Made by a program: the position numbers and the translations under genes
Notes under the pieces: model-generated
The model's input: only the letters and a program-made list of their open reading frames with translations
What the model was told of the DNA's origin: nothing
Database searches by the model: none
NCBI RefSeq assembly: GCF_947623445.1
Contig: NC_135244.1
Location: forward strand, 18,476,860 to 18,540,859
From: Clavelina lepadiformis
Lineage: Eukaryota; Chordata; Ascidiacea; Aplousobranchia; Clavelinidae
Direction of reading: 5' to 3'
DNA: 64,000 bases
Shown here: piece by piece, positions 1 through 64,000 of the stretch
How positions within the stretch are numbered: position 1 is the stretch's first letter
Layout of the letters: each line of letters starts with the position of its first letter

Positions 1-144
1 GCAAACTGAGAAAGCGAGTACTTTTCCACAAGCTTATCGCTTGGACGAGTCGCACGAAAAATATTTCCCATGTAGTTCCAAGTAAGATAGGTTGAACTCT
101 TGGAATGTGAACAGCTTTGGTTGAACATTTTCAAAGACGCTCAC

Positions 145-3100
145 CTCCGGTTCCGAGAGTTTGGTGATGTTCGGCTTGATGTAGAATTCAATTCCCTTCC
201 AGGCTCCAGGAAGAGTCACGCCACGAATGAGGAGGATAATCAACATGATGTAGGGAAAAGTTGCGGTGAAGTACATCGCCTGGATGAGGTAAAGATGACA
301 AGATGTTACACCGACTTTGCTACGCAACTTGTACTCGTTTTTGGCGATGACGTCATAACGACAGTAACTTAAGTGCACAAAGGTGGCTTTAGCATGTCAC
401 ACCTTAACCACGACAAACTCAGTTGAATTCGCCTCGCCAACACTTTTTCATTATCTTCCTACATGCGACATTAACTACCAATTAGGCCGGCCCTCGTGGC
501 CGAAATAATATGTCTATGTTCAAGGAAGCCGGTATAATTATGAAAAGTCATTTGCACTTGCCTAACGGTTTTGTTCACGCAAAAATTTAAATTAACGTGA
601 TCGTTATTCACGAAAATACATGCACCAGACGAGCTTGCAAATTCCTTTTCACACAACTTCCAACGGCTACATGGTACACGTTTTCTGCTAATGGACAATG
701 CGAAAAAATTCGTAGACAAAGGGCTTTGGAGAAAATTTGGTACAAAACCCAGCTGAACTGCAAAACAGTAAACTGCTTTGCTACTCATCAAGCCAGATTA
801 AGAAGGACACATCTCGTGAATGTAGTCAAACGATGACGCTATAGAGACAATTCCAAAGAACCAGGCCGGTTTTGGAAAGTTGATTTCCACGAGCCACATG
901 TTAGTGTTTGAGCTCGATGTACAAAAAAGGAACCAGCCTTAAAATAGGCGGGACAACGGCGGTCAAAGCACGTGTTCTGTGCAAGGAAGTGGTTAAGGAA
1001 GTAATCTTGATATGAACTGAGCTGGTCCCTCCAAAATGCCCAAATATGAATCAAACTAGGCAATTTATGTGACAAGGCGAAAAGTTACAAAGACATGCGA
1101 CAAGAAAATCGATTTGCAACAACGTAATGTTGAACTTGTCGCCCACTTTCTGGGTTGTTTTGCATCAAACCAATAAGGACATGACTCCAGGCAACACGAA
1201 TTATTACAGCACTGCTGGGCGTTTGGGATTGACCTTATTTACGACAAAGTTGTCAACGTGTTTATGATCAACACATCTACTTAAATTAGGCCAGTAAGAT
1301 GCAAAAAGAAACAAGTTCAGAATGATGCTTTTCACAGACATGTAATAAAATTGTTTTTGACAATTTGATTTAAAAAAAAACATGTCAGTTCACAAGTGCC
1401 CGAGAAAAAAGGTTTGACGTAAGTCAGGCCGTTACATGCCATATGTGAAACTTGTTTTGAAAGCATCCGATTTAAAGAAATACAAAGCGACTGATTACAG
1501 TAACAACTTAACAAGCAAATGAACTCTTTCTTGACTTACGTTAGAGTTCAACCATGTTATTTTGTTTATGACCGAAAAAAATCGTCATTTTTCCACGAAG
1601 CAATGATAAGCTACAATCATCTTAAGGTTAAGCGGATCTGAACAGTTTGTGTATGAAGGGGCGTGTAGAAAACGCTTGTTGGTATTGGTCGAGTGGTAAG
1701 TACTTCGAACAGTATCTGTACGATTTCCTAAGCAGTGTTATCACTATCTATCTATGCATTACCACAAAATGTTCCACGTATGTGCATCTTTCATGACGAG
1801 AATAGCTTCAGGCTCGTGCCCTAAGGGAAGATGATGTACATCATCTACTTTGCTACAGGTACATATTTGCAATTTTTAAGATAAGACGCCGACAAGGCGA
1901 TGTATGGTGTAAGCAAGTTCCTTTACTACCAAATGAATATCTCAACTTGGAAAGACATAATTGTAAATCGTGTAAACATACGGATTAAGATTGTGCGCCG
2001 TTATCACTAACAGCTAAACGTTCGTCATGTACCGAAGTACAAGGTTACTGTCAACATCTCGATAATGATGTGTAAGTATTTGAGAAGATTGTAAATAGAC
2101 GAATGACGTAGGATATCCTTCCGCTCTATCAATGACGATCACAGCACATGTTTTTTCATTCAAGACGAATCCGTGACTGTTTCGACGACGTGGCGCTCGA
2201 AACCGACGCCCATGCCGGCTCATGGCTGTCGTGGAAAATTACAAGGAATATCCCAGGCTGCAGTGAACAGGAAAAACGTCACGTGACGAGGTGAAGCAAA
2301 AACGAGCCTTAAAAGAAACAAAAGCTTTGTTTCTCTTTTATGACTTATGCTTTAGACACGAGATCTGCCTTATTAATTCTTCTCTTCAATCGAGCGGACG
2401 AAAGGGGAATTACCTCACGTCTGTTTATGACTTACTACCATTTACCGCGCCTGATGTCACAAGCGACAACAAAATGAAATACCGGCTTTTGGTAAAAAGA
2501 AAACCTTCAATGGAAACTTAATGCTGACACCCATAAATTTCCTCGCAATGACATTGGCACCACAGTTCTCGGAGGAAAAACGCAAAGTTACGTCACACTG
2601 ATTTGTTCGTTCAACAGCTTGAAATTTAGAAACCAAGGACAACGGAAAGACTCGCATCTCTGCAGATTTTACGGTTTGCGTTAGCGGAATTTGCGCAGGT
2701 AGGCGGTACTCGAACGGAATGCAAAAATCGTGATATGCGCTGTTGAAAATGCTAAACGTCAATCGTATAACACTGAGGTATGCGCTTCATTTATATGTTA
2801 TCGGCATTCTTCGTCAACCGAAAACAGTAGAACGGATGGTGATACACAAGTATAGAAGACTGAAACTGTAACATTGGTACGCGTTTTGTCGTTGTTGGAG
2901 ACGGATTCAAATTAGCATTTGTGAGCCAGCTTTACCATGAACAAAATAAACAGCAGCGTCAACAAAATGCTCAGCTGGTTCACAGTTTGTGATTTCTAGA
3001 ATTTACCTTTCCTGTCGATTTCGTTCCTTTAAATACCGTGAAGTAGCAAATGACCCAAGCCAACAGGAGAACTCCAGCAAGCTCCCATCTTAGACCTCCC

Positions 3101-6100
3101 AGATCATGAATGCCTTCGGTGATCTGGAGGACTTCATTTCTGCGATGCAAGAAACATTACGTAAATATATTTAATTTATAGAAAACAACAAAGATCGACA
3201 GGGTATTATTCTATAAATTTTAATAAGCGAAATAAAAGTCTTTACATTAGCATGCAATCGATACGGTTGATGGTTAGTTTATTGATCTCTATAACACTTC
3301 CATTTTCAAGAACATTCCTCATTTAATACACTACAAAAGATAAGAGTGGAGGCACATGGTTTATATTCATTATGTGTTTCAGCCTTTTGAGCAATCCGCC
3401 TAAAAAGCCATTTTGCGGTTCTATGCAGCATAGCTTGATATCCGGGTATGTAATTTTGACAAAAGCAACGGTAAACAGCCGTATATGCTTCTTTGGGTAC
3501 GAGCTCTAAAATCGCTTTCAAATACCAGCGAGGCAAAATGCAATTGGTGCGTTTGCGGAAGCTCTAGGTTTCAAATATCCATTTGGCGGTTGGTTCTGCG
3601 ACATCGTACAAAACGACTTCCCGCTCAATGGAGGCAAAATAAAGAGCGATACGACTTTCACAGCAGGTTTGTTGAAGAATAGAGTGAATGACTCACCAGA
3701 AAATGCGGTTAAAGTGACACAAAACTGTGCAAACAAGTCACATTTAGTATTGTTTACGTTTCATGAAAACCGTGACGCATACTTCCGTGTGTTTTCTTCA
3801 AAAAAATGGCAAAAAATACAGCAGATAACTACTACCAGGTTCCGCCTCCATGACATGCGTTTATCGTTTTTTTTCCCGCTAGTCGCGGAGGCCTTATCGC
3901 TTGAATGGAAATTTCCATTGCGCTCATATACCCTACAATTTATTTTGTTTTTCTACACATGCAGCTGACTTCTCTAATTATAAATAATTTAATTAAAGTC
4001 CCGATTCCTAAAATGCATTCTTGAAAGGCTCTGTAGCCAAGGAAAAATTAAAATGTTCTATAAACCAATCCCTGAAAAACCGGTTTATGAACTAGGGTTA
4101 ATACAAGCTTGACATTCTTTTGTCGGTCGCCTACTTAGAGGAATGTACTCCCGCAAAAATGTCAGCAATGAAAACGGTTTGCAACCAGTCGTAATAAAAC
4201 AATAACTACTTTTAGAAAACTTACGAATTTCGCCACAAATCTCATCCTATCGTGGTGTCAAAATTAACCCGGAACCTGACTGATTAGCGGTTTATTAATT
4301 TGATAAATAAACAAAGCAAACAGAAAAAACCTTTCGATTTCAATTCAAAACACTTTTCTATTTTCGTCACGTGTTTAAAGGATGTAATACAATGGCGACA
4401 ACAGATCGATAAATAACAACCGTCTGGGCAAATCGCTCCCTTTGATGCTGAGTGACGTAGTTCCAGTGGAAAACTACAGGAGAGAAATCTAAATAAGGTT
4501 GGGTTGCTACTTGCCAACCGCTCAAGGGCAGTTTATCGAATTGCTATTCGAATCTTATCGCTTTATGCTTAACCGGAGGGGAGCCTTCGACGGCTGGTCG
4601 TGCGGACCAAATTAAACCTTTTAATCTTCAAAGCCCTTGCGCTTATAGAAAACATGCCAGTCGTGAATGCGAATCTGCTACAGGTCACAATTAGACCACA
4701 AGATCAAATCACACCAACACATTGCAACCTTGTTCTTACGTGTATACAGATAGATAGCGGCGTAGTAATGAAGTACAACAACTTAGTTGCACATGGCGTG
4801 ACGTACAGCTTCAAAACAGCAGCTTACAGCACAAAATCGAAGAAGACATTCAAAAAACTGGCAAATATTTAAATACTAACAACGTCAACTTACTCCCAGT
4901 ATTCCACGACCGGTGAGGTGAAGTTTTGTGCTCTTTCTGCTGGCGTCATGTTGAGAGATCTGATATAAGTGAAATTGTCCTGGCATTTAATCGGGTCATT
5001 CCAGCTGTTATTACAGGTTGCCCATGGTAATTCGGCCCTGAAAGACTGGAATAGGTAAAAGAGTGCCCAAGCCAAAATGACGGCATAGTAGCAGAGTGTG
5101 AAGAATACTATGACCATCGAAGCTATGCCAATGCCTAGATTAGGGAAGAAACAAAAAAGAAAAAGAAACGGATCAGTATACCTTTTGGGAGACACAACAG
5201 AAAAATCAAAGGATTTCTACTTCTTACAACCGATTTTTACTTACTTTTGCCAAAACAACTTTTTTCACTCTTAGCTCGAGCATATGATTAAGCCATATGC
5301 CGAAGTGAGATTCGCATACTATAAAGACAGAAGGCCTGTTCAGACAATATGTTAGCAATGTAGGCTACTGTTGCAGTTATAGGCTCATGAATAATGCATT
5401 TACCATGCGTACACTGCAAAGCATATTGCGAGCGAATCAGGACGCGTGTATGCTATTTCCGAGAATTGTGAGCATTCGGAGGGTCGATGCAAACGCACGA
5501 CTGTTGTGACGAACGAGAGGAAACGATGCGAGCTATTTGTCGTTTAACCGTAACACAACTAACTAACCGACCAAGAAAATCTATACCAAAATGATTTCGC
5601 AGAGAAATGCAAGTAAACCAATGCTCCACTAATTGCGCAAAAATCCCGTCAAGCCAGATGACATATACATTTGTTTACTGTAGTTGCTGGCTTAGTCACT
5701 AATTTCGTTTGAGTGACATGAAATCAAAAACGACCCATTCATACCGAAAGCAATGCGTACCTGAAAATAATGGGCATATCGCACCCCAGGCTTTGATTGC
5801 CCCGTATTTTGTGAACTGTCCCAGAGCTACCTCCAAGAAGAAGATGGGCAGGCCACTCACAAGAACGACGATCAAATAGGGCAACAAAAAGGCACCTGTT
5901 AAATAAAAACGTACGGTAATAGCAGACTGTTCGCACCGCGAAATCAGCAACATCTCATGTGCAAAGTGTTTGTTACTTTCGTTTTCAAAACGAAAGCAGC
6001 AAAACTTTTAGATTTCCAAGTAGCTTCAAATTATTTACAGATCCGGTTTGGTTTACACACTCCACTATCACTAAGGCTTAAGTTACGTATATGCTATCAT

Positions 6101-6717
6101 GACAAAAGAGGTATGGGGGCGTGTTCCAGTTGCAACCTATCCCAGTTTTACTTTTAATGACACTTAAAACCCTTTTATAACAATCTCCAAGCCATCAGGG
6201 GATGGAGGTCAAAGTATATTACCATATAACTCCACGTAATTCTTACTTCACTACTTGAATATTGACATACCCCAACTACGAGGAAAGCATTGGAATGAAT
6301 TTGACAATAAAAACTGCTCATTGAAACTGATATTAACTTGATTTAGCAAGACCATAATTAGGCAACTAACATACCTTCTAGCCGGTGGTAAAGATAACTA
6401 CACATAATCTAGATATAAGACAAGCAAAAAGAAATCGTACCCCCGCCGTTCTTGTAGCACAAATATGGAAAACGCCACACATTCCCCAATCCGACAGCAG
6501 TTCCACAACAGGCCAGCAAGAAATCAAATTTTCCAGACCACGTATCTCTCTGTCTAAGTTCTTTTGTCTCTTTGCCGTCGACGAGATCAGAATCAGTGCA
6601 GTTTTCCACATCTGTTACTTTTTCTTCTCTTGTAAGTAAAGCAGTCTTGCTATTCTGAATCGAAAGCTCTCCGCTATCCCCGTTTAATTCATGTGATTTC
6701 AGATGAGTTTTCGCCAT
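145..6717 (-). CDS. SLC6-family Na+/Cl- dependent transporter, taurine/GABA/betaine/creatine group (5' part, partial)
   Basis: Five exons join in frame: 6441-6717, 5761-5895, 4894-5134, 3007-3139 and 145-279 (921 bp, 307 codons). All introns have GT-AG ends, and the gene continues past the left edge. After a hydrophilic N-terminus comes TM1 with the SLC6 signature [18 protein letters not shown]. The residue before LGN is Gly, as in amino-acid carriers, not the Asp of monoamine carriers. Exon 2 encodes TM2 with [12 protein letters not shown]. Exon 3 encodes TM3 and the large extracellular loop, with two Cys that would form the family disulfide and four N-glycosylation sequons (NNS, NFT, NMT, NFT). 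Exon 4 ends in KGTKSTGK and exon 5 carries YFTATFPY, both typical of this subgroup. By family knowledge it is a plasma-membrane symporter with 12 TMs, of which about five are seen here. I chose ATG 6717; an in-frame ATG at 6732 adds five residues. The exact substrate cannot be told from this half. Confidence 0.93.
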
Positions 6718-6732
6718 TGTGTAAAAAGGCAA

Positions 6733-8748
6733 TTAAGCAGCAAAAAAGTATAGCAGCTAGGTAACGTATTTTGAAACAACTGTACCTTGGTGTAACCGGC
6801 TGCAGAAAAACAACGTATTTAATACGGAATACTTTTATTAGGATAAAAATATAAGGTGTTATGCAGTAAGAAGCACACACATGCATCATTTAGAAATTTT
6901 AGACCAATATGACATGGTACCGTACGGAATACACCCGTATCCTATACCATCTCAAACAAATTTGCACGAACCAGGCATCACAAGCGACAACGCTTCGCGT
7001 CTGCTCACGGCAGTCGTCGATGCGCAACTGCAGCGCTAATGAAATCCTGAATCGCGGAGAGAGAAAAACGCCGCTCCTTCAGTCAATAAAGACGCCTAAA
7101 CAATGATCTACTACTTTCCTTCGCTTGGCGTACTGTATTTAATGGCGCGTATTTTTTCCATTCCTATCATTCTTATTCACACAATTGTCCGTTTGATGAT
7201 GTAACACAAGCCATTGACCGAATGGAAATTTACAGAAAATTTTTCAGGGATATACCCTGATGATGTATAAATTATTCTTAAAAATATTAACATCTAGTAT
7301 TCTAGTTGACATTGGCAATACACAAGTCAAAATCCTTTCCATAGCTGATTGCTTAAAACTGTCTTCTTGTAGCCTCAATGCAGTTGAGAAAAAATTCTAT
7401 TAAGTGCAACTCAACTAAAGGAAATGAAAACGTATTAGGACACGTCGTCTGTTTATTTGACACGCACAACAGCTTGTGCATACCTTGCTGGCAGCGTTTA
7501 AAATCTGGGTTTCGTTATTTTAAAGTATTAATTGAGCTTTTTTCAAAACGGCCATTCTTGGAATGTTTTTGAGGGTGTCTGAATATTGTGATGAAATTTA
7601 GGGCAAAAATATAAAATTCTTTTTTATTTCACCACATATATTTTATTTCTTCATTGGAGTGATATTTTGCCCAGATCTGGTGGCCTACATCAGAGCAGGG
7701 AAGTTTTAAATTGATTTCTGAGCCAATAAATAGTTGATTAAGGTTAATGCTCATTATGACATCATCAGCTTAATTAACAATGGGTATTACTGGTTTGCCA
7801 AGTGCAAGTAAGAAGTGAAAAAGGTTTGTGCTGTGGTAGTAGCGCACGACCGTGAAAGGTTAAGAAGTTCATTAGGATTTAGCAGGAAATTATTTACTAC
7901 AGCAACTGCTTAGTATTGACATTGTTATTGTGCATATGTATATATATATACGGCCTGCAAAGTTATATCTCATATAAGTTTCTGTAATCTTCTATATTGG
8001 GGTTCGCAGTCTTTCTAATGGTGCTAATAATTTCTGAGTTATTAAGCTCAATAGTTAAATAAATAGAAGTGTTTTTAGAATTACGTTGTAAAAGACTGTG
8101 ATGTATAAAATAACTTGAATCAATGCATACACTACAGCTAAGCAGTTTTACCAAGCAAAGTAGTTTTCCATAGCTAAGTTCAAAAAGCTTGCAGTGGGTG
8201 CAGTACAGTGGGAATTGTCTGTTGGAAGCATCATATTTATTGGATAAAGCAATAGTTTGTACATAAGAACATAATTTAGCTTCTACCGTGAGCTTCTTTC
8301 GAAATCAGCACGGTTTCAGGGGATTATGCAACCGTAAAATTTAAATTTAGAGAGCTGTCCCTAAACTTGCTTGAACGTGAAAAATCCGTTTCCAAAGTCA
8401 TCATGACATCAACCAATGTAGTTATGACATCAAATTAACATGGGTTTTATTTGTCTAAAAAAAGGTGTTGACCTTAGAATTTTAGTTAATGTCGTGACGT
8501 GAATGTTTCAACGCTTGAACGGAAAAATACAGTAATGGATGGCGGAAAATTACAGAGCGCAAATTCTGCACTCATATAGCCTACAATCAATATTGGAAAT
8601 ATTTTGAGGACGAGATTAATTTGGATAGGAGGATTGTTAATGACATCGCGCCGGAAAAATGTCGAGGACCATGCTTGAGCGGGCAATCGTGACTGTCAGA
8701 AATAGTCTAACTATAAGCCTATGTAAGCAGATAAAAAGGGAGAAAACA
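6733..8748. other. Intergenic DNA upstream of the SLC6 gene
   Basis: AT-rich sequence with only short, unconvincing open frames. A short TA run lies near 7938-7951. The promoter of the SLC6 gene should lie at the left end, but I see no clear TATA box or other site. No gene or repeat family is recognised. Confidence 0.5.
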
Positions 8749-8756
8749 CTCTAGTC

Positions 8757-9365
8757 CAGGGGTGGGCAAACTTTTTGTACTGAGGGCCACATTTGAAAAA
8801 ATGTTGCAGCCGGCGGGCCGCACATTCTCATTACAAAGTAGGAAAATTTACCCGGTGTGTAAATAAACGCATATTCATATTAAACACAATTTTTGTATTC
8901 CACACTCAGTTACGTTTAAATCTATGCAATCATCATCACAAAATTTAATGAGACTTGTGCAACTGTTCACAGTTTTACGGTTACGGTAGGCCTACGGCAG
9001 CCGCTACCGTAATTGTATTTTATGATCAAACAATTGAATCAAGCAATGCGTGAGAAGTGTATGTTGCAATACATGCGCGACTGACGCCTTACGGTATTAC
9101 GGTAGGCCTACGGTAGCCGCTACCGTAATTGTATTTTATGATCAAACAATTGAATCAAGCAATGCGTCAGAAGTGTATGTTGCAATACATGCGCGACTGA
9201 CGTGTGTGTGTTTACGCACTGAAAGTGAAGAGAAAAACACACTCGTAAAGGGAATAATATTTTGTCATGTAACCTGTTTAATTAAAACAATAAGTGATGA
9301 GTTGGAGTTTCTGCAAGTGCCGGCGGGCCGCATGCGGCCCGCGGGCCGTAGTTTGCCCACCCCTG
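8757..9365. mobile_element. hAT-type non-autonomous element (MITE), 609 bp
   Basis: The ends are inverted: left CAGGGGTGGGCAAACT, right AGTTTGCCCACCCCTG. The termini continue into GC-rich blocks (GGGCCAC... and GCGGCCCGCGGGCCGTAG). The element is flanked by a perfect 8-bp direct repeat CTCTAGTC at 8749-8756 and 9366-9373. An 8-bp target duplication with central TCTAG and CAGGGGT-type ends is the hallmark of hAT transposons. It encodes no transposase and so would depend on one in trans. The intact target duplication suggests a fairly recent insertion. Confidence 0.93.
8981..9202. repeat. Internal tandem duplication inside the hAT-type element
   Basis: Two 106-bp direct copies, 8981-9086 and 9097-9202 (period 116), differ at two positions by eye. 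Each begins TTACGGTAGGCCTACGG and ends GCGCGACTGACG. It is a minisatellite-like duplication inside the element's AT-rich core. Confidence 0.9.
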
Positions 9366-9373
9366 CTCTAGTC

Positions 9374-12300
9374 TAACCAATCACCCGACAAGAACACATG
9401 CCTTTTGATTGGGAAAAACTCCGCCATATTCAGTAAAACCTATCACAATTTTCTTTCTCATTTTGCTTATATAGAGGAATACTTTGTATGTTTTTTTTTA
9501 AATAGTATAAAGCATTTCAGTATGCTGATTCTGTTTTTGGTGAAGAACTGATTGAAGAAAAAAATCTTTAGACCTGCTACACAAAATCAGTAAATAATTG
9601 ATACTATTTTGGTTACTTTAATACACTCTTTGAAATCCACACCATCTGATTGTACATTATCAAGCTAAGACAGGGAAATAGTGGCCGTCTGTGATGTGCA
9701 ATGGTGATATCTGACTCCACTCCACTTGTTCATCTCGGTTGGAGGCGTAAACATATAACTTTGCGCCCTGCGCATTTTGAGCGGGTTAGACCTAGCTTTA
9801 AAAAACTTTGCGCCACCTCAACACAATCTTAAAAAACGTTATTGTTTGCATTTACATAAATTGAACTGTGGCCTTGATTCTACAGCACTAAACAAAGTGT
9901 CTCATGATACATACTTTAATGAAAGTCAAGACCAAAAATTCCCAGACTCGTGCTCTGATATTGATTCAGTCTCTGGGAAACCGTCGTCAGCTGTTATCTG
10001 TAATTTTTCGCTGTTAAGAATACCGGGTAGCTTTCTTGTCCAGTCCACTGTAAGCGGCTAACAGCGCCGCCTAAAGACAAGCAAAACTAATCTCGTTGGT
10101 CGTAAGTTCTTATTCTTTTAAAAAGTAAGCCCATCTTAAATCTACTTACTTTGACTCACTTTTAGAATGATAAAGATACCTTACCTATTTGACAATAGTT
10201 TGCGTATTATTGTGCGTCAGCGATTAATAAATATTGTATTCGTGACATGGTAAGCTACTTCATGCAGAAAATGTGAGTACGTTACTCGCACCAGCGTCTA
10301 ACTTCGTAATCTAAGCAATTACGAGTGTTAGATGCGTTATATGAGAAGATAGGAGTGGCAACGAAAATATTTTTACTTGACTCATTCTGACAATAAAAAC
10401 TTCGCACACATTGCTATGGTCAGAGCTACAGAACAGTAACTTAATTTAATCTTTTCGTAGTTGTTTTGGTTATATTTTTTTATCAATTTTCTATAAAAGC
10501 CGATTCTTTATTCCTTGCATATGTCAGAACTATTCTGAAAACTGCATATGAAAATTCATTAACAAATTTTTGTGTACAGGGAGTTCCAGGGCAAGTTGGA
10601 ATGGTTTTTCAAGAAAATCGTGTTTTGGAACGAATTGTTGGGCAAAATTATAGACAAAAAAGAGTAACTTATTGCCCGTCCATTTAAAAGCAAAACCTAG
10701 ACCTATTTTATTTGTGACCTGTTTTTAAATTTGATTGAAAAATTTATTGTGCTGTTACAACTTACTCCGATGTCTATGATTACTTGATTAGCCATATGAG
10801 TAAGAATTCGCTTTATTCAGCGAGTACGTATGTTGCTAACGCGTTCACAATTTCCAAATGATGATATTTTAAAATGTTTGATATTTTGCCTGGCCGAAAG
10901 GTTCGTAACAACGTGTTCATAAATAGCATTCACACTAAACTATCGTGTAAAAAACTTAGCTCTGTTGGCCGAACGGGTCCTTATTATACGCAATTGTAAA
11001 CATGTTCGTAATTCGTGTACGCATTGACAAAAACACGCGTTCCCAGATCGTCAACACGATTGCAATTTACAAGTGTGTATAAGTGAGCCAACAGTAGCTA
11101 ATAGCACACACATTTTGGGGAAGTGTTACAATTACAGTAGCTTGACATGCTTAGTCGCAGCTCACAGAACTTGCTGAGCCCCATTAAATCTCTGTTTTGT
11201 AAGAGAGATCTTTTAAATGTCTCAGCATTGTAAGCCTACTTTCTTCGAAGAATAAGCTTGCTTTTTTCCTTGTTTTGTACCATGGGTGCAGTACCAATGT
11301 TATAGATGTCGGAGCTATTGGCCTGACAAAGCCTTCTATTTCCTATGCTGTTTCTATATATCGCAGTTTGTGTGTTGCAGTTAAAGTAATTATCATCATG
11401 TTATGATAACTAATTAATTATTATCATAACAAAATTAATAATAAAAGTTTCAAGGAAATATTGAACAAAATTCATGATTTCAGCGGTTAAAAAGGTCATC
11501 AACAGTGCACTGCAGCCGGAGCTCACAGAAGTGTCGGAGGGGCTCCACGGCAGGACTCCAACCTTGTAACTTACTGTACCAACATTTTGAATAACTGTGC
11601 AGATGCAGCTTTTCCTATACATCAAAAGCTTGCTGAGACATTCCAAAATTCTTCAATCGTTCCGAGAAGTTAATGTAGAACTAAGTTACAATCTAAAGAA
11701 CCAATTTATCTATCGGAACAACTTATGCAACAAAGAATATCGGAAGGCAAAGTTTTCTGACAAAAAGACAGCTTTGTTATTCTCCACTGACAAATAGAGG
11801 AAAGTTGGGTAATTTCTTGAGGTAATTTGGACCCCTTCGAATTTCTTTAATATAAAAACGGTTTAGGAAAGTAAAATTATTTGGTAACAAACTTTTAGAG
11901 TATACAAAAAAAAATTCCTCATAGCAAAACTTTAATTTTATTTTTCTTTCTTATACCAAAGCTGAAATAAAATTTTTAGCTATTTCGACCTTAATTTCCG
12001 ACATCACATTTTTTGATATTTCCTCCCTTAATTTATTTTTATATTTTGGCTGATGGATTTTCTGGAACACTCAGTGGTAGTACTTAGCAAGACCGGACTT
12101 CATTACGAACGCCTCAGTATGAAAAAGTCCGTAGATGAATTAAAGCATGCTTATTTGCCACTGTACATATAAAGCCCGTAAACATTGATATAACAACCGA
12201 AGGACCTTAGAGTGAAGGTCTAAGTATGACCACGATCAAGTCCTTAGCTTTACAAAACTATATTTACCTGTCACTGTACAAAAGCTTGTTAAAATTACGT

Positions 12301-12684
12301 TGAAATAATTTCTGGTCGTTTGTCAATATTCAAAAGGAAATTCATTTGAATAATTGCATATTTTGCAAGGAAATGAAGAGCAAGTCTCGTAAAAAGTTTG
12401 TAAAAAAGTTCGTAAAGCGTCCGTACTGGTTCTGTCTTTTACCTATTTCCCATAGCTTACGTATAAATCATGTTAGTTGCTAATGATGTTGAAGTGTTTA
12501 GTGAGACATGGTGCGTAAATCAGTGGCACATCGCACATATCTTGGATGACGCCCACTGTTAACTAATTTGTATAGCATGCATTTGCACGTGAGTAATTAA
12601 CATTGTTAAAGAATAACCCAGGTGCCACTTTAGAGTCGACACCACTATACCTGTACCCTATAGGTCTATATACAGATATAGGCC
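9374..12684. other. Gene-free stretch between the first MITE and the LINE
   Basis: AT-rich sequence. Open frames are short, lack splice context and resemble no family I know. The only structure seen is a 10-bp inverted repeat at 11400-11409 and 11421-11430 around an 11-nt loop. Nothing else is supported. Confidence 0.5.
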
Positions 12685-12695
12685 TACATGCTGCT
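12685..12695. repeat. Target site duplication of the LINE (3' side of the element)
   Basis: TACATGCTGCT occurs here directly beside the (GAA)n tail of the element and again at 15916-15926 beyond its 5' end. The 11-bp length and position fit a duplication made by target-primed reverse transcription. Confidence 0.8.
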
Positions 12696-12739
12696 TCTTC
12701 TTCTTCGTCGTTTGAGCGTTTCTTCTTTCCACTTCCAGA

Positions 12740-14790
12740 CTAGATTTCCGGGCATGAGGTCATCAGCCATGTGATTGTATCTTTGTCCAATCTTTTCAGA
12801 CCACACACACCATGTGGGGGCCGATGGATTGGGCAGTCATTGATGACGTGGTCTGCTGTTTGCTCTGTGGCACCACACTCGCATCCTGATGAGGGAGCCA
12901 GTCCCCATTTGTGCATATCTGAGCGAAAACGTCCGACGCCGGTGCGCAGGCGGTTGAGCTTGACCAAAGCAGGTCTTGCGAGGGACATTCCAGATGGGTT
13001 TGGGTCGGCGTCGGCTATGAAGTCACGGAGTCTGGAGGTGTTGTTTTGCCACTCCGTGCTCCACATGTGATTCGTCCAGTGCGCCGCACTTAGTCCAAGG
13101 TCTTCTGCGCTACTGCGTAGCTGTTGTGCGGCTGGCACAAAGGGGTGTCTTGATTTCAGTCGCTGCTTTCCAGTTGGTGATCGCTGGAGTGTGGTATGGA
13201 GAAGGTGTTCAGGGTCCAAAGCGCGGCAAGCGATAGAAATCATGGCTCCTTTGCGGCGTAGCTCAGCAGGTTGGATGCCTGCAAGGATTGGTAAGTAGTC
13301 TGTTGGAGTGGGACGCAGGCAACCAGTCACAATACGCAGCGCGTCGTTGATGGCGTTGTTGATGTGGCGGGTATGAGAGCTACGACACCACACTGGTGCG
13401 CAGTACTCGGCGGTGGAGTGGACAAGTGCCAGGGTGTGCCAGTGCCAGTGCGAAGGGTTTTTGCGTCGGCCCCCCAGCCTGTACCCGCCAGCCGCCTTAG
13501 GAGTGCGACGCGCGCAGATAGTTTATTGCGCAGTGACTCCAAGTGTCGACGATACGTGAGTGCCCTATCCAAGGTCACGCCGAGGTAGGTAGGCTCGGCG
13601 CTGTAGGGCAGGTGTTCCCCATCAATACTGATGCTTATCTCACGCTGTGCTTCCTTGTTGTTAAGGTGGAAGGCCGCCGACACTGTCTTTGCCTTGCTGA
13701 GCTGCAGCTTCCATTTCTGGAGATATGCAGTTAGTGTTTGCATGTCTTGGCTAAGATACCTCTCCATCGACTGCCAGTCTCCGGCAGAATGCAGGAGTGC
13801 CAGGTCATCTGCATAGGCATACTTCCTGGAGGTGGTGGTGGGCAGGTCGTAAGTGTATATGTTGAACAGGAGGGGAGCCAAGACGGAGCCCTGTGGGACG
13901 CCGTTTCTGAGTCGGCGTAGTCTACTTCGTGGGCCGCTGCCGGTGGTGAGGGTGAAACTACGGTTTTGTACGAGTTCCATAATCATGTGGACCATGTGCC
14001 TGTCAGGAAGTAGACGGAGTAGCTTGCAGGTAAGACCGTTGTGCCACACGGTGTCGTAAGCAGCCGAGAGATCAACAAACACGGCGCCGGCCTTCTTCTT
14101 AGCTGAGAAGCTGTCCTCGATGTCTTGGGTCATAAGTGTGACCTGGTCTACGGTTGATCTTCCGTGTCGGAAGCCAGCTTGTTCCCGGGGGAGCTGTGAG
14201 TCTATTATCGGTTCGACACGGGCGTAGATGAGTCTTTCGAGGATCTTGAAGGGGATGCAGAGCAGGGAGATGGGGCGGTAGCTCTTTGGGTCCCCTGGAG
14301 GCTTCTTCGGCTAAGGGACTGCAACCACAAGGGCTCTTCTCCAGATTTTAGGGATACGCAGGTGGCGCATGCAACAGGAAAGGAAATCTTTTAACCAGGA
14401 CTTCAGGGCGGGAGCAGCATGGAGTATTAGCTCCGGGCATAGATGGTCAAGGCCCGGAGCTTTACCTGGCTTCGTGTGCTGGAGGGCGGCGGCGAATTCT
14501 TCCGTAGTGAAATCGCCGGAGATGTTGTCTTCGTATGATGTTGGCACCTTCCAGAGATCCGTCATTTCCTGGAGGACGGACCTGTCTGAGTCACGGTCTC
14601 TCGTTTTAAACGTCCCGTTCTTCACAAGTTGTGTTGCGATGGCATTAGGCGAGACAGGGCATTGTTGACGGGATCCACGTGACCTGCCAGTGAGGTTGTT
14701 CAATGTATACCATGCTGTGCGGCTAGAGTGTGTGAAGTCGATTGAGTTGACAGCCTCTGTCCAGTGGTGCTTCCTCTTTGGTCAAGCCTT
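12740..14790 (-). pseudogene. LINE reverse transcriptase region, broken by a stop and a frameshift
   Basis: From right to left the RT motifs are KPGKAPGLDHLCPELI, an internal TAG at 14311-14313, SYRPISLL, REQAGFRHGRST, FVDLSAAYDTVWH (motif A Asp), NGVPQGSVLAPLLFNIY (motif B) and YAYADDLALL (catalytic Asp pair, YADD). Frame is lost at about 13425-13460. It resumes in another frame with CAPVWCRSSHT and the C-terminal CECG...TADH...CPIHRPPHG zinc-binding-like motif, and stops at 12740. The frame on both sides of the TAG is the same, so that lesion is a point change. All catalytic residues are still visible. Confidence 0.92.
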
Positions 14791-15848
14791 TCCAGTAAAA
14801 CTGTGGCTGATGTGTTGGTGTCGTCACCCTGAGGGGAACCAAGAAAGTCGCAGTAGAGGCTCTGGCACTCCTTATCCCAGCACGGTATGTGGATTTTCCG
14901 TCGGCCGCGGGGGATGGATTTTTTTGCCTCAGATGCTATTGCGTCGCAGAGGTCCTGGTAGGCTTCGTCCACATGGATGGTGTGTGGGGGAGGTAGACGC
15001 TTTGCGGCTTTTTTTGTATGGAAGCCGTAGCGTTTCCAATCGGCCTTTCTGAAGTTCCAACGCTTAACCCGCTTGCTCGGGACAGGCAATGCAAGTTTGG
15101 GGGCCGTGACAAGCGAGGGTCGATGTTGGGACCTAGGGAACTTCTCTAGCACGCGTCTGTGCGGGTGTCGACTATCGGAGCCCATACTTGCGAATGCCAG
15201 GTCTGGATTTGTACCAGTGTTCCAACGCCCGGAGAAGAAGCTAGCAGCACCCTTAGGATCGTGTAGTAGGGTGAGGTTGTTATTGGCTGCCCAGGCAGCC
15301 AAGCTTTCTCCGTCGTTATTGATTGTGTTGTAGCCCCAGTCCGTGTGGTGGCTATTGAAGTCGCCGACGTAGAGGCTGGGGTGGGGGAACACTGGTATGG
15401 CTGATGGTGAAAGTCGCAAGGGTGGGGGCTTGTAAATATTGATGATCTTGTAGCCTGTTATGTCTACACAGAGCCACTCGAGCTCCGATTGGGCTGGGGA
15501 TTGGTCTTCTAGAGTCCAGCTCAGTTGATCATGGACAAACGTGGTAAGGCCGTGTTTCCTGCTGACGATTGCGCCTGCGAGTGTGAAGTTGGTTATTACC
15601 AACTTATCTATAGATGTGCAGTAGGTCTCTTGGAGGACGATAATGAGGGCTTGATGTTTGTTGGCCAGGTGTTCTATGACACTGATTTTGCTGGCGGTGA
15701 TGCCCTCGGTGTTCAGCTGCAGGACGGTGGGTCTACGGTACTTTTCGACAGAAGAGCTGCCGCGCCCTGAGAAGGACGTTTCCCTCGCCACCCTGCACTG
15801 AGCTCTAGTCTGGGTAATAGCTCGATTTTGACAATCTTCGCTTCGCAT
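14700..15848 (-). pseudogene. LINE apurinic-type endonuclease region
   Basis: A frame of 382 codons opens with ATG 15848. It shows the exonuclease/endonuclease/phosphatase fold motifs in order: LQETY (catalytic Glu), YVGDFNSHHTDWG (GDFN), NPDLAF and SQHRPSL (catalytic His). Its last ~25 residues are out of frame with the family. The family-like continuation (HHWTEAVNSIDFTHSS) lies in the next frame, so a one-base indel lies about 14770-14800. The domain itself looks intact. In life it nicks target DNA for reverse transcription. Confidence 0.9.
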
Positions 15849-15926
15849 ATCTTCTTGTTGGATATGGTACTGACAGGAGGGACCACGTGAAGGTGCTTGT
15901 CTCCCCCCCCCCTGTTACATGCTGCT

Positions 15927-16045
15927 GCTTTGCTATCAGTCGATTACTCTCAGACGCTGGCGCAGGCTACCGCTACAGTGCCTTAGCTTATTATTATTAT
16001 TATTACCTTATGGTAATTCTTATAAGTTTTAGGTATAACCTAGGG
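15927..16045. other. Short spacer between the LINE and the second hAT-type element
   Basis: Contains a short (TTA)n run near 15988-16006. It lies outside the LINE target duplication, so I do not count it as part of the retrotransposon. Confidence 0.5.
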
Positions 16046-16372
16046 CAGGGGTCTGCGAATAGTGGGTCGCGACCCAAATTTGGATCGTGAAGCCAAATTT
16101 AAAATATTTATTTAAAATTTACCGTTTTCAACGTAAAGCCCATAGTTTTCATTAGGTAGAATAAATGTATTCATTTACTTTACGGTTTTATGTGCTAAGT
16201 TTCACACAAATTTGTGCAAGAAATTAGCTACTTTCAATTGTAGTCTTAACATCGATATTTAATTACAGTACATAGTATTTTCCACAAAATTATATGCTCA
16301 CAAAATGCTTGGGTCGCTAGAATTTAGAACTATTTTTAAAAGGTCGCGCTAAAAAGTATTTGCGAACCCCTG
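16046..16372. mobile_element. hAT-type non-autonomous element (MITE), 327 bp, second family
   Basis: Left end CAGGGGTCTGCGAATAGTG, followed by GGTCGCGACC; right end GCGAACCCCTG preceded by GGTCGCGC. These are imperfect terminal inverted repeats. The flanks are ACCTAGGG (16038-16045) and ACCTAGGA (16373-16380), an 8-bp target duplication with one mismatch. The core is AT-rich and non-coding. It shares the CAGGGGT start with the element at 8.8 kb, but the internal sequence differs, so it is a separate family of the same superfamily. Confidence 0.88.
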
Positions 16373-16380
16373 ACCTAGGA

Positions 16381-19300
16381 TACCCCCAGATTGCGAAGTT
16401 TGGATTTTGCGCTGAGTATTTTATTTTTGGAAAACAATTTTTGGGCGGAATTTTCACGAATTTCCTAATTTTTGCCTCGGATTATATGTTTTTCATTCGA
16501 TTTTAGAGTGTTTAAATCAGGCCTGCTTGCTACTGTCGTGTCGCTATTCATGTTCGACTCGCACTCAACTTTCAGTCATGCAGCCGACTACAACAGCGTT
16601 TTTAATGAATATTTTGGAAATGGAAATGATTGGAAATGATCTTATTTAACCGGCCTTGCCAGCTTGCGGCGGATATTTTCCAATCTCGACTCCGGTAAAA
16701 TCGCTACAGAGCAATCGCGCATAGTTTTTTCAATTGAACCTTCGGTATTCTGGGATAAATTCGGAGAGTGGACAGAAGACAAAAAATTAGTTTGTTTGTT
16801 TACATATCATTTTCATATATTGTTTACAGAAGAAAGGCAAATAGCTCTTCGTTTATAAACCACGTTCGACAGCCTTTCTTGTCTGCCACACCGACCCTTG
16901 GTTACAGAAACAAAGTAGGCCTACCGTCTGATCTCATATCATGCATTTATGCGAATCACATTAAGAAAGACCTGATTCGTAGTGATGCTGTAGTAGGCCT
17001 ACACATATTGAAGTTCCTGCAGTTTGATTACGGTGACACTCAGCGTCAATTAGAAAAAAAACATCTGGGTTGCTGTGCTGCTGCTGAAGTTTCAGATGTT
17101 TTAGGCTATGACGTTAGTCTAAACTCTAAAGTAACTGTGACAGTTACCTGTCAAAGGCTACGAAAGCTCAAAATAAGCATATCAGTACAGCGTTACATAC
17201 TAAAAACTGAGTAGACTTAAATGTAAAGCGATTACAAAAATTATAGGCCTACATGTATATTGTCGTAGTCTATACGCGCTGGCGTAAAAGACAAGAAAAA
17301 CGAACATAGTATCGTGTAGCTTAAAAATTAGGTTGGATACAAAGTGTGAGGTATAAAAACCAAGTGTTGCATACCTGTGGCTGATCGGGTTTACTGTACA
17401 CGATAATGAGGCTTCATCTGATTGACAGGAAGGTTACGTGTTCTTTTTGGGTAGCGCTGATGTAAATGCATAACGGTCAACAGGTAAAACTTTATTTGCA
17501 GAATTAAAACAGAACTGATAATCGTAAAGTACTATGGACAAAAGTTAACAACGCAAAGGTTTTGTGAAACACGTAATCAAGGAAAGAATGTATATTAAGG
17601 AGGAAAACAAGAACTTAAAGGAAAGCGACCAGAGTGTGACGCTTGCCGTCACCAACGATATAAAGAATTCTATAAGATATAACGTTCTTTATATCGTTGC
17701 CGTCACAACCACAATTAATGTTTGTGCAATAATAAACATAAAATCGCCAATGATGTAATCATGTGAATCAAAGTCTGACCAAAAATAGATATACTTAGCA
17801 GTAGCTAGTAGTTTTAGTAATGGACATACTGTAAAAACACAATGCGAAAGTGTTAAATTATGGTAACAAAATGTTGGTCACCTCTACTGTAAGTACACTA
17901 TTTTTTATTCACCTACAATATTTCTAAAATCTATCAGTTTAACGCCATAAGTTTGGTATGTAAAAATACAATTGCGGCGAAATTCTAGAACTTAGGAAAG
18001 AGCGGTTATGACAAAAAAATCTGTGGAAATTTTGCGATACAGCAATAAAAGTGAAGTTGTAGCCTACCATAAACTCGTAGTAACAACTGTTGTTAGATGT
18101 CTATAGTTGTTCCAAATTTGCTATAGCTACAGACATCTTATAATCTCAGCTTTAATTTTTTGAGGTCGTGAATGTGTGTTCGCACTGTTCCGTAGCTTAT
18201 CCTTTATAAGACCACAGTAGGAATTACAAATTGTTACAGAAAGAACCGCGAGTTCATTTGTCACTCGCGGGTTTTCAGAAAAAGTCTCCGAAATTGCGCG
18301 GATTGCGGATAAAGTCACACAATTGTGTGCAGAGGATAAATTCTCCGCCCAGGGCAAAGTTTTCATCCTGGGAGTACCCAGCATATGAAGCAAAAGCGTA
18401 AAACCAACTGAGCAGCTGGGTTTTAGTATACAAATGCATCCTATGGTTGAATTTACACTTTTGCACTAAATCCGTTTAGGTATATCCCGCCAATCCATCA
18501 GCTTAGCTTCGGTTTTAGCGTATCGTTTTCAAATTGTGTATAGCCTAATGATTGTATTTAGGTTTGGTGACCGTGCTGATGTTAAATTACATTTCTTACA
18601 TTGTATTGCCACCATAGTCAGTGTTTCTGCCCTTAAGGCCCTGCCACATTGTCCTGTTTTAGTTAAGGTAGCCTGTATAGTGTAATTATTATTGCTGCTA
18701 GTATGTTTGTTACTAACGACTACCTATGTGCCAGCACAACTTTCCGTACAATTAAGGCAAAAAACGCAATGAATGGATGAATATGACATTATTGCTACAG
18801 TGTTTTAATTGTGGATGGTAGCCTAGGTATATCTGACCGTCATCAGCAGTACATATTGTTCACTCTTATGATGTTGGCCTTATGATAGTTGTGCTGAACC
18901 ACATTTCCAAAGATGTTTTAGTAAATAGAATATTGAAATGTTCTGTAATAGCCTAAGCTTGTATGTAACATAACATCAAAGCAAATGAAATGTATGCTCC
19001 ATGAAACTAACGTGCACATATACAAAGAAATGGAGCCTGCATGCAGCCTGTTTATAAACAAATATAAAATTGTTATCATAAAAAATTTTCCTTGAAAAGA
19101 ATAAGTTACAAAAGCAACAAATCTTGCAATATTGAGACTTTCCATGAGATTAAGAGACAAAAACAACTAGTTTATGAAAAAGTAATCTCAGAAAATGAAA
19201 AGTGGTAAAAGAAATAACAAACCTGATATGTGCGCATCTATTATTAAGAGAGTCTTACAAAACTACTTTTGAAAGAATTGAGCAAACATAAACTATTTTA

Positions 19301-20985
19301 ACATAAAATTCTCTACAATTGCAGATGAATGGGTAAAAATTTGCTACTTTTTGTAGTATCTAGGTCCACTCCCTTCAAAAAAATTCAGTCTGCATCAACC
19401 CTATTTGCCCTTTTGACTGATGGTTGCTCCTATTAATTATATGATAAGAGCTTTTTTTAGTACGAAAGTGAGTGCATAAAAGGAAAGTTACTCCAGTTTT
19501 ACATCAAAACATATATATTTTCATTTGTTGTACGCTCTTATGTTTGTTTAACAAAAAAGAATTTGTCAATTTTTGATTGTTGAATGACAGCGTGATCAAA
19601 CTTTGATAACAGGAACCTCTCATTGACATTATGAAAAAGCAGCCCTTTCTCCAAAGTTTTCATGCATAATGGCAATTGGTAGCAAGTTGGAACTGTCGTT
19701 TCGTCCATTAGGGTCTGCTTTTCAACTTTGCTCTGAACTTCAATATCACGTCCTAACTCACTCCAATGAGCGGAAAATTTATAACGAGAAAAAATACCGT
19801 TTGTTTCATTTCAGCCAAAACTGTCAAATTTCAGTTTTACTATAAACTTTTGCTTTATTATGTGGGTATGATATACTGCAGACAGTTGTACTTTCAGCAT
19901 GTGTTTCATACTGCCAATTGGTTTGTGGTATGCTTACATCATGGTGAACGTTTTAAGGACTTTGTGATAGTTGGTGTTACATGTAATGGTGGTAATTTCT
20001 ATTAAATTTGTTGATGTTGGTAATATGCTTCAAGTTAATAGTAAAGAGGCCAAATTATAAGTACTTAATATGCTATAATGGAAATGTTGCCTATATGCAC
20101 CAGAGCCATTAGTAAGTACCAGTACTCCAAATATTTCTTGCACTCTCAACACGCCTATTTACAGTATATCGTATATAAGAACAATAAAAATTAAGTTCGA
20201 GTATTAAAGATTTATGATGAATAAACCAAAAGTAATTGGGAAATTTTTATGTCAAAATTGCTAGTATTTTAACTTATACTGTATATAGATAAAATTTGTT
20301 TTAATGGTTTTATGCCTGATCAGTTGTCATATCATATAATTTCTTTTTCGTGGTCATGATGATGTGATGACAGATTAGTGAAAAAAGTAGTAGAAAAGTC
20401 CACTTTTAGGTGGAAATGCTGGTATTTTGGAAAAAATGCACCTATTACTTGTTAAATTTTCTTACATAATCTTTACAGAGATGTATATATAATTTTTTCA
20501 TTTTGGCCTATATAAATTTTAGGATATTTCAACAAAAGTAACAAAATATTTCATTTGCAAGGGGTAGGCTAGTCTAAACTATTTTTGTTTTTATCTTGTA
20601 TTTAAGGTTTATCTTAGAGACAAAAACTATACTGTGGAACAAAAGTCCTTTGTTTCTTAGCAAGATAAACTCGGCTTAAATAGGATAAAGTTTCCTGTTA
20701 TTGTATCAATTGTATTGTGTACACGTACCAATTTGATCACCATGCAAACACATGTCACATTTAGAAAGCTTTGTTTTCTACTCAAATGGATGTTTTTACA
20801 GCCTGTTAATAACTATATATACTCAATGTTATTTTTAGAAAGTGAAAAGTAGGGCACAATGTCACTTGGAAACAATTGGTCTATGTGGCATTGATGTTCA
20901 TGCGATGATTACAATGCTCTTGCAGCAAGGCTCGCCCCTCATATTTTCTGCTGAAAATTTTGATGAACACTAATCAATTGCAACA
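16381..20985. other. Gene-free stretch upstream of CCDC142
   Basis: AT-rich, with several short open frames (for example 16768-17214 plus and 18127-18466 minus) that show no family resemblance and no convincing exon borders. A stem-loop lies at 17653-17699. The promoter of the downstream gene should be near the right end, but no element is recognisable. Confidence 0.5.
17653..17699. repeat. Perfect 15-bp inverted repeat (stem-loop)
   Basis: CAACGATATAAAGAA at 17653-17667 pairs with TTCTTTATATCGTTG at 17685-17699 around a 17-nt loop. GCCGTCAC also occurs directly on both sides, just outside the arms or nearly so. Function unknown; it may be the remnant of a small foldback element. Confidence 0.75.
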
Positions 20986-23900
20986 ATGAACTTAAGCAGC
21001 ATACCTCCTTTGCTTCCAAGTTCATCTAATCCAACAGTTGCTGCACCTAAACATTCTACTAGAAGATTTGAACATGTCTACTCTAGTTTTAAGATCACTG
21101 ATGCAGATGAGTTGCCAATTGTACCACAGTCATACCCTGATGAAAATGCTACTATTGCAACAGGTCAGTTACAGAATATCTGGTTATTTCTTGTTGAAAA
21201 TTTTTTTCAGTCTTATACTTGCCCATGTTGTCAATAGCTTTGGAACTTTTTCGTCAACATTGACTCTCTATGACAAACATAATATATCATTATGACATCT
21301 TTTTTTGTTCACTGGTTTGGCCAGTAGAGATAAAATACTCGCCGGTTATGAATGGCATCATTTATGCCTTTCATGGCCAGTGCACTGACACAGTAAGACC
21401 CAAATGGGAAGATGTAGTTTTTGTATGAATTGTTGTTATGGTAATGTTTCTTTCTAAAATATAACAATGGTGATTATTATGTTTTAGTGCCAATAATGAA
21501 ACGATAAGTATGTTTGCTGAATAACTCTTGGTGTGTCACGCTTGTGCAAACAGACCACAAAGGCCATTGAAAGTATTTTTTTCATTTCTAGATTATCAAT
21601 GCCTTGGTGTGAAGTACTCAAAGGAGGTAAAAAGGAAAGTAACAGGTTGCAAAAAGTTACACAAAAATAAAAAATGTTGGAATGAAAATGATCAACTAGC
21701 TCGCGAAATGTTTGGAAACTACAAGAAGTACTGCAAGTTAAAGAAAGTTGGCTCATGTTTTGTTCTAATAAGAAAAGATGATGGGGCTGGATTGGATGAT
21801 AACTTTGATCAACTTGCTGGTAGCCAGAGTACTTTGCCTGGAACAGTGGACAATTCTAAAAATGAGCCGTCTCATCAAAAAGAAAGTTTCTCTACTGATC
21901 AAGTGAACACACATTTTTGGAATGCAAAACTGCAACTATCTTCCATAAAACAAACAACAAACTTTGCTCAGTATTGTCGGCATAACTTAACGCAAGTGCG
22001 CAAATTTATCACAAAGCTTCAGTTGGCTATCCATGAAGAAAAACATTATCTTAGAGAGATTGAAGAAAGAAAGTTACAAAATTATTCGCCTGATGCACAT
22101 CCTGATTCAAATTATGAAGGAATTGGCAATGAAGATGAAGACAGTTTAGACCCACGTGGAACCCTAATTCGTCCACCAAAGCTAGGAAAAGTTTATGCAG
22201 AGCTCAATACTCACTTTAAGGCATGGATCGATATTTTGCGCAAATGGCAGTCTAATAAGTAAGTAAATATCTTTGACCTCTTTGCTTTATTTTGAACCCA
22301 TGTACACAGTAGTTAATAGTAACATTTAACTACTTCTATCGAAACATACCTTGTATATGCACTGGTAGAGTAGTAGTAAATTATGTTTTATACTTGCTGT
22401 TTTCTAAATTAAAGCAATCAATTTTTACCAGAATTGACAGGTCTGGTTTTATCTGCAGGCAATCTTTGTCAGCTCAAGTCGTCAACCTTTTCCTCATGTA
22501 TCAGAAAAGAATTAAATCTCTCCAGAAGCAAATGCTTTATCTGACCGAGGAGTTGATTCAGGCACGTTTGATTAGCCTCGCATCCTGTGCCACTTCCCAA
22601 TCGAGATTAAGAGATGCTGATCATGAATGGGAAGTTGTTTTTGGTGTGAGCTGTCTAAAGCGCTTCTGCAAATTGATAGAAGCTTACAACAAACTTATTA
22701 GGTAAGGTAACTTGTTAGGCAATCCATTTTTTTTTTGGATTTTTACCTGATGTTTTAAACTACAGCTCTCAAACTGAGCTGTTATGTATAGTGTAAATAT
22801 TTCTAAAATTCATTTGGTTCGACTTACGCTCTGAAGAAGCATGATTTGATTAATTATATTATCCGAAACTATGCTCAGCATCATATAAATGAAATGTATT
22901 TAACTGTAATTGTCATAGCCTTTGCTACTTCGTGATATTACGAGGTAAGTTATGCTAAAAGGGGACTTCCATGTTTGCCATCTCGGCTAGAAAATTTCCA
23001 AATCAGGTATAACGTCTGCTACATTGTTAATTTTGTAGCCAAAAGGACAATGAAGAAAACAACCGACGTGAAAGTGCTGTCAGGACATCAACATACTCTC
23101 TTTTTGACAGTCTTACGTCACTGTCAAGTGACTTTAATCACAAATCAAATCTTTTAACCGGTAAGCCCCAGAAAATCAAAGCAGACCACTTATCATGTTT
23201 GTCTTCCCTCGGTTGTATTTAAATGAATTTGTTTTCCCTAATTTACATACGTTTTGTAGGTTGGTAATTACAAACTTAAAAACTTCTATTTTTCCTAATT
23301 AACATTAGTCAGAGTCTATGACGTCAATGTTAGCACATGTTCTTGGGTATGTCAAAGGCAGACAATTTTAGTTGTGTAAACTTCGTATATTATATATAAT
23401 GATCTTGTACAGCTCAGTCTTCACTGCGACCTTTTACTGTCCCGCGAATTCTGAGTTATTTGGCCGGTCCTGTGAAACAAGACCTTGCCTCCTCGCTTCT
23501 CAAAATTCTAACATTGATTCACAAAGACCAACAAGATGTGGAAGATGATTATGAATTTGAAAATGAAGATAAACCTCAAAAGGTTAACTGGGGCCATGCA
23601 GCTGAGATAGACTTTGGTAAGCTATAATAAAATATTGAAAGTCATACCAAAGTTGATATTATATTAACTGGTGTTGATGCTTCTTATCACGTAATGGTGG
23701 TAGCTTTTATATTGCAATATTTTTGTGTGAATAATATTTCAAAATTTTGAATCTCAGATGAGGATCAAGTAATTACTCATGTTGCGGGTTTCAAGGTTAA
23801 CAATATCTCTGACAGCACTACATCCAATGGTTTGTGATGGAAATACTTGACAGCTTCGAAGTGCAACATAACATCTGCAAAATAACTTAGATTGTATTCA

Positions 23901-26900
23901 CATTAAAAATAAAAGCTTTTAAAAATTTGCTCGTATAGGATTTGAACTGTCATCTAATGTTTTTGTACATTTGCAGATGCCTTGACTTTAGTGAAGCATG
24001 TGTTATACACGCAAGGTAGCTTTATTGTGTCATTTATGAACTGTCTTGCTGCAAACACCAGCCTACTCAGAGCAAGGCTAAAAAGCAAAAGCCCACGATC
24101 ATTGTCTCCACTGAAGGTAAAACAAATGGAGTGATTGAAAATATTTACTCCCGTGACATATTTTAGTCTTCAGTTTAGTTTTCACTTTAGTCTTGCTGCT
24201 CTTCACAGCATAGGTTTTAATAAAAGTTGGACAAACTTGTATGTTGGTTATGTCTTGAAATAGACTTTCACCACACATGTATTTTACTATCTTGTGTCAA
24301 TTTTTTTAATCTAGTGACGGTTTAAACTTAATCTGAGTTTTTTGTTACAACTTTAGTATTACAACGACGATGGTTCAGCCATAAGCTCTGATGATGATGC
24401 CAGTAGCATTGCTTCATCATCATTCTTCAGCCAGGTCAGCGGTGCCAGTGGTCCTTCCTCCAGCAGAAGACGAAAAACCGTTGTCTGGAGAGATTCATGG
24501 GATCACGAAGCTGTGAAATCATTCTCGAAATCTTACATGGCTAGTCTGGTAACCGAAGGGCCCTCAGACACCTTGCAGTCTTTGATTTTTCACCAGCAAA
24601 GATTCCACCATGATGGCTCCGGTACAGGCCAGCATCTTCGCGCAATTGACCGTATGTGTTGCTTTCGCCCGAGGTTTTGGTTCGATTCACAAGCCTTGAC
24701 TTTAGACGCGAGCGTAACTAACATGATAACACTTGAAATTTTACCGGAAGATATTCTTGAAAGTGTGCATGAATCGACGCAAGCATTTATCATCGAAACA
24801 GGTTTGTATTGTGCAGCAAAATCTAGCTTTTATTTTTACACAAACCTTACTACAATGCTGAACGTAGTTACTCATTCACTGCTTTTGTTTTTTTAGCATT
24901 AATGAATTGGGATAGAAGTTTCTGTCAAGCTCTGGGTGTCGGTATAAAAGACAAATGCGGAAGCTTACCTGTCGAAGGAGTACTCCCGCTGAGCAAAACC
25001 GCTTGGCTTTACATTGAGGCGGTCCACTCTTTGATGTTCATCATGGACAGGTTTGGCGTCACATAGCGTAGCTTGTAACGTGTAATGAGTTTCATGGGGT
25101 TCCCATGGAAACTGATAGCCTATAAAAGTCAAGCAAGGGAAGGGCACAATAATCCCTGTTATCCTAATTGTTTAACTATTGTTTTTTTATTTTGTGATGA
25201 CAGTGAACGATAGTTATGTTTTATTAAACCAAAACTCTTTTATCGACAAACATTTACTGTCCATTTAATTATTATCAGGGTGATCCTGTGTTTGAACAGT
25301 ATTCCTTAGGTAGAGTGAGATAAGCTCTTAAACTCTTGTCTTTACACCCATAAAGCACAGACTTACTAACCTTAACAATAGCATAGCAAACATTTACACA
25401 CGATCTGTGTGCACATCGTGAGACATGCTGCTTTTGATTAATTATCAAGCGGTTTAAGAGGCGATTAGTAAGCAAATTAAGGCATGACCTCTGTTCTGCG
25501 GTTTGGTCCTTCAGTCGCTGTAGGGGTAGGGACCGTTGAACTCTATTTACTGTGTTTGCACGTAACAAAGTGTACATGCACAAATAACACACAGTGTATT
25601 AGTCATACACAAATACATATGATTCTATGTTCTTATTTTTGAAGGTTAACTTAAATTTCATAAGTTTTTTGTATCTTGTCTTTTTTTGTTTTCAACCTGA
25701 ACACTTTAACAATACGGTTATCTTTTACCTTTCAGGTACGACAAGCGTGAATCTGTGGCAAGGGAAGCTCTCCCGAGACTGGAGGCAACGTTAGATGCTT
25801 TCTATAGATGGTGCCAGTCCAAGATCCAACAGTTTCTCGTGTCTTGGTCTCTAAGACCACTGATGCAGGTTTGGATCTGCCGATGAGTGGTTATACCAGT
25901 AGTTCCTTACACGGTGTCCGCGAATGTGGCGCAGGGAATCTCCGTGTTACGCTTTAATTCCTTATAATTTGCCTATAAAGTAACAGTTTTAAAGTTGCCG
26001 GCTTGCGAGAAATGAAATTATTGCAGATAGGGGACTGCAAGTCGGTAAAGATTGGGAATCACCGGGTTATTTGATTGAGCGGAAATAGTAGTCGAATCTT
26101 AGTTTCTTTTTGCTCAACACAAAACCCATGAAGTGCACATTTTCAGGTATCACTGGGCGATTTGAGCCAACTTACTTCCCTCAGTCTTGAGTGCTTAAAA
26201 ATGGTTGAGAAATGTCATAATCACGTGGAAAGCAGACGAATGGAGAACCCGGCCACCCTCATGCTTGCAACTAAGCATTTGAAGAACATCGACGAAACTA
26301 TAACCAACATGCAGGTACTGACCTTTTCAAGCTTGATTCAACATAACACCAACGGCCACATTCGTACGTACACTTTCGAAATTGCGGTCGCAACTACGCA
26401 TTTATAAACGCTGCACTCAATGCTCGGGAGTAGGATAAGTTAAGATTTAATAGATTTACTAGACGGAAATAATTCGGTATGTCAAAACAAACAAACTGTT
26501 GACAAACGGAAGAGGCTGTGACCTCAAAATGAACCTTTGTAACAATTTATCACGGCGATGAACCATCCTTATGACAACTTTGCTGACTTCATAAACTCCA
26601 GTCAGAAGATGGATTACCACTGTGGTATTTGAACGGCTTTGATGTCTTTGATCAGCGTATTAATTGCGGCTTTGTCAATATAGATCAAAGGAAAAATGTG
26701 AGATAGATTGGTAATTAGCGCGTCAAATCTGGGCAATGCATCACCAATGTTACGTAACACGCTCACATTTCACAAATACCAACCATTTAAATGACTAAAG
26801 GTCGCTTGAAAACATCGCATTAAAAACTCAAATCGTTTTTGTTTCAGTCACTTAGTGGCGAATGCATGAGAATGTACGTGAAAAAGTGCTCGTATTTGGC

Positions 26901-29900
26901 CATCACAGCGATCGACGCTTCCTTCCCGAGCCCGAAGCTTTGGAAACAGAATAACCTAACCGGTAAGTCACTTCACAGACTTTTACAAACAATAACTTAA
27001 GTGCTTCGTTGCTTTGTTTACGCTAAACGAATTAACTTTTCATGTTCATTTGAAAAATGCTTTAAGATATAAAAGCCATAAAGTATGACGGACCACCCGC
27101 GAACACTGGTACATGAGTCTTCCGTGTTTTGAGTTAACGCTGCATTGTGTTGCCTTGTTCTCGGTAGCTGGTTATTGTAACGTCCCCTTTCGGCATCCTT
27201 TGATGTTTCTCGATCTTGATATACTCTTGCGATATATTACAACTATGCTGACTCCTTAACGCAAACATTCTCCCAGTATCTGCACTTTCCAAGGGCGATA
27301 AGTTTTTTCATACAAACCATCCAGTTCTTGCACTTTTGAATAAAGCTTTTTAATAGCAACATGACATGCAATCGAACTTTGCTACCCGTGACATTTGACC
27401 TTAGAAAACTTTTCTTCTGTAGTTGTGTTGGTTATGCACAGTTTATCGGACATGGTTATACCACGCGCCATGCTTTTGTTGTCATTCTTTCACTGAAGTA
27501 ATGTTGTGCGTTACGATATTTTTCCATTCACTTGTAACCTCGACTTGAAAGTCACGACGTACTAATTCAAAAGTAATAGAAATCTGATCATGCAATAAAA
27601 CTTCAACAATGACCTTGCCCTAAATTCGACTTCTCACCAGAACGCCGAAAATTAACGGGCAAAGGTGATTGGGCTTGGATTCGCGCAAACACAAGTTTAT
27701 GTTAAATAAAAGAGAACTCGCCATAAACTGAAAATTTAAAACATTCCAGTGGTTAGGACCTTGGGTGCTCACTATATTGTCAAAAATTGCCGTCAGCTTG
27801 ACCTTCGGTGTTCATAGAACGGGGAAAATTTGTGATAAAAAAAGCTAAAAACGAAAAGGATTATTTCAAGCGTTGCAAGAAAAGGTTTGGAAAGGGTATT
27901 TTGGGTGAGAAAAATCGCTAACTTTTTTTGCCAGATCAAATATGATTTTGTGGAATATTTTCTTTCCGAAAACGTTTTTTCCATTGCGACGTAGTAAGGT
28001 TTTCAAATGAATGTGAAATGAAATGAAAGCAGCTCGATCTCTAATTTGAGTTAACTTTGCCTTAACATGCAAAGGTTTACTTACTCGCAAATTCATTTTT
28101 ATGGCTATAGTAAATACATCAATTTCCCATATTAGCCAGGCGAGGTCAACAGGGGACGAATGAACCGACGACCAAGAATGACCGGAAAAATGTAACTGTC
28201 GGGTTTTGTATCGAACGAGGAGTTAATATTCGTTTATGCATAGGTAACAAGTATCGGGTGATTTTTGAATACTGTAGCCCCGGTATCGTAGCCTGTTTGC
28301 GTTGACACAATGTGTTAGTTAGACTATTGTAATAAATTTGTCTATTCAATGTACCGTCTTGTTATAGCCTACGACTAAGTCATTCGTTGAAGCCATTCTA
28401 AGCACTTACCCGACAGTCCAGCTGTAACATAGTCCTACCCTGCGGAGGGGAACACTGAACAATGTACTTAGTACAGAATTACTTGATGCTGTGCATTTTA
28501 CGAGGACAACAAATTTAAATCACTGATTGCAACCATCAGATTGTCACATGATCGCTGCCGAACGTTTCACAATGAGCATGAGATTTTCGACGTATTATTG
28601 ACAGTACAATTACCAAACCACCGAAACTTTCTCAAAATTTGTTGACCAACTTTCTCGGTTAATCTTTTCCGTTACGTAAACTTATTGCCTTTACTTTATC
28701 AATCCTACTGTCGGTGGATTATCATCAATTTTCAACCGATCAGTCAACCATTGCATTGTGATTAACGTCATTTAATTGTTATTGAATGACCAATTGTATC
28801 TCCGTTGTAGTCAATATTAATTTCCTGACGTCTCTATCCAGACCATAGTTGTGCGAGCTCATACATGGAGAGAGCTGTGACGTCAGTGATACGTCCGATT
28901 TGCTCCTCAGTATCAGTGATCGATGGAAGGAGCCAGCTGGCCGCGGTTCCTCCTGCTGTCACCGCCATATTGGATGCTGTTGTTCGGTACATTTTGCGAA
29001 AAAGCATTCGTTTCAGGTAAACGAAAACAATGCACGATTGTTTTTTTTTTTGTCACGCAAAGGTTTTGTATAGAAATATTATTAAATATAAAAATGTATC
29101 TTTATTTACTGATTAAGTTATAACTGCTTTATGACTGTGCACTGTGTGCAGTATACTAAAATGATTTGTTATTGAATAACTGTCAATTTTCCTAATCTTC
29201 AGTGTTCAAGGAGCGATGCAGTTGCAACGAGATTTCGAACACGTCATCGATTTCGTATGCGATGACGCAACTGGTATGTGTCGTCAGGTAAGAAGGGCAG
29301 TCCCCTTTCTGACGTCAGTGAAGAGAGCGATGTGGGTGGCTTCGACTCTGCAGAGGACGGATGCGTTGGAGGAGGGAAATAGCGGCAAGAGCGGCTACGA
29401 GGCGTCACGGAAAAAGCGTCATAGTAAGTGTTACACTGCATGTTCTATTGCAATTTCCTATACTCATGCCGGGATTCATAACTAAACGTGGTTTTCGTCC
29501 ATGAGCCAGTTTAAAACACTTAGTTGTTTAACAACTTATCAACAAGTTTATAGAAGTAACTGTATGTGAACGTAACTTATGTTGATATGTGATATGTTAC
29601 ATGTATACAATGGTGATCGGTTAATTCAACCCACGGACGATTTAACCTTGGACCGTTAAACCCAAGAATTTTTAGCCCATGGATTATTTAACTTACAGAC
29701 GATGGTTGAGTCGTCTTAGGTTCAACCGTTCTAGGTATCATCGTCCAGGATTGAGTCGAGCTGGAGCCGTATTATAATATATGACTATAAAAATATAATA
29801 TATGCGTGTGTGTTTACTGTTTATACCCAAAGCATATGTTCATTGTTCTGGCTACGAACAACAAACAGATTAATAAGACGTTGGCATTCGAGTGTTCATC

Positions 29901-30285
29901 CTCGTACCACCGAGAAGTGGCAAATTTACTAATCAGTGTAATCAGTTAATCACATATGAATTACATTAATAGAACAATATTTAGATTGAAGGTTAATAAG
30001 TTTCAGTGGCGGTTAAATATAATGCTACATCGCAGATTAAATTAGATCATGCGCAGGCGAAGATTTGATTTTTAGGAACTTCTTCGACTAAACCATAATC
30101 TTTTCGCGCCCTCCCCAGGTCGTAACGCGGTGAACACGGCGGATGATTTGACTGAAAATCCTGAAGACGGGGAATGGGATTTAAAGGAGAGGGATCTTCT
30201 TGCTCTCAGGATGCACGAGAAGACCCACAAATTAAGAGGAAAGAAATGGTTTTCGCTTCCTTGTTCGGAAAAGGCCGTTGATTAA
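20986..30285 (+). CDS. CCDC142: Coiled-coil domain-containing protein 142 orthologue (15 exons)
   Basis: Exons: 20986-21163, 21592-22258, 22459-22701, 23039-23160, 23413-23616, 23758-23829, 23977-24116, 24357-24801, 24897-25050, 25736-25868, 26147-26314, 26848-26962, 28842-29016, 29203-29423, 30119-30285. All have GT-AG borders and matching phases, giving 3204 bp and 1067 aa. An in-frame TAA at 20971 precedes the ATG. Recognition rests on C-terminal motifs shared with vertebrate CCDC142: WDRSFCQALG (exon 9), RFSVQGAMQLQRDFEHV (exons 13-14) and LALRMHEKTHKLRG..WFSLPC at the end. The N-terminal half is Lys-rich and helical, with an acidic stretch near exon 5 and a Ser/Asp-rich linker in exon 8. 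Human CCDC142 is about 750 aa, so this one is longer. The molecular role of the family is poorly known. No signal peptide or TM is seen. Confidence 0.87.
29621..29770. repeat. Degenerate ~15-16 bp minisatellite in the last CCDC142 intron
   Basis: Successive units such as TTCAACCCACGGACGA, TTTAACCTTGGACCGT and TAAACCCAAGAATTTT, followed by units closer to TTCAACCGTTCTAGG and ATTGAGTCGAGCTGG, are poorly conserved copies of one motif in both orientations. It lies wholly within the intron between exons 14 and 15. Confidence 0.55.
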
Positions 30286-33200
30286 CTTTTCTTTTATATT
30301 TCCTCTATATTTATAGGAATTTCAGTTTTTTTGTTTTACCTTTTATGTATTTCCAGCGGTGCTTTGGTATTACCTAAGTTGTATTTACCTTTAAAATGCT
30401 CTTTTTTGTCTTTTTACAGTCAGTATTTTGTTAAAAGTTAAACGGTTTCACTGTAATGCGCTTTTTAAAAATAACTTGGGTGCAAGTTTCTTCAAAATCT
30501 TTCCTCGTTTCAATGTACTTCTACCATTGTCACCATTGTAATATTTTTCATGCAGTTTTCAAAGTGCTTTATTTTCTTCTGTAACTTTGTCTACCCCTGG
30601 GTACTACCGACCATATGTCACCTGCGGCAAACCAATCATTCGTTTATGCATTATAAACCTGTCCTTTGCTCGGTTATTACTGTTCCTATTTAATTTCGGT
30701 TTATTCGAACAAAGCAGATGCATTTTGTAACTCATTAAAAACTTCCACAAAACAAGTTCCTATTAATGAATATATTATTGTTTAAGTAGGCCCGTATCAG
30801 TAGTTGGTTGATGCTTGCTTGCTATTTCTTTACTTAACGCAATCCAGGTTTGTTTTCCTCTTTCACCGAACAACAGCCGGCTTCCTACCGTTTATTTCAA
30901 TTTTTTAAGTGTTTATTTTAATTTTAAGAGGATTTTCTGAGCTTGTTGTCTGTTGTATTGTGTCAGTCATTAGACTTTGATGTTAGAGTTGACGTGCAGC
31001 TGTCAGTCTTCATACTTGCTATGACTTCTTTGGGAGAATAAACAGGCGCAGAAAATAGCGTTTTTCAAGCTTCAAAACGAATAGCCGAATTTTTTAATAT
31101 TTGGTTTAAATGAAGTTCATGCTATGTAGCGTATATGGATCTACGGGTGGTCAAAACATTTTGTTTTCCCAGAAAATTTCATAATCATTCTTGGCAGGAA
31201 ACAGGCCACTTATGCTTCTATGTTAGCGTATTGTATGGCTTCTTTCTGTGATAAAACAGAGCGGATAATGGACCGTAAGTAGGTCACACAACCCGTTGCT
31301 AAAAATAGATCGTTATAAGAATTGTTATGCAATAAGTTTATTCAAGCTATTGAGGTTTGAATTGAAGTGAGAATTAGATTTAGTTTAGGTTACTATGTTA
31401 TAACTTATAACATTTAAGTTACGTCAACGAGAAACCATGAAAAATAGCTTTGAACGTACGACCTTTTTCCGGTGAAATAGTGACAGCCATGATAATAACG
31501 TTGTAATGAAAATTCCTTTGTTAACTCGCCTCGTTTTATCTTAATTATTTCTTGTGTTTTGTTTCTGCTTCGAGCAAGTGTGTTTTTCTTCGTTGTAAGA
31601 CTACGACTACTTCACGGTTTGCATTGTGACAAACGAACATCTTTTGAGCTGTGAGGTTGTGTTGCTTTGCTTATCCTTATTCTATTATTTTAGATGAACG
31701 ATTTTACGTTTAATAAAGCTAATTATAACGGCATCATTTAGTACAAACATTTTAATTACTTCATATGAAAATGCATAGGCTACACTTGTCTAAACCGTTG
31801 GTTATTTAGACATTTTATTGACTTCCTGAAGAATTTAAAATATGTATTTCACCTGACGGCATACTAATTGATAGTTATGTTTTCCGAAAAGGTATTATAT
31901 CCAGGTATGTCGATCAAATCCAATCCATCAAAATGTAGTAGGTACCTCATTCAGTCAACCGTTGTCGTTTTGGCAAAGCAATTTCCCAAAGGCCTCAATT
32001 AGTTAATGTACAGAAATTAAACAAAAAACTTAAAGCATACATTATATCGAAATTATGCAACAGGTAAATGGCGCTGAAGAGTGACTAAACCCTGTTTACA
32101 TATATCGTTTCGTATGCAAAGATTGACAATTGTAAAGTTTGGTTTGGAATTACGGATGTTTATGAATTTAATATTCTGCCGATAATTTTTTGATAACTAG
32201 TGACACTTACGATTTGGTATACGAAACGTTTACCTCCACTTTATACAGTTTAAAACTCAAAATTTAACTCCTTTGCAAAAATAGAAATGAGAACTCACTG
32301 CTGCCAGTTCCGGCGGTTATAAGTTTCGAGCCCTGCTGCTTGTGTAAAAATACTCCACGGCTGTTCGAAATTCGTTGATCACGCAGGCAGCGTGTGGTTG
32401 AGATCAGGAATAGGTTAGAGAAATCGCTCTTTGGCACACAATGCTCGCATGTTTAAGAGTCCTTTGGCTACCCAGAAATGTCCCCAATGAAACCTGTTAT
32501 ATGCGCTGATGAAGTGGGCGTGACTTTTTTTCGTATTTTAGTGGCTGATCGGAGAAGACCAGCTTTAACATTCATCACAGCTTCTCCGCCGATTTATTCG
32601 AGCCAGTTTTGGGCTAGATCTGGAATGGTTTGACAGGGTTTGAAAGTTGGAATATTGGAGTTGAATATTTAAAAGTTGGAATATTATTTGTTTAAACTTA
32701 CCGAAACAATTTGCACTAGCAGGCGCAGAATGGTGCAATGCCTGCCAACAGGTTATCTGTAGTCTACAGTCAGTAGTGCTACGCACACTTGCCCGCTGAT
32801 AAGCCTTCGGCAATTTCGGGATATTCTGAGAACAAAAGATTACGTCGAGAGCTACCGGTAGATATACAATACAAAAGTACGGTAATTAGTAGGTTAAAAT
32901 TGATTTATTCTATGTTCAACACCCGTAAGGCAGTCTAATAGTTTCACGACGCATCCGTCCAACTGTTTAAGACTGTAACGTATAGGTGCTGTACTGACGT
33001 ACACATACGTGTATAGGCTGTATACAATCCATAGATATAGTAACAAGTATAAGTTGGGCGCATCATTATGAGTCATTGGTGATTTATTTGGGTTCTGCTG
33101 CATATAGTTAAACGTTTGTCATTTACTTTTCATTCAGTTTTGTCTTGCTAAATGCTTTCATTGTAGTTTTCTGTTTATATGCTTATGTTTTAAATTTGAT

Positions 33201-33325
33201 GCAATAAGTCACTGAGCTAATTATGCTTTGCACGCAGGATAGAAGTGTTAAAGTACCAGTACATGATTTGTGTGACATTTTTAGTGATTCCATTAATGTA
33301 AACCTGCTCTAGTCGCTGTTGTAGA
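30286..33325. other. Intergenic stretch between CCDC142 and the Nudix gene, with the CCDC142 3' UTR
   Basis: AT-rich with no convincing coding exon. AATAAA hexamers occur near 31036 and 31710. Either could end the CCDC142 transcript, but neither is near enough to be sure. No repeats stand out. Confidence 0.45.
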
Positions 33326-35719
33326 ATGAAATTGAAAATAGACCAGATCCGGACTTATGATGATGCTGGCTTCCGTCGAAGGGCTGCATGTTTGTGCTTT
33401 AAGTCAGAATGTGAATCGGAGGTATCAGCAAATCTTGTTCCATCCATTTTATTAAAACAATGTGAATTCAAATATTACTATTTGTGCTGAAAGGTCTGTG
33501 AAAATCTTGAGTTGAGGTCTATATATATTTGTTGATTTTTATCTGCAGATCTTACTTGTATCGAGCAGTCGCTTCCATCATCTGTGGATAGTACCCGGAG
33601 GTGGCGTCGAACCTGGTGAGGACCCTGCCATGACAGCTGTTCGTGAAGTACAAGAAGAGGTTTGACATATTTAATTTAATTATACTTGTGTTATCTATGT
33701 ATATATTTACCTCTTTTGCTTTCATCTTAAATTAGTTGATGTACCTATGTTTTATGATTCTATTGATTGATCTGGTTGTTCCATTTAATATTATGTCGCA
33801 CTACCGGTGACCTTGTCTCTGCCGCTAAATTTATTAATCTGAGAAGTCTTATAGCTTATAACAACAAATTTATTTATTTTACAGGCTGGAGTTGTTGGAA
33901 AGTTGGGCCGCTTATTAGATGTCTTTGAGGTGAGTTATGTTCACTAAAATAACTATGAACTGACCTATTTGTTGAAAGGAAGCGTATATCATTTCTTGTG
34001 CTTTTATCTCTATTTTTAATGCCTATTCAATCTTGTCTGTATGAACGACATCTCAATGGGGACTGTAAATAAATGTAAGGTTTTGCTTTCACACACTCAC
34101 ATGAATGTGTTGGGGGAAGTTACCGTAGTGTTTGGTCTTGTAAGTTATTTTGGCTAGTTATTTTGGTATTAGTTTAAACTGTTTTTTTTTTGTCTCACTG
34201 TTCAGCTAATAGTAATCAAACAACTTATAGTTTCATTATGCTTTATTATACTACACTATAGCTAAACCCAATCAATATTTGTCTTGACTTTTTTGATATA
34301 TACCGGATATGTACCCTTTTTGATACTTTTTTATGTTTTCCCTTCCTCTTTGAAGTTGTGAGTTGTCTAAAGAAATTTTAAAACATTTCAGAACAAAGAC
34401 AGAAAGACACGTACATATGTCTACGTGCTTGTTGTGGAACAGTTACAAGAAGATTACGATGATGCAAAAGGAATAGGAAGAATAAGAAGATGGTTTTCCT
34501 TGGAAGAAGCAAACAACATGTTGCTGCAGCACAAGCCGGTACAACAGCTGTATCTTGACAAACTCTTAAAGGACCAGGTGGGTGCAAAAGATTTTCTCCA
34601 ACCTTGTCAGCCTTGTTAGTTCTATGATCCATTCCTACACTTACAGATCTATTTGTTGAGCTTTTTGGTGTATCATTTTGTTTTCGGAGTAACGTTTGGT
34701 TTGTTGCTAAGCTGTCATGTCATGTCGCTGTCATAATCTGTTCTCCTGCCTTTGTTGGATAGGCTGAGATATGGACCGCACATTTTCGTCCTGTTACATG
34801 TTTGCTTAATGGTTATATACTTCAGCACAGTTAGGCAGCTGCCAAATTGTGGTTATTGTTGGTATCAGTCACCACACTTGTGTAAGGTACCTCTCCACAC
34901 GTGAGCTTGTATGACCTTGTCGTTATTACAATCCAGCTGTAATTAATAATTTCCCATCAAGCTGCTCAAGGTCAGAAATGGTGACGTTTATTGTCGCTAA
35001 TAACCCAGTTTCATTCTAATCTCATTGGTTGTTGACGTTGAACTACCCGTGACTGGTGAATTATGCATGCGTGGTAGTGATGAAATATTGCAATGCTCCT
35101 TAGTATCTTCGCCTCTCTTTTCAAACAAACAAAGAGCAACGTTGAATATGTCAAACGACATTTCCATCTCTGTATGCTCTGACATGACTTTACTCATAAG
35201 AATTATTTATTGGTGAAACAGAAACAATGGATTTGACGCAAAACATTAAAGGTTTTCATGCTGTCTTTGAGTTTTATTTGTGGTTGATGCATATATGAAA
35301 CTCACCATTTATTACTCTTGCAGCTTTACTATAACAACCTAAACAAAGACAAACGATCTTGTTTACAGGACCATCAACGGAGCATCATGTTATGCTCCCA
35401 CATATCCAACAATCTGCCATGCTTGGGCCAATCCGTACACTCGCACAATTCCTGCAACGACCCTAACTTCTGCAGCAATTGCTGTTCTTGCGTTATTCGA
35501 TCCAATTTAAACAAGAGAGACGACGACTCGACCCAAGTCATCAAGTCCAGTCACCCTCGCACGGAGACGTACCGCGAGCAAACGCTAAAGGAATCGCCCG
35601 ATGCGCAAACAAACAATACCTTACGTTCGGCGTCCAACGAACCAATCGCCGCGTGCGGAACACACCACACTGGTAGCGTTCAAATAACTGAAACCGCCTC
35701 TGCGGTGGTATCGAGTTGA
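33326..35719 (+). CDS. Diphosphoinositol polyphosphate phosphohydrolase (DIPP), Nudix family, with Cys-rich C-terminal extension
   Basis: Exons 33326-33421, 33549-33659, 33885-33929, 34392-34577 and 35324-35719 join in phase 0 to 834 bp, 277 aa. The N-terminus (MKLKIDQIRTYDDAGFRRRA) and ILLVSSSR..HLWIVPGGG match NUDT3/NUDT4. The Nudix box G-x5-E-x7-REVQEE-x-GV is complete and is split by the intron after exon 2. TYVYVLVVEQL and HKPVQQLYLDKL follow, as in the family. These enzymes hydrolyse diphosphoinositol polyphosphates and dinucleoside polyphosphates in the cytoplasm or nucleus. Human NUDT3 and NUDT4 are about 170-180 aa; here exon 5 adds a 131-residue tail with many Cys (clustered as FCSNCCSC) and a Ser/Thr-rich end, which I do not recognise. 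Reading through the exon 4 donor would instead stop at 34619, giving a short, more conventional form. Confidence 0.93.
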
Positions 35720-35926
35720 AAGATAAAGTTTATCAAACTTTGAAGGTCGACTGTGCAAATATAGGCGCTTTGTCATGTTTTTCAATTGTATTGAATTTTC
35801 CTCCTACGATGCTCTTTCTGTGCTTCTATTCGTAGTTTGATACGAGAAAGTCTACCAATCAGTGAAAAAGTGTTACTGTGCAACTGCTCTGTGATATGTC
35901 GTATTTCAGCCTCACTCGTGTAGATA

Positions 35927-35932
35927 AATAAA
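35927..35932 (+). promoter_or_regulatory. Candidate poly(A) signal of the DIPP gene
   Basis: AATAAA lies about 210 bp past the stop codon, in ATAAATAAATAG. It is the first canonical hexamer I see downstream. Confidence 0.45.
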
Positions 35933-38710
35933 TAGCGCTTTAGAATTTTTCCCAACCCCGCTGTAATCAAAGGCATACGGTGACCCTATCATTAACTGTG
36001 ACGTCACACCATAAGCGCGGTTAGTCGAGGTTGACCGTAAATTTTATTCGTTTTGACCAACTACTGCCTCCGCTATGCCGAGCTTAACCTGTAGTCCCTT
36101 CATTTGCGTTTTTTGGCTTTTGTTTTTTCAGAGTGACATCAGATCGAAAGCAAACAGCTCGTAAACCCGTTATGTAAACGTACTCGTCAACAATTGCTTT
36201 AGCCGTGTGGGCCGATTGAACTGTCGCCTGCATTTATATGGCTCGTTACGGCTTGAATGAAAAACATTAGCCGAAGGAACCCAACACCCCCTGATTAATC
36301 GCTGTGTGTGATTCGACCACTTTGTCCATATCATTCTCGGCATCGTGGCTTTATTCTTGATATTCGTATGTTTCACCGTAGCAAATTGACTCTTTTTCCG
36401 TCATAGGTCACCGCATTTTCGAACCGGTAGTAGCGTAACGACGTAGTTGATTCGCCCTGCTTGACCGATCTAGTCGTACACAAAACTCCTTTTGTGATGA
36501 CAATTCAGTCGGCATTTGTTAAACAGCGATCACGTTATGACAACATTAAGCACTTTTTATTGTAATAAATTCCGTTCAATGACGCGTTTTCACCGGAATG
36601 TGCGAGCTGACTATCTTCTATTTTGGTAATCAACGGCGCCATGTTTAATGACGTTGTTTCTTCTTCGTACGTTTTATCGCTACTCTTTATCTAAACACTC
36701 TTGTCTTTGTGCTTGCTTTTTCCGTTTTGTATCACTTTACCATCGATCAAACCGACCTATTTGTAAGGCCTAGTAATTATCATGCTATACTCGTGAAGAT
36801 ACACGACACGTATTTGTCAAGGTCGTTCTCCATAGCAAGTCGTTTGCTTTGGATTCATTTTTAACCCTGCATTTTCGACCATTGTTCAGCTTAGCAGTTG
36901 CGCCGACCCTTAAGGATTGGTCGCCATTAGCAATAACTGCGGTCTGTACTTACTGGAGATACCGTGTCGTCGTCACCCGAACTGTAATTGGTACGATTCA
37001 TATTTGAAAGTTTTGGAACGCTGTTGTATTGTGTTTTACTTCTAAGTCTCACTGTTTTTATTTTGCGAAAATAAAAATGCTCAATGGAAACCAGTGATTT
37101 TGTGAAGCAGAGGCAAGCAGTAAGTTTAAAAGGATGGTAACTGTTGCGAAATGACTGCATCCTGTGCGTACGGTCCGGAGAAAACTGTTTCTACAGGGGT
37201 CGCTGCATGTAATTCAGCGTTGTGTGTCTGTAACCGTGTAGTGCGCGTAACACACTTATTACAACTGTTACTTTCATTACCTATTCCCGTCACGTGATAA
37301 AAATATTATATTCCCTGCTGTTGTGTCAGCATCTTATATAAGCGAAAAGTTTCGACCGACTTTCTGTGATGTTGCATCACCCGACTTGGTGGCTTTTGAA
37401 ACTCATTTCGTGCAGATTGAAAAATATTCTTAGATCTTGATCAAGATTCGTGTATGGATTCTATAGGATGCTAATTGGATTACGAAATTTTGCCAGGCCT
37501 GATGAAATACTGCACCGCATAATTCTTTATAGGATGATTACTAGCAGTCCTGTTATTGCGTCGTTGTGAAATTATTCAGCGCACAAAACACATATTTACA
37601 ATCATCAGTCTCGCCCTTTCCGATCAACGCCGTTAGCAAACACGTCGAACATGGCTGACGTAATCTCAATTGCGTAGTCACCAGTACCGCTTATTCGACA
37701 ACAGCAGTGAACTTTGAGGACGTCAAAGTATTTGCGAATCACTCATAGTTCAATTGCGTCGCTTTAGCGGCGTACTTAATGTTTAGACGCGCAATATTCA
37801 GTTGCCGTGTTGAAATTACATGCAATGGGCGTCGTAAATTTCCTTCGAAATGTTGACCGATTCACCAACTGTGTGAAGATAAAGTTCATTTCATACTGAA
37901 GTTGGTTTTTAACTTACAACTTTTACAGCTACATTCGTTGTGTCTTATTGAAGCTTAACTGTGGTTTTGCGGAAAAGTTTAGATTGCAAACCGTTTTTGA
38001 TTCTAAAAAACATTAAAATCTTCATTTTATATTAAACTTATTGAAAACAACCCGTTGGTTGTACCGTTGGTTGTACCCGTTGGTACCCATGGCAACGGCA
38101 TGGCGCGCTTTTATCTTGTGTCAGCGCTCATTTATTTCATTAGTTACCAGAGACCAAATTAGTTTTCTTGACACAGATTTAATCAACTTTGACATTTTCA
38201 TTATTTCTTGAATAAAAAGATGAATTGGTTTCAAACTGAGATTGACAAACATGTCAATGTGGAGTAGGTACGAAAGACTGCTGTCTGCTATTGTACTGAA
38301 ACCATATACCAATGTTATGTATTGAAGACCTCATAAAACATAAACAGTCTTGTTCTTGTGCTATGTGACATACAAGACAACTTGATTTGCTGAGTTGTCG
38401 ATGATGTATTAGGAAGGTGGACTTGAGAAATATCCCATGAAAGTCCATACGGGACATAAATATCAGAATAATATCATATGACAAACGAACACATGATCCA
38501 AAACAGTGGAAAACACATTATTACGCAGACGATTCGGTAGATGCTATAACTACTAGGATGTGACAGCATCGAATAATATAATATATCCCGAACACAACAG
38601 TATGGTACAGAGTTTTAAACCATATGGAAACTTATGCATGATAAACATATTTTCTACTATTTTGGCTCTTGCGTAAGTTTTGCGTGCAAGTCGTAACTCC
38701 TACCACTATT

Positions 38711-38733
38711 TTCTTAAGATATCATCTTAAGAA
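38711..38733. repeat. 10-bp inverted repeat with 3-nt loop
   Basis: TTCTTAAGAT and ATCTTAAGAA flank ATC, giving a perfect hairpin. No gene context; function unknown. Confidence 0.6.
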
Positions 38734-40816
38734 GCATAAGTTAACACATTTTTCGGTGTAGTGAAAACAGTATTTTACGCTGTTGTTTTTCCTATATAGA
38801 TGTGTATATGACTTTGTTACAGCGGTGATCATGCAACGGGAAAAACTTTCCTTAATTCCAGCCAGGTTCTATGCCACAGTAACGGTGAACCGCGACACCA
38901 GTTAAACTCTCAGGCAAGATTTCTCATGCTATTATTCTTTTCACAGCAGCACAAAAGCACAACCTAATTAAAAATGAACCTCCGTTGGTACAAATGACAC
39001 AACGCTTGTATAACAGTAAGGTGCAAACAAGCCTGGAAAAACGTTACATGGCAAAGTAGTTAAAAAACACCCGGTGTGAAACACTCGAAATGGTGACAAT
39101 AAAAAGGTCAAAATCACACAGTGTTGGTGGCGAAAAAAACACATCCTAGAGTACTTCGCTCAATTTTGTTACAATGAATTCTTTTAAAAGCTTTATGACA
39201 AACATGTGCAACAAAAAGTTACCGGTTACATAGCCGCATGTTCAAACAGAGTTGCATGTGTCCTTCTTTTTTCATGCTATTTCAGATGTTTATGTATTTA
39301 ATAGGGATGTTCCAAATCGAAAAAGATTCGGATTCGTGAGAATGCGAATAATAGATTTTAATATTCGTACGAATCCGAATCGAATCCCAACTCAAAAAGT
39401 TAAGGTGTTGCCGTCCTTAGATCGAGTATTAATCAGTATATATTCAAGAAAAGAGTCGCAACTTTTTACCCGGTAAATAAAGGTTGGACCTTAAATGTTT
39501 TTGTGAATGATAATAAATTAACTCACATCTCGTTATATAACATTCACTTATTGGGTCCAATACAATAAAAATACAATAGTGGAATATTCGACCCGAATAT
39601 GCCGCTAAGAATTGGATTCGTGAATATAGCAAAAAGGTCGATATTTACATCCCGAGTATTTAACGGTTTGCAATAGCGTAGTGAAGTGCCTTTAAAGTTT
39701 TGCAACGAACAGGTAGTCGCCCTGTACAGCATTTCTATCTCAAGCAGGTCAAGTCTCACGGGACAACGTACATTACATTTTAATTAAAACTCTGATCAAA
39801 GGTTCGACCTTATAGTGCATCCACAGCAGCAGATTCATTTGCGCCTCACATTTCCCCTGGGTAAAGCCAGCACGATCTTAGACCCGATACCTGTCTTTAA
39901 GTATGTTAACAAAATTGACCTGAATTTCATAAATGCGTGGATCGAGTGTGAGCGATTTGACTGGGTCAAGACAAACAAGATTATTGCGGTGTAGTTACCC
40001 ACACAAAGTTAAAGCATTCAACAAAGTGGCGGGCGTGTTGACTCTACAGAGCCTTATCAGGCTACATGCTTCGTGTTCTTTTTTTCTTTTCACTTGTTTT
40101 CAACGTTTAAGTAATTTTCTAACCGGTCAATGACTCACTAATAGGAGTTGTAGGCGTAAAACAAACGCGTTTTTCCACCAACTGTGCTTATTTTGCAGAT
40201 ATTGAACGTAAAGGCCAACACGGATAACATGTCACAAATCATGTACCACGGGCAATTTGTTACCTGTTTATTCATAAACTGACAAACATCTTCAGCACGT
40301 ATACAGACTAACAAGGAAAGGTATTACACGACAAACCACTTGTTTTCACATGCCTGAAAGGAGTGTGACTCTTTTACGCTTCTAGCGGCGATTTTTGTTT
40401 CTAGCCTACTATTTTAGGGCATATGAAACAACACGCAATATCTAACTAACAACAGGTCTGTATGCTTAGATGAAAGACCACCGTCACATTTCCAACTTTC
40501 TTTTAAATCAACCTAAAAATAGTTGCAATTTAAAATCAAATTTTCAAATCAGTTTAGCGATGATTCAAATCTTTAAATATTCCGAATATTCCCAGAATTA
40601 ATTCGTCGATCAACGCTCAGAGGTAATTTTTTTTATTAGTTTTCTTCCTGGTCTACTAAAATTTCTATAAATTTTAAATTTTATTTCTAGTATTTTGCAA
40701 AAGATAAAATGTTTCAGAAAGATACAGATCTAACAGTGTCTGAAACAACATAATCTTCGGGAATCCCTTATACAATGAGTATCCGGTATTCGGTACTTGT
40801 GATGGCGTTGTACTTT

Positions 40817-40885
40817 AATTAAATAAATTTTAATAAAATAAAATTTTAAATTTAAATTTAAAATTGAATTAAATTTTAATAAAAA
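40817..40885. repeat. Low-complexity AT run
   Basis: Almost pure A/T made of TTTAATAAA- and AAATTT-like blocks, with internal self-complementarity. It lies 0.43 kb beyond the stop codon of the first lectin gene. Confidence 0.6.
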
Positions 40886-41311
40886 GCAACCATGATTTTA
40901 CCTTGTATTTTGTCATTAATTGCCTTCTACTTTATTAATGACATCTTTGCGAACATCTGCGAATTTCTATTTTGTTTAGATCCAAAAATTTTTATCATGT
41001 ACGTCATATTTACAGCACTAATTAATTTCTTTAATTTAATTCTATACCTCAATTCTTTCCAAACATTTTTGTATAATTTATTTCTCTACGACAAGCTGCT
41101 ATAAGTAGGCTACAGGTAATAGAAAACTGCAAATTTATCAACTGTATGGGAGCCAGATTATATGTGCAAAGGAAACCATGCGTGTGAAGCCGAGAAGAAA
41201 GCCGTATAACGCGCCAGTACAGGATTAAAGAGATTAAATTTACTGACCTACAAGATCTGAGTAATTAGAGCAGTTGTCCAACCAATCAAACTTTAGGAAA
41301 TTGAACGATTT

Positions 41312-43378
41312 TTACAGCTCTTCACTTGGCACGCAAGAGTAATACATTTTGATGAACTTTACCACACCCGAGCATGGATCTCCGAACACAGAGTTCTTGG
41401 GTGACAAGACACAGGAGTTTCGACCCCGGCAGACTCTTTGTACTTTCTCGTTGGAGCCATTTGCTCTGCAGTTGGAGTCGGTTTGACCTTGGCGGCATCT
41501 GAAAGAAAAAGTCTCGAAAGTCACAATGTGTTCCGCTCTAGCTGGTAAAAGTTATATACATCCTTACGTAGTGAGATCGTCTCTCCCGTAAAAAGCATAA
41601 TGAACAATTATGACGTATCCGTCGGGACAAGTGACTGTGAGATCCTTCTCGTGTTCACAAGCAACTGCGAGTCTCTCTTTTTCTGTCGAATAAAAGAGAC
41701 ATTATTTGTATTAGTGTGTGTAGACATGTGTGACGATTCAATGACGTAATTTATATTGAACACGTGATGCACCGGTTGAATCGTCATATATGAATTCCTT
41801 GCGTAACTCGAGAACACAAGTCTCAGCCTTTTATTGTCGTGTCCACTACTTTTTATTTCTCCACGAGCTAGATTGTATACGAACTATCAAATACAGTGGC
41901 TGCAAATCGATGTTTGATAATTACATGAGCTAAATCTATGCTGGTCAATTACAGTAAGTTATGCAGATTATATTTAATCATTAAATGTTCCATTATTTTA
42001 ATTTATGTATTTTAATGTAATTGTAAACGCCAACCAATACCTGTTGGCACGCATTGGTAGACAAGCTTGCTGTATTTCACTACACCAGCACAGGGATCAC
42101 CAAATAGACTGTTTTCGGCTGTCAGCAGGCAAGTGTTTTCATATTGACAGTTGTTTTTGATGATTGATAAAGAATTCTCGGCTTTACAATTAGTGTTTGT
42201 ATTGTAACCGCATCTTTATCAAACAAAAACAACAATGCAGTGTAATTCTGATATGATCTCTAATACTAGGCCCTTAATCAACTTAACAAACTGCAGATAC
42301 CGTTTTAAGAAAGCTAAAGCCAATATATACTTGTCACTTTCCAGTCGTCCATAAAACGCGTCTATTACATCGATTCGAAAGTACTCTGGGCATTGTACTT
42401 GCACCGGAGATTGATGTTCGCAAGCATACGTTGTTCGCTTTTCTGAAACTGTAAATATTAAATTCTATCGTCTTCTTTAATGCGGCAGAAAATTAATTTT
42501 AAACTAACTTTTTGTTCTACAGTATTCAATGTTTGCATTAACAAACTATTCTACGTTATAGAGAAGGAAATTACATAAGCATCACCACGGTAGGAATAGG
42601 TAAACTACATGTTCTAGTCGAAACCTGGTGCATGAGAAAGATGGGGTAGGCTATGTAAGTTATCACTAAAGTATCAAGTGGAATTCGGAAAATATACAGA
42701 GAAAATAAAAATAAAAACCTGCTGGTAAGCAATCGTAAACAAGCTTGATGTATTTTACCACTCCCCGGCAGGGGTCACCAAACACAAGGTTGCTGGCTTC
42801 CAGTGAACAGGAATTTTCACCTTGACAGTTTTGTTTGATGACAGTAAGGGAATTCCCCGCCTTGCAATTGGCGATTGAGCTCGAACCGCATCTGTTTAAA
42901 ATTCAAAAACAATCTTGTTTAGACAGATGACTCAGTCTAATATAGAGCAACGTATATCTGCCCCGTGCAACTATGAACAGTGATCATACGAGACACCAAC
43001 AAAACCAACTCAAAATGATAATGAGAGAGTTAGCTCTGTGGACCTGTTATGTTCCAGCCGGCCATAGAAAGCATCTATTACATCGATGACGTAAAGACTT
43101 GGACACTTCACTCGCACCGGTGTTTCATGTTCACAAGCAAACGTTGTCACCGACGCATCTACACGAAGGGATAAAAATTACAAAAAACTTTGTCTTGTGC
43201 CACAACTTAGATCTTAGACTACACACTAGCTAACCATAAAATCAGAACTAAACAATACTTTATCAAAATAGAAATTAAGCTTAGTGACATCGTTATTCAA
43301 AACAATTTACTTACTAGTTCGCTCTGGTGATAAAAGGATAATGACCGCTGAGAAAAATATGCAAACTTTAAAATTCAT
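41312..43378 (-). CDS. Secreted rhamnose-binding (SUEL-type) lectin with three domains, lectin gene 1
   Basis: Exons 43315-43378, 43044-43158, 42719-42891, 42331-42442, 42041-42213, 41568-41682 and 41312-41498 total 939 bp, 312 aa, with correct phases throughout. Exon 1 encodes a hydrophobic signal peptide (MNFKVCIFFSAVIILL). Three SUEL/Gal_Lectin domains follow, each from two exons. Each has eight Cys, an ACEH start, a YGR motif ending the first exon and FGDPC..VVK(Y/F) near the end of the second. Glu after the first Cys and Asp of DPC are positions the family uses for sugar contact. Domains 1 and 2 are of one type (AFYGRLE..(R/K)CG); domain 3 is the C-terminal type (YGRDDLTT..C). By family knowledge it should bind L-rhamnose or D-galactose on microbes or eggs outside the cell. 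It lies just left of the duplicated segments. Confidence 0.93.
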
Positions 43379-44578
43379 ACTTGTCTATAAATGAATACTA
43401 ATCTAACGATGATAACAATATAAGGTTGAGTTTTTTGTTTATTTTACGTTTTTTCATTCTGAATAACATTTTTTCCGGCCAAGTTTAATTAGAAAACTAA
43501 ACTAAATTCTGAGCACAAATTGGTTAATTTGTTAATCCCGACCAAACGTTTGAATTCTTTTAGAGGCAATATACAATTTTAATCTAAATAACGTAACAGA
43601 CTGACAGTCTTGTTTAAGACTCAACTGTTATAACTACCAATTACACTGATGTTTACTTCAACTTTCTGCACGTTGGTGCTTCGACAGTCTTTCACTTATT
43701 AAATTTATTGTTAAAATTTCTTTTATATATGCCTTATTGGTTCCTGTCATTTTTGTACTTCAAACAAAACAAAAACTAACAAAAAGAATATCAACACACT
43801 TTCATCGGCAATGCTTCAACAGGTTTGTGTTGAAAGAAATTTCAATAGGCTCAGAACTTAAAAGACTCTCAATCTTAATAAACTTAGGAGTGTTTTTTAA
43901 AAGATGATGATGCGGAAAAGGAATTGTTTTAAGTGCAAGCCAAACACAACTTACTAGTATATTTTTAACAGGCGAAAAACAGAGACAAAGAATAATTTCC
44001 GACTGGATGGGAAAGAATTTTAAGAACACACATGTTCTGGTATAATTTGTTTGTATATTCGTGTAGCTGGTATTTTTGAAAATTTCTTTATTTACTATAA
44101 GTTTAACACTTGGAAACTGTGGATTATTTTAAAGGGGATGAAACCTCGCTTTGGCACCGCCGCTTCACTCGACTTGTCATAGCTACGAAAATAATTGATT
44201 CAAAAACAGTTTGCTTGACCTATATGACTTGCATAAGCGGGCACATTCTATGTATTATAAAAACTATGAGTACTGTACACTATATAACCTTCGACGACTA
44301 TATCACATATAGTTTGACCCTGTCACATTTTGTAAGATTTTCAAAAACGTTTTAAACTTTATAATGTGGCACTTTCGTTTTTTTGCTCCGTGTTACGACC
44401 TGCTTGTGCAAAAATAAAATAACTTGTTACAAAAAAATCACTTTTAGTGACAAATGCACAAAAACTGATAACGGATCAACCTACGTTTGCTTGTGTTTCA
44501 TTAGCTGTGTAGGCTACCCTGTCCAAACGTGTAGAGAGGACAAGTTTTCAAAGACAAATTTCTTTTGCTACAGATGCA

Positions 44579-44584
44579 TTTATT
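44579..44584 (-). promoter_or_regulatory. Candidate poly(A) signal of lectin gene 2
   Basis: On the minus strand the sequence reads GGTAATAAATGCATCTG, about 120 bp past the stop codon. The same AATAAATGCATC block follows lectin gene 3, the inverted copy and lectin gene 6. Confidence 0.6.
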
Positions 44585-44700
44585 ACCAGCAGTTGCTTTA
44601 GTTATAAATCAGCACAACCATTCCATGATGTAATATTTCATATAAGCAATCATGTTGCGAAGGCATAATATTAACACATGAAAGGTTTCATTCCTGCCTC

Positions 44701-45976
44701 TCAGTGGTATTGGGGGATGCAGGAGTAATTCATCTTAATGAACTTGCGGACTCCACGACACGGATCGCCGAACTTTGAGTTTTTAGCCCAGAGAACACAA
44801 GAATTTTTATAATCACATGCATGGCGTATTTTCTGATAAGAGCCCTTTGCTTTGCAGTTGGTGTTCGTTTCGTGGTATCGGTAGCACCTGAAGAGTAGAA
44901 AATCAAAATGAAAAATCAAATGTGCGTCCTTATACTCTACAGCATTGTTTTTAACCTGTACTTCTACTAGGACAACTTTTGTTACACACTTTTAGTTCAA
45001 CTTGTCAAGCCAAAATTTATATCTTACGTAGTAAGGTCGTCTCTTCCGTAAAAAGCTTGAAAAACCCTTATGACGGTTCCACGAGGACACGACACGGTGA
45101 CGTCAGCTTCGTGCTCACAGGCGATAGCAACTCGTTCTTTCAATGAATAAAAAAATCAACTTTTCAAATCTTCAGCTACTTTTAGTTGGTGTAAGCTTGT
45201 TATCACACCAATTAGTTTATATAAACAACTCAGTATATGAGAATACAAGGAAAGGTACCTTTCTAACATACTGTATTTCTAATTCATATCAATCATTTTA
45301 TCTAGTAGTAAACTATATGTTGTGTAATTTTCTTTTAGTGTTTTAATATCTGCTGCAAAAGCAAATACCTATAGGCACGCATTGATAGACCAGCTTGATG
45401 TATTTCACCACTCCGTGACAGGGGTCGCCAAACACACTGTTGTGTGCTTTCAAAACGCACGAGTTTTTATTTTGGCAGTTTTTTTTGATTATAGTCAAAG
45501 AGTTTCCGGCTTTGCAATGGTCGTTTTTATTCCAGCCACATCTAAACAAAATATGCAGTGCAGTAAAATAGTTAAAAAAGTGTTTTATTATTACTTGTTC
45601 TTTTCACTACTTACGCAGGGTATAACTAATCATCGGCCTGTCATACCTATCTTTCTCTAGTCGACCATAGAAAGCATCTTGCACATCGATGACGTAATGG
45701 GCTGGACAACTAACTCGGACAGGAGTTTGATGTTCACAAGCAAACCGTGTATGCTGGGTTGCATCTGTGCAACCAAAGTTAAACGGAAATGATTTATACT
45801 GACAAGACTTAAATAAGAAATTGACCGAACAACACAAAAAACATGGTTATTAATGTATTAATGTTTGTTTATATCAAACATGTAAACTTTTGCAAGGAAC
45901 TAATATTGTAAAAGTTACCTGTCCAGACTGGCAATAGAAACAAGACGACAGAAATAGTCTTAAAAATTACACTCAT
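44701..45976 (-). CDS. Secreted rhamnose-binding (SUEL-type) lectin with two domains, lectin gene 2
   Basis: Exons 45919-45976, 45647-45764, 45369-45541, 45028-45136 and 44701-44887 join to 645 bp, 214 aa. The signal peptide ends in LPVWTG. Domain 1 has the eight Cys, YGRLEKDR, CGWNKNDHCKAGNS and FGDPCHGVVKYIK; domain 2 is the C-terminal type with YGRDDLTT and FGDPCRGVRKFIK, ending at TGA 44701-44703. It is the copy-A counterpart of lectin gene 3 but lacks that gene's middle domain. Exon 3 looks chimeric: its 5' part matches exon 3 of gene 3 and its last part plus the following intron match exon 5. The acceptor of exon 4 has changed from CAG to CATTG; the next AG, six bases on, keeps frame. 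Both canonical sugar-site motifs are intact. Confidence 0.9.
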
Positions 45977-46389
45977 TTTCAAGGGTAGATCTATACGAAA
46001 AAGTTCAACAAAGCTATCGAAGCGATTTAGCCTAACATGACAAAAACAAAAGCTTTAATTTGCTGGTTTCCATTCTCTTCAGGCCCAAAGCTGTCTCACT
46101 AAAGACAGGAATTTTGATTTGGGAACGTTTACGCTTATAACCTTCGCTTAAACAATTCATTGTATTTTATCATAATTTACCAGCTTTTCGTTAGAATGAC
46201 AAAGTTTACCTGCAGACGAAGAGTCATGCAAACTTTATCTTGATCAAAAACCTATTCTCTGACCTCCTCTGCAGCGTTGCGGCTCAATATAAAGGCGCTT
46301 CCACGTCAAAAGTATTTTGTTGTGTTTCTTTCATGTCCCGGGCTAATCCCTGACCTTGCCTATATACATTAATTATTATATTGGCACTG

Positions 46390-46510
46390 TAATTATTCGA
46401 AATTATTCTCAAGAGCATGTTACAGCCATCATGAAATTTCTTTAAAAGTGTTATTAAATTCATGTCACAGCCATCATGAAATGTTCTTAAAATTATAATT
46501 AAATACATAT
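46390..46510. repeat. Short tandem repeat in the upstream region of lectin gene 2
   Basis: CAGCCATCATGAAAT occurs twice at about 57-bp spacing, within a repeated block that also has ATTAAAT(T/A)CATGTCAC-like sequence. Copy B (52.30-52.37 kb) has one unit fewer, so the repeat has changed in number since the segmental duplication. Confidence 0.6.
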
Positions 46511-49500
46511 CACATATTGATTTATACTTGCTTATTAAATTTCGTGAATTTATTTCTGTAATCATCTCATATAAAACTGCATTAATTGCCTTCAAATAAA
46601 TTTTGTAATTAAATACTTAAAAATACTTTTATATAATATGTTATAATGACAACATATACGGAGGTCAAGACAGAAAAAACAAAGTCTGGAGCCAAGGCAA
46701 TGGTGATAATGGATAAGCGTGAAACGGTAAACTAAATATAGATCAACCACAAACTATAGCATTAACCTGAAGTTTTTCACCAGTAAATATCAACTTAACT
46801 TGCACTGATTAAATTACTCAGTGCTTCGGTTAATTGTCTATCTGAAATATACAATCATATTTGTATGGGCATTCCCCACACAATAAATATCTTTATAACC
46901 TTACACAATGTAAATATCTTGTTGCTGTCAACTATAAGTTACTGAGATTAAAAATGGCCAAATTTAATTGTTAGTTCCTTCAAAGTTCACCACCAATAAC
47001 AAAGAAGTGTCAGCATAATAAAGAATTTGTTATGCATATGCATTTGGATTTGCAATTCAGTATTTTAGTTTTCTATTGATATCGGCAAAAGATCTAAGCT
47101 AGCTGTATTTTTTTTTCAAATGCACAAGGAAAATATCACCTTGGCTAAATTTGTATAGTATGTTCGTAAAAAGCAAAATCTGGCAAGGATTCTTTAATGA
47201 GGCAAGGAATCTTGATGCTTCGCGGGTGTTAACCCAATATCATGATGATGACGTACTTATTGCTCATGCTTTGTTTCAACTTTGCTATTTACAATATTTT
47301 TCAAACTATATGCTATTATTTCCAGTCAAAGACTATATCATACTGCTGAAAACGGTTAATTTAAATAGTTCAACGATTTTCGATCGGACGAAATTATATA
47401 ACTGACTTTACGTTGGTAAGCATTTCTCGTTATTTTAATTATGAAAGTATTTGATGTATGCAATACAAATTGTAAGATAAGGCGCAGTGGTTCATTCCTG
47501 TTACACCATCTGTAGGAACCCATTATCTACCATATTGTTTTGAAATTACAAGGTAAGTTTCTAATTTTAAAGCTATATTTGCGATGTAATCATTTTAATT
47601 ACACAGTTGTGCTAAATGATTACAGAGTTGAAGTTGAAATAAAATTATTGTTAGGCACTAATTAAAAGACGATCAACAGTCATAACTTAACACCAATTTA
47701 AATTCAATTCAAACTATGCAATATAAAAAATGTATTTTTGGCAAGCTCTTAAACAAACTACAATTTAATACGGAGTGCGCAATGAAAAATCAATAAAAAC
47801 TGCTTTTATAATGATGATAAGTTAACTTTAAATAAAGCTTTAATAAATTAATTTAATAAATTTAATAAATTTAATAAATTAATAAATTAAATTTTTGCAA
47901 TTTATTTGTATGTAAGATACTTCTGACATCGTATCCGCCACAATACAGAGAGTGTAAGGAATAGAAAGGGTTTGAGTCAAGATCAAAATCAAATGTTTTC
48001 ATCACATTTCCTTCGTTAACGTGTACGGTACACAAATATTGGTTTTAATCAAATAATATGCAAACAATAATTAATATTAATGAATAAATCAAATAATGAT
48101 CAATAAACAAAATATCTGTTTTTGTTTATTTTATGTTTTTTTCATTCTGGATAACATTTTTTCCGGCTAAGTCTAATTAGAAAACTAAACTAAATTCTGA
48201 GCACAAATTGGTTAATTTGTTAATCCCGACCAAACGTTTGAATTCTTTTAGAAGCAAGATACAATTTTAATCTAAACAACATAACTGAATGACGGTCTTG
48301 TTTGACTCAACTGCCATAATTACCGTTTACACTGATATTTACTTTAACTTTCGCCACGTTGGTGCTTCGACAGTCTTTCACTTATTAAATTTATTGCTAT
48401 AAGTTCTTTTATATATGCCTTGTTGGTTCCTGTCATTTTGGTACTTCATAACAAAAAGAAACAAAAAGAATATCAACATCTTTTCATCGGCAATACTTCA
48501 ACAGGTTTGTGTTGAAAGAAATTTCAATAGGCTCAGAACTTAAAAGACTCTCAATCTTAATAAACTTAGGAGTGTTTTTTAAAAGCTGATGATGCGGAAA
48601 AGGAATTGTTTTAAGTGAAAGCCAAACACAACATACTTGTATATTTTTAATATGCTTTTATTTACAGGTGCATTGATGATGTATGGTAATCCTCGATCAT
48701 TCCATGAAATAATAATTAAAATTAGATCATAATTTGATTGTATTTTATAAAATTTCCGTGTAATATCAAACTTGCAGTTTCAATTGAATTTACTTGTGTA
48801 TTACACAAACATAACTGCTTCAGAATAATGCACAAGACATGATCGTTATCATTTTTATCATATCATTATGATCTATTCCCAATAGACAAAGTAATATTTA
48901 ACCTGCTTTTAAAACATTTCGTTATGCAATATTTCATTTCTCCCAAATTTTGTATAATTTTCTTAGTCGTTTAACTTAACTGGATTTGTCCGAGAATGGG
49001 CGACCAGTTACAAATAGCAAGAAAACATTGAACATCAAACAAAAATTTTGTTTTTCATGAACGAATCTTTATAAATTAGGCTAATTACACCATATATGCT
49101 TGCGTCATTCAATTTATAGAAGAGTAAATCTCGCTTTGATCTCAAAGTAAAACCAGTAATAAGATTAAAGATATTTATGTGATTAATGTGAATTACTGCC
49201 TTTGGGAAAGCCCCTATAACTTTCAAGACCAAATATGGATAACATGTGAAAAACAGAGATAAAGAATAATTTCCGAATGGATGGGAAAGAATTTTAAGAA
49301 CACACATGTTCTGGTATAAATTGTTTGTATATTCGTGTAGCTGGTATTTTTGACAATTTGTTTATTTACTATAAGTTTAACACTTGGAAACTGTGGATTA
49401 TTTTAAAGTAGATGAAACCTCGCTTTGGCACCGCCGCTTCACTCGACTTGTCATAGCTACGAAAATAATTGCTTCAAAAACAGTTTGTTTGACCTATATG

Positions 49501-49858
49501 ACTTGCATAATATTTTGAGCGAACACATTAAGCATTATAAAAACTATGAGTACTGTACACTATATAACCTTCGACGATTGTATCACATATAGCTTAATCC
49601 TGTCACAGTTTTTAAGATTTTCAAAAACATTTTAAACCTTATCATGTGGCAGTTTCGTTTTTTTGCTCCGTGTTACGAGCTGCTTGTGCAAAAATAAAAT
49701 AGTTTGTTACAAAAAAATCACTTTTAGTGACAAATGCACAAAAACGTATAACTGATCAACCTACGTTTGCTTGTGTTTCATTAGTTGTGTAGGCTACCCT
49801 GTCCAAACGTGTAGGGAGGACAAGTTTTCAAAGACAAGTTTCTTTTGTTACAGATGCA

Positions 49859-49864
49859 TTTATT
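49859..49864 (-). promoter_or_regulatory. Candidate poly(A) signal of lectin gene 3
   Basis: Minus-strand AATAAATGCATCTG about 115 bp past the stop codon, in the same position as for lectin gene 2. Confidence 0.6.
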
Positions 49865-49977
49865 ACCAGTTGCTTTAGTTATATATCAGCACAATCATTC
49901 CATAACGTAATATTTCATATAAGCAATCGTGTTGCAAAGGCGTAATATTAACGCATGAAAGGTTTCGTTCCTGCCTC

Positions 49978-51877
49978 TCAGTGGTATTGGGGTATGCAGG
50001 AGTAATTCATCTTGACGAACTTGCGCACTCCATGACACGGATCGCCAAACTTTGAGTTTTTAGCCCAGAGAACACAAGAATTTTTATAATCACATGCATG
50101 GCGTATTTTCTCATATGAGCCGTTTGCTTTGCAGTTGGTGTTTGTTTGTGCGTATCGGTAGCACCTGAAGAGTAGAAAAGCAAAATGAAAAATCAAATGT
50201 GCATCCTTATACTCTATTAATAAAATTATAATATTATATATATAATTATATAATATTAATAAATCTATTATTATACGCATTATTTTTAACCTGTATTTCT
50301 ATTAGGACAACTTTTGTTACACACTTTTAGTTCAACTTGTCAAGCTAAAATTTTTATCTTACGTAGTAAGGTCGTCTCTTCCGTAAAAAGCTTCATAAAC
50401 ACTTATGACGTATCCATGAGGACACGACACGGTGACGTCAGCTTCGTGCTCACAGGCGATAGCAACTCGTTCTTCCTCTGAATAAAAAATTCAACTTTTC
50501 AAATTTTCAGTTATTTTTACTTGATGTAAGCTTGTATACACCAATTAGTTTATATAAACACCAACTCAGTATATAAGAATACAAGGAAAGGTACCTTTCT
50601 AACATACTGTATTTCTACATCATATCAATCAGTTTATCTTGTAGTAAGCTATATGTTGTGAAATTTTCTTTTAGTGTATTGATATCTGCTGCACGAGCAT
50701 ATACCTATAGGCACGCATTGATAGATCAGTTTGATGTATTTCACCACACCACGACATGGGTCGCCAAACACACTGTTGTGGGCTTTCAGCGTGCAGGAAT
50801 TTTCGTATTGACAATTTTGTTTGATCTTGGAAAGAGAACTTCCCGCTTTGCATTGATCATTTGCATTCCAGCCGCACCTGATTAGAACGCATATTATCAT
50901 TATCTTTATTTTTAAAAGCAGTATATACACAGTTATAGATTTTAAGTCTGTTTTATTAATTAATATGTTGTATAGATTACCTGTCTTTTTCCTGTCGACC
51001 GTAAAACGCGTCTATCACATCGATTACGTAGTATTCTGGACATCGAACGTGTTCCGGTGTTTCATGTTCACACGCATAAACTGTTTGAGTTTCTCCAAAG
51101 TATAGCTCTGAACAAAGAAAGTAAAACAATTCTTTAACCAAGTAAGTAGTGGGAAAAGCTAATTGTAGATGTAGTTGTTTTGCTATTTGCACATGACTAT
51201 GGATTGTAGACTGTATATCAACGTTTTCTATACATTCAATTTATGCAAACAACAAAGTAAGTGAAATACCTTCTGGCACACACTCGTAGACAAACTTGAT
51301 GTATTTTACCACTCCGTGACAGGGGTCACCAAATACACTGTTGTGTGCTTTCAAAATGCACGAGTTTTCATTTTGGCAGTTTTCTTTGATTATAGTCAAA
51401 GAGTTTCCGGCTTTGCAATGGTCGTTTTTATTCCAACCACATCTAAACAAATCATACAGTGCAGTAATATAGTTAAAAAAGTGTTTTATTATTACTTGTT
51501 CTTTTTCACTACTTACGCTGGGTATAACTAGTCATCGGTCTGTCATACCTATCTTTCTCTAATCGACCATAGAAAGCATCTTGCACATCGATGACGTAAT
51601 GAGCTGGACAACTAACTCGGACAGGAGTTTGATGTTCACAAGCAAAACTTGTATGCTGGGTTGCATCTGTGCAACAAAAGTTAAACGGAAATGATTTATA
51701 CTGACAAGACTTAAATAAGAAATTCACCAAACAAGACAAAAATCATGGTTAATAATATATTATGGGTGTTTATATCAAACATGTAAACTTTATCAAGGAA
51801 CCAATATTGTAAAAGTTACCTGTCCAGACTGGCAATAGAAACAAGACGACTGAAATAGTCGTAAAAATAACACGCAT
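49978..51877 (-). CDS. Secreted rhamnose-binding (SUEL-type) lectin with three domains, lectin gene 3
   Basis: Exons 51820-51877, 51549-51666, 51270-51442, 50981-51107, 50705-50877, 50363-50477 and 49978-50164 total 951 bp, 316 aa, all with GT-AG borders and matching phases. A signal peptide ending LPVWTG is followed by three eight-Cys SUEL domains with YGRLEKDR/FGDPCHG, YGRQEKDR/FGDPCRG and YGRDDLTT/FGDPCHG. Domain 2 has a slightly longer N-terminal exon (LYFGETQTVY before ACEH). It is a close paralogue of lectin gene 2, from which it differs mainly by the extra middle domain. Expected role, from the family: soluble, multivalent sugar binding and agglutination outside the cell. Confidence 0.93.
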
Positions 51878-54800
51878 TTTCAAGGGTAGATCTATATGAA
51901 AAAAATCAACAAAGCTATCGGAACGATTTAACCTGACAAAAACAAAAGCTGTAATTTGCTGGTTTCCACTCTCTTCAGGCCCAAACTGTCTCACTAAAGA
52001 CAGGAATTTTGATTTGGGAACGTTTACGCTTATAACCTTTCTTTAAACAAGTCATTGCTTTTTATCATAATTTACCAGCTTTTCGTTAGAATGACAAAGT
52101 TTACCTGCAGACGAAGAGTCATGCAACCTTTATCTTGATCAAAAATCTATTCTCTGACCTCCTCTGCAGCGGTGCGGCTGAATATAAATTCGCTTCCACG
52201 TCAAAGGTATTTTGTTGTGTTTCTTTCATGTCTGGGGCTAATCCCTGACCTTGTCTATATCCATTATTTATCTTATTGGCACTGTAATTATTCGCAATTA
52301 TTCTCAAGGACATGTCACAGCCATCATGAAATTTCCTTAAAAGTGTAATTAAATCCATGTCACATATTGATTTATACTTGCTTATTGTTGCTCAAATAAC
52401 TAGGGCAATGCTATTAAATTTTTTCCTATCGATTTCGTGAATTGATTTCTGTAATCATCTCATATAAAATTGCATTAATTGCCTTCAATTAAATTTTTTA
52501 ATTAAATACTTAAAAGAACTTTTATATAATATGGTATAATGACAACATATACGGAGGCCAAGACAGAAAAACAAAGTCATGAGCCAAGGCTATGGCGATA
52601 ATGGATAAACGTGAAACGGTAAACTAAATATAAATCAACCACAAACTATAGCATTAACCTGAAGTTTTAAACCGAAAAATATCAACTTAATTTTCACTAG
52701 ATAAATTACTCAATGTTTCAGTTAATTGTCTATCCGGATTATACAATCGTATTTGTATGGGCATTCCCCACATAATAAATATCTTTATAACCTTACACAA
52801 TGTAAATATCTTGCTCCTGTCAATTATAAGTTACTGAGATTATAACTGCCCAAGTTTAAATTGTTATTTCTTTCAAAGTTCACCATCAATAACAAAGCAG
52901 TGTAAGCATAATAAAGCGTTTGTTTAGAGTATTTGGGTCTTCTATAGGTATCTACAAAAGATCTAAGCTAGTTGTAATTTTTCTTCAAATGCACGAGCAA
53001 AATATCACCTTGACTAAATTTGTATAGTCTAATCGTTAATAGCAAAATCTGTATTAGAATAACTTATAGTCATTTCAATTGGCGCAACTATTATTGCCTG
53101 CTTATTTTATAATTATCATTAAATGTGATTGCGTGATTAGAAAAAAAAGATTTATTACAAGCGCCTTTAGATAAGTAAGTATCTTATCATTTAAAAAATG
53201 TATTATGTATTAAATAGCAGTAATTGGCTACAAGTATGAAAACCAACATTATTTTAAGTGGGCGTTACAGAACATTTAATCCGGTTATTTATGAACAATC
53301 TTTAAATAAAATATAACAAGCAATACTAGATAATAATGACAAAGCAGTTATATAAGTGCGACTGGTGGTTAATTACTGTCCTCTCGTCGTGATTAGAATT
53401 AAACCAACTGACACAGCGATACAATAGTTTTTAAAAGGGAGATGAAAATGTGAAGAGCCTTGTAAGTGACAAAAAGACGTATTACAGAACACGAACTAAT
53501 TCATACTTGCTCGAAATCATATCTGAGTTCCCAAAAGTTCTATTTTCGAAACAATGTTTCTCAAAAGAAGCACTTTTTATAGCAATTGTAATGTACAGTA
53601 TATATACTTAACTTGAGATGCACTCGGTATAACTTTAATGGTGTAAAATAGATTTTGATGGGATTTATTCGCTCATAAAAAAGCAAAACGATGCGATGAA
53701 AGATTTTGAATCATATAGCAATTTGTAAAGTGTCAAGAAGTGTGATGATCTGTGAAAATCAGTGTTTCACTTTCTGTGCAATGTGAATTCGCATGAATAT
53801 GTTCTTGAACTATACGAGTAGTATTGTTGTTTTAGCATAAACTTAATGCACTTAACACACAGTAGCTGGAAATAATATTTATATTGATTTTCATCGGTCA
53901 ACTACATATTGTAACAGTCGACTGTTTCTTTGAACTCCTAGACTAAAGTTGCACTTCATTTTTTATCAAGTATTTATAGACTGATGAAACTTTTAGTTCA
54001 ATATTTAGTAAATCATGCATTGTTTGCCGTTTTCTAATGTTTTGTTACGTACAAATGTAATAATGACGTATAATAATTTTATTTTTTCACATACAAGAAT
54101 AATTTTATAATGAATTGGTAGAAAGTGGAAATGTGTTTGTGAACTATCTTGCTTAAAATGTTGATAATAATGTTCTATACATCCTGTGGAGATTAACTTA
54201 CTTGGACGGTTGGTGACGTTTGTCGATTGTTAGGCAATATTTCAAAATATATATTAATTTTATAAGTCGAACATCTTTAATGCTAAGGCATTTTAGTTCT
54301 AACGTCTTCAACTGAAATCGTTTATTGATTCTTCCTATGAGTTTTGCTCTTGCGTGCGGTAAATCACGCCTTGATAAAAAGAGGGTGATTTCGTTAAAAT
54401 TCCACTATATAAATGTTTCTTGTTGTATCTTTTTCTTAGCTCCTATAAATCTTAGTTAAACGACATTAGTTTGTAAGATGATAAAAGTACAAGGCACTAA
54501 AATATAAATGACAATTTCACCAAATTTTGGTGGTGACTAATGACTATATAGGGTTATAGTTGTTAAATTGTATGCTTTGTGTATAGGCCTATTTTTAAAA
54601 TTTTCAGAAAATGTTGTTTTGTAAACAGTCTCCTGAAAATGCTTCCAGGTTATGCCAAAAAATAAAAATAAAATTTCAAAAAAAACCTGGTAATCGTGAT
54701 TTTTATGCCATGTTGTTGTTAAGAGTTTTGTGTTTCGTTGGACTTTTTTACAACATGTGGATACACGTAACAGATATATATGATATAAATATCACAGAAA

Positions 54801-55752
54801 TATGTTTGTATACACGAGTATCTAACGAGGCAAGGAATCTTTATGCTTCACTGATGTTAACTCAATATCATGATGATGACGTACTTATTGCTCATGCTTC
54901 ATTTCAACTTTGCTATTTACAACATTTTTTAAACTATATGCTATTATTTCATGTCAAAGATTATATCATACTGATGAAAACGGTTAATTTAAATAGTTCA
55001 ACGATTTTCAATCGGACGAAATTATATAACTGATTTTACGTTGGCAAGCATTGCTCATTATTTTAATTAATGTATTTGATGTATGCAATACAAATTGCAG
55101 GATAACCCATCCACTTCAGATAAGATAATGCGCAGTGCTTTCTTCCTGTTACACAATTTGTAGGCGCCCATTATATACCATATTTTTTTGAAATTACAAG
55201 GTAAATTTCTAATTTTAAAGCTATTTGCGATATAATCATTTTAATTATACAGTTGTGCTAAATTATCACAGAGTTCAAGTCGAAATAGAATTATTGTTAA
55301 GCGCTTATTAAAAGACGATCAAAAGTCATAACTTAACACTAATTTGATTTTAGTTCAAACTATGTAATATAAAAAATGTATTTTTGGCACGCTCTTAAAC
55401 AAACTACAATTTAATACGGAGTGCACAATGAAAAATCAATTAAATTGGTTCGATAATGATGATAAGTTAAGTATAAAAAAAGCATAAATTAGCTTTTTGC
55501 AATTTATTTGTATATATAGGATACTGTTGGCATCAGTAACTTCATATCCGCCAAAATACTGAAAGTGTAAGGCATAGAAAGGGTTTGGGTCAAGATCAAA
55601 ATAAAATATTTTGATCAAATCTCCTTCTTTATAAACGATAAACGTTTCATTTGCATTTTATATTCTGTATATGTGGGCTAGATTCGGGCGGAGATGTTAA
55701 TCCTATCATTAATTTGCTAATTTCGTTTATGTGACATTCAATGCAGTTGCAG

Positions 55753-56003
55753 TGTTACGGACTTTGTTCCTCACATGTTGTGTTGTTACTTATCATCGTG
55801 TTTTCGTTTGAAGCGTTTTTACCAATCAGCACCTTTTACACGTGTGTTAACTATTTTAATCACGTGGTTTGGCACCGTTGTTATATATAAAGATTGTGCG
55901 CTTTTTAGAGAGGCGAGTCTGAGTCAGCGTCTGGCTGAGACCAATTAAATGTGGTTTTTCGAAGATCGTCGGTTTGTTTTTATTAGCGTGATAACGCTAC
56001 ACA
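55753..56003 (+). mobile_element. Possible solo LTR
   Basis: A ~250-bp block starts TGTTACGGACTTTG and ends ACGCTACACA. It contains a TATATAAA box at 55884-55891, a GAGAGGCGAG block about 25 bp later where a transcript could start, and an AATTAAA-like signal near 55947. This arrangement is typical of a retroviral-type LTR. I see no clear target duplication, no primer-binding site and no coding region, so it is only a candidate. It lies immediately upstream of the decayed lectin copy. Confidence 0.35.
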
Positions 56004-56089
56004 GTCTCCCAGCTGAAGGTTACTCACAGTTCAAAGTGTCGCGGTTCACTGTAAACGTGAAATTAAGCCTGGCTTCATGAACTTCGTTA

Positions 56090-56920
56090 CAATGCAGCAC
56101 ATACAAATTTTGTTTGTGAATATCAAACTTCTGTCCGAGCTAGTTGCACAGCTCATTACGTCATCGGTGTGAAAGATGCTTTCTGTGGACGATTGAAAAA
56201 AGACAATAACTAATAAGTTATTTATTGTTTATGAGATTTCAAGCCTGTCACATTAATTATTATCTAACGTGAGCTATAGTAAAACACTATATTATCAACC
56301 CTCGATTACACTGACAATAATTTAGATGCGTTTTTGGTTACCCATAATATGGTGTGAAGAAATACTTCAAACTGGTCTACAATTGTGTGCCAAGTATGTA
56401 GCTTATATTAATAATTTTAAATAGTAAATTCATATTAAAAATAAAATACAGATTTTTGCGGAGGGAACGTAACTAATGCAGCTATAACCGAAGTAAATCA
56501 TGTATATTAACACCGTAAAGCCACTCTTTCGATTTATGTAGCCTAAATACTTGTAGCGTTAAGTTTACTGGTTTATAATATTAGCCTACATTTTAGAGAG
56601 AAGAGTTGCCATCGCTTGTGAGCACAAAAGTGACGTAAAGGTGAAATGTCCTCATGGATACGTCATAAAAGTTTATGACGCTTGTTTCGGGAGAGACGAC
56701 TTTACTGAACTATATGCAATTTAATTTTCTTAGATGCTATCGATACCACAAACCAAACACCAACTGCAAAGCAAAAGGCTCTTATGAGAAAATACGCCAT
56801 GCATGTGATTATAAAAATTCTTGTGTTCTCTGGGCTAAAAACTCAAAGTTTGGCGATCCGTGTGGTGGAGTGCGCAAGCTCGTCAAGATGAATTACTCCT
56901 GCATACCCCAATACCACTGA
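56090..56920 (+). pseudogene. Decayed inverted copy of a two-domain lectin gene (lectin gene 4)
   Basis: Relics follow the order of lectin gene 2 but on the plus strand. At 56092-56210 a domain-1 first exon has lost its acceptor AG and its donor, and the YGR motif reads CGR. At about 56325-56397 the second exon has lost most of its middle and has a stop; only RC and FKLVYNCVP survive. At about 56598-56701 a C-terminal-type first exon has FGR in place of YGR and no donor. At 56734-56920 the last exon is intact, with FGDPC and the normal end (IPQYH, TGA 56918-56920). No signal-peptide exon is seen. The 3' flank matches that of lectin genes 2 and 3 in reverse orientation, so this is an inverted segmental copy. 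Confidence 0.85.
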
Positions 56921-57033
56921 GAGGCAGGAACGAAACCTTTCATGCGTTAATATTATGCCTTTGCAACACGATTGCTTATATGAAATATTACGTTATGGAA
57001 TGGTTGTGCTGATATATAACTAAAGCAACTGGT

Positions 57034-57039
57034 AATAAA
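57034..57039 (+). promoter_or_regulatory. Relic poly(A) signal of the inverted lectin copy
   Basis: AATAAATGCATCTG, 114 bp past the stop codon of the last exon, at the same relative position as in the minus-strand genes. Confidence 0.5.
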
Positions 57040-57091
57040 TGCATCTGTAACAAAAGAAACTTGTCTTTGAAAATGTCATGGAGTTCGCGTC

Positions 57092-57163
57092 GAATGTGGA
57101 ACTCCGTGTCATAGAGTGCGCAAGTTCATCAAGATGAATTACTCTTGCTTGCCCTATTATTAA
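57092..57163 (+). pseudogene. Truncated 3' end of another lectin last exon
   Basis: CCGTGTCATAGAGTGCGC and the following codons encode PCHRVRKFIKMNYSCLPYY and a TAA at 57161-57163, matching the last ~20 residues of the lectin C-terminal exon. The sequence before it is instead the 3' flank of the previous copy. AATAAATGCATA follows at 57307. It is a second, truncated duplicate abutting the first. Confidence 0.75.
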
Positions 57164-57312
57164 GGCTGAACCACAACGTTGGACGGAAACTGATGATTTG
57201 AATTTGATAACGATTGCTTTTTTTGGATACTAATTTTAATGTATACTCGCATATCAATAATAATTAATTAGAATTTTCCTCTTTAACAAGCAAAGTAACT
57301 GTTCAAAATAAA

Positions 57313-60300
57313 TGCATATATTAAAAATTCAATGGTTTATCTTTGTTTGTGTAAGTTATACTTACCGTTAAAGCATAGCCAGTACCTATAGACTGTTTGG
57401 ATGCCTTTGAAGTCAATATTTTTCGTTATATTATGAACATCAAAATTTATACATAACAACGTGAAGCATTTTGATGACAACGAAACTTCTCCAATTTATG
57501 GTCCATAAGAATTTTTCGAGTTTAACGGCTTGCCGCAAAGCAAAGCCCAGTAATAGTTTTTTTTTACTACACTCAGTTAAAAGTACCAATCCACATAAAA
57601 CTTGTCTAAAATCGGATACAATTTCATGCATGTTTATAATAAAAACTATTCACAATAAATACGAAATAAGAAACGTTTATGCTAGGTAGAAAGCTAAATT
57701 CTTGGTCTGATTTTCAGCTGATATTCAGTTTTTCTACATACACTGATCTTTATTCCTTGCTGCCAGATAAATGCGCCAATCCGGTCAACAGTCATCAACG
57801 CATTGAACAGAGCGATGACATGCTCACGGTCTTAAAAAGAACAAATAAATGACTGCAAATAATTACAGTGGGTTTAGAGTACAACTACAGCAATCCTGTG
57901 AAGTACACCCTAGAATGGGAAGACTATCGAATAGTGTTTGACTTATTAGCATCAAAGTATCGTTGGCAGTGCCCTGTTGATCACAATGACGTCACTGTAG
58001 GTGATTGTGTGCAGCGACACCATGCGGACATGTGTGCATTAATTGACAGAACTTAGTAGAACGCTATAGCCTAGCTCATGATTTGCTTTCTTGTTGTACG
58101 AAGACCTTGAATGAGACTCAAAAACATTTTCTTTGGCAATGTAGCCGATTAGTCTTATAGAGTCCCTACAGCAGTTACTAAGGTTTTTGGTTCGCGACAA
58201 TATACAAGGTGTCTTTCATATTTTAGGAACTTTGTGATGTCGCATAAAGACAAAATGCAACTGAGTCAAGGCTTTAAGACATATCCAGCAAGCTTTATTA
58301 TTTCTGGACAGATGTTGTTGTTTGAAGTCTGAGCCTTGGCTGCAGTTAAATTTGCTAACAGGCAACGGCTTTGGATGTGTGCTTTGGAAAATCCAACAGA
58401 GATTCTCATAGGCATATAAAGTATGTTCTTTGTAACACGTTGAGATGACTTTCAGCCCTTTTTCTCGCGCATCCCGTTTTTCAGCTGATGAGTGGCGAAG
58501 GTGTTGTCGTGTAAGAGAACGGAGAATGGGCGCGAGTGCAGGAGTTGACCGGCAAATATAAGATTATTCAAAATGCTTCTTTCGTCCGATGTGAATGTAA
58601 TAAGTCGACAGTGTTAACGACTTTTATTTATCGCACTAGCTTCTTAGCACTGAGCGTCTGCAACGGAGACGTTTCTACAATTCTAAGCAACTGGACTTGA
58701 AAAGGCACAAAGAAAAGTTAACATGGCTCGGATTATTTTATACCAGAACGGAAAGTTGGCGCTGTGGCCGCTTGGGAAATTTCGTTTTCTTCACTGCAAA
58801 TGTTAAGGCATCGCAAAAATCTTGGTGAAACTGGTCTGGGTTTCTAGAGTAGGTGGCAGCAAATATGATGCAAACTGGTTGGTATAAGCATAGGCTTTAA
58901 TTCGGCTTTTATGAGGTTTCATCGCTTTACTGCGGGTTGCTACGAAACTGGTGTCATGAATTCGCAAGCAGTGATTAGCAAGGATAGATGTTCAGACTAC
59001 AGGGTTAAGGCAACTATACCTTTACCAAGAAATTGAATATATATGTTAGGTAATCAACATAAAGTCAATTTAAACGATTTGTTTACTTTTGTTGTTGACT
59101 TTTTAGCGTTTAGGCTTTGTCGTTTGTGCATTATTTGATTAAATAATTGTTTTTGTTAAAGGTTTTTGTCATTTAACTCTAATAAACTGTGCTTTGTGGT
59201 CAGATAAATCGATTTTTTCACGCACTTTCCAGAGCTTCGGTCATTATATCTTTAGAACCAAATCAAATAACCAAACGAATAAAGCGCTATTTTCAACTCA
59301 CGGAACAATTCAGAAGAGTGTTGAATTACAGCTTCTTAATAACATAAAAAATTTTAATTAAGTTTTGCCTACGACAGGTTTTACATATACCGTATATATA
59401 GCATATATGCTTATAAACGAAAGCGACTTTAAAGTGAGGGGCAAGTCCAAAAATAATAATAATTAATACAAGTCCAAAAATTATTAATGTTCAGAATTAG
59501 CGAGAGCGACTTTAAATTCTAAAGCAACCAATACTTTGGCCTTGTTGTATTCCAAATCGAGATCGACTGGTGCGTTATAGAAAGTTTTCCGTTCAACGCT
59601 ATAGAAAAGAACAAAAGCGCATTGAAATCGAACGCAAACATCCCTTTTTAATTGTATATTTACCAATGCTTTGTGCTACCTCAATGCTCCTTCTCGCCTA
59701 CGCAAGGGCCCGCATATAAATCTTAATTTCGGTGAAAAACGAGTTTTGTGAAAACCTGGGAACTCTTGGAAGGTTGTTTAATAAAAGGGCGGCTTCAATT
59801 TGATTTTTTCTTTCCGTTTTTGTGTGGCTTATGATCGAAGGTGATTTAAAAGCAAGGGTGTCTTTAAATAAATTTAGCCTTTTCTATAGTTCAAACTGAA
59901 CAAAAGAACGTTAAATGTATGTGCAAACATACACCTTTTAATACATATTTACTCACATATTTCTCTGTGTCATACTATCTCAACTTTTGCCCATCATCCC
60001 AGCAAAGGATCGCAAGCATATAGCGTAATTTCGACTAAATAAACCTGTATATTGTGATTGTATATTTTAAGACCTCGTCTTCATGCGGTTTACATTTAAG
60101 GAGCGGCTTATAATTTTCTAATGTTTTTTGCTGCTCATAATCAAAGGAGGTTGATATAAATGGTTTGAAAGATTTGGTAAAGATCAAGATTGAATATTTC
60201 GATCGACTCACCTGCATAATAGTCTTAATCATATTTCCAAACAATACTAGTTCTCTTGCTGTTGTCCACTAAGTACAACTAAAAATACTCTATTGGAGAC

Positions 60301-60430
60301 AAAATAATTCATGTATTTCACAATATGAATTTGGATAAAAAAAAATTCAGCTTTTTTATTTTTGTTAGATTTTTTGACTTTAATAATCAGCTTCGGTTGT
60401 TAAAGTTTTGAAGGTTGCTTTATAGTTAAA
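57313..60430. other. Gene-free stretch within the lectin cluster
   Basis: No lectin domain or other family is recognised. A frame of 62 codons at 57868-58056 has no supporting motif. Two diverged, similarly worded blocks lie near 59.58-59.67 and 59.86-59.96 kb (both contain AAAAGAAC.AAA, GCAAACAT and ATATTTAC), probably an old repeat. A short direct repeat of ACAAGTCCAAAAAT lies near 59442-59481. Confidence 0.45.
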
Positions 60431-61079
60431 ATGCGCCAAATCTTTACGACGTTTGCTCTCATCCTGGCTGTACTGCCAGTCTGGACAGGTGATATGTTAC
60501 TTATTAATAACCTTTACATGTTTCATTAACAGCTTCTAAAATAAAAATATTGATGATTTGCTCTGTTCATTTAAGGGCAATCGTAATTACATTCCATTAA
60601 TTACTTAGTAATTTGACTCACGAAGCATTACTCCAATATCAGGTGCAGTCCAGCGTACAAATTATGCTTGTGAGCATCAAACTCCGGTTCGAGTCCGTTG
60701 TCCAGCTCATTACGTCATCAATGTCAAATATGCTTTCTATGGTCGATTGGAAAAATCCAGGTGTAATAAATTAGGTCTTTTACGAAATAAATCTATATAA
60801 TGTATAAACCTATCATGCACATATATAATGTGAACAATATATAACAATGTCAATGACATGGTGAATAAACAATACTTTACTATTGACCATTTCAGATGCG
60901 GTTGGAACGAGAACAATCATTGCAAAGCAGGAAACTCTCGTTCAATTATCAAACAAAACTGCCAAAATGAAAATTCCTGCTTACTAAAAGCAGAAAACAA
61001 TATATTTGGTGATCCGTGTGGTGGTGTAGTTAAATATATCAAGCTCGTCTACGACTGCGTACCAGCAGCAGGTATGTAA
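60431..61079 (+). CDS. Signal peptide plus one SUEL-type lectin domain (lectin gene 5, or alternative 5' part of gene 6)
   Basis: Exons 60431-60488 (signal peptide ending LPVWTG), 60643-60760 (ACEH..CPAHYVI..AFYGRLEKSR) and 60896-61071 (CGWNENNHCKAGNS..FGDPCGGVVKYIK..CVPAAG). The domain has all eight Cys plus YGR and DPC. Exon 3 ends with a good donor, but reading through it gives Met and a stop at 61077-61079, a 119-aa single-domain lectin. If the donor is used, its phase-1 end fits the lectin exon at 61674, skipping the next signal-peptide exon. That would give a 317-aa three-domain protein like genes 1 and 3. It lacks a C-terminal-type domain of its own, so I favour the joined form, but sequence alone cannot decide. 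Confidence 0.82.
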
Positions 61080-61429
61080 AAATGTTTTTCGGTAAAAAGT
61101 TTTGTGAAACCAGATTTTTCAAAACTTAACATCATTTTTTTATTATTAACCAACACAACAAAAGTTATCACATTTTTTATAACAATTTTGTATTAAAAAA
61201 GAACCAGAAGGAGACTGATTTGACCGTTTGCAGCCTTTTCCAAATTTTTCTCATACCACCTACGCCGTGATTGACGTTTTAACTGCGTAGAACTGGCGCA
61301 AAAAAAATTGAATAGCTCATTAGTTAAATTTAAAATGAAACTAAAACCAGCTCGATGAAATAAGGTTTTTCTGACAGGATTTTTTTGATATTTAATTGTT
61401 AGAGTTTTGAAATTTGCTTTACTCTTAAA

Positions 61430-62681
61430 ATGCATCCAAGTTTTCTGGTGTTTCCTGCAGTGGTTATATTTCTAGTCTGGACAGGTGATAGGTTACATTT
61501 TGTATGAATTATAATCTTCATGTGTTTCAAAAATTCCATTTTTGTTTATCATCGTTTCATTCATTTAGAAAAATGTTTGATTTGTTTTCTTATATTTTGT
61601 GATTGGGAGCATCCGGTGTTTTATTCTGTCAACCATATTCACTAATTTCAATGAGTGACATTGGTCCTCTTAGGTGTTATCCGTACAAGTTTTGCTTGTG
61701 AACATCAAACTCCAGTCCGAGTTACTTGTCCGGCTCATTACGTTATCGATGTGAAATATACTTTCTATGGTCGACAGGAAAAAAGCAGGTCTAACAAATT
61801 ATTCCGATCTTTCTTGTGATAAAATTGTCTTTGTCATGTAGATCGAACTATCCTGAAATATAAATTATACTTGACTATCGACTATAAATCAGATGCGGCT
61901 GGAATGACAACAATCGTTGCAAAGCTGCGAATTCTCCATCGATCATCAAACGCAGCTGCCAACATGAAAACTCGTGCTTGTTGCGAGCGGAAAACGGTAT
62001 ATTTGGTGATCCCTGTGGTGGTGTGGTTAAATACATCAAGTTCGTTTACCAATGCGTACCAGCGGCAGGTATGTTGTGTATATTGTAGTTACAAATACGA
62101 AAAGACGACACAAAGCAAAAAAGTAATTAATAAGTGCAAGAAAAAGCTTAACGTGTTAAGTGATTTCTATACAAGAGATTCCTCTTTGTGAGTTTGCCCA
62201 TTTTCGATCCGTGTACGTTGTTCTCCAAAAAGTCTGGCACAACCAAAAATTATCTCTTCAGGGAAAAAACGACTTGCCATCGCCTGTGAACATGAACGTG
62301 ACGTGAAAGTGAATTGTCCGTATGGATACGTCATAAATGTTTATGACTCCTTTTACGGGAGAGACGATCTTACTACGTAAGAGGATATTTTTCAGTTTAG
62401 ATTCGAAATTTTGAAAGCAAATCGGTGTTTGTCATTCGAGAATACTGGTTCTCGCTTAAATACTGTAACTTGCCTGTTTTTTTAGATGTTACCGATACAG
62501 CCAAACTAACACCAACTGCAAAGCAAACGGCTCCCATCAGAAAATAGCACACACTTGCGAGCATAAAAATTCTTGTGTTCTTTCGGCCAAAAACTCCGTT
62601 TTCGGTGATCCGTGTGGTGGCGTTCGCAAGTTTATCAAGATGTCCTACTCATGCGTTCCCCAAGCATTGTGGCTGTATTGA
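61430..62681 (+). CDS. Secreted rhamnose-binding (SUEL-type) lectin with two domains, lectin gene 6
   Basis: Exons 61430-61484 (its own signal peptide, ending LVWTG), 61674-61788, 61893-62068, 62262-62376 and 62486-62681 join to 657 bp, 218 aa. Domain 1 has ACEH, YGRQEKSR, CGWNDNNRCKAANS and FGDPCGGVVKYIK; domain 2 is the C-terminal type with YGRDDLTT, CYRYSQTNTNC and FGDPCGGVRKFIK, ending ALWLY and TGA. All introns have GT-AG ends with the phase pattern of the other lectin genes. The region upstream of ATG 61430 resembles that upstream of ATG 60431 (GTTTTGAA..TTGCTTTA..TTAAAATGC), as expected if a first exon and its promoter were duplicated. The 61.4-kb exon has no acceptor, so it can only be a first exon. 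Confidence 0.9.
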
Positions 62682-62809
62682 TGTAGACTTGGAAAGAAAC
62701 CGTAGAGTAATCATGGGGAATCGTAACACGATCGATTAATTGTTTTAGATACTATATGTATACATGAATAATCATACGTTGTAATTTAATATACTAAACA
62801 ATTGTTGAA

Positions 62810-62815
62810 AATAAA
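62810..62815 (+). promoter_or_regulatory. Candidate poly(A) signal of lectin gene 6
   Basis: AATAAATGCATC, about 130 bp past the stop codon. The same block and spacing occur after the other lectin genes. Confidence 0.6.
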
Positions 62816-63608
62816 TGCATCAAAATTTATTAGTCTTTTTGCTGGTGAAAACAGTTACCGACATTTTAGGCAGCAGTGACAATAATTGGGGTAACTTTGC
62901 ACTTCTACCTATGAGCCTAAATGTTTTTGCTATTTTTTAAGTATCAAAAGGAAATGAATAAACCTAACTGAAACAGTAAAGTAGGCTAATGTCGCTAATA
63001 TAGTAGCTGTTCATTAATAATTATGGTAATTGCAATGTTGCTAATACCAAGCAATGTCCACACAAATTATTGTATAGAATTGCGCAATTTGGAAATGCAA
63101 CTGAATATGTTTTCCTGTTGAATATATCAAATTAGCTGTGTGTCCACTGTCCACCCAGAACTGGGTTAAAACAACAAATATTCCACGACAAAAATCTCCC
63201 ATTGCTTGTATATATAAGACTTTATTAATAATTAATTTGAACTTAGACAGCAAGATCTCATCGCAATATCACACGCAAAAATAAATGGTTTGTACAAAAG
63301 AACACACCAGAAATATATTAAAAAGGACAAATTACAAGCTATGGTACAAGTTCTGTGATGGCAAGCTACAGTATTGATCTTTGTACAGATAAAAGCCACT
63401 CGTACATGTAAAACGTTTCTTACGTTATGCACAATCTAGGGACAGTTTTCGATTATAAAGAAGTAGGCCTATACATGAATAGCAACATAAATCACCGGCA
63501 GTTAATTCAAATATAGTAAAGTACAGCAGACAAACTATACATCGGAATAACTTTCGTTGATTTCGAAAAATACTCTTGTGACAAAGGGCTGCGGTATAGG
63601 TTTCTATA
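62816..63608. other. Spacer between lectin gene 6 and the right-edge gene
   Basis: AT-rich. On the minus strand an AATAAA (plus-strand TTTATT at 63231-63236) could end the transcript of the right-edge gene, about 375 bp past its stop. No coding signal is seen. Confidence 0.4.
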
Positions 63609-63795
63609 CTACAAATTTATATCTTTGCTCGCTATACGAGCCAATACAGCTTCAGTGAAGGGAACGTAAGTGCCCGATATTTTATCCACAATAAACAGCG
63701 GATCTTCCTTTATTCTGTCCAGGGCGATTCCCTCCGATTTTAGCTTGATCTTAATAGGTTTGGAAGTTCCGGTTACTTCGAGAACTTTCGTGATC
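63609..63795 (-). CDS. Last exon of an unrecognised gene (partial, enters from the right edge)
   Basis: A frame of about 62 codons runs from a likely acceptor (TTTTAG before 63795) to a TAG at 63609-63611. It contains VTGTSKPIKIKLKSEG, DRIKEDPLFIVDK and a C-terminus ending ASKDINL. The composition looks like a real soluble protein: mixed charged and hydrophobic residues, no low complexity. I do not recognise the family. An ATG at 63809 would allow a 66-aa frame without splicing, but the exon reading is more natural. The rest of the gene would lie beyond 64000. Confidence 0.5.
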
Positions 63796-64000
63796 CTAAA
63801 ATGGGCCATAAGTCGAAATTAGAAATAGATTCATCTCAAAAGGTCACCGACTCATATATTAAGATAATCGGAAAGTAGTATTCTACGAAAAACTAACACA
63901 GCAGAAGCATTCTAAAATAAATATCACAACAGGTAAACCTGAGAAAAATCGGAACTGCATATTTAGGAAGATTTTTATGGCAATAACTGTAAAAGTCCTT

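What the first reader, a model, noticed from the sequence alone, without database searches (positions are those of the whole stretch)
45369..45541. Chimeric lectin exon marks the exact event that removed or added a whole domain
Exon 3 of the two-domain gene 2 begins like exon 3 of the three-domain gene 3 (CGWNKNDHCKAGNSLTIIK). It ends like that gene's exon 5 (YQCVPIG), and the following intron also matches the intron after exon 5. The switch lies at about 45408-45420, near the GATGTATTTCACCAC / TCCGTGACAGGGGTC junction on the plus strand. Since both exons share homology and phase, unequal exchange within the exon would delete the middle domain in frame; the reverse gain is also possible.
Basis: seen in the sequence. 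Interest (0 to 1): 0.75.

Follow-up and report, generated by a model that had tools for sequence, protein, structure and literature searches.

The report
Lectin gene that lost one domain
In a sea squirt, one copy of a sugar-binding lectin gene most likely lost its middle domain through an exchange between two look-alike exons, leaving a readable hybrid exon that still records the join to within about 30 bases; it is a clean example of a known process.

Summary
The window is chromosome 5 of the sea squirt Clavelina lepadiformis. Gene 2 (two SUEL / L-rhamnose-binding lectin domains, 214 aa) and gene 3 (three domains, 316 aa) are tandem copies about 7-9% diverged in non-coding DNA. The first 130 bp of gene 2 exon 3 are 95% identical to gene 3 exon 3 (75% to exon 5); the last 43 bp are 95% identical to exon 5 (77% to exon 3), and the next intron matches gene 3 intron 5 (91%). 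The best switch is 45412/45406 (95% sets within 45385-45415; permutation p = 6e-5). The loss equals 565 bp of gene 3, 300 coding nt, in frame because both exons are 173 nt with equal phases. Three further paralogues have three domains, and gene 2 carries the D2-type tail. Both exon parts have since diverged about 5% from gene 3, so it is not an assembly join. Unequal exchange inside the exon is the most likely route. The same process is published for spider toxin Hc3a: a new, well-resolved member of a known kind.

The parts
45369..45541 (-). Gene 2 exon 3: chimeric exon, 173 nt, enters in phase 2 and leaves in phase 1
   Evidence: Informative-site pattern, identity and permutation tests; splice sites ttag/gtattt
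45385..45415 (-). Switch interval (widest 95% set; best between 45412 and 45406): exon-3-like 5' of it, exon-5-like 3' of it; inside the DPCHG|VVKYIKLVYQC stretch
   Evidence: D1/D2 diagnostic site 45384 just beyond it; residue position worked out from the exon lengths
45412..45541 (-). Part of the exon descended from D1 (95.4% to gene 3 exon 3)
   Evidence: tree of this part, 98% ultrafast bootstrap with gene 3 D1
45369..45411 (-). Part of the exon descended from D2 (95.3% to gene 3 exon 5)
   Evidence: tree of this part, 89% with gene 3 D2
45137..45368 (-). Gene 2 intron 3, counterpart of gene 3 intron 5 (91%)
45919..45976 (-). Gene 2 exon 1, signal peptide
   Evidence: protein identical to NCBI-sourced P0003
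45647..45764 (-). Gene 2 exon 2, first half of the chimeric domain (D1-type)
   Evidence: 96.6% to gene 3 exon 2
45028..45136 (-). Gene 2 exon 4, first half of the last domain (D3-type); acceptor slid 6 bp relative to gene 3, two codons fewer, frame kept
44701..44887 (-). Gene 2 exon 5, second half of the last domain and stop
   Evidence: 92.5% to gene 3 exon 7
51270..51442 (-). Gene 3 exon 3 (second half of D1), counterpart of the 5' part
50981..51107 (-). Gene 3 exon 4 (first half of D2), no counterpart in gene 2
50705..50877 (-). Gene 3 exon 5 (second half of D2), counterpart of the 3' part
50748..51312 (-). 565 bp of gene 3 absent from gene 2 when the join is placed at 45412/45411 (43 + 127 + 130 = 300 coding nt)
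   Evidence: Exon coordinates; sums
41312..43378 (-). Gene 1, intact three-domain paralogue (outgroup)
   Evidence: identical to P0004
60431..62681 (+). Gene 5, three-domain paralogue in my model (its D1 and D2 are mutually closest; the nearest database protein, P0005, stops after D2)

Best explanation
Gene 2 began as a three-domain copy of the same tandem pair as gene 3. A non-allelic homologous exchange between its exon 3 (second half of D1) and its exon 5 (second half of D2), pairing in register and resolving about 127-156 nt into the 173-nt exons, removed the end of exon 3, intron 3, exon 4, intron 4 and the start of exon 5 (565 bp in gene 3). Both exons have the same length and phases, so any in-register join keeps the frame; exactly 100 codons went and one complete hybrid domain remained (D1 up to about DPCHG, D2 for the final strand). 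Shown: the switch, its place, the missing domain, the frame. Strongly supported: an older three-domain state. Inferred: that the two partner exons were in one gene (or its allele or sister chromatid), and that recombination rather than replication slippage made the join. The confidence below is for homology-driven loss of D2 with the join inside this exon; partner and route are split among the rivals.
For: Site pattern and tests; identities by segment; equal exon length and phase; 300 nt coding loss and 565 bp spacing; a protein alignment of five genes made without guidance puts the one long gap of gene 2 at DPCH|GVVKY; trees of the two exon parts disagree as predicted, 98% with gene 3 D1 for the 5' part and 89% with gene 3 D2 for the 3' part (split point taken). 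The C-half exons are the longest stretch shared by the D1 and D2 modules of gene 3 (179 bp, 74%; N-half exons 105 bp, 74%; no other match at E 1e-3 apart from intron 3 with itself, which lay in both inputs). D2 is old. Near the gene, divergence from gene 3 is similar on the two sides: non-coding 7.1% against 6.8% (Fisher p = 0.79) with the far 5' piece left out, exons 4.6% against 6.5% (p = 0.31). The product seems constrained: dN/dS 0.17 in the hybrid domain, 0.34 overall (NG86; not tested against 1); mean pLDDT 87; PF02140 twice.
Against: Around the switch the pattern is not perfectly clean: 45535, 45433 and 45427 look like exon 5 inside the exon-3 zone, 45394 and 45390 like exon 3 inside the exon-5 zone. 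Outgroups explain 45390 and most of 45394 as private changes of gene 3 exon 5, but not 45427. With the far 5' flank included the non-coding divergence differs between sides (8.8% against 6.8%, p = 0.043). No reciprocal product, a tandem gene with an exon-5/exon-3 hybrid and an extra domain, was seen among the 27 matches (a lower bound by that tool's own note). The tail tree rests on 43 sites and nine sequences with supports of 75-89, and the gene 5 D2 tail falls with D1 tails there; D2 of gene 3 and chromosome 4 pair at only 60 and 69 in the single-exon trees.
Confidence: 0.9

Rival explanations
1. Gain: gene 2 is the ancestral two-domain form and gene 3 acquired its middle domain, either by self-duplication or by insertion from another lectin gene at the same point of the exon.
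For: The pairwise pattern between gene 2 and gene 3 alone fits insertion as well as loss.
Against: Gene 1, gene 5 and the chromosome 4 gene have three domains; D2 of gene 3 groups with D2 of the chromosome 4 gene (85 in the domain tree without the hybrid; 60 and 69 in single-exon trees); gene 3 exons 3 and 5 differ at 46/173 sites against 8/173 for gene 2 against its counterparts (p = 1e-8), excluding recent self-duplication; the gene 2 tail carries the D2 state at 45384, where all four D1 copies examined have G and all four D2 copies have C.
Confidence: 0.04
2. Fusion of two different tandem copies: 5' part from one neighbouring gene, 3' part from another, with loss of the DNA between them.
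For: The cluster is a tandem array of related genes, and such a fusion would give the same exon. The far 5' flank is somewhat more diverged than the rest.
Against: Near the gene, divergence from gene 3 is alike on both sides of the join, so two equally related partners are needed; one gene alone suffices.
Confidence: 0.15
3. Deletion by replication slippage or single-strand annealing between the two exons rather than by crossing over.
For: An 11-nt run identical in both gene 3 exons (AAATACATCAA, 45405-45395 in gene 2 terms) lies inside the 95% set, just 3' of the best point; another 11-nt run (45444-45434) lies away from it. The end product would be the same.
Against: The sequence cannot separate these; 565 bp spacing and about 74% similarity over 179 bp fit any homology-driven route.
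Confidence: 0.25
4. Artefact: assembly collapse or wrong gene model.
For: Tandem near-repeats are the usual place for collapses.
Against: Both exon parts and the flanks differ from gene 3 by about 5-11%; a false join of gene 3 reads would be near 100%. The assembly is HiFi at 117-fold with QV 67.4, and the gene 2, gene 3 and gene 1 models are identical to database proteins P0003, P0001 and P0004.
Confidence: 0.01

Closest known systems
Spider toxin Hc3a from bivalent Hc1a (Mol Biol Evol 2026, PMC13172734; start of abstract, passages and section 8 seen)
   Same: A tandem two-domain gene lost one domain by unequal crossing over inside coding sequence, at a stretch of high similarity (21/25 bp), leaving a hybrid domain with first half from D1 and second half from D2.
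   Different: There the domain repeat arose within an exon and two domains become one. Here domains are split by phase-2 introns, the exchange is between two separate homologous exons, three become two, and the next intron records the same switch.
L-rhamnose-binding lectins of the SUEL family (CSL3 2zx0, CSL2 9vwi, SUL-I 5h4s)
   Same: Gene 2 matches PF02140 in two stretches and these solved lectins by sequence; CSL3 and SUL-I are also the first two matches by fold.
   Different: Here each domain is encoded by two exons; in snakehead lectin the review (PMC3269628, passages seen) gives three exons per domain. The two-domain form here is a secondary reduction of a three-domain gene.
Fusion genes by unequal crossing over between neighbouring copies, haemoglobin Lepore type (recalled, no call)
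   Same: Misaligned homologous repeats produce an in-frame hybrid and remove what lay between.
   Different: There two whole genes fuse; here, most likely, two exons of one gene.

Membership tests
SUEL / L-rhamnose-binding lectin (PF02140) | SUEL lectin domain above the curated cut-off | tested here: met
   Gene 2: 140.8 bits over two stretches, cut-off 31.4; gene 3: 204.3 bits, three stretches
SUEL / L-rhamnose-binding lectin (PF02140) | Eight cysteines per domain with YGR and DPC motifs (motif set recalled) | tested here: met
   Both gene 2 domains, the hybrid one included, carry eight cysteines, YGR and DPC (counted by eye in the protein)
SUEL / L-rhamnose-binding lectin (PF02140) | Binds L-rhamnose or D-galactose | not testable with these tools
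   Needs expressed protein
Domain loss by homologous exchange between repeated exons | Sharp swap of best match from one repeat to the other, continuing into the next intron | tested here: met
Domain loss by homologous exchange between repeated exons | Join in register, frame kept, missing length equal to the repeat spacing | tested here: met
   300 coding nt and 565 bp of gene 3
Domain loss by homologous exchange between repeated exons | Ancestral state had the extra repeat | tested here: met
   Three-domain paralogues and D2 grouping, within one genome only; no outgroup species
Domain loss by homologous exchange between repeated exons | Reciprocal product (extra domain, opposite hybrid exon); expected at the time, not required to survive | tested here: not met
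   None seen among the 27 matches; the chromosome 2 gene with four second-half exons is distant (40-48% identity; layout)

The most novel reading that the evidence does not exclude
The second-half exons of D1 and D2 exchange sequence repeatedly in this lectin cluster. Short tracts are converted (gene 2 and gene 3 share a D2-like KAHNS patch in D1), and crossovers change domain number, so that lectin valency in this sea squirt is labile and may still vary between individuals.
Probability: 0.25. Interest if true: 0.5.

Novelty: new member of a known kind. Interest (0 to 1): 0.32.

Why it matters
It is an unusually readable case of how a protein loses a whole domain in one step: counterparts of both partner exons, an intact sister gene and three-domain relatives survive in one genome. 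It shows that equal exon length and phase make such a loss frame-safe wherever the exchange falls in the exon. For lectins, domain number sets how many sugars one molecule can bridge, so the pair gene 2 / gene 3 offers a natural test of valency.

Tried and rejected
Recent gain of D2 in gene 3 by self-duplication: rejected, exons 3 and 5 of gene 3 differ at 46/173 sites. Gene conversion of the exon tail without deletion: rejected, the D2-type sequence continues through the intron and D2's first-half exon is absent between the hybrid exon and D3. Assembly join: rejected on divergence and assembly quality. Pseudogene 4 (56100-56920) as a second case of the same loss: no D2 first-half exon was found in it, but its remnant of a second-half exon scores 75.8% to gene 3 exon 5 and 73.0% to exon 3, and its next intron matches none of three candidates above shuffles (z -0.4 to 0.8), so undecided. 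Copies outside this genome: two protein searches showed C. lepadiformis proteins on contigs of other lengths (P0002, P0005), apparently a second assembly, but clusters at 90% identity hide whether it holds gene 2; no collection on hand allowed a search of other animal genomes. Papers: the listings (titles and starts of abstracts only, except the three papers named in the report) show no report of this event or of Clavelina rhamnose-binding lectins; subscription journals are mostly not held. The YN00 estimate for the hybrid domain failed. In one search the far 5' flank was dropped after its higher divergence had been seen; both results are given. The segments compared were chosen by me and skip gapped stretches.

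Full report
What the region is. The window is position 18,476,860-18,540,859 of a 24,617,235-bp contig of Clavelina lepadiformis. The identification rests on database proteins identical to my gene models, named for that species and lying on a contig of that length, and on scaffold lengths in the genome note that equal those of contigs 4 and 8 here (section 5 read). The right part of the window holds a cluster of SUEL / L-rhamnose-binding lectin genes: gene 1 (43378-41312, minus, three domains), gene 2 (45976-44701, minus, two), gene 3 (51877-49978, minus, three), a pseudogene here called gene 4 (56100-56920, plus) and gene 5 (60431-62681, plus, three in my model). In the five gene models each domain is encoded by two exons; introns inside domains are phase 2, those between domains phase 1. 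PF02140 has 34 matches in the genome, 32 over the cut-off, a lower bound.

The observation. Aligned without gaps, the 173-nt exon 3 of gene 2 and exons 3 and 5 of gene 3 give 45 sites at which gene 2 agrees with just one. In coding order they read AABAAAAAAAAAAAAAAAAAAAAAAAABBAAAABABBABBBBBBB (A = exon 3, B = exon 5; 32 A, 13 B). MaxChi places the break between 45412 and 45406 (permutation p = 6e-5, 50,000 shuffles); a random-walk test gives p = 4.6e-4 (200,000 shuffles). A copying model with one switch beats no switch by at least 25 log units at each of four mismatch rates, with 95% sets from 45393-45414 to 45385-45415. The intron that follows matches gene 3 intron 5 at 91.1% over 224 bases; against intron 3 only 100 bases can be aligned, at 64%.

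Sites against a clean break. 45535, 45433 and 45427 are B inside the A zone; 45394 and 45390 are A inside the B zone. With chromosome 4, gene 1 and gene 5 as outgroups, 45390 is a private change of gene 3 exon 5 (six of six others have G), and 45394 nearly so (five of six G). 45427 stays awkward: T in all four D1 copies, C in two of four D2 copies and in gene 2. A later parallel change or a small patch of mixed repair could explain it; I cannot tell which. The cleanest single marker is 45384: G in all four D1 copies, C in all four D2 copies, C in gene 2.

Loss, not gain. Gene 2 against gene 3 alone cannot decide. The other copies can. Gene 1, gene 5 and a chromosome 4 gene (L008:5817-7835) each have three domains, exon for exon; database proteins P0004 and P0002 support the first and the last, while the nearest one to gene 5, P0005, stops after D2. 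A domain tree without the hybrid joins D2 of gene 3 to D2 of the chromosome 4 gene at 85, with gene 1 D2 next at 50; single-exon trees give this pair only 60 and 69. D1 and D2 of gene 5 join each other at 88, so gene 5 supports the domain count but not D2 orthology. In the tree of the last 43 bp (nine sequences) the gene 2 tail joins D2 of gene 3 (89), then chromosome 4 (80), then gene 1 (75), with the gene 5 D2 tail among D1 tails; in the tree of the first 130 bp gene 2 joins D1 of gene 3 (98) (the split point was taken). Gene 3 exons 3 and 5 differ at 46 of 173 sites, gene 2 and its counterparts at 8 of 173. D2 therefore existed long before genes 2 and 3 parted. More distant loci in the genome show one (chromosome 8), three (chromosome 6) and four (chromosome 2) pairs of such exons in the 6-7 kb fetched.

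Mechanism. Between the D1 and D2 modules of gene 3 the exons are what is similar: 179 bp at 74% around exons 3 and 5, and 105 bp at 74% for exons 2 and 4; the only other match was intron 3 with itself, which lay in both inputs. The exchange fell inside the longer of these, next to an 11-bp run (AAATACATCAA) still identical in both gene 3 exons. Coding loss at the best point is 43 + 127 + 130 = 300 nt; the 565 bp is the distance between the paired exons in gene 3. Proteins differ by 102 residues: 100 from the exchange and 2 from a 6-bp shift of the next splice acceptor, where gene 2 has lost the AG used by gene 3. The join falls after codon 102 (computed from the exon lengths), between the short helix at residues 93-96 and the strand at 106-115 of the model, so the hybrid domain has the D1 elements except its final strand.

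Timing. Non-coding divergence from gene 3 is 7.1% on the 5' side near the gene and 6.8% on the 3' side (p = 0.79); including the far 5' piece it is 8.8% against 6.8% (p = 0.043). The two halves of gene 2 thus look about equally old as copies, which fits deletion within one gene after, or about at, the tandem duplication. Fusion of two equally related copies is not excluded.

Is the product in use? The reading frame, signal peptide exon and splice sites are intact and the 214-aa protein is in the databases. dN/dS against gene 3 is 0.17 for the hybrid domain, 0.54 for the last domain and 0.34 together (NG86), which suggests constraint but was not tested against 1. AlphaFold2 gives mean pLDDT 87 and pTM 0.66, with the same order of strands and helices twice. 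Of 16 PDB matches by fold at E <= 0.001, 13 are rhamnose-binding lectins (SUL-I, CSL3) or latrophilin lectin domains and three are unrelated-looking Plasmodium proteins; whole-chain TM-scores are low (0.44-0.46 by query length, rmsd 9-10), probably because the two domains are placed differently, while single latrophilin lectin domains reach 0.79-0.88 by target length. Sugar binding was not tested.

Compared with what is known. A 2026 paper on spider toxins (PMC13172734; passages and section 8 read) describes the same kind of event: Hc3a is a fusion of the two domains of Hc1a by unequal crossing over at a 25-bp stretch of 84% identity. A review (PMC3269628; [quoted passage not shown] The present case is a new member of that kind, with good polarity because the unrecombined sister gene, other three-domain copies and the flanking intron all survive.

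Verdict. Observation confirmed, interpretation supported, direction resolved as loss on within-genome evidence. The mechanism is established biology, so interest is moderate.

Noticed in passing
56100-56920 (+): Degraded inverted lectin copy ('gene 4'): first-half D1 exon, a remnant of a second-half exon at about 56330-56392, then D3 exons; no D2 first-half exon found. Its tail from 56728 is 96.6% identical to gene 3 (92.3% to gene 2), while its first exon is only 86.5% identical to gene 3, so its two ends may have different ages.
   Followed up: partly
61430-61488 (+): A complete second signal-peptide exon (MHPSFLVFPAVVIFLVWTG, phase 1 donor) with its upstream DNA lies between D1 and D2 of gene 5 (60397-60500 against 61396-61496, 74%). 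This fits a partial tandem duplication of the gene's 5' end; D2-D3 could also be read as a separate two-domain gene.
   Followed up: partly
45433-45450 and 51334-51351 (-): D1 of genes 2 and 3 shares a D2-like KAHNS patch; the D1 copies of the chromosome 4 gene and gene 1 have EASN there, gene 5 has KAEN. Looks like an older D2-to-D1 conversion before the two genes split.
   Followed up: partly
45137-45145 (-): Gene 2 has lost the splice acceptor AG used by gene 3 exon 6; the next AG, 6 bp downstream, keeps the frame and drops two codons.
   Followed up: yes
43432-48018 and 48119-55631: The two tandem units. The left match begins within about 60 bp of the start codon of gene 1, so DNA just upstream of gene 1 also exists as a copy downstream of gene 3, without a gene 1 beside it.
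   Followed up: no
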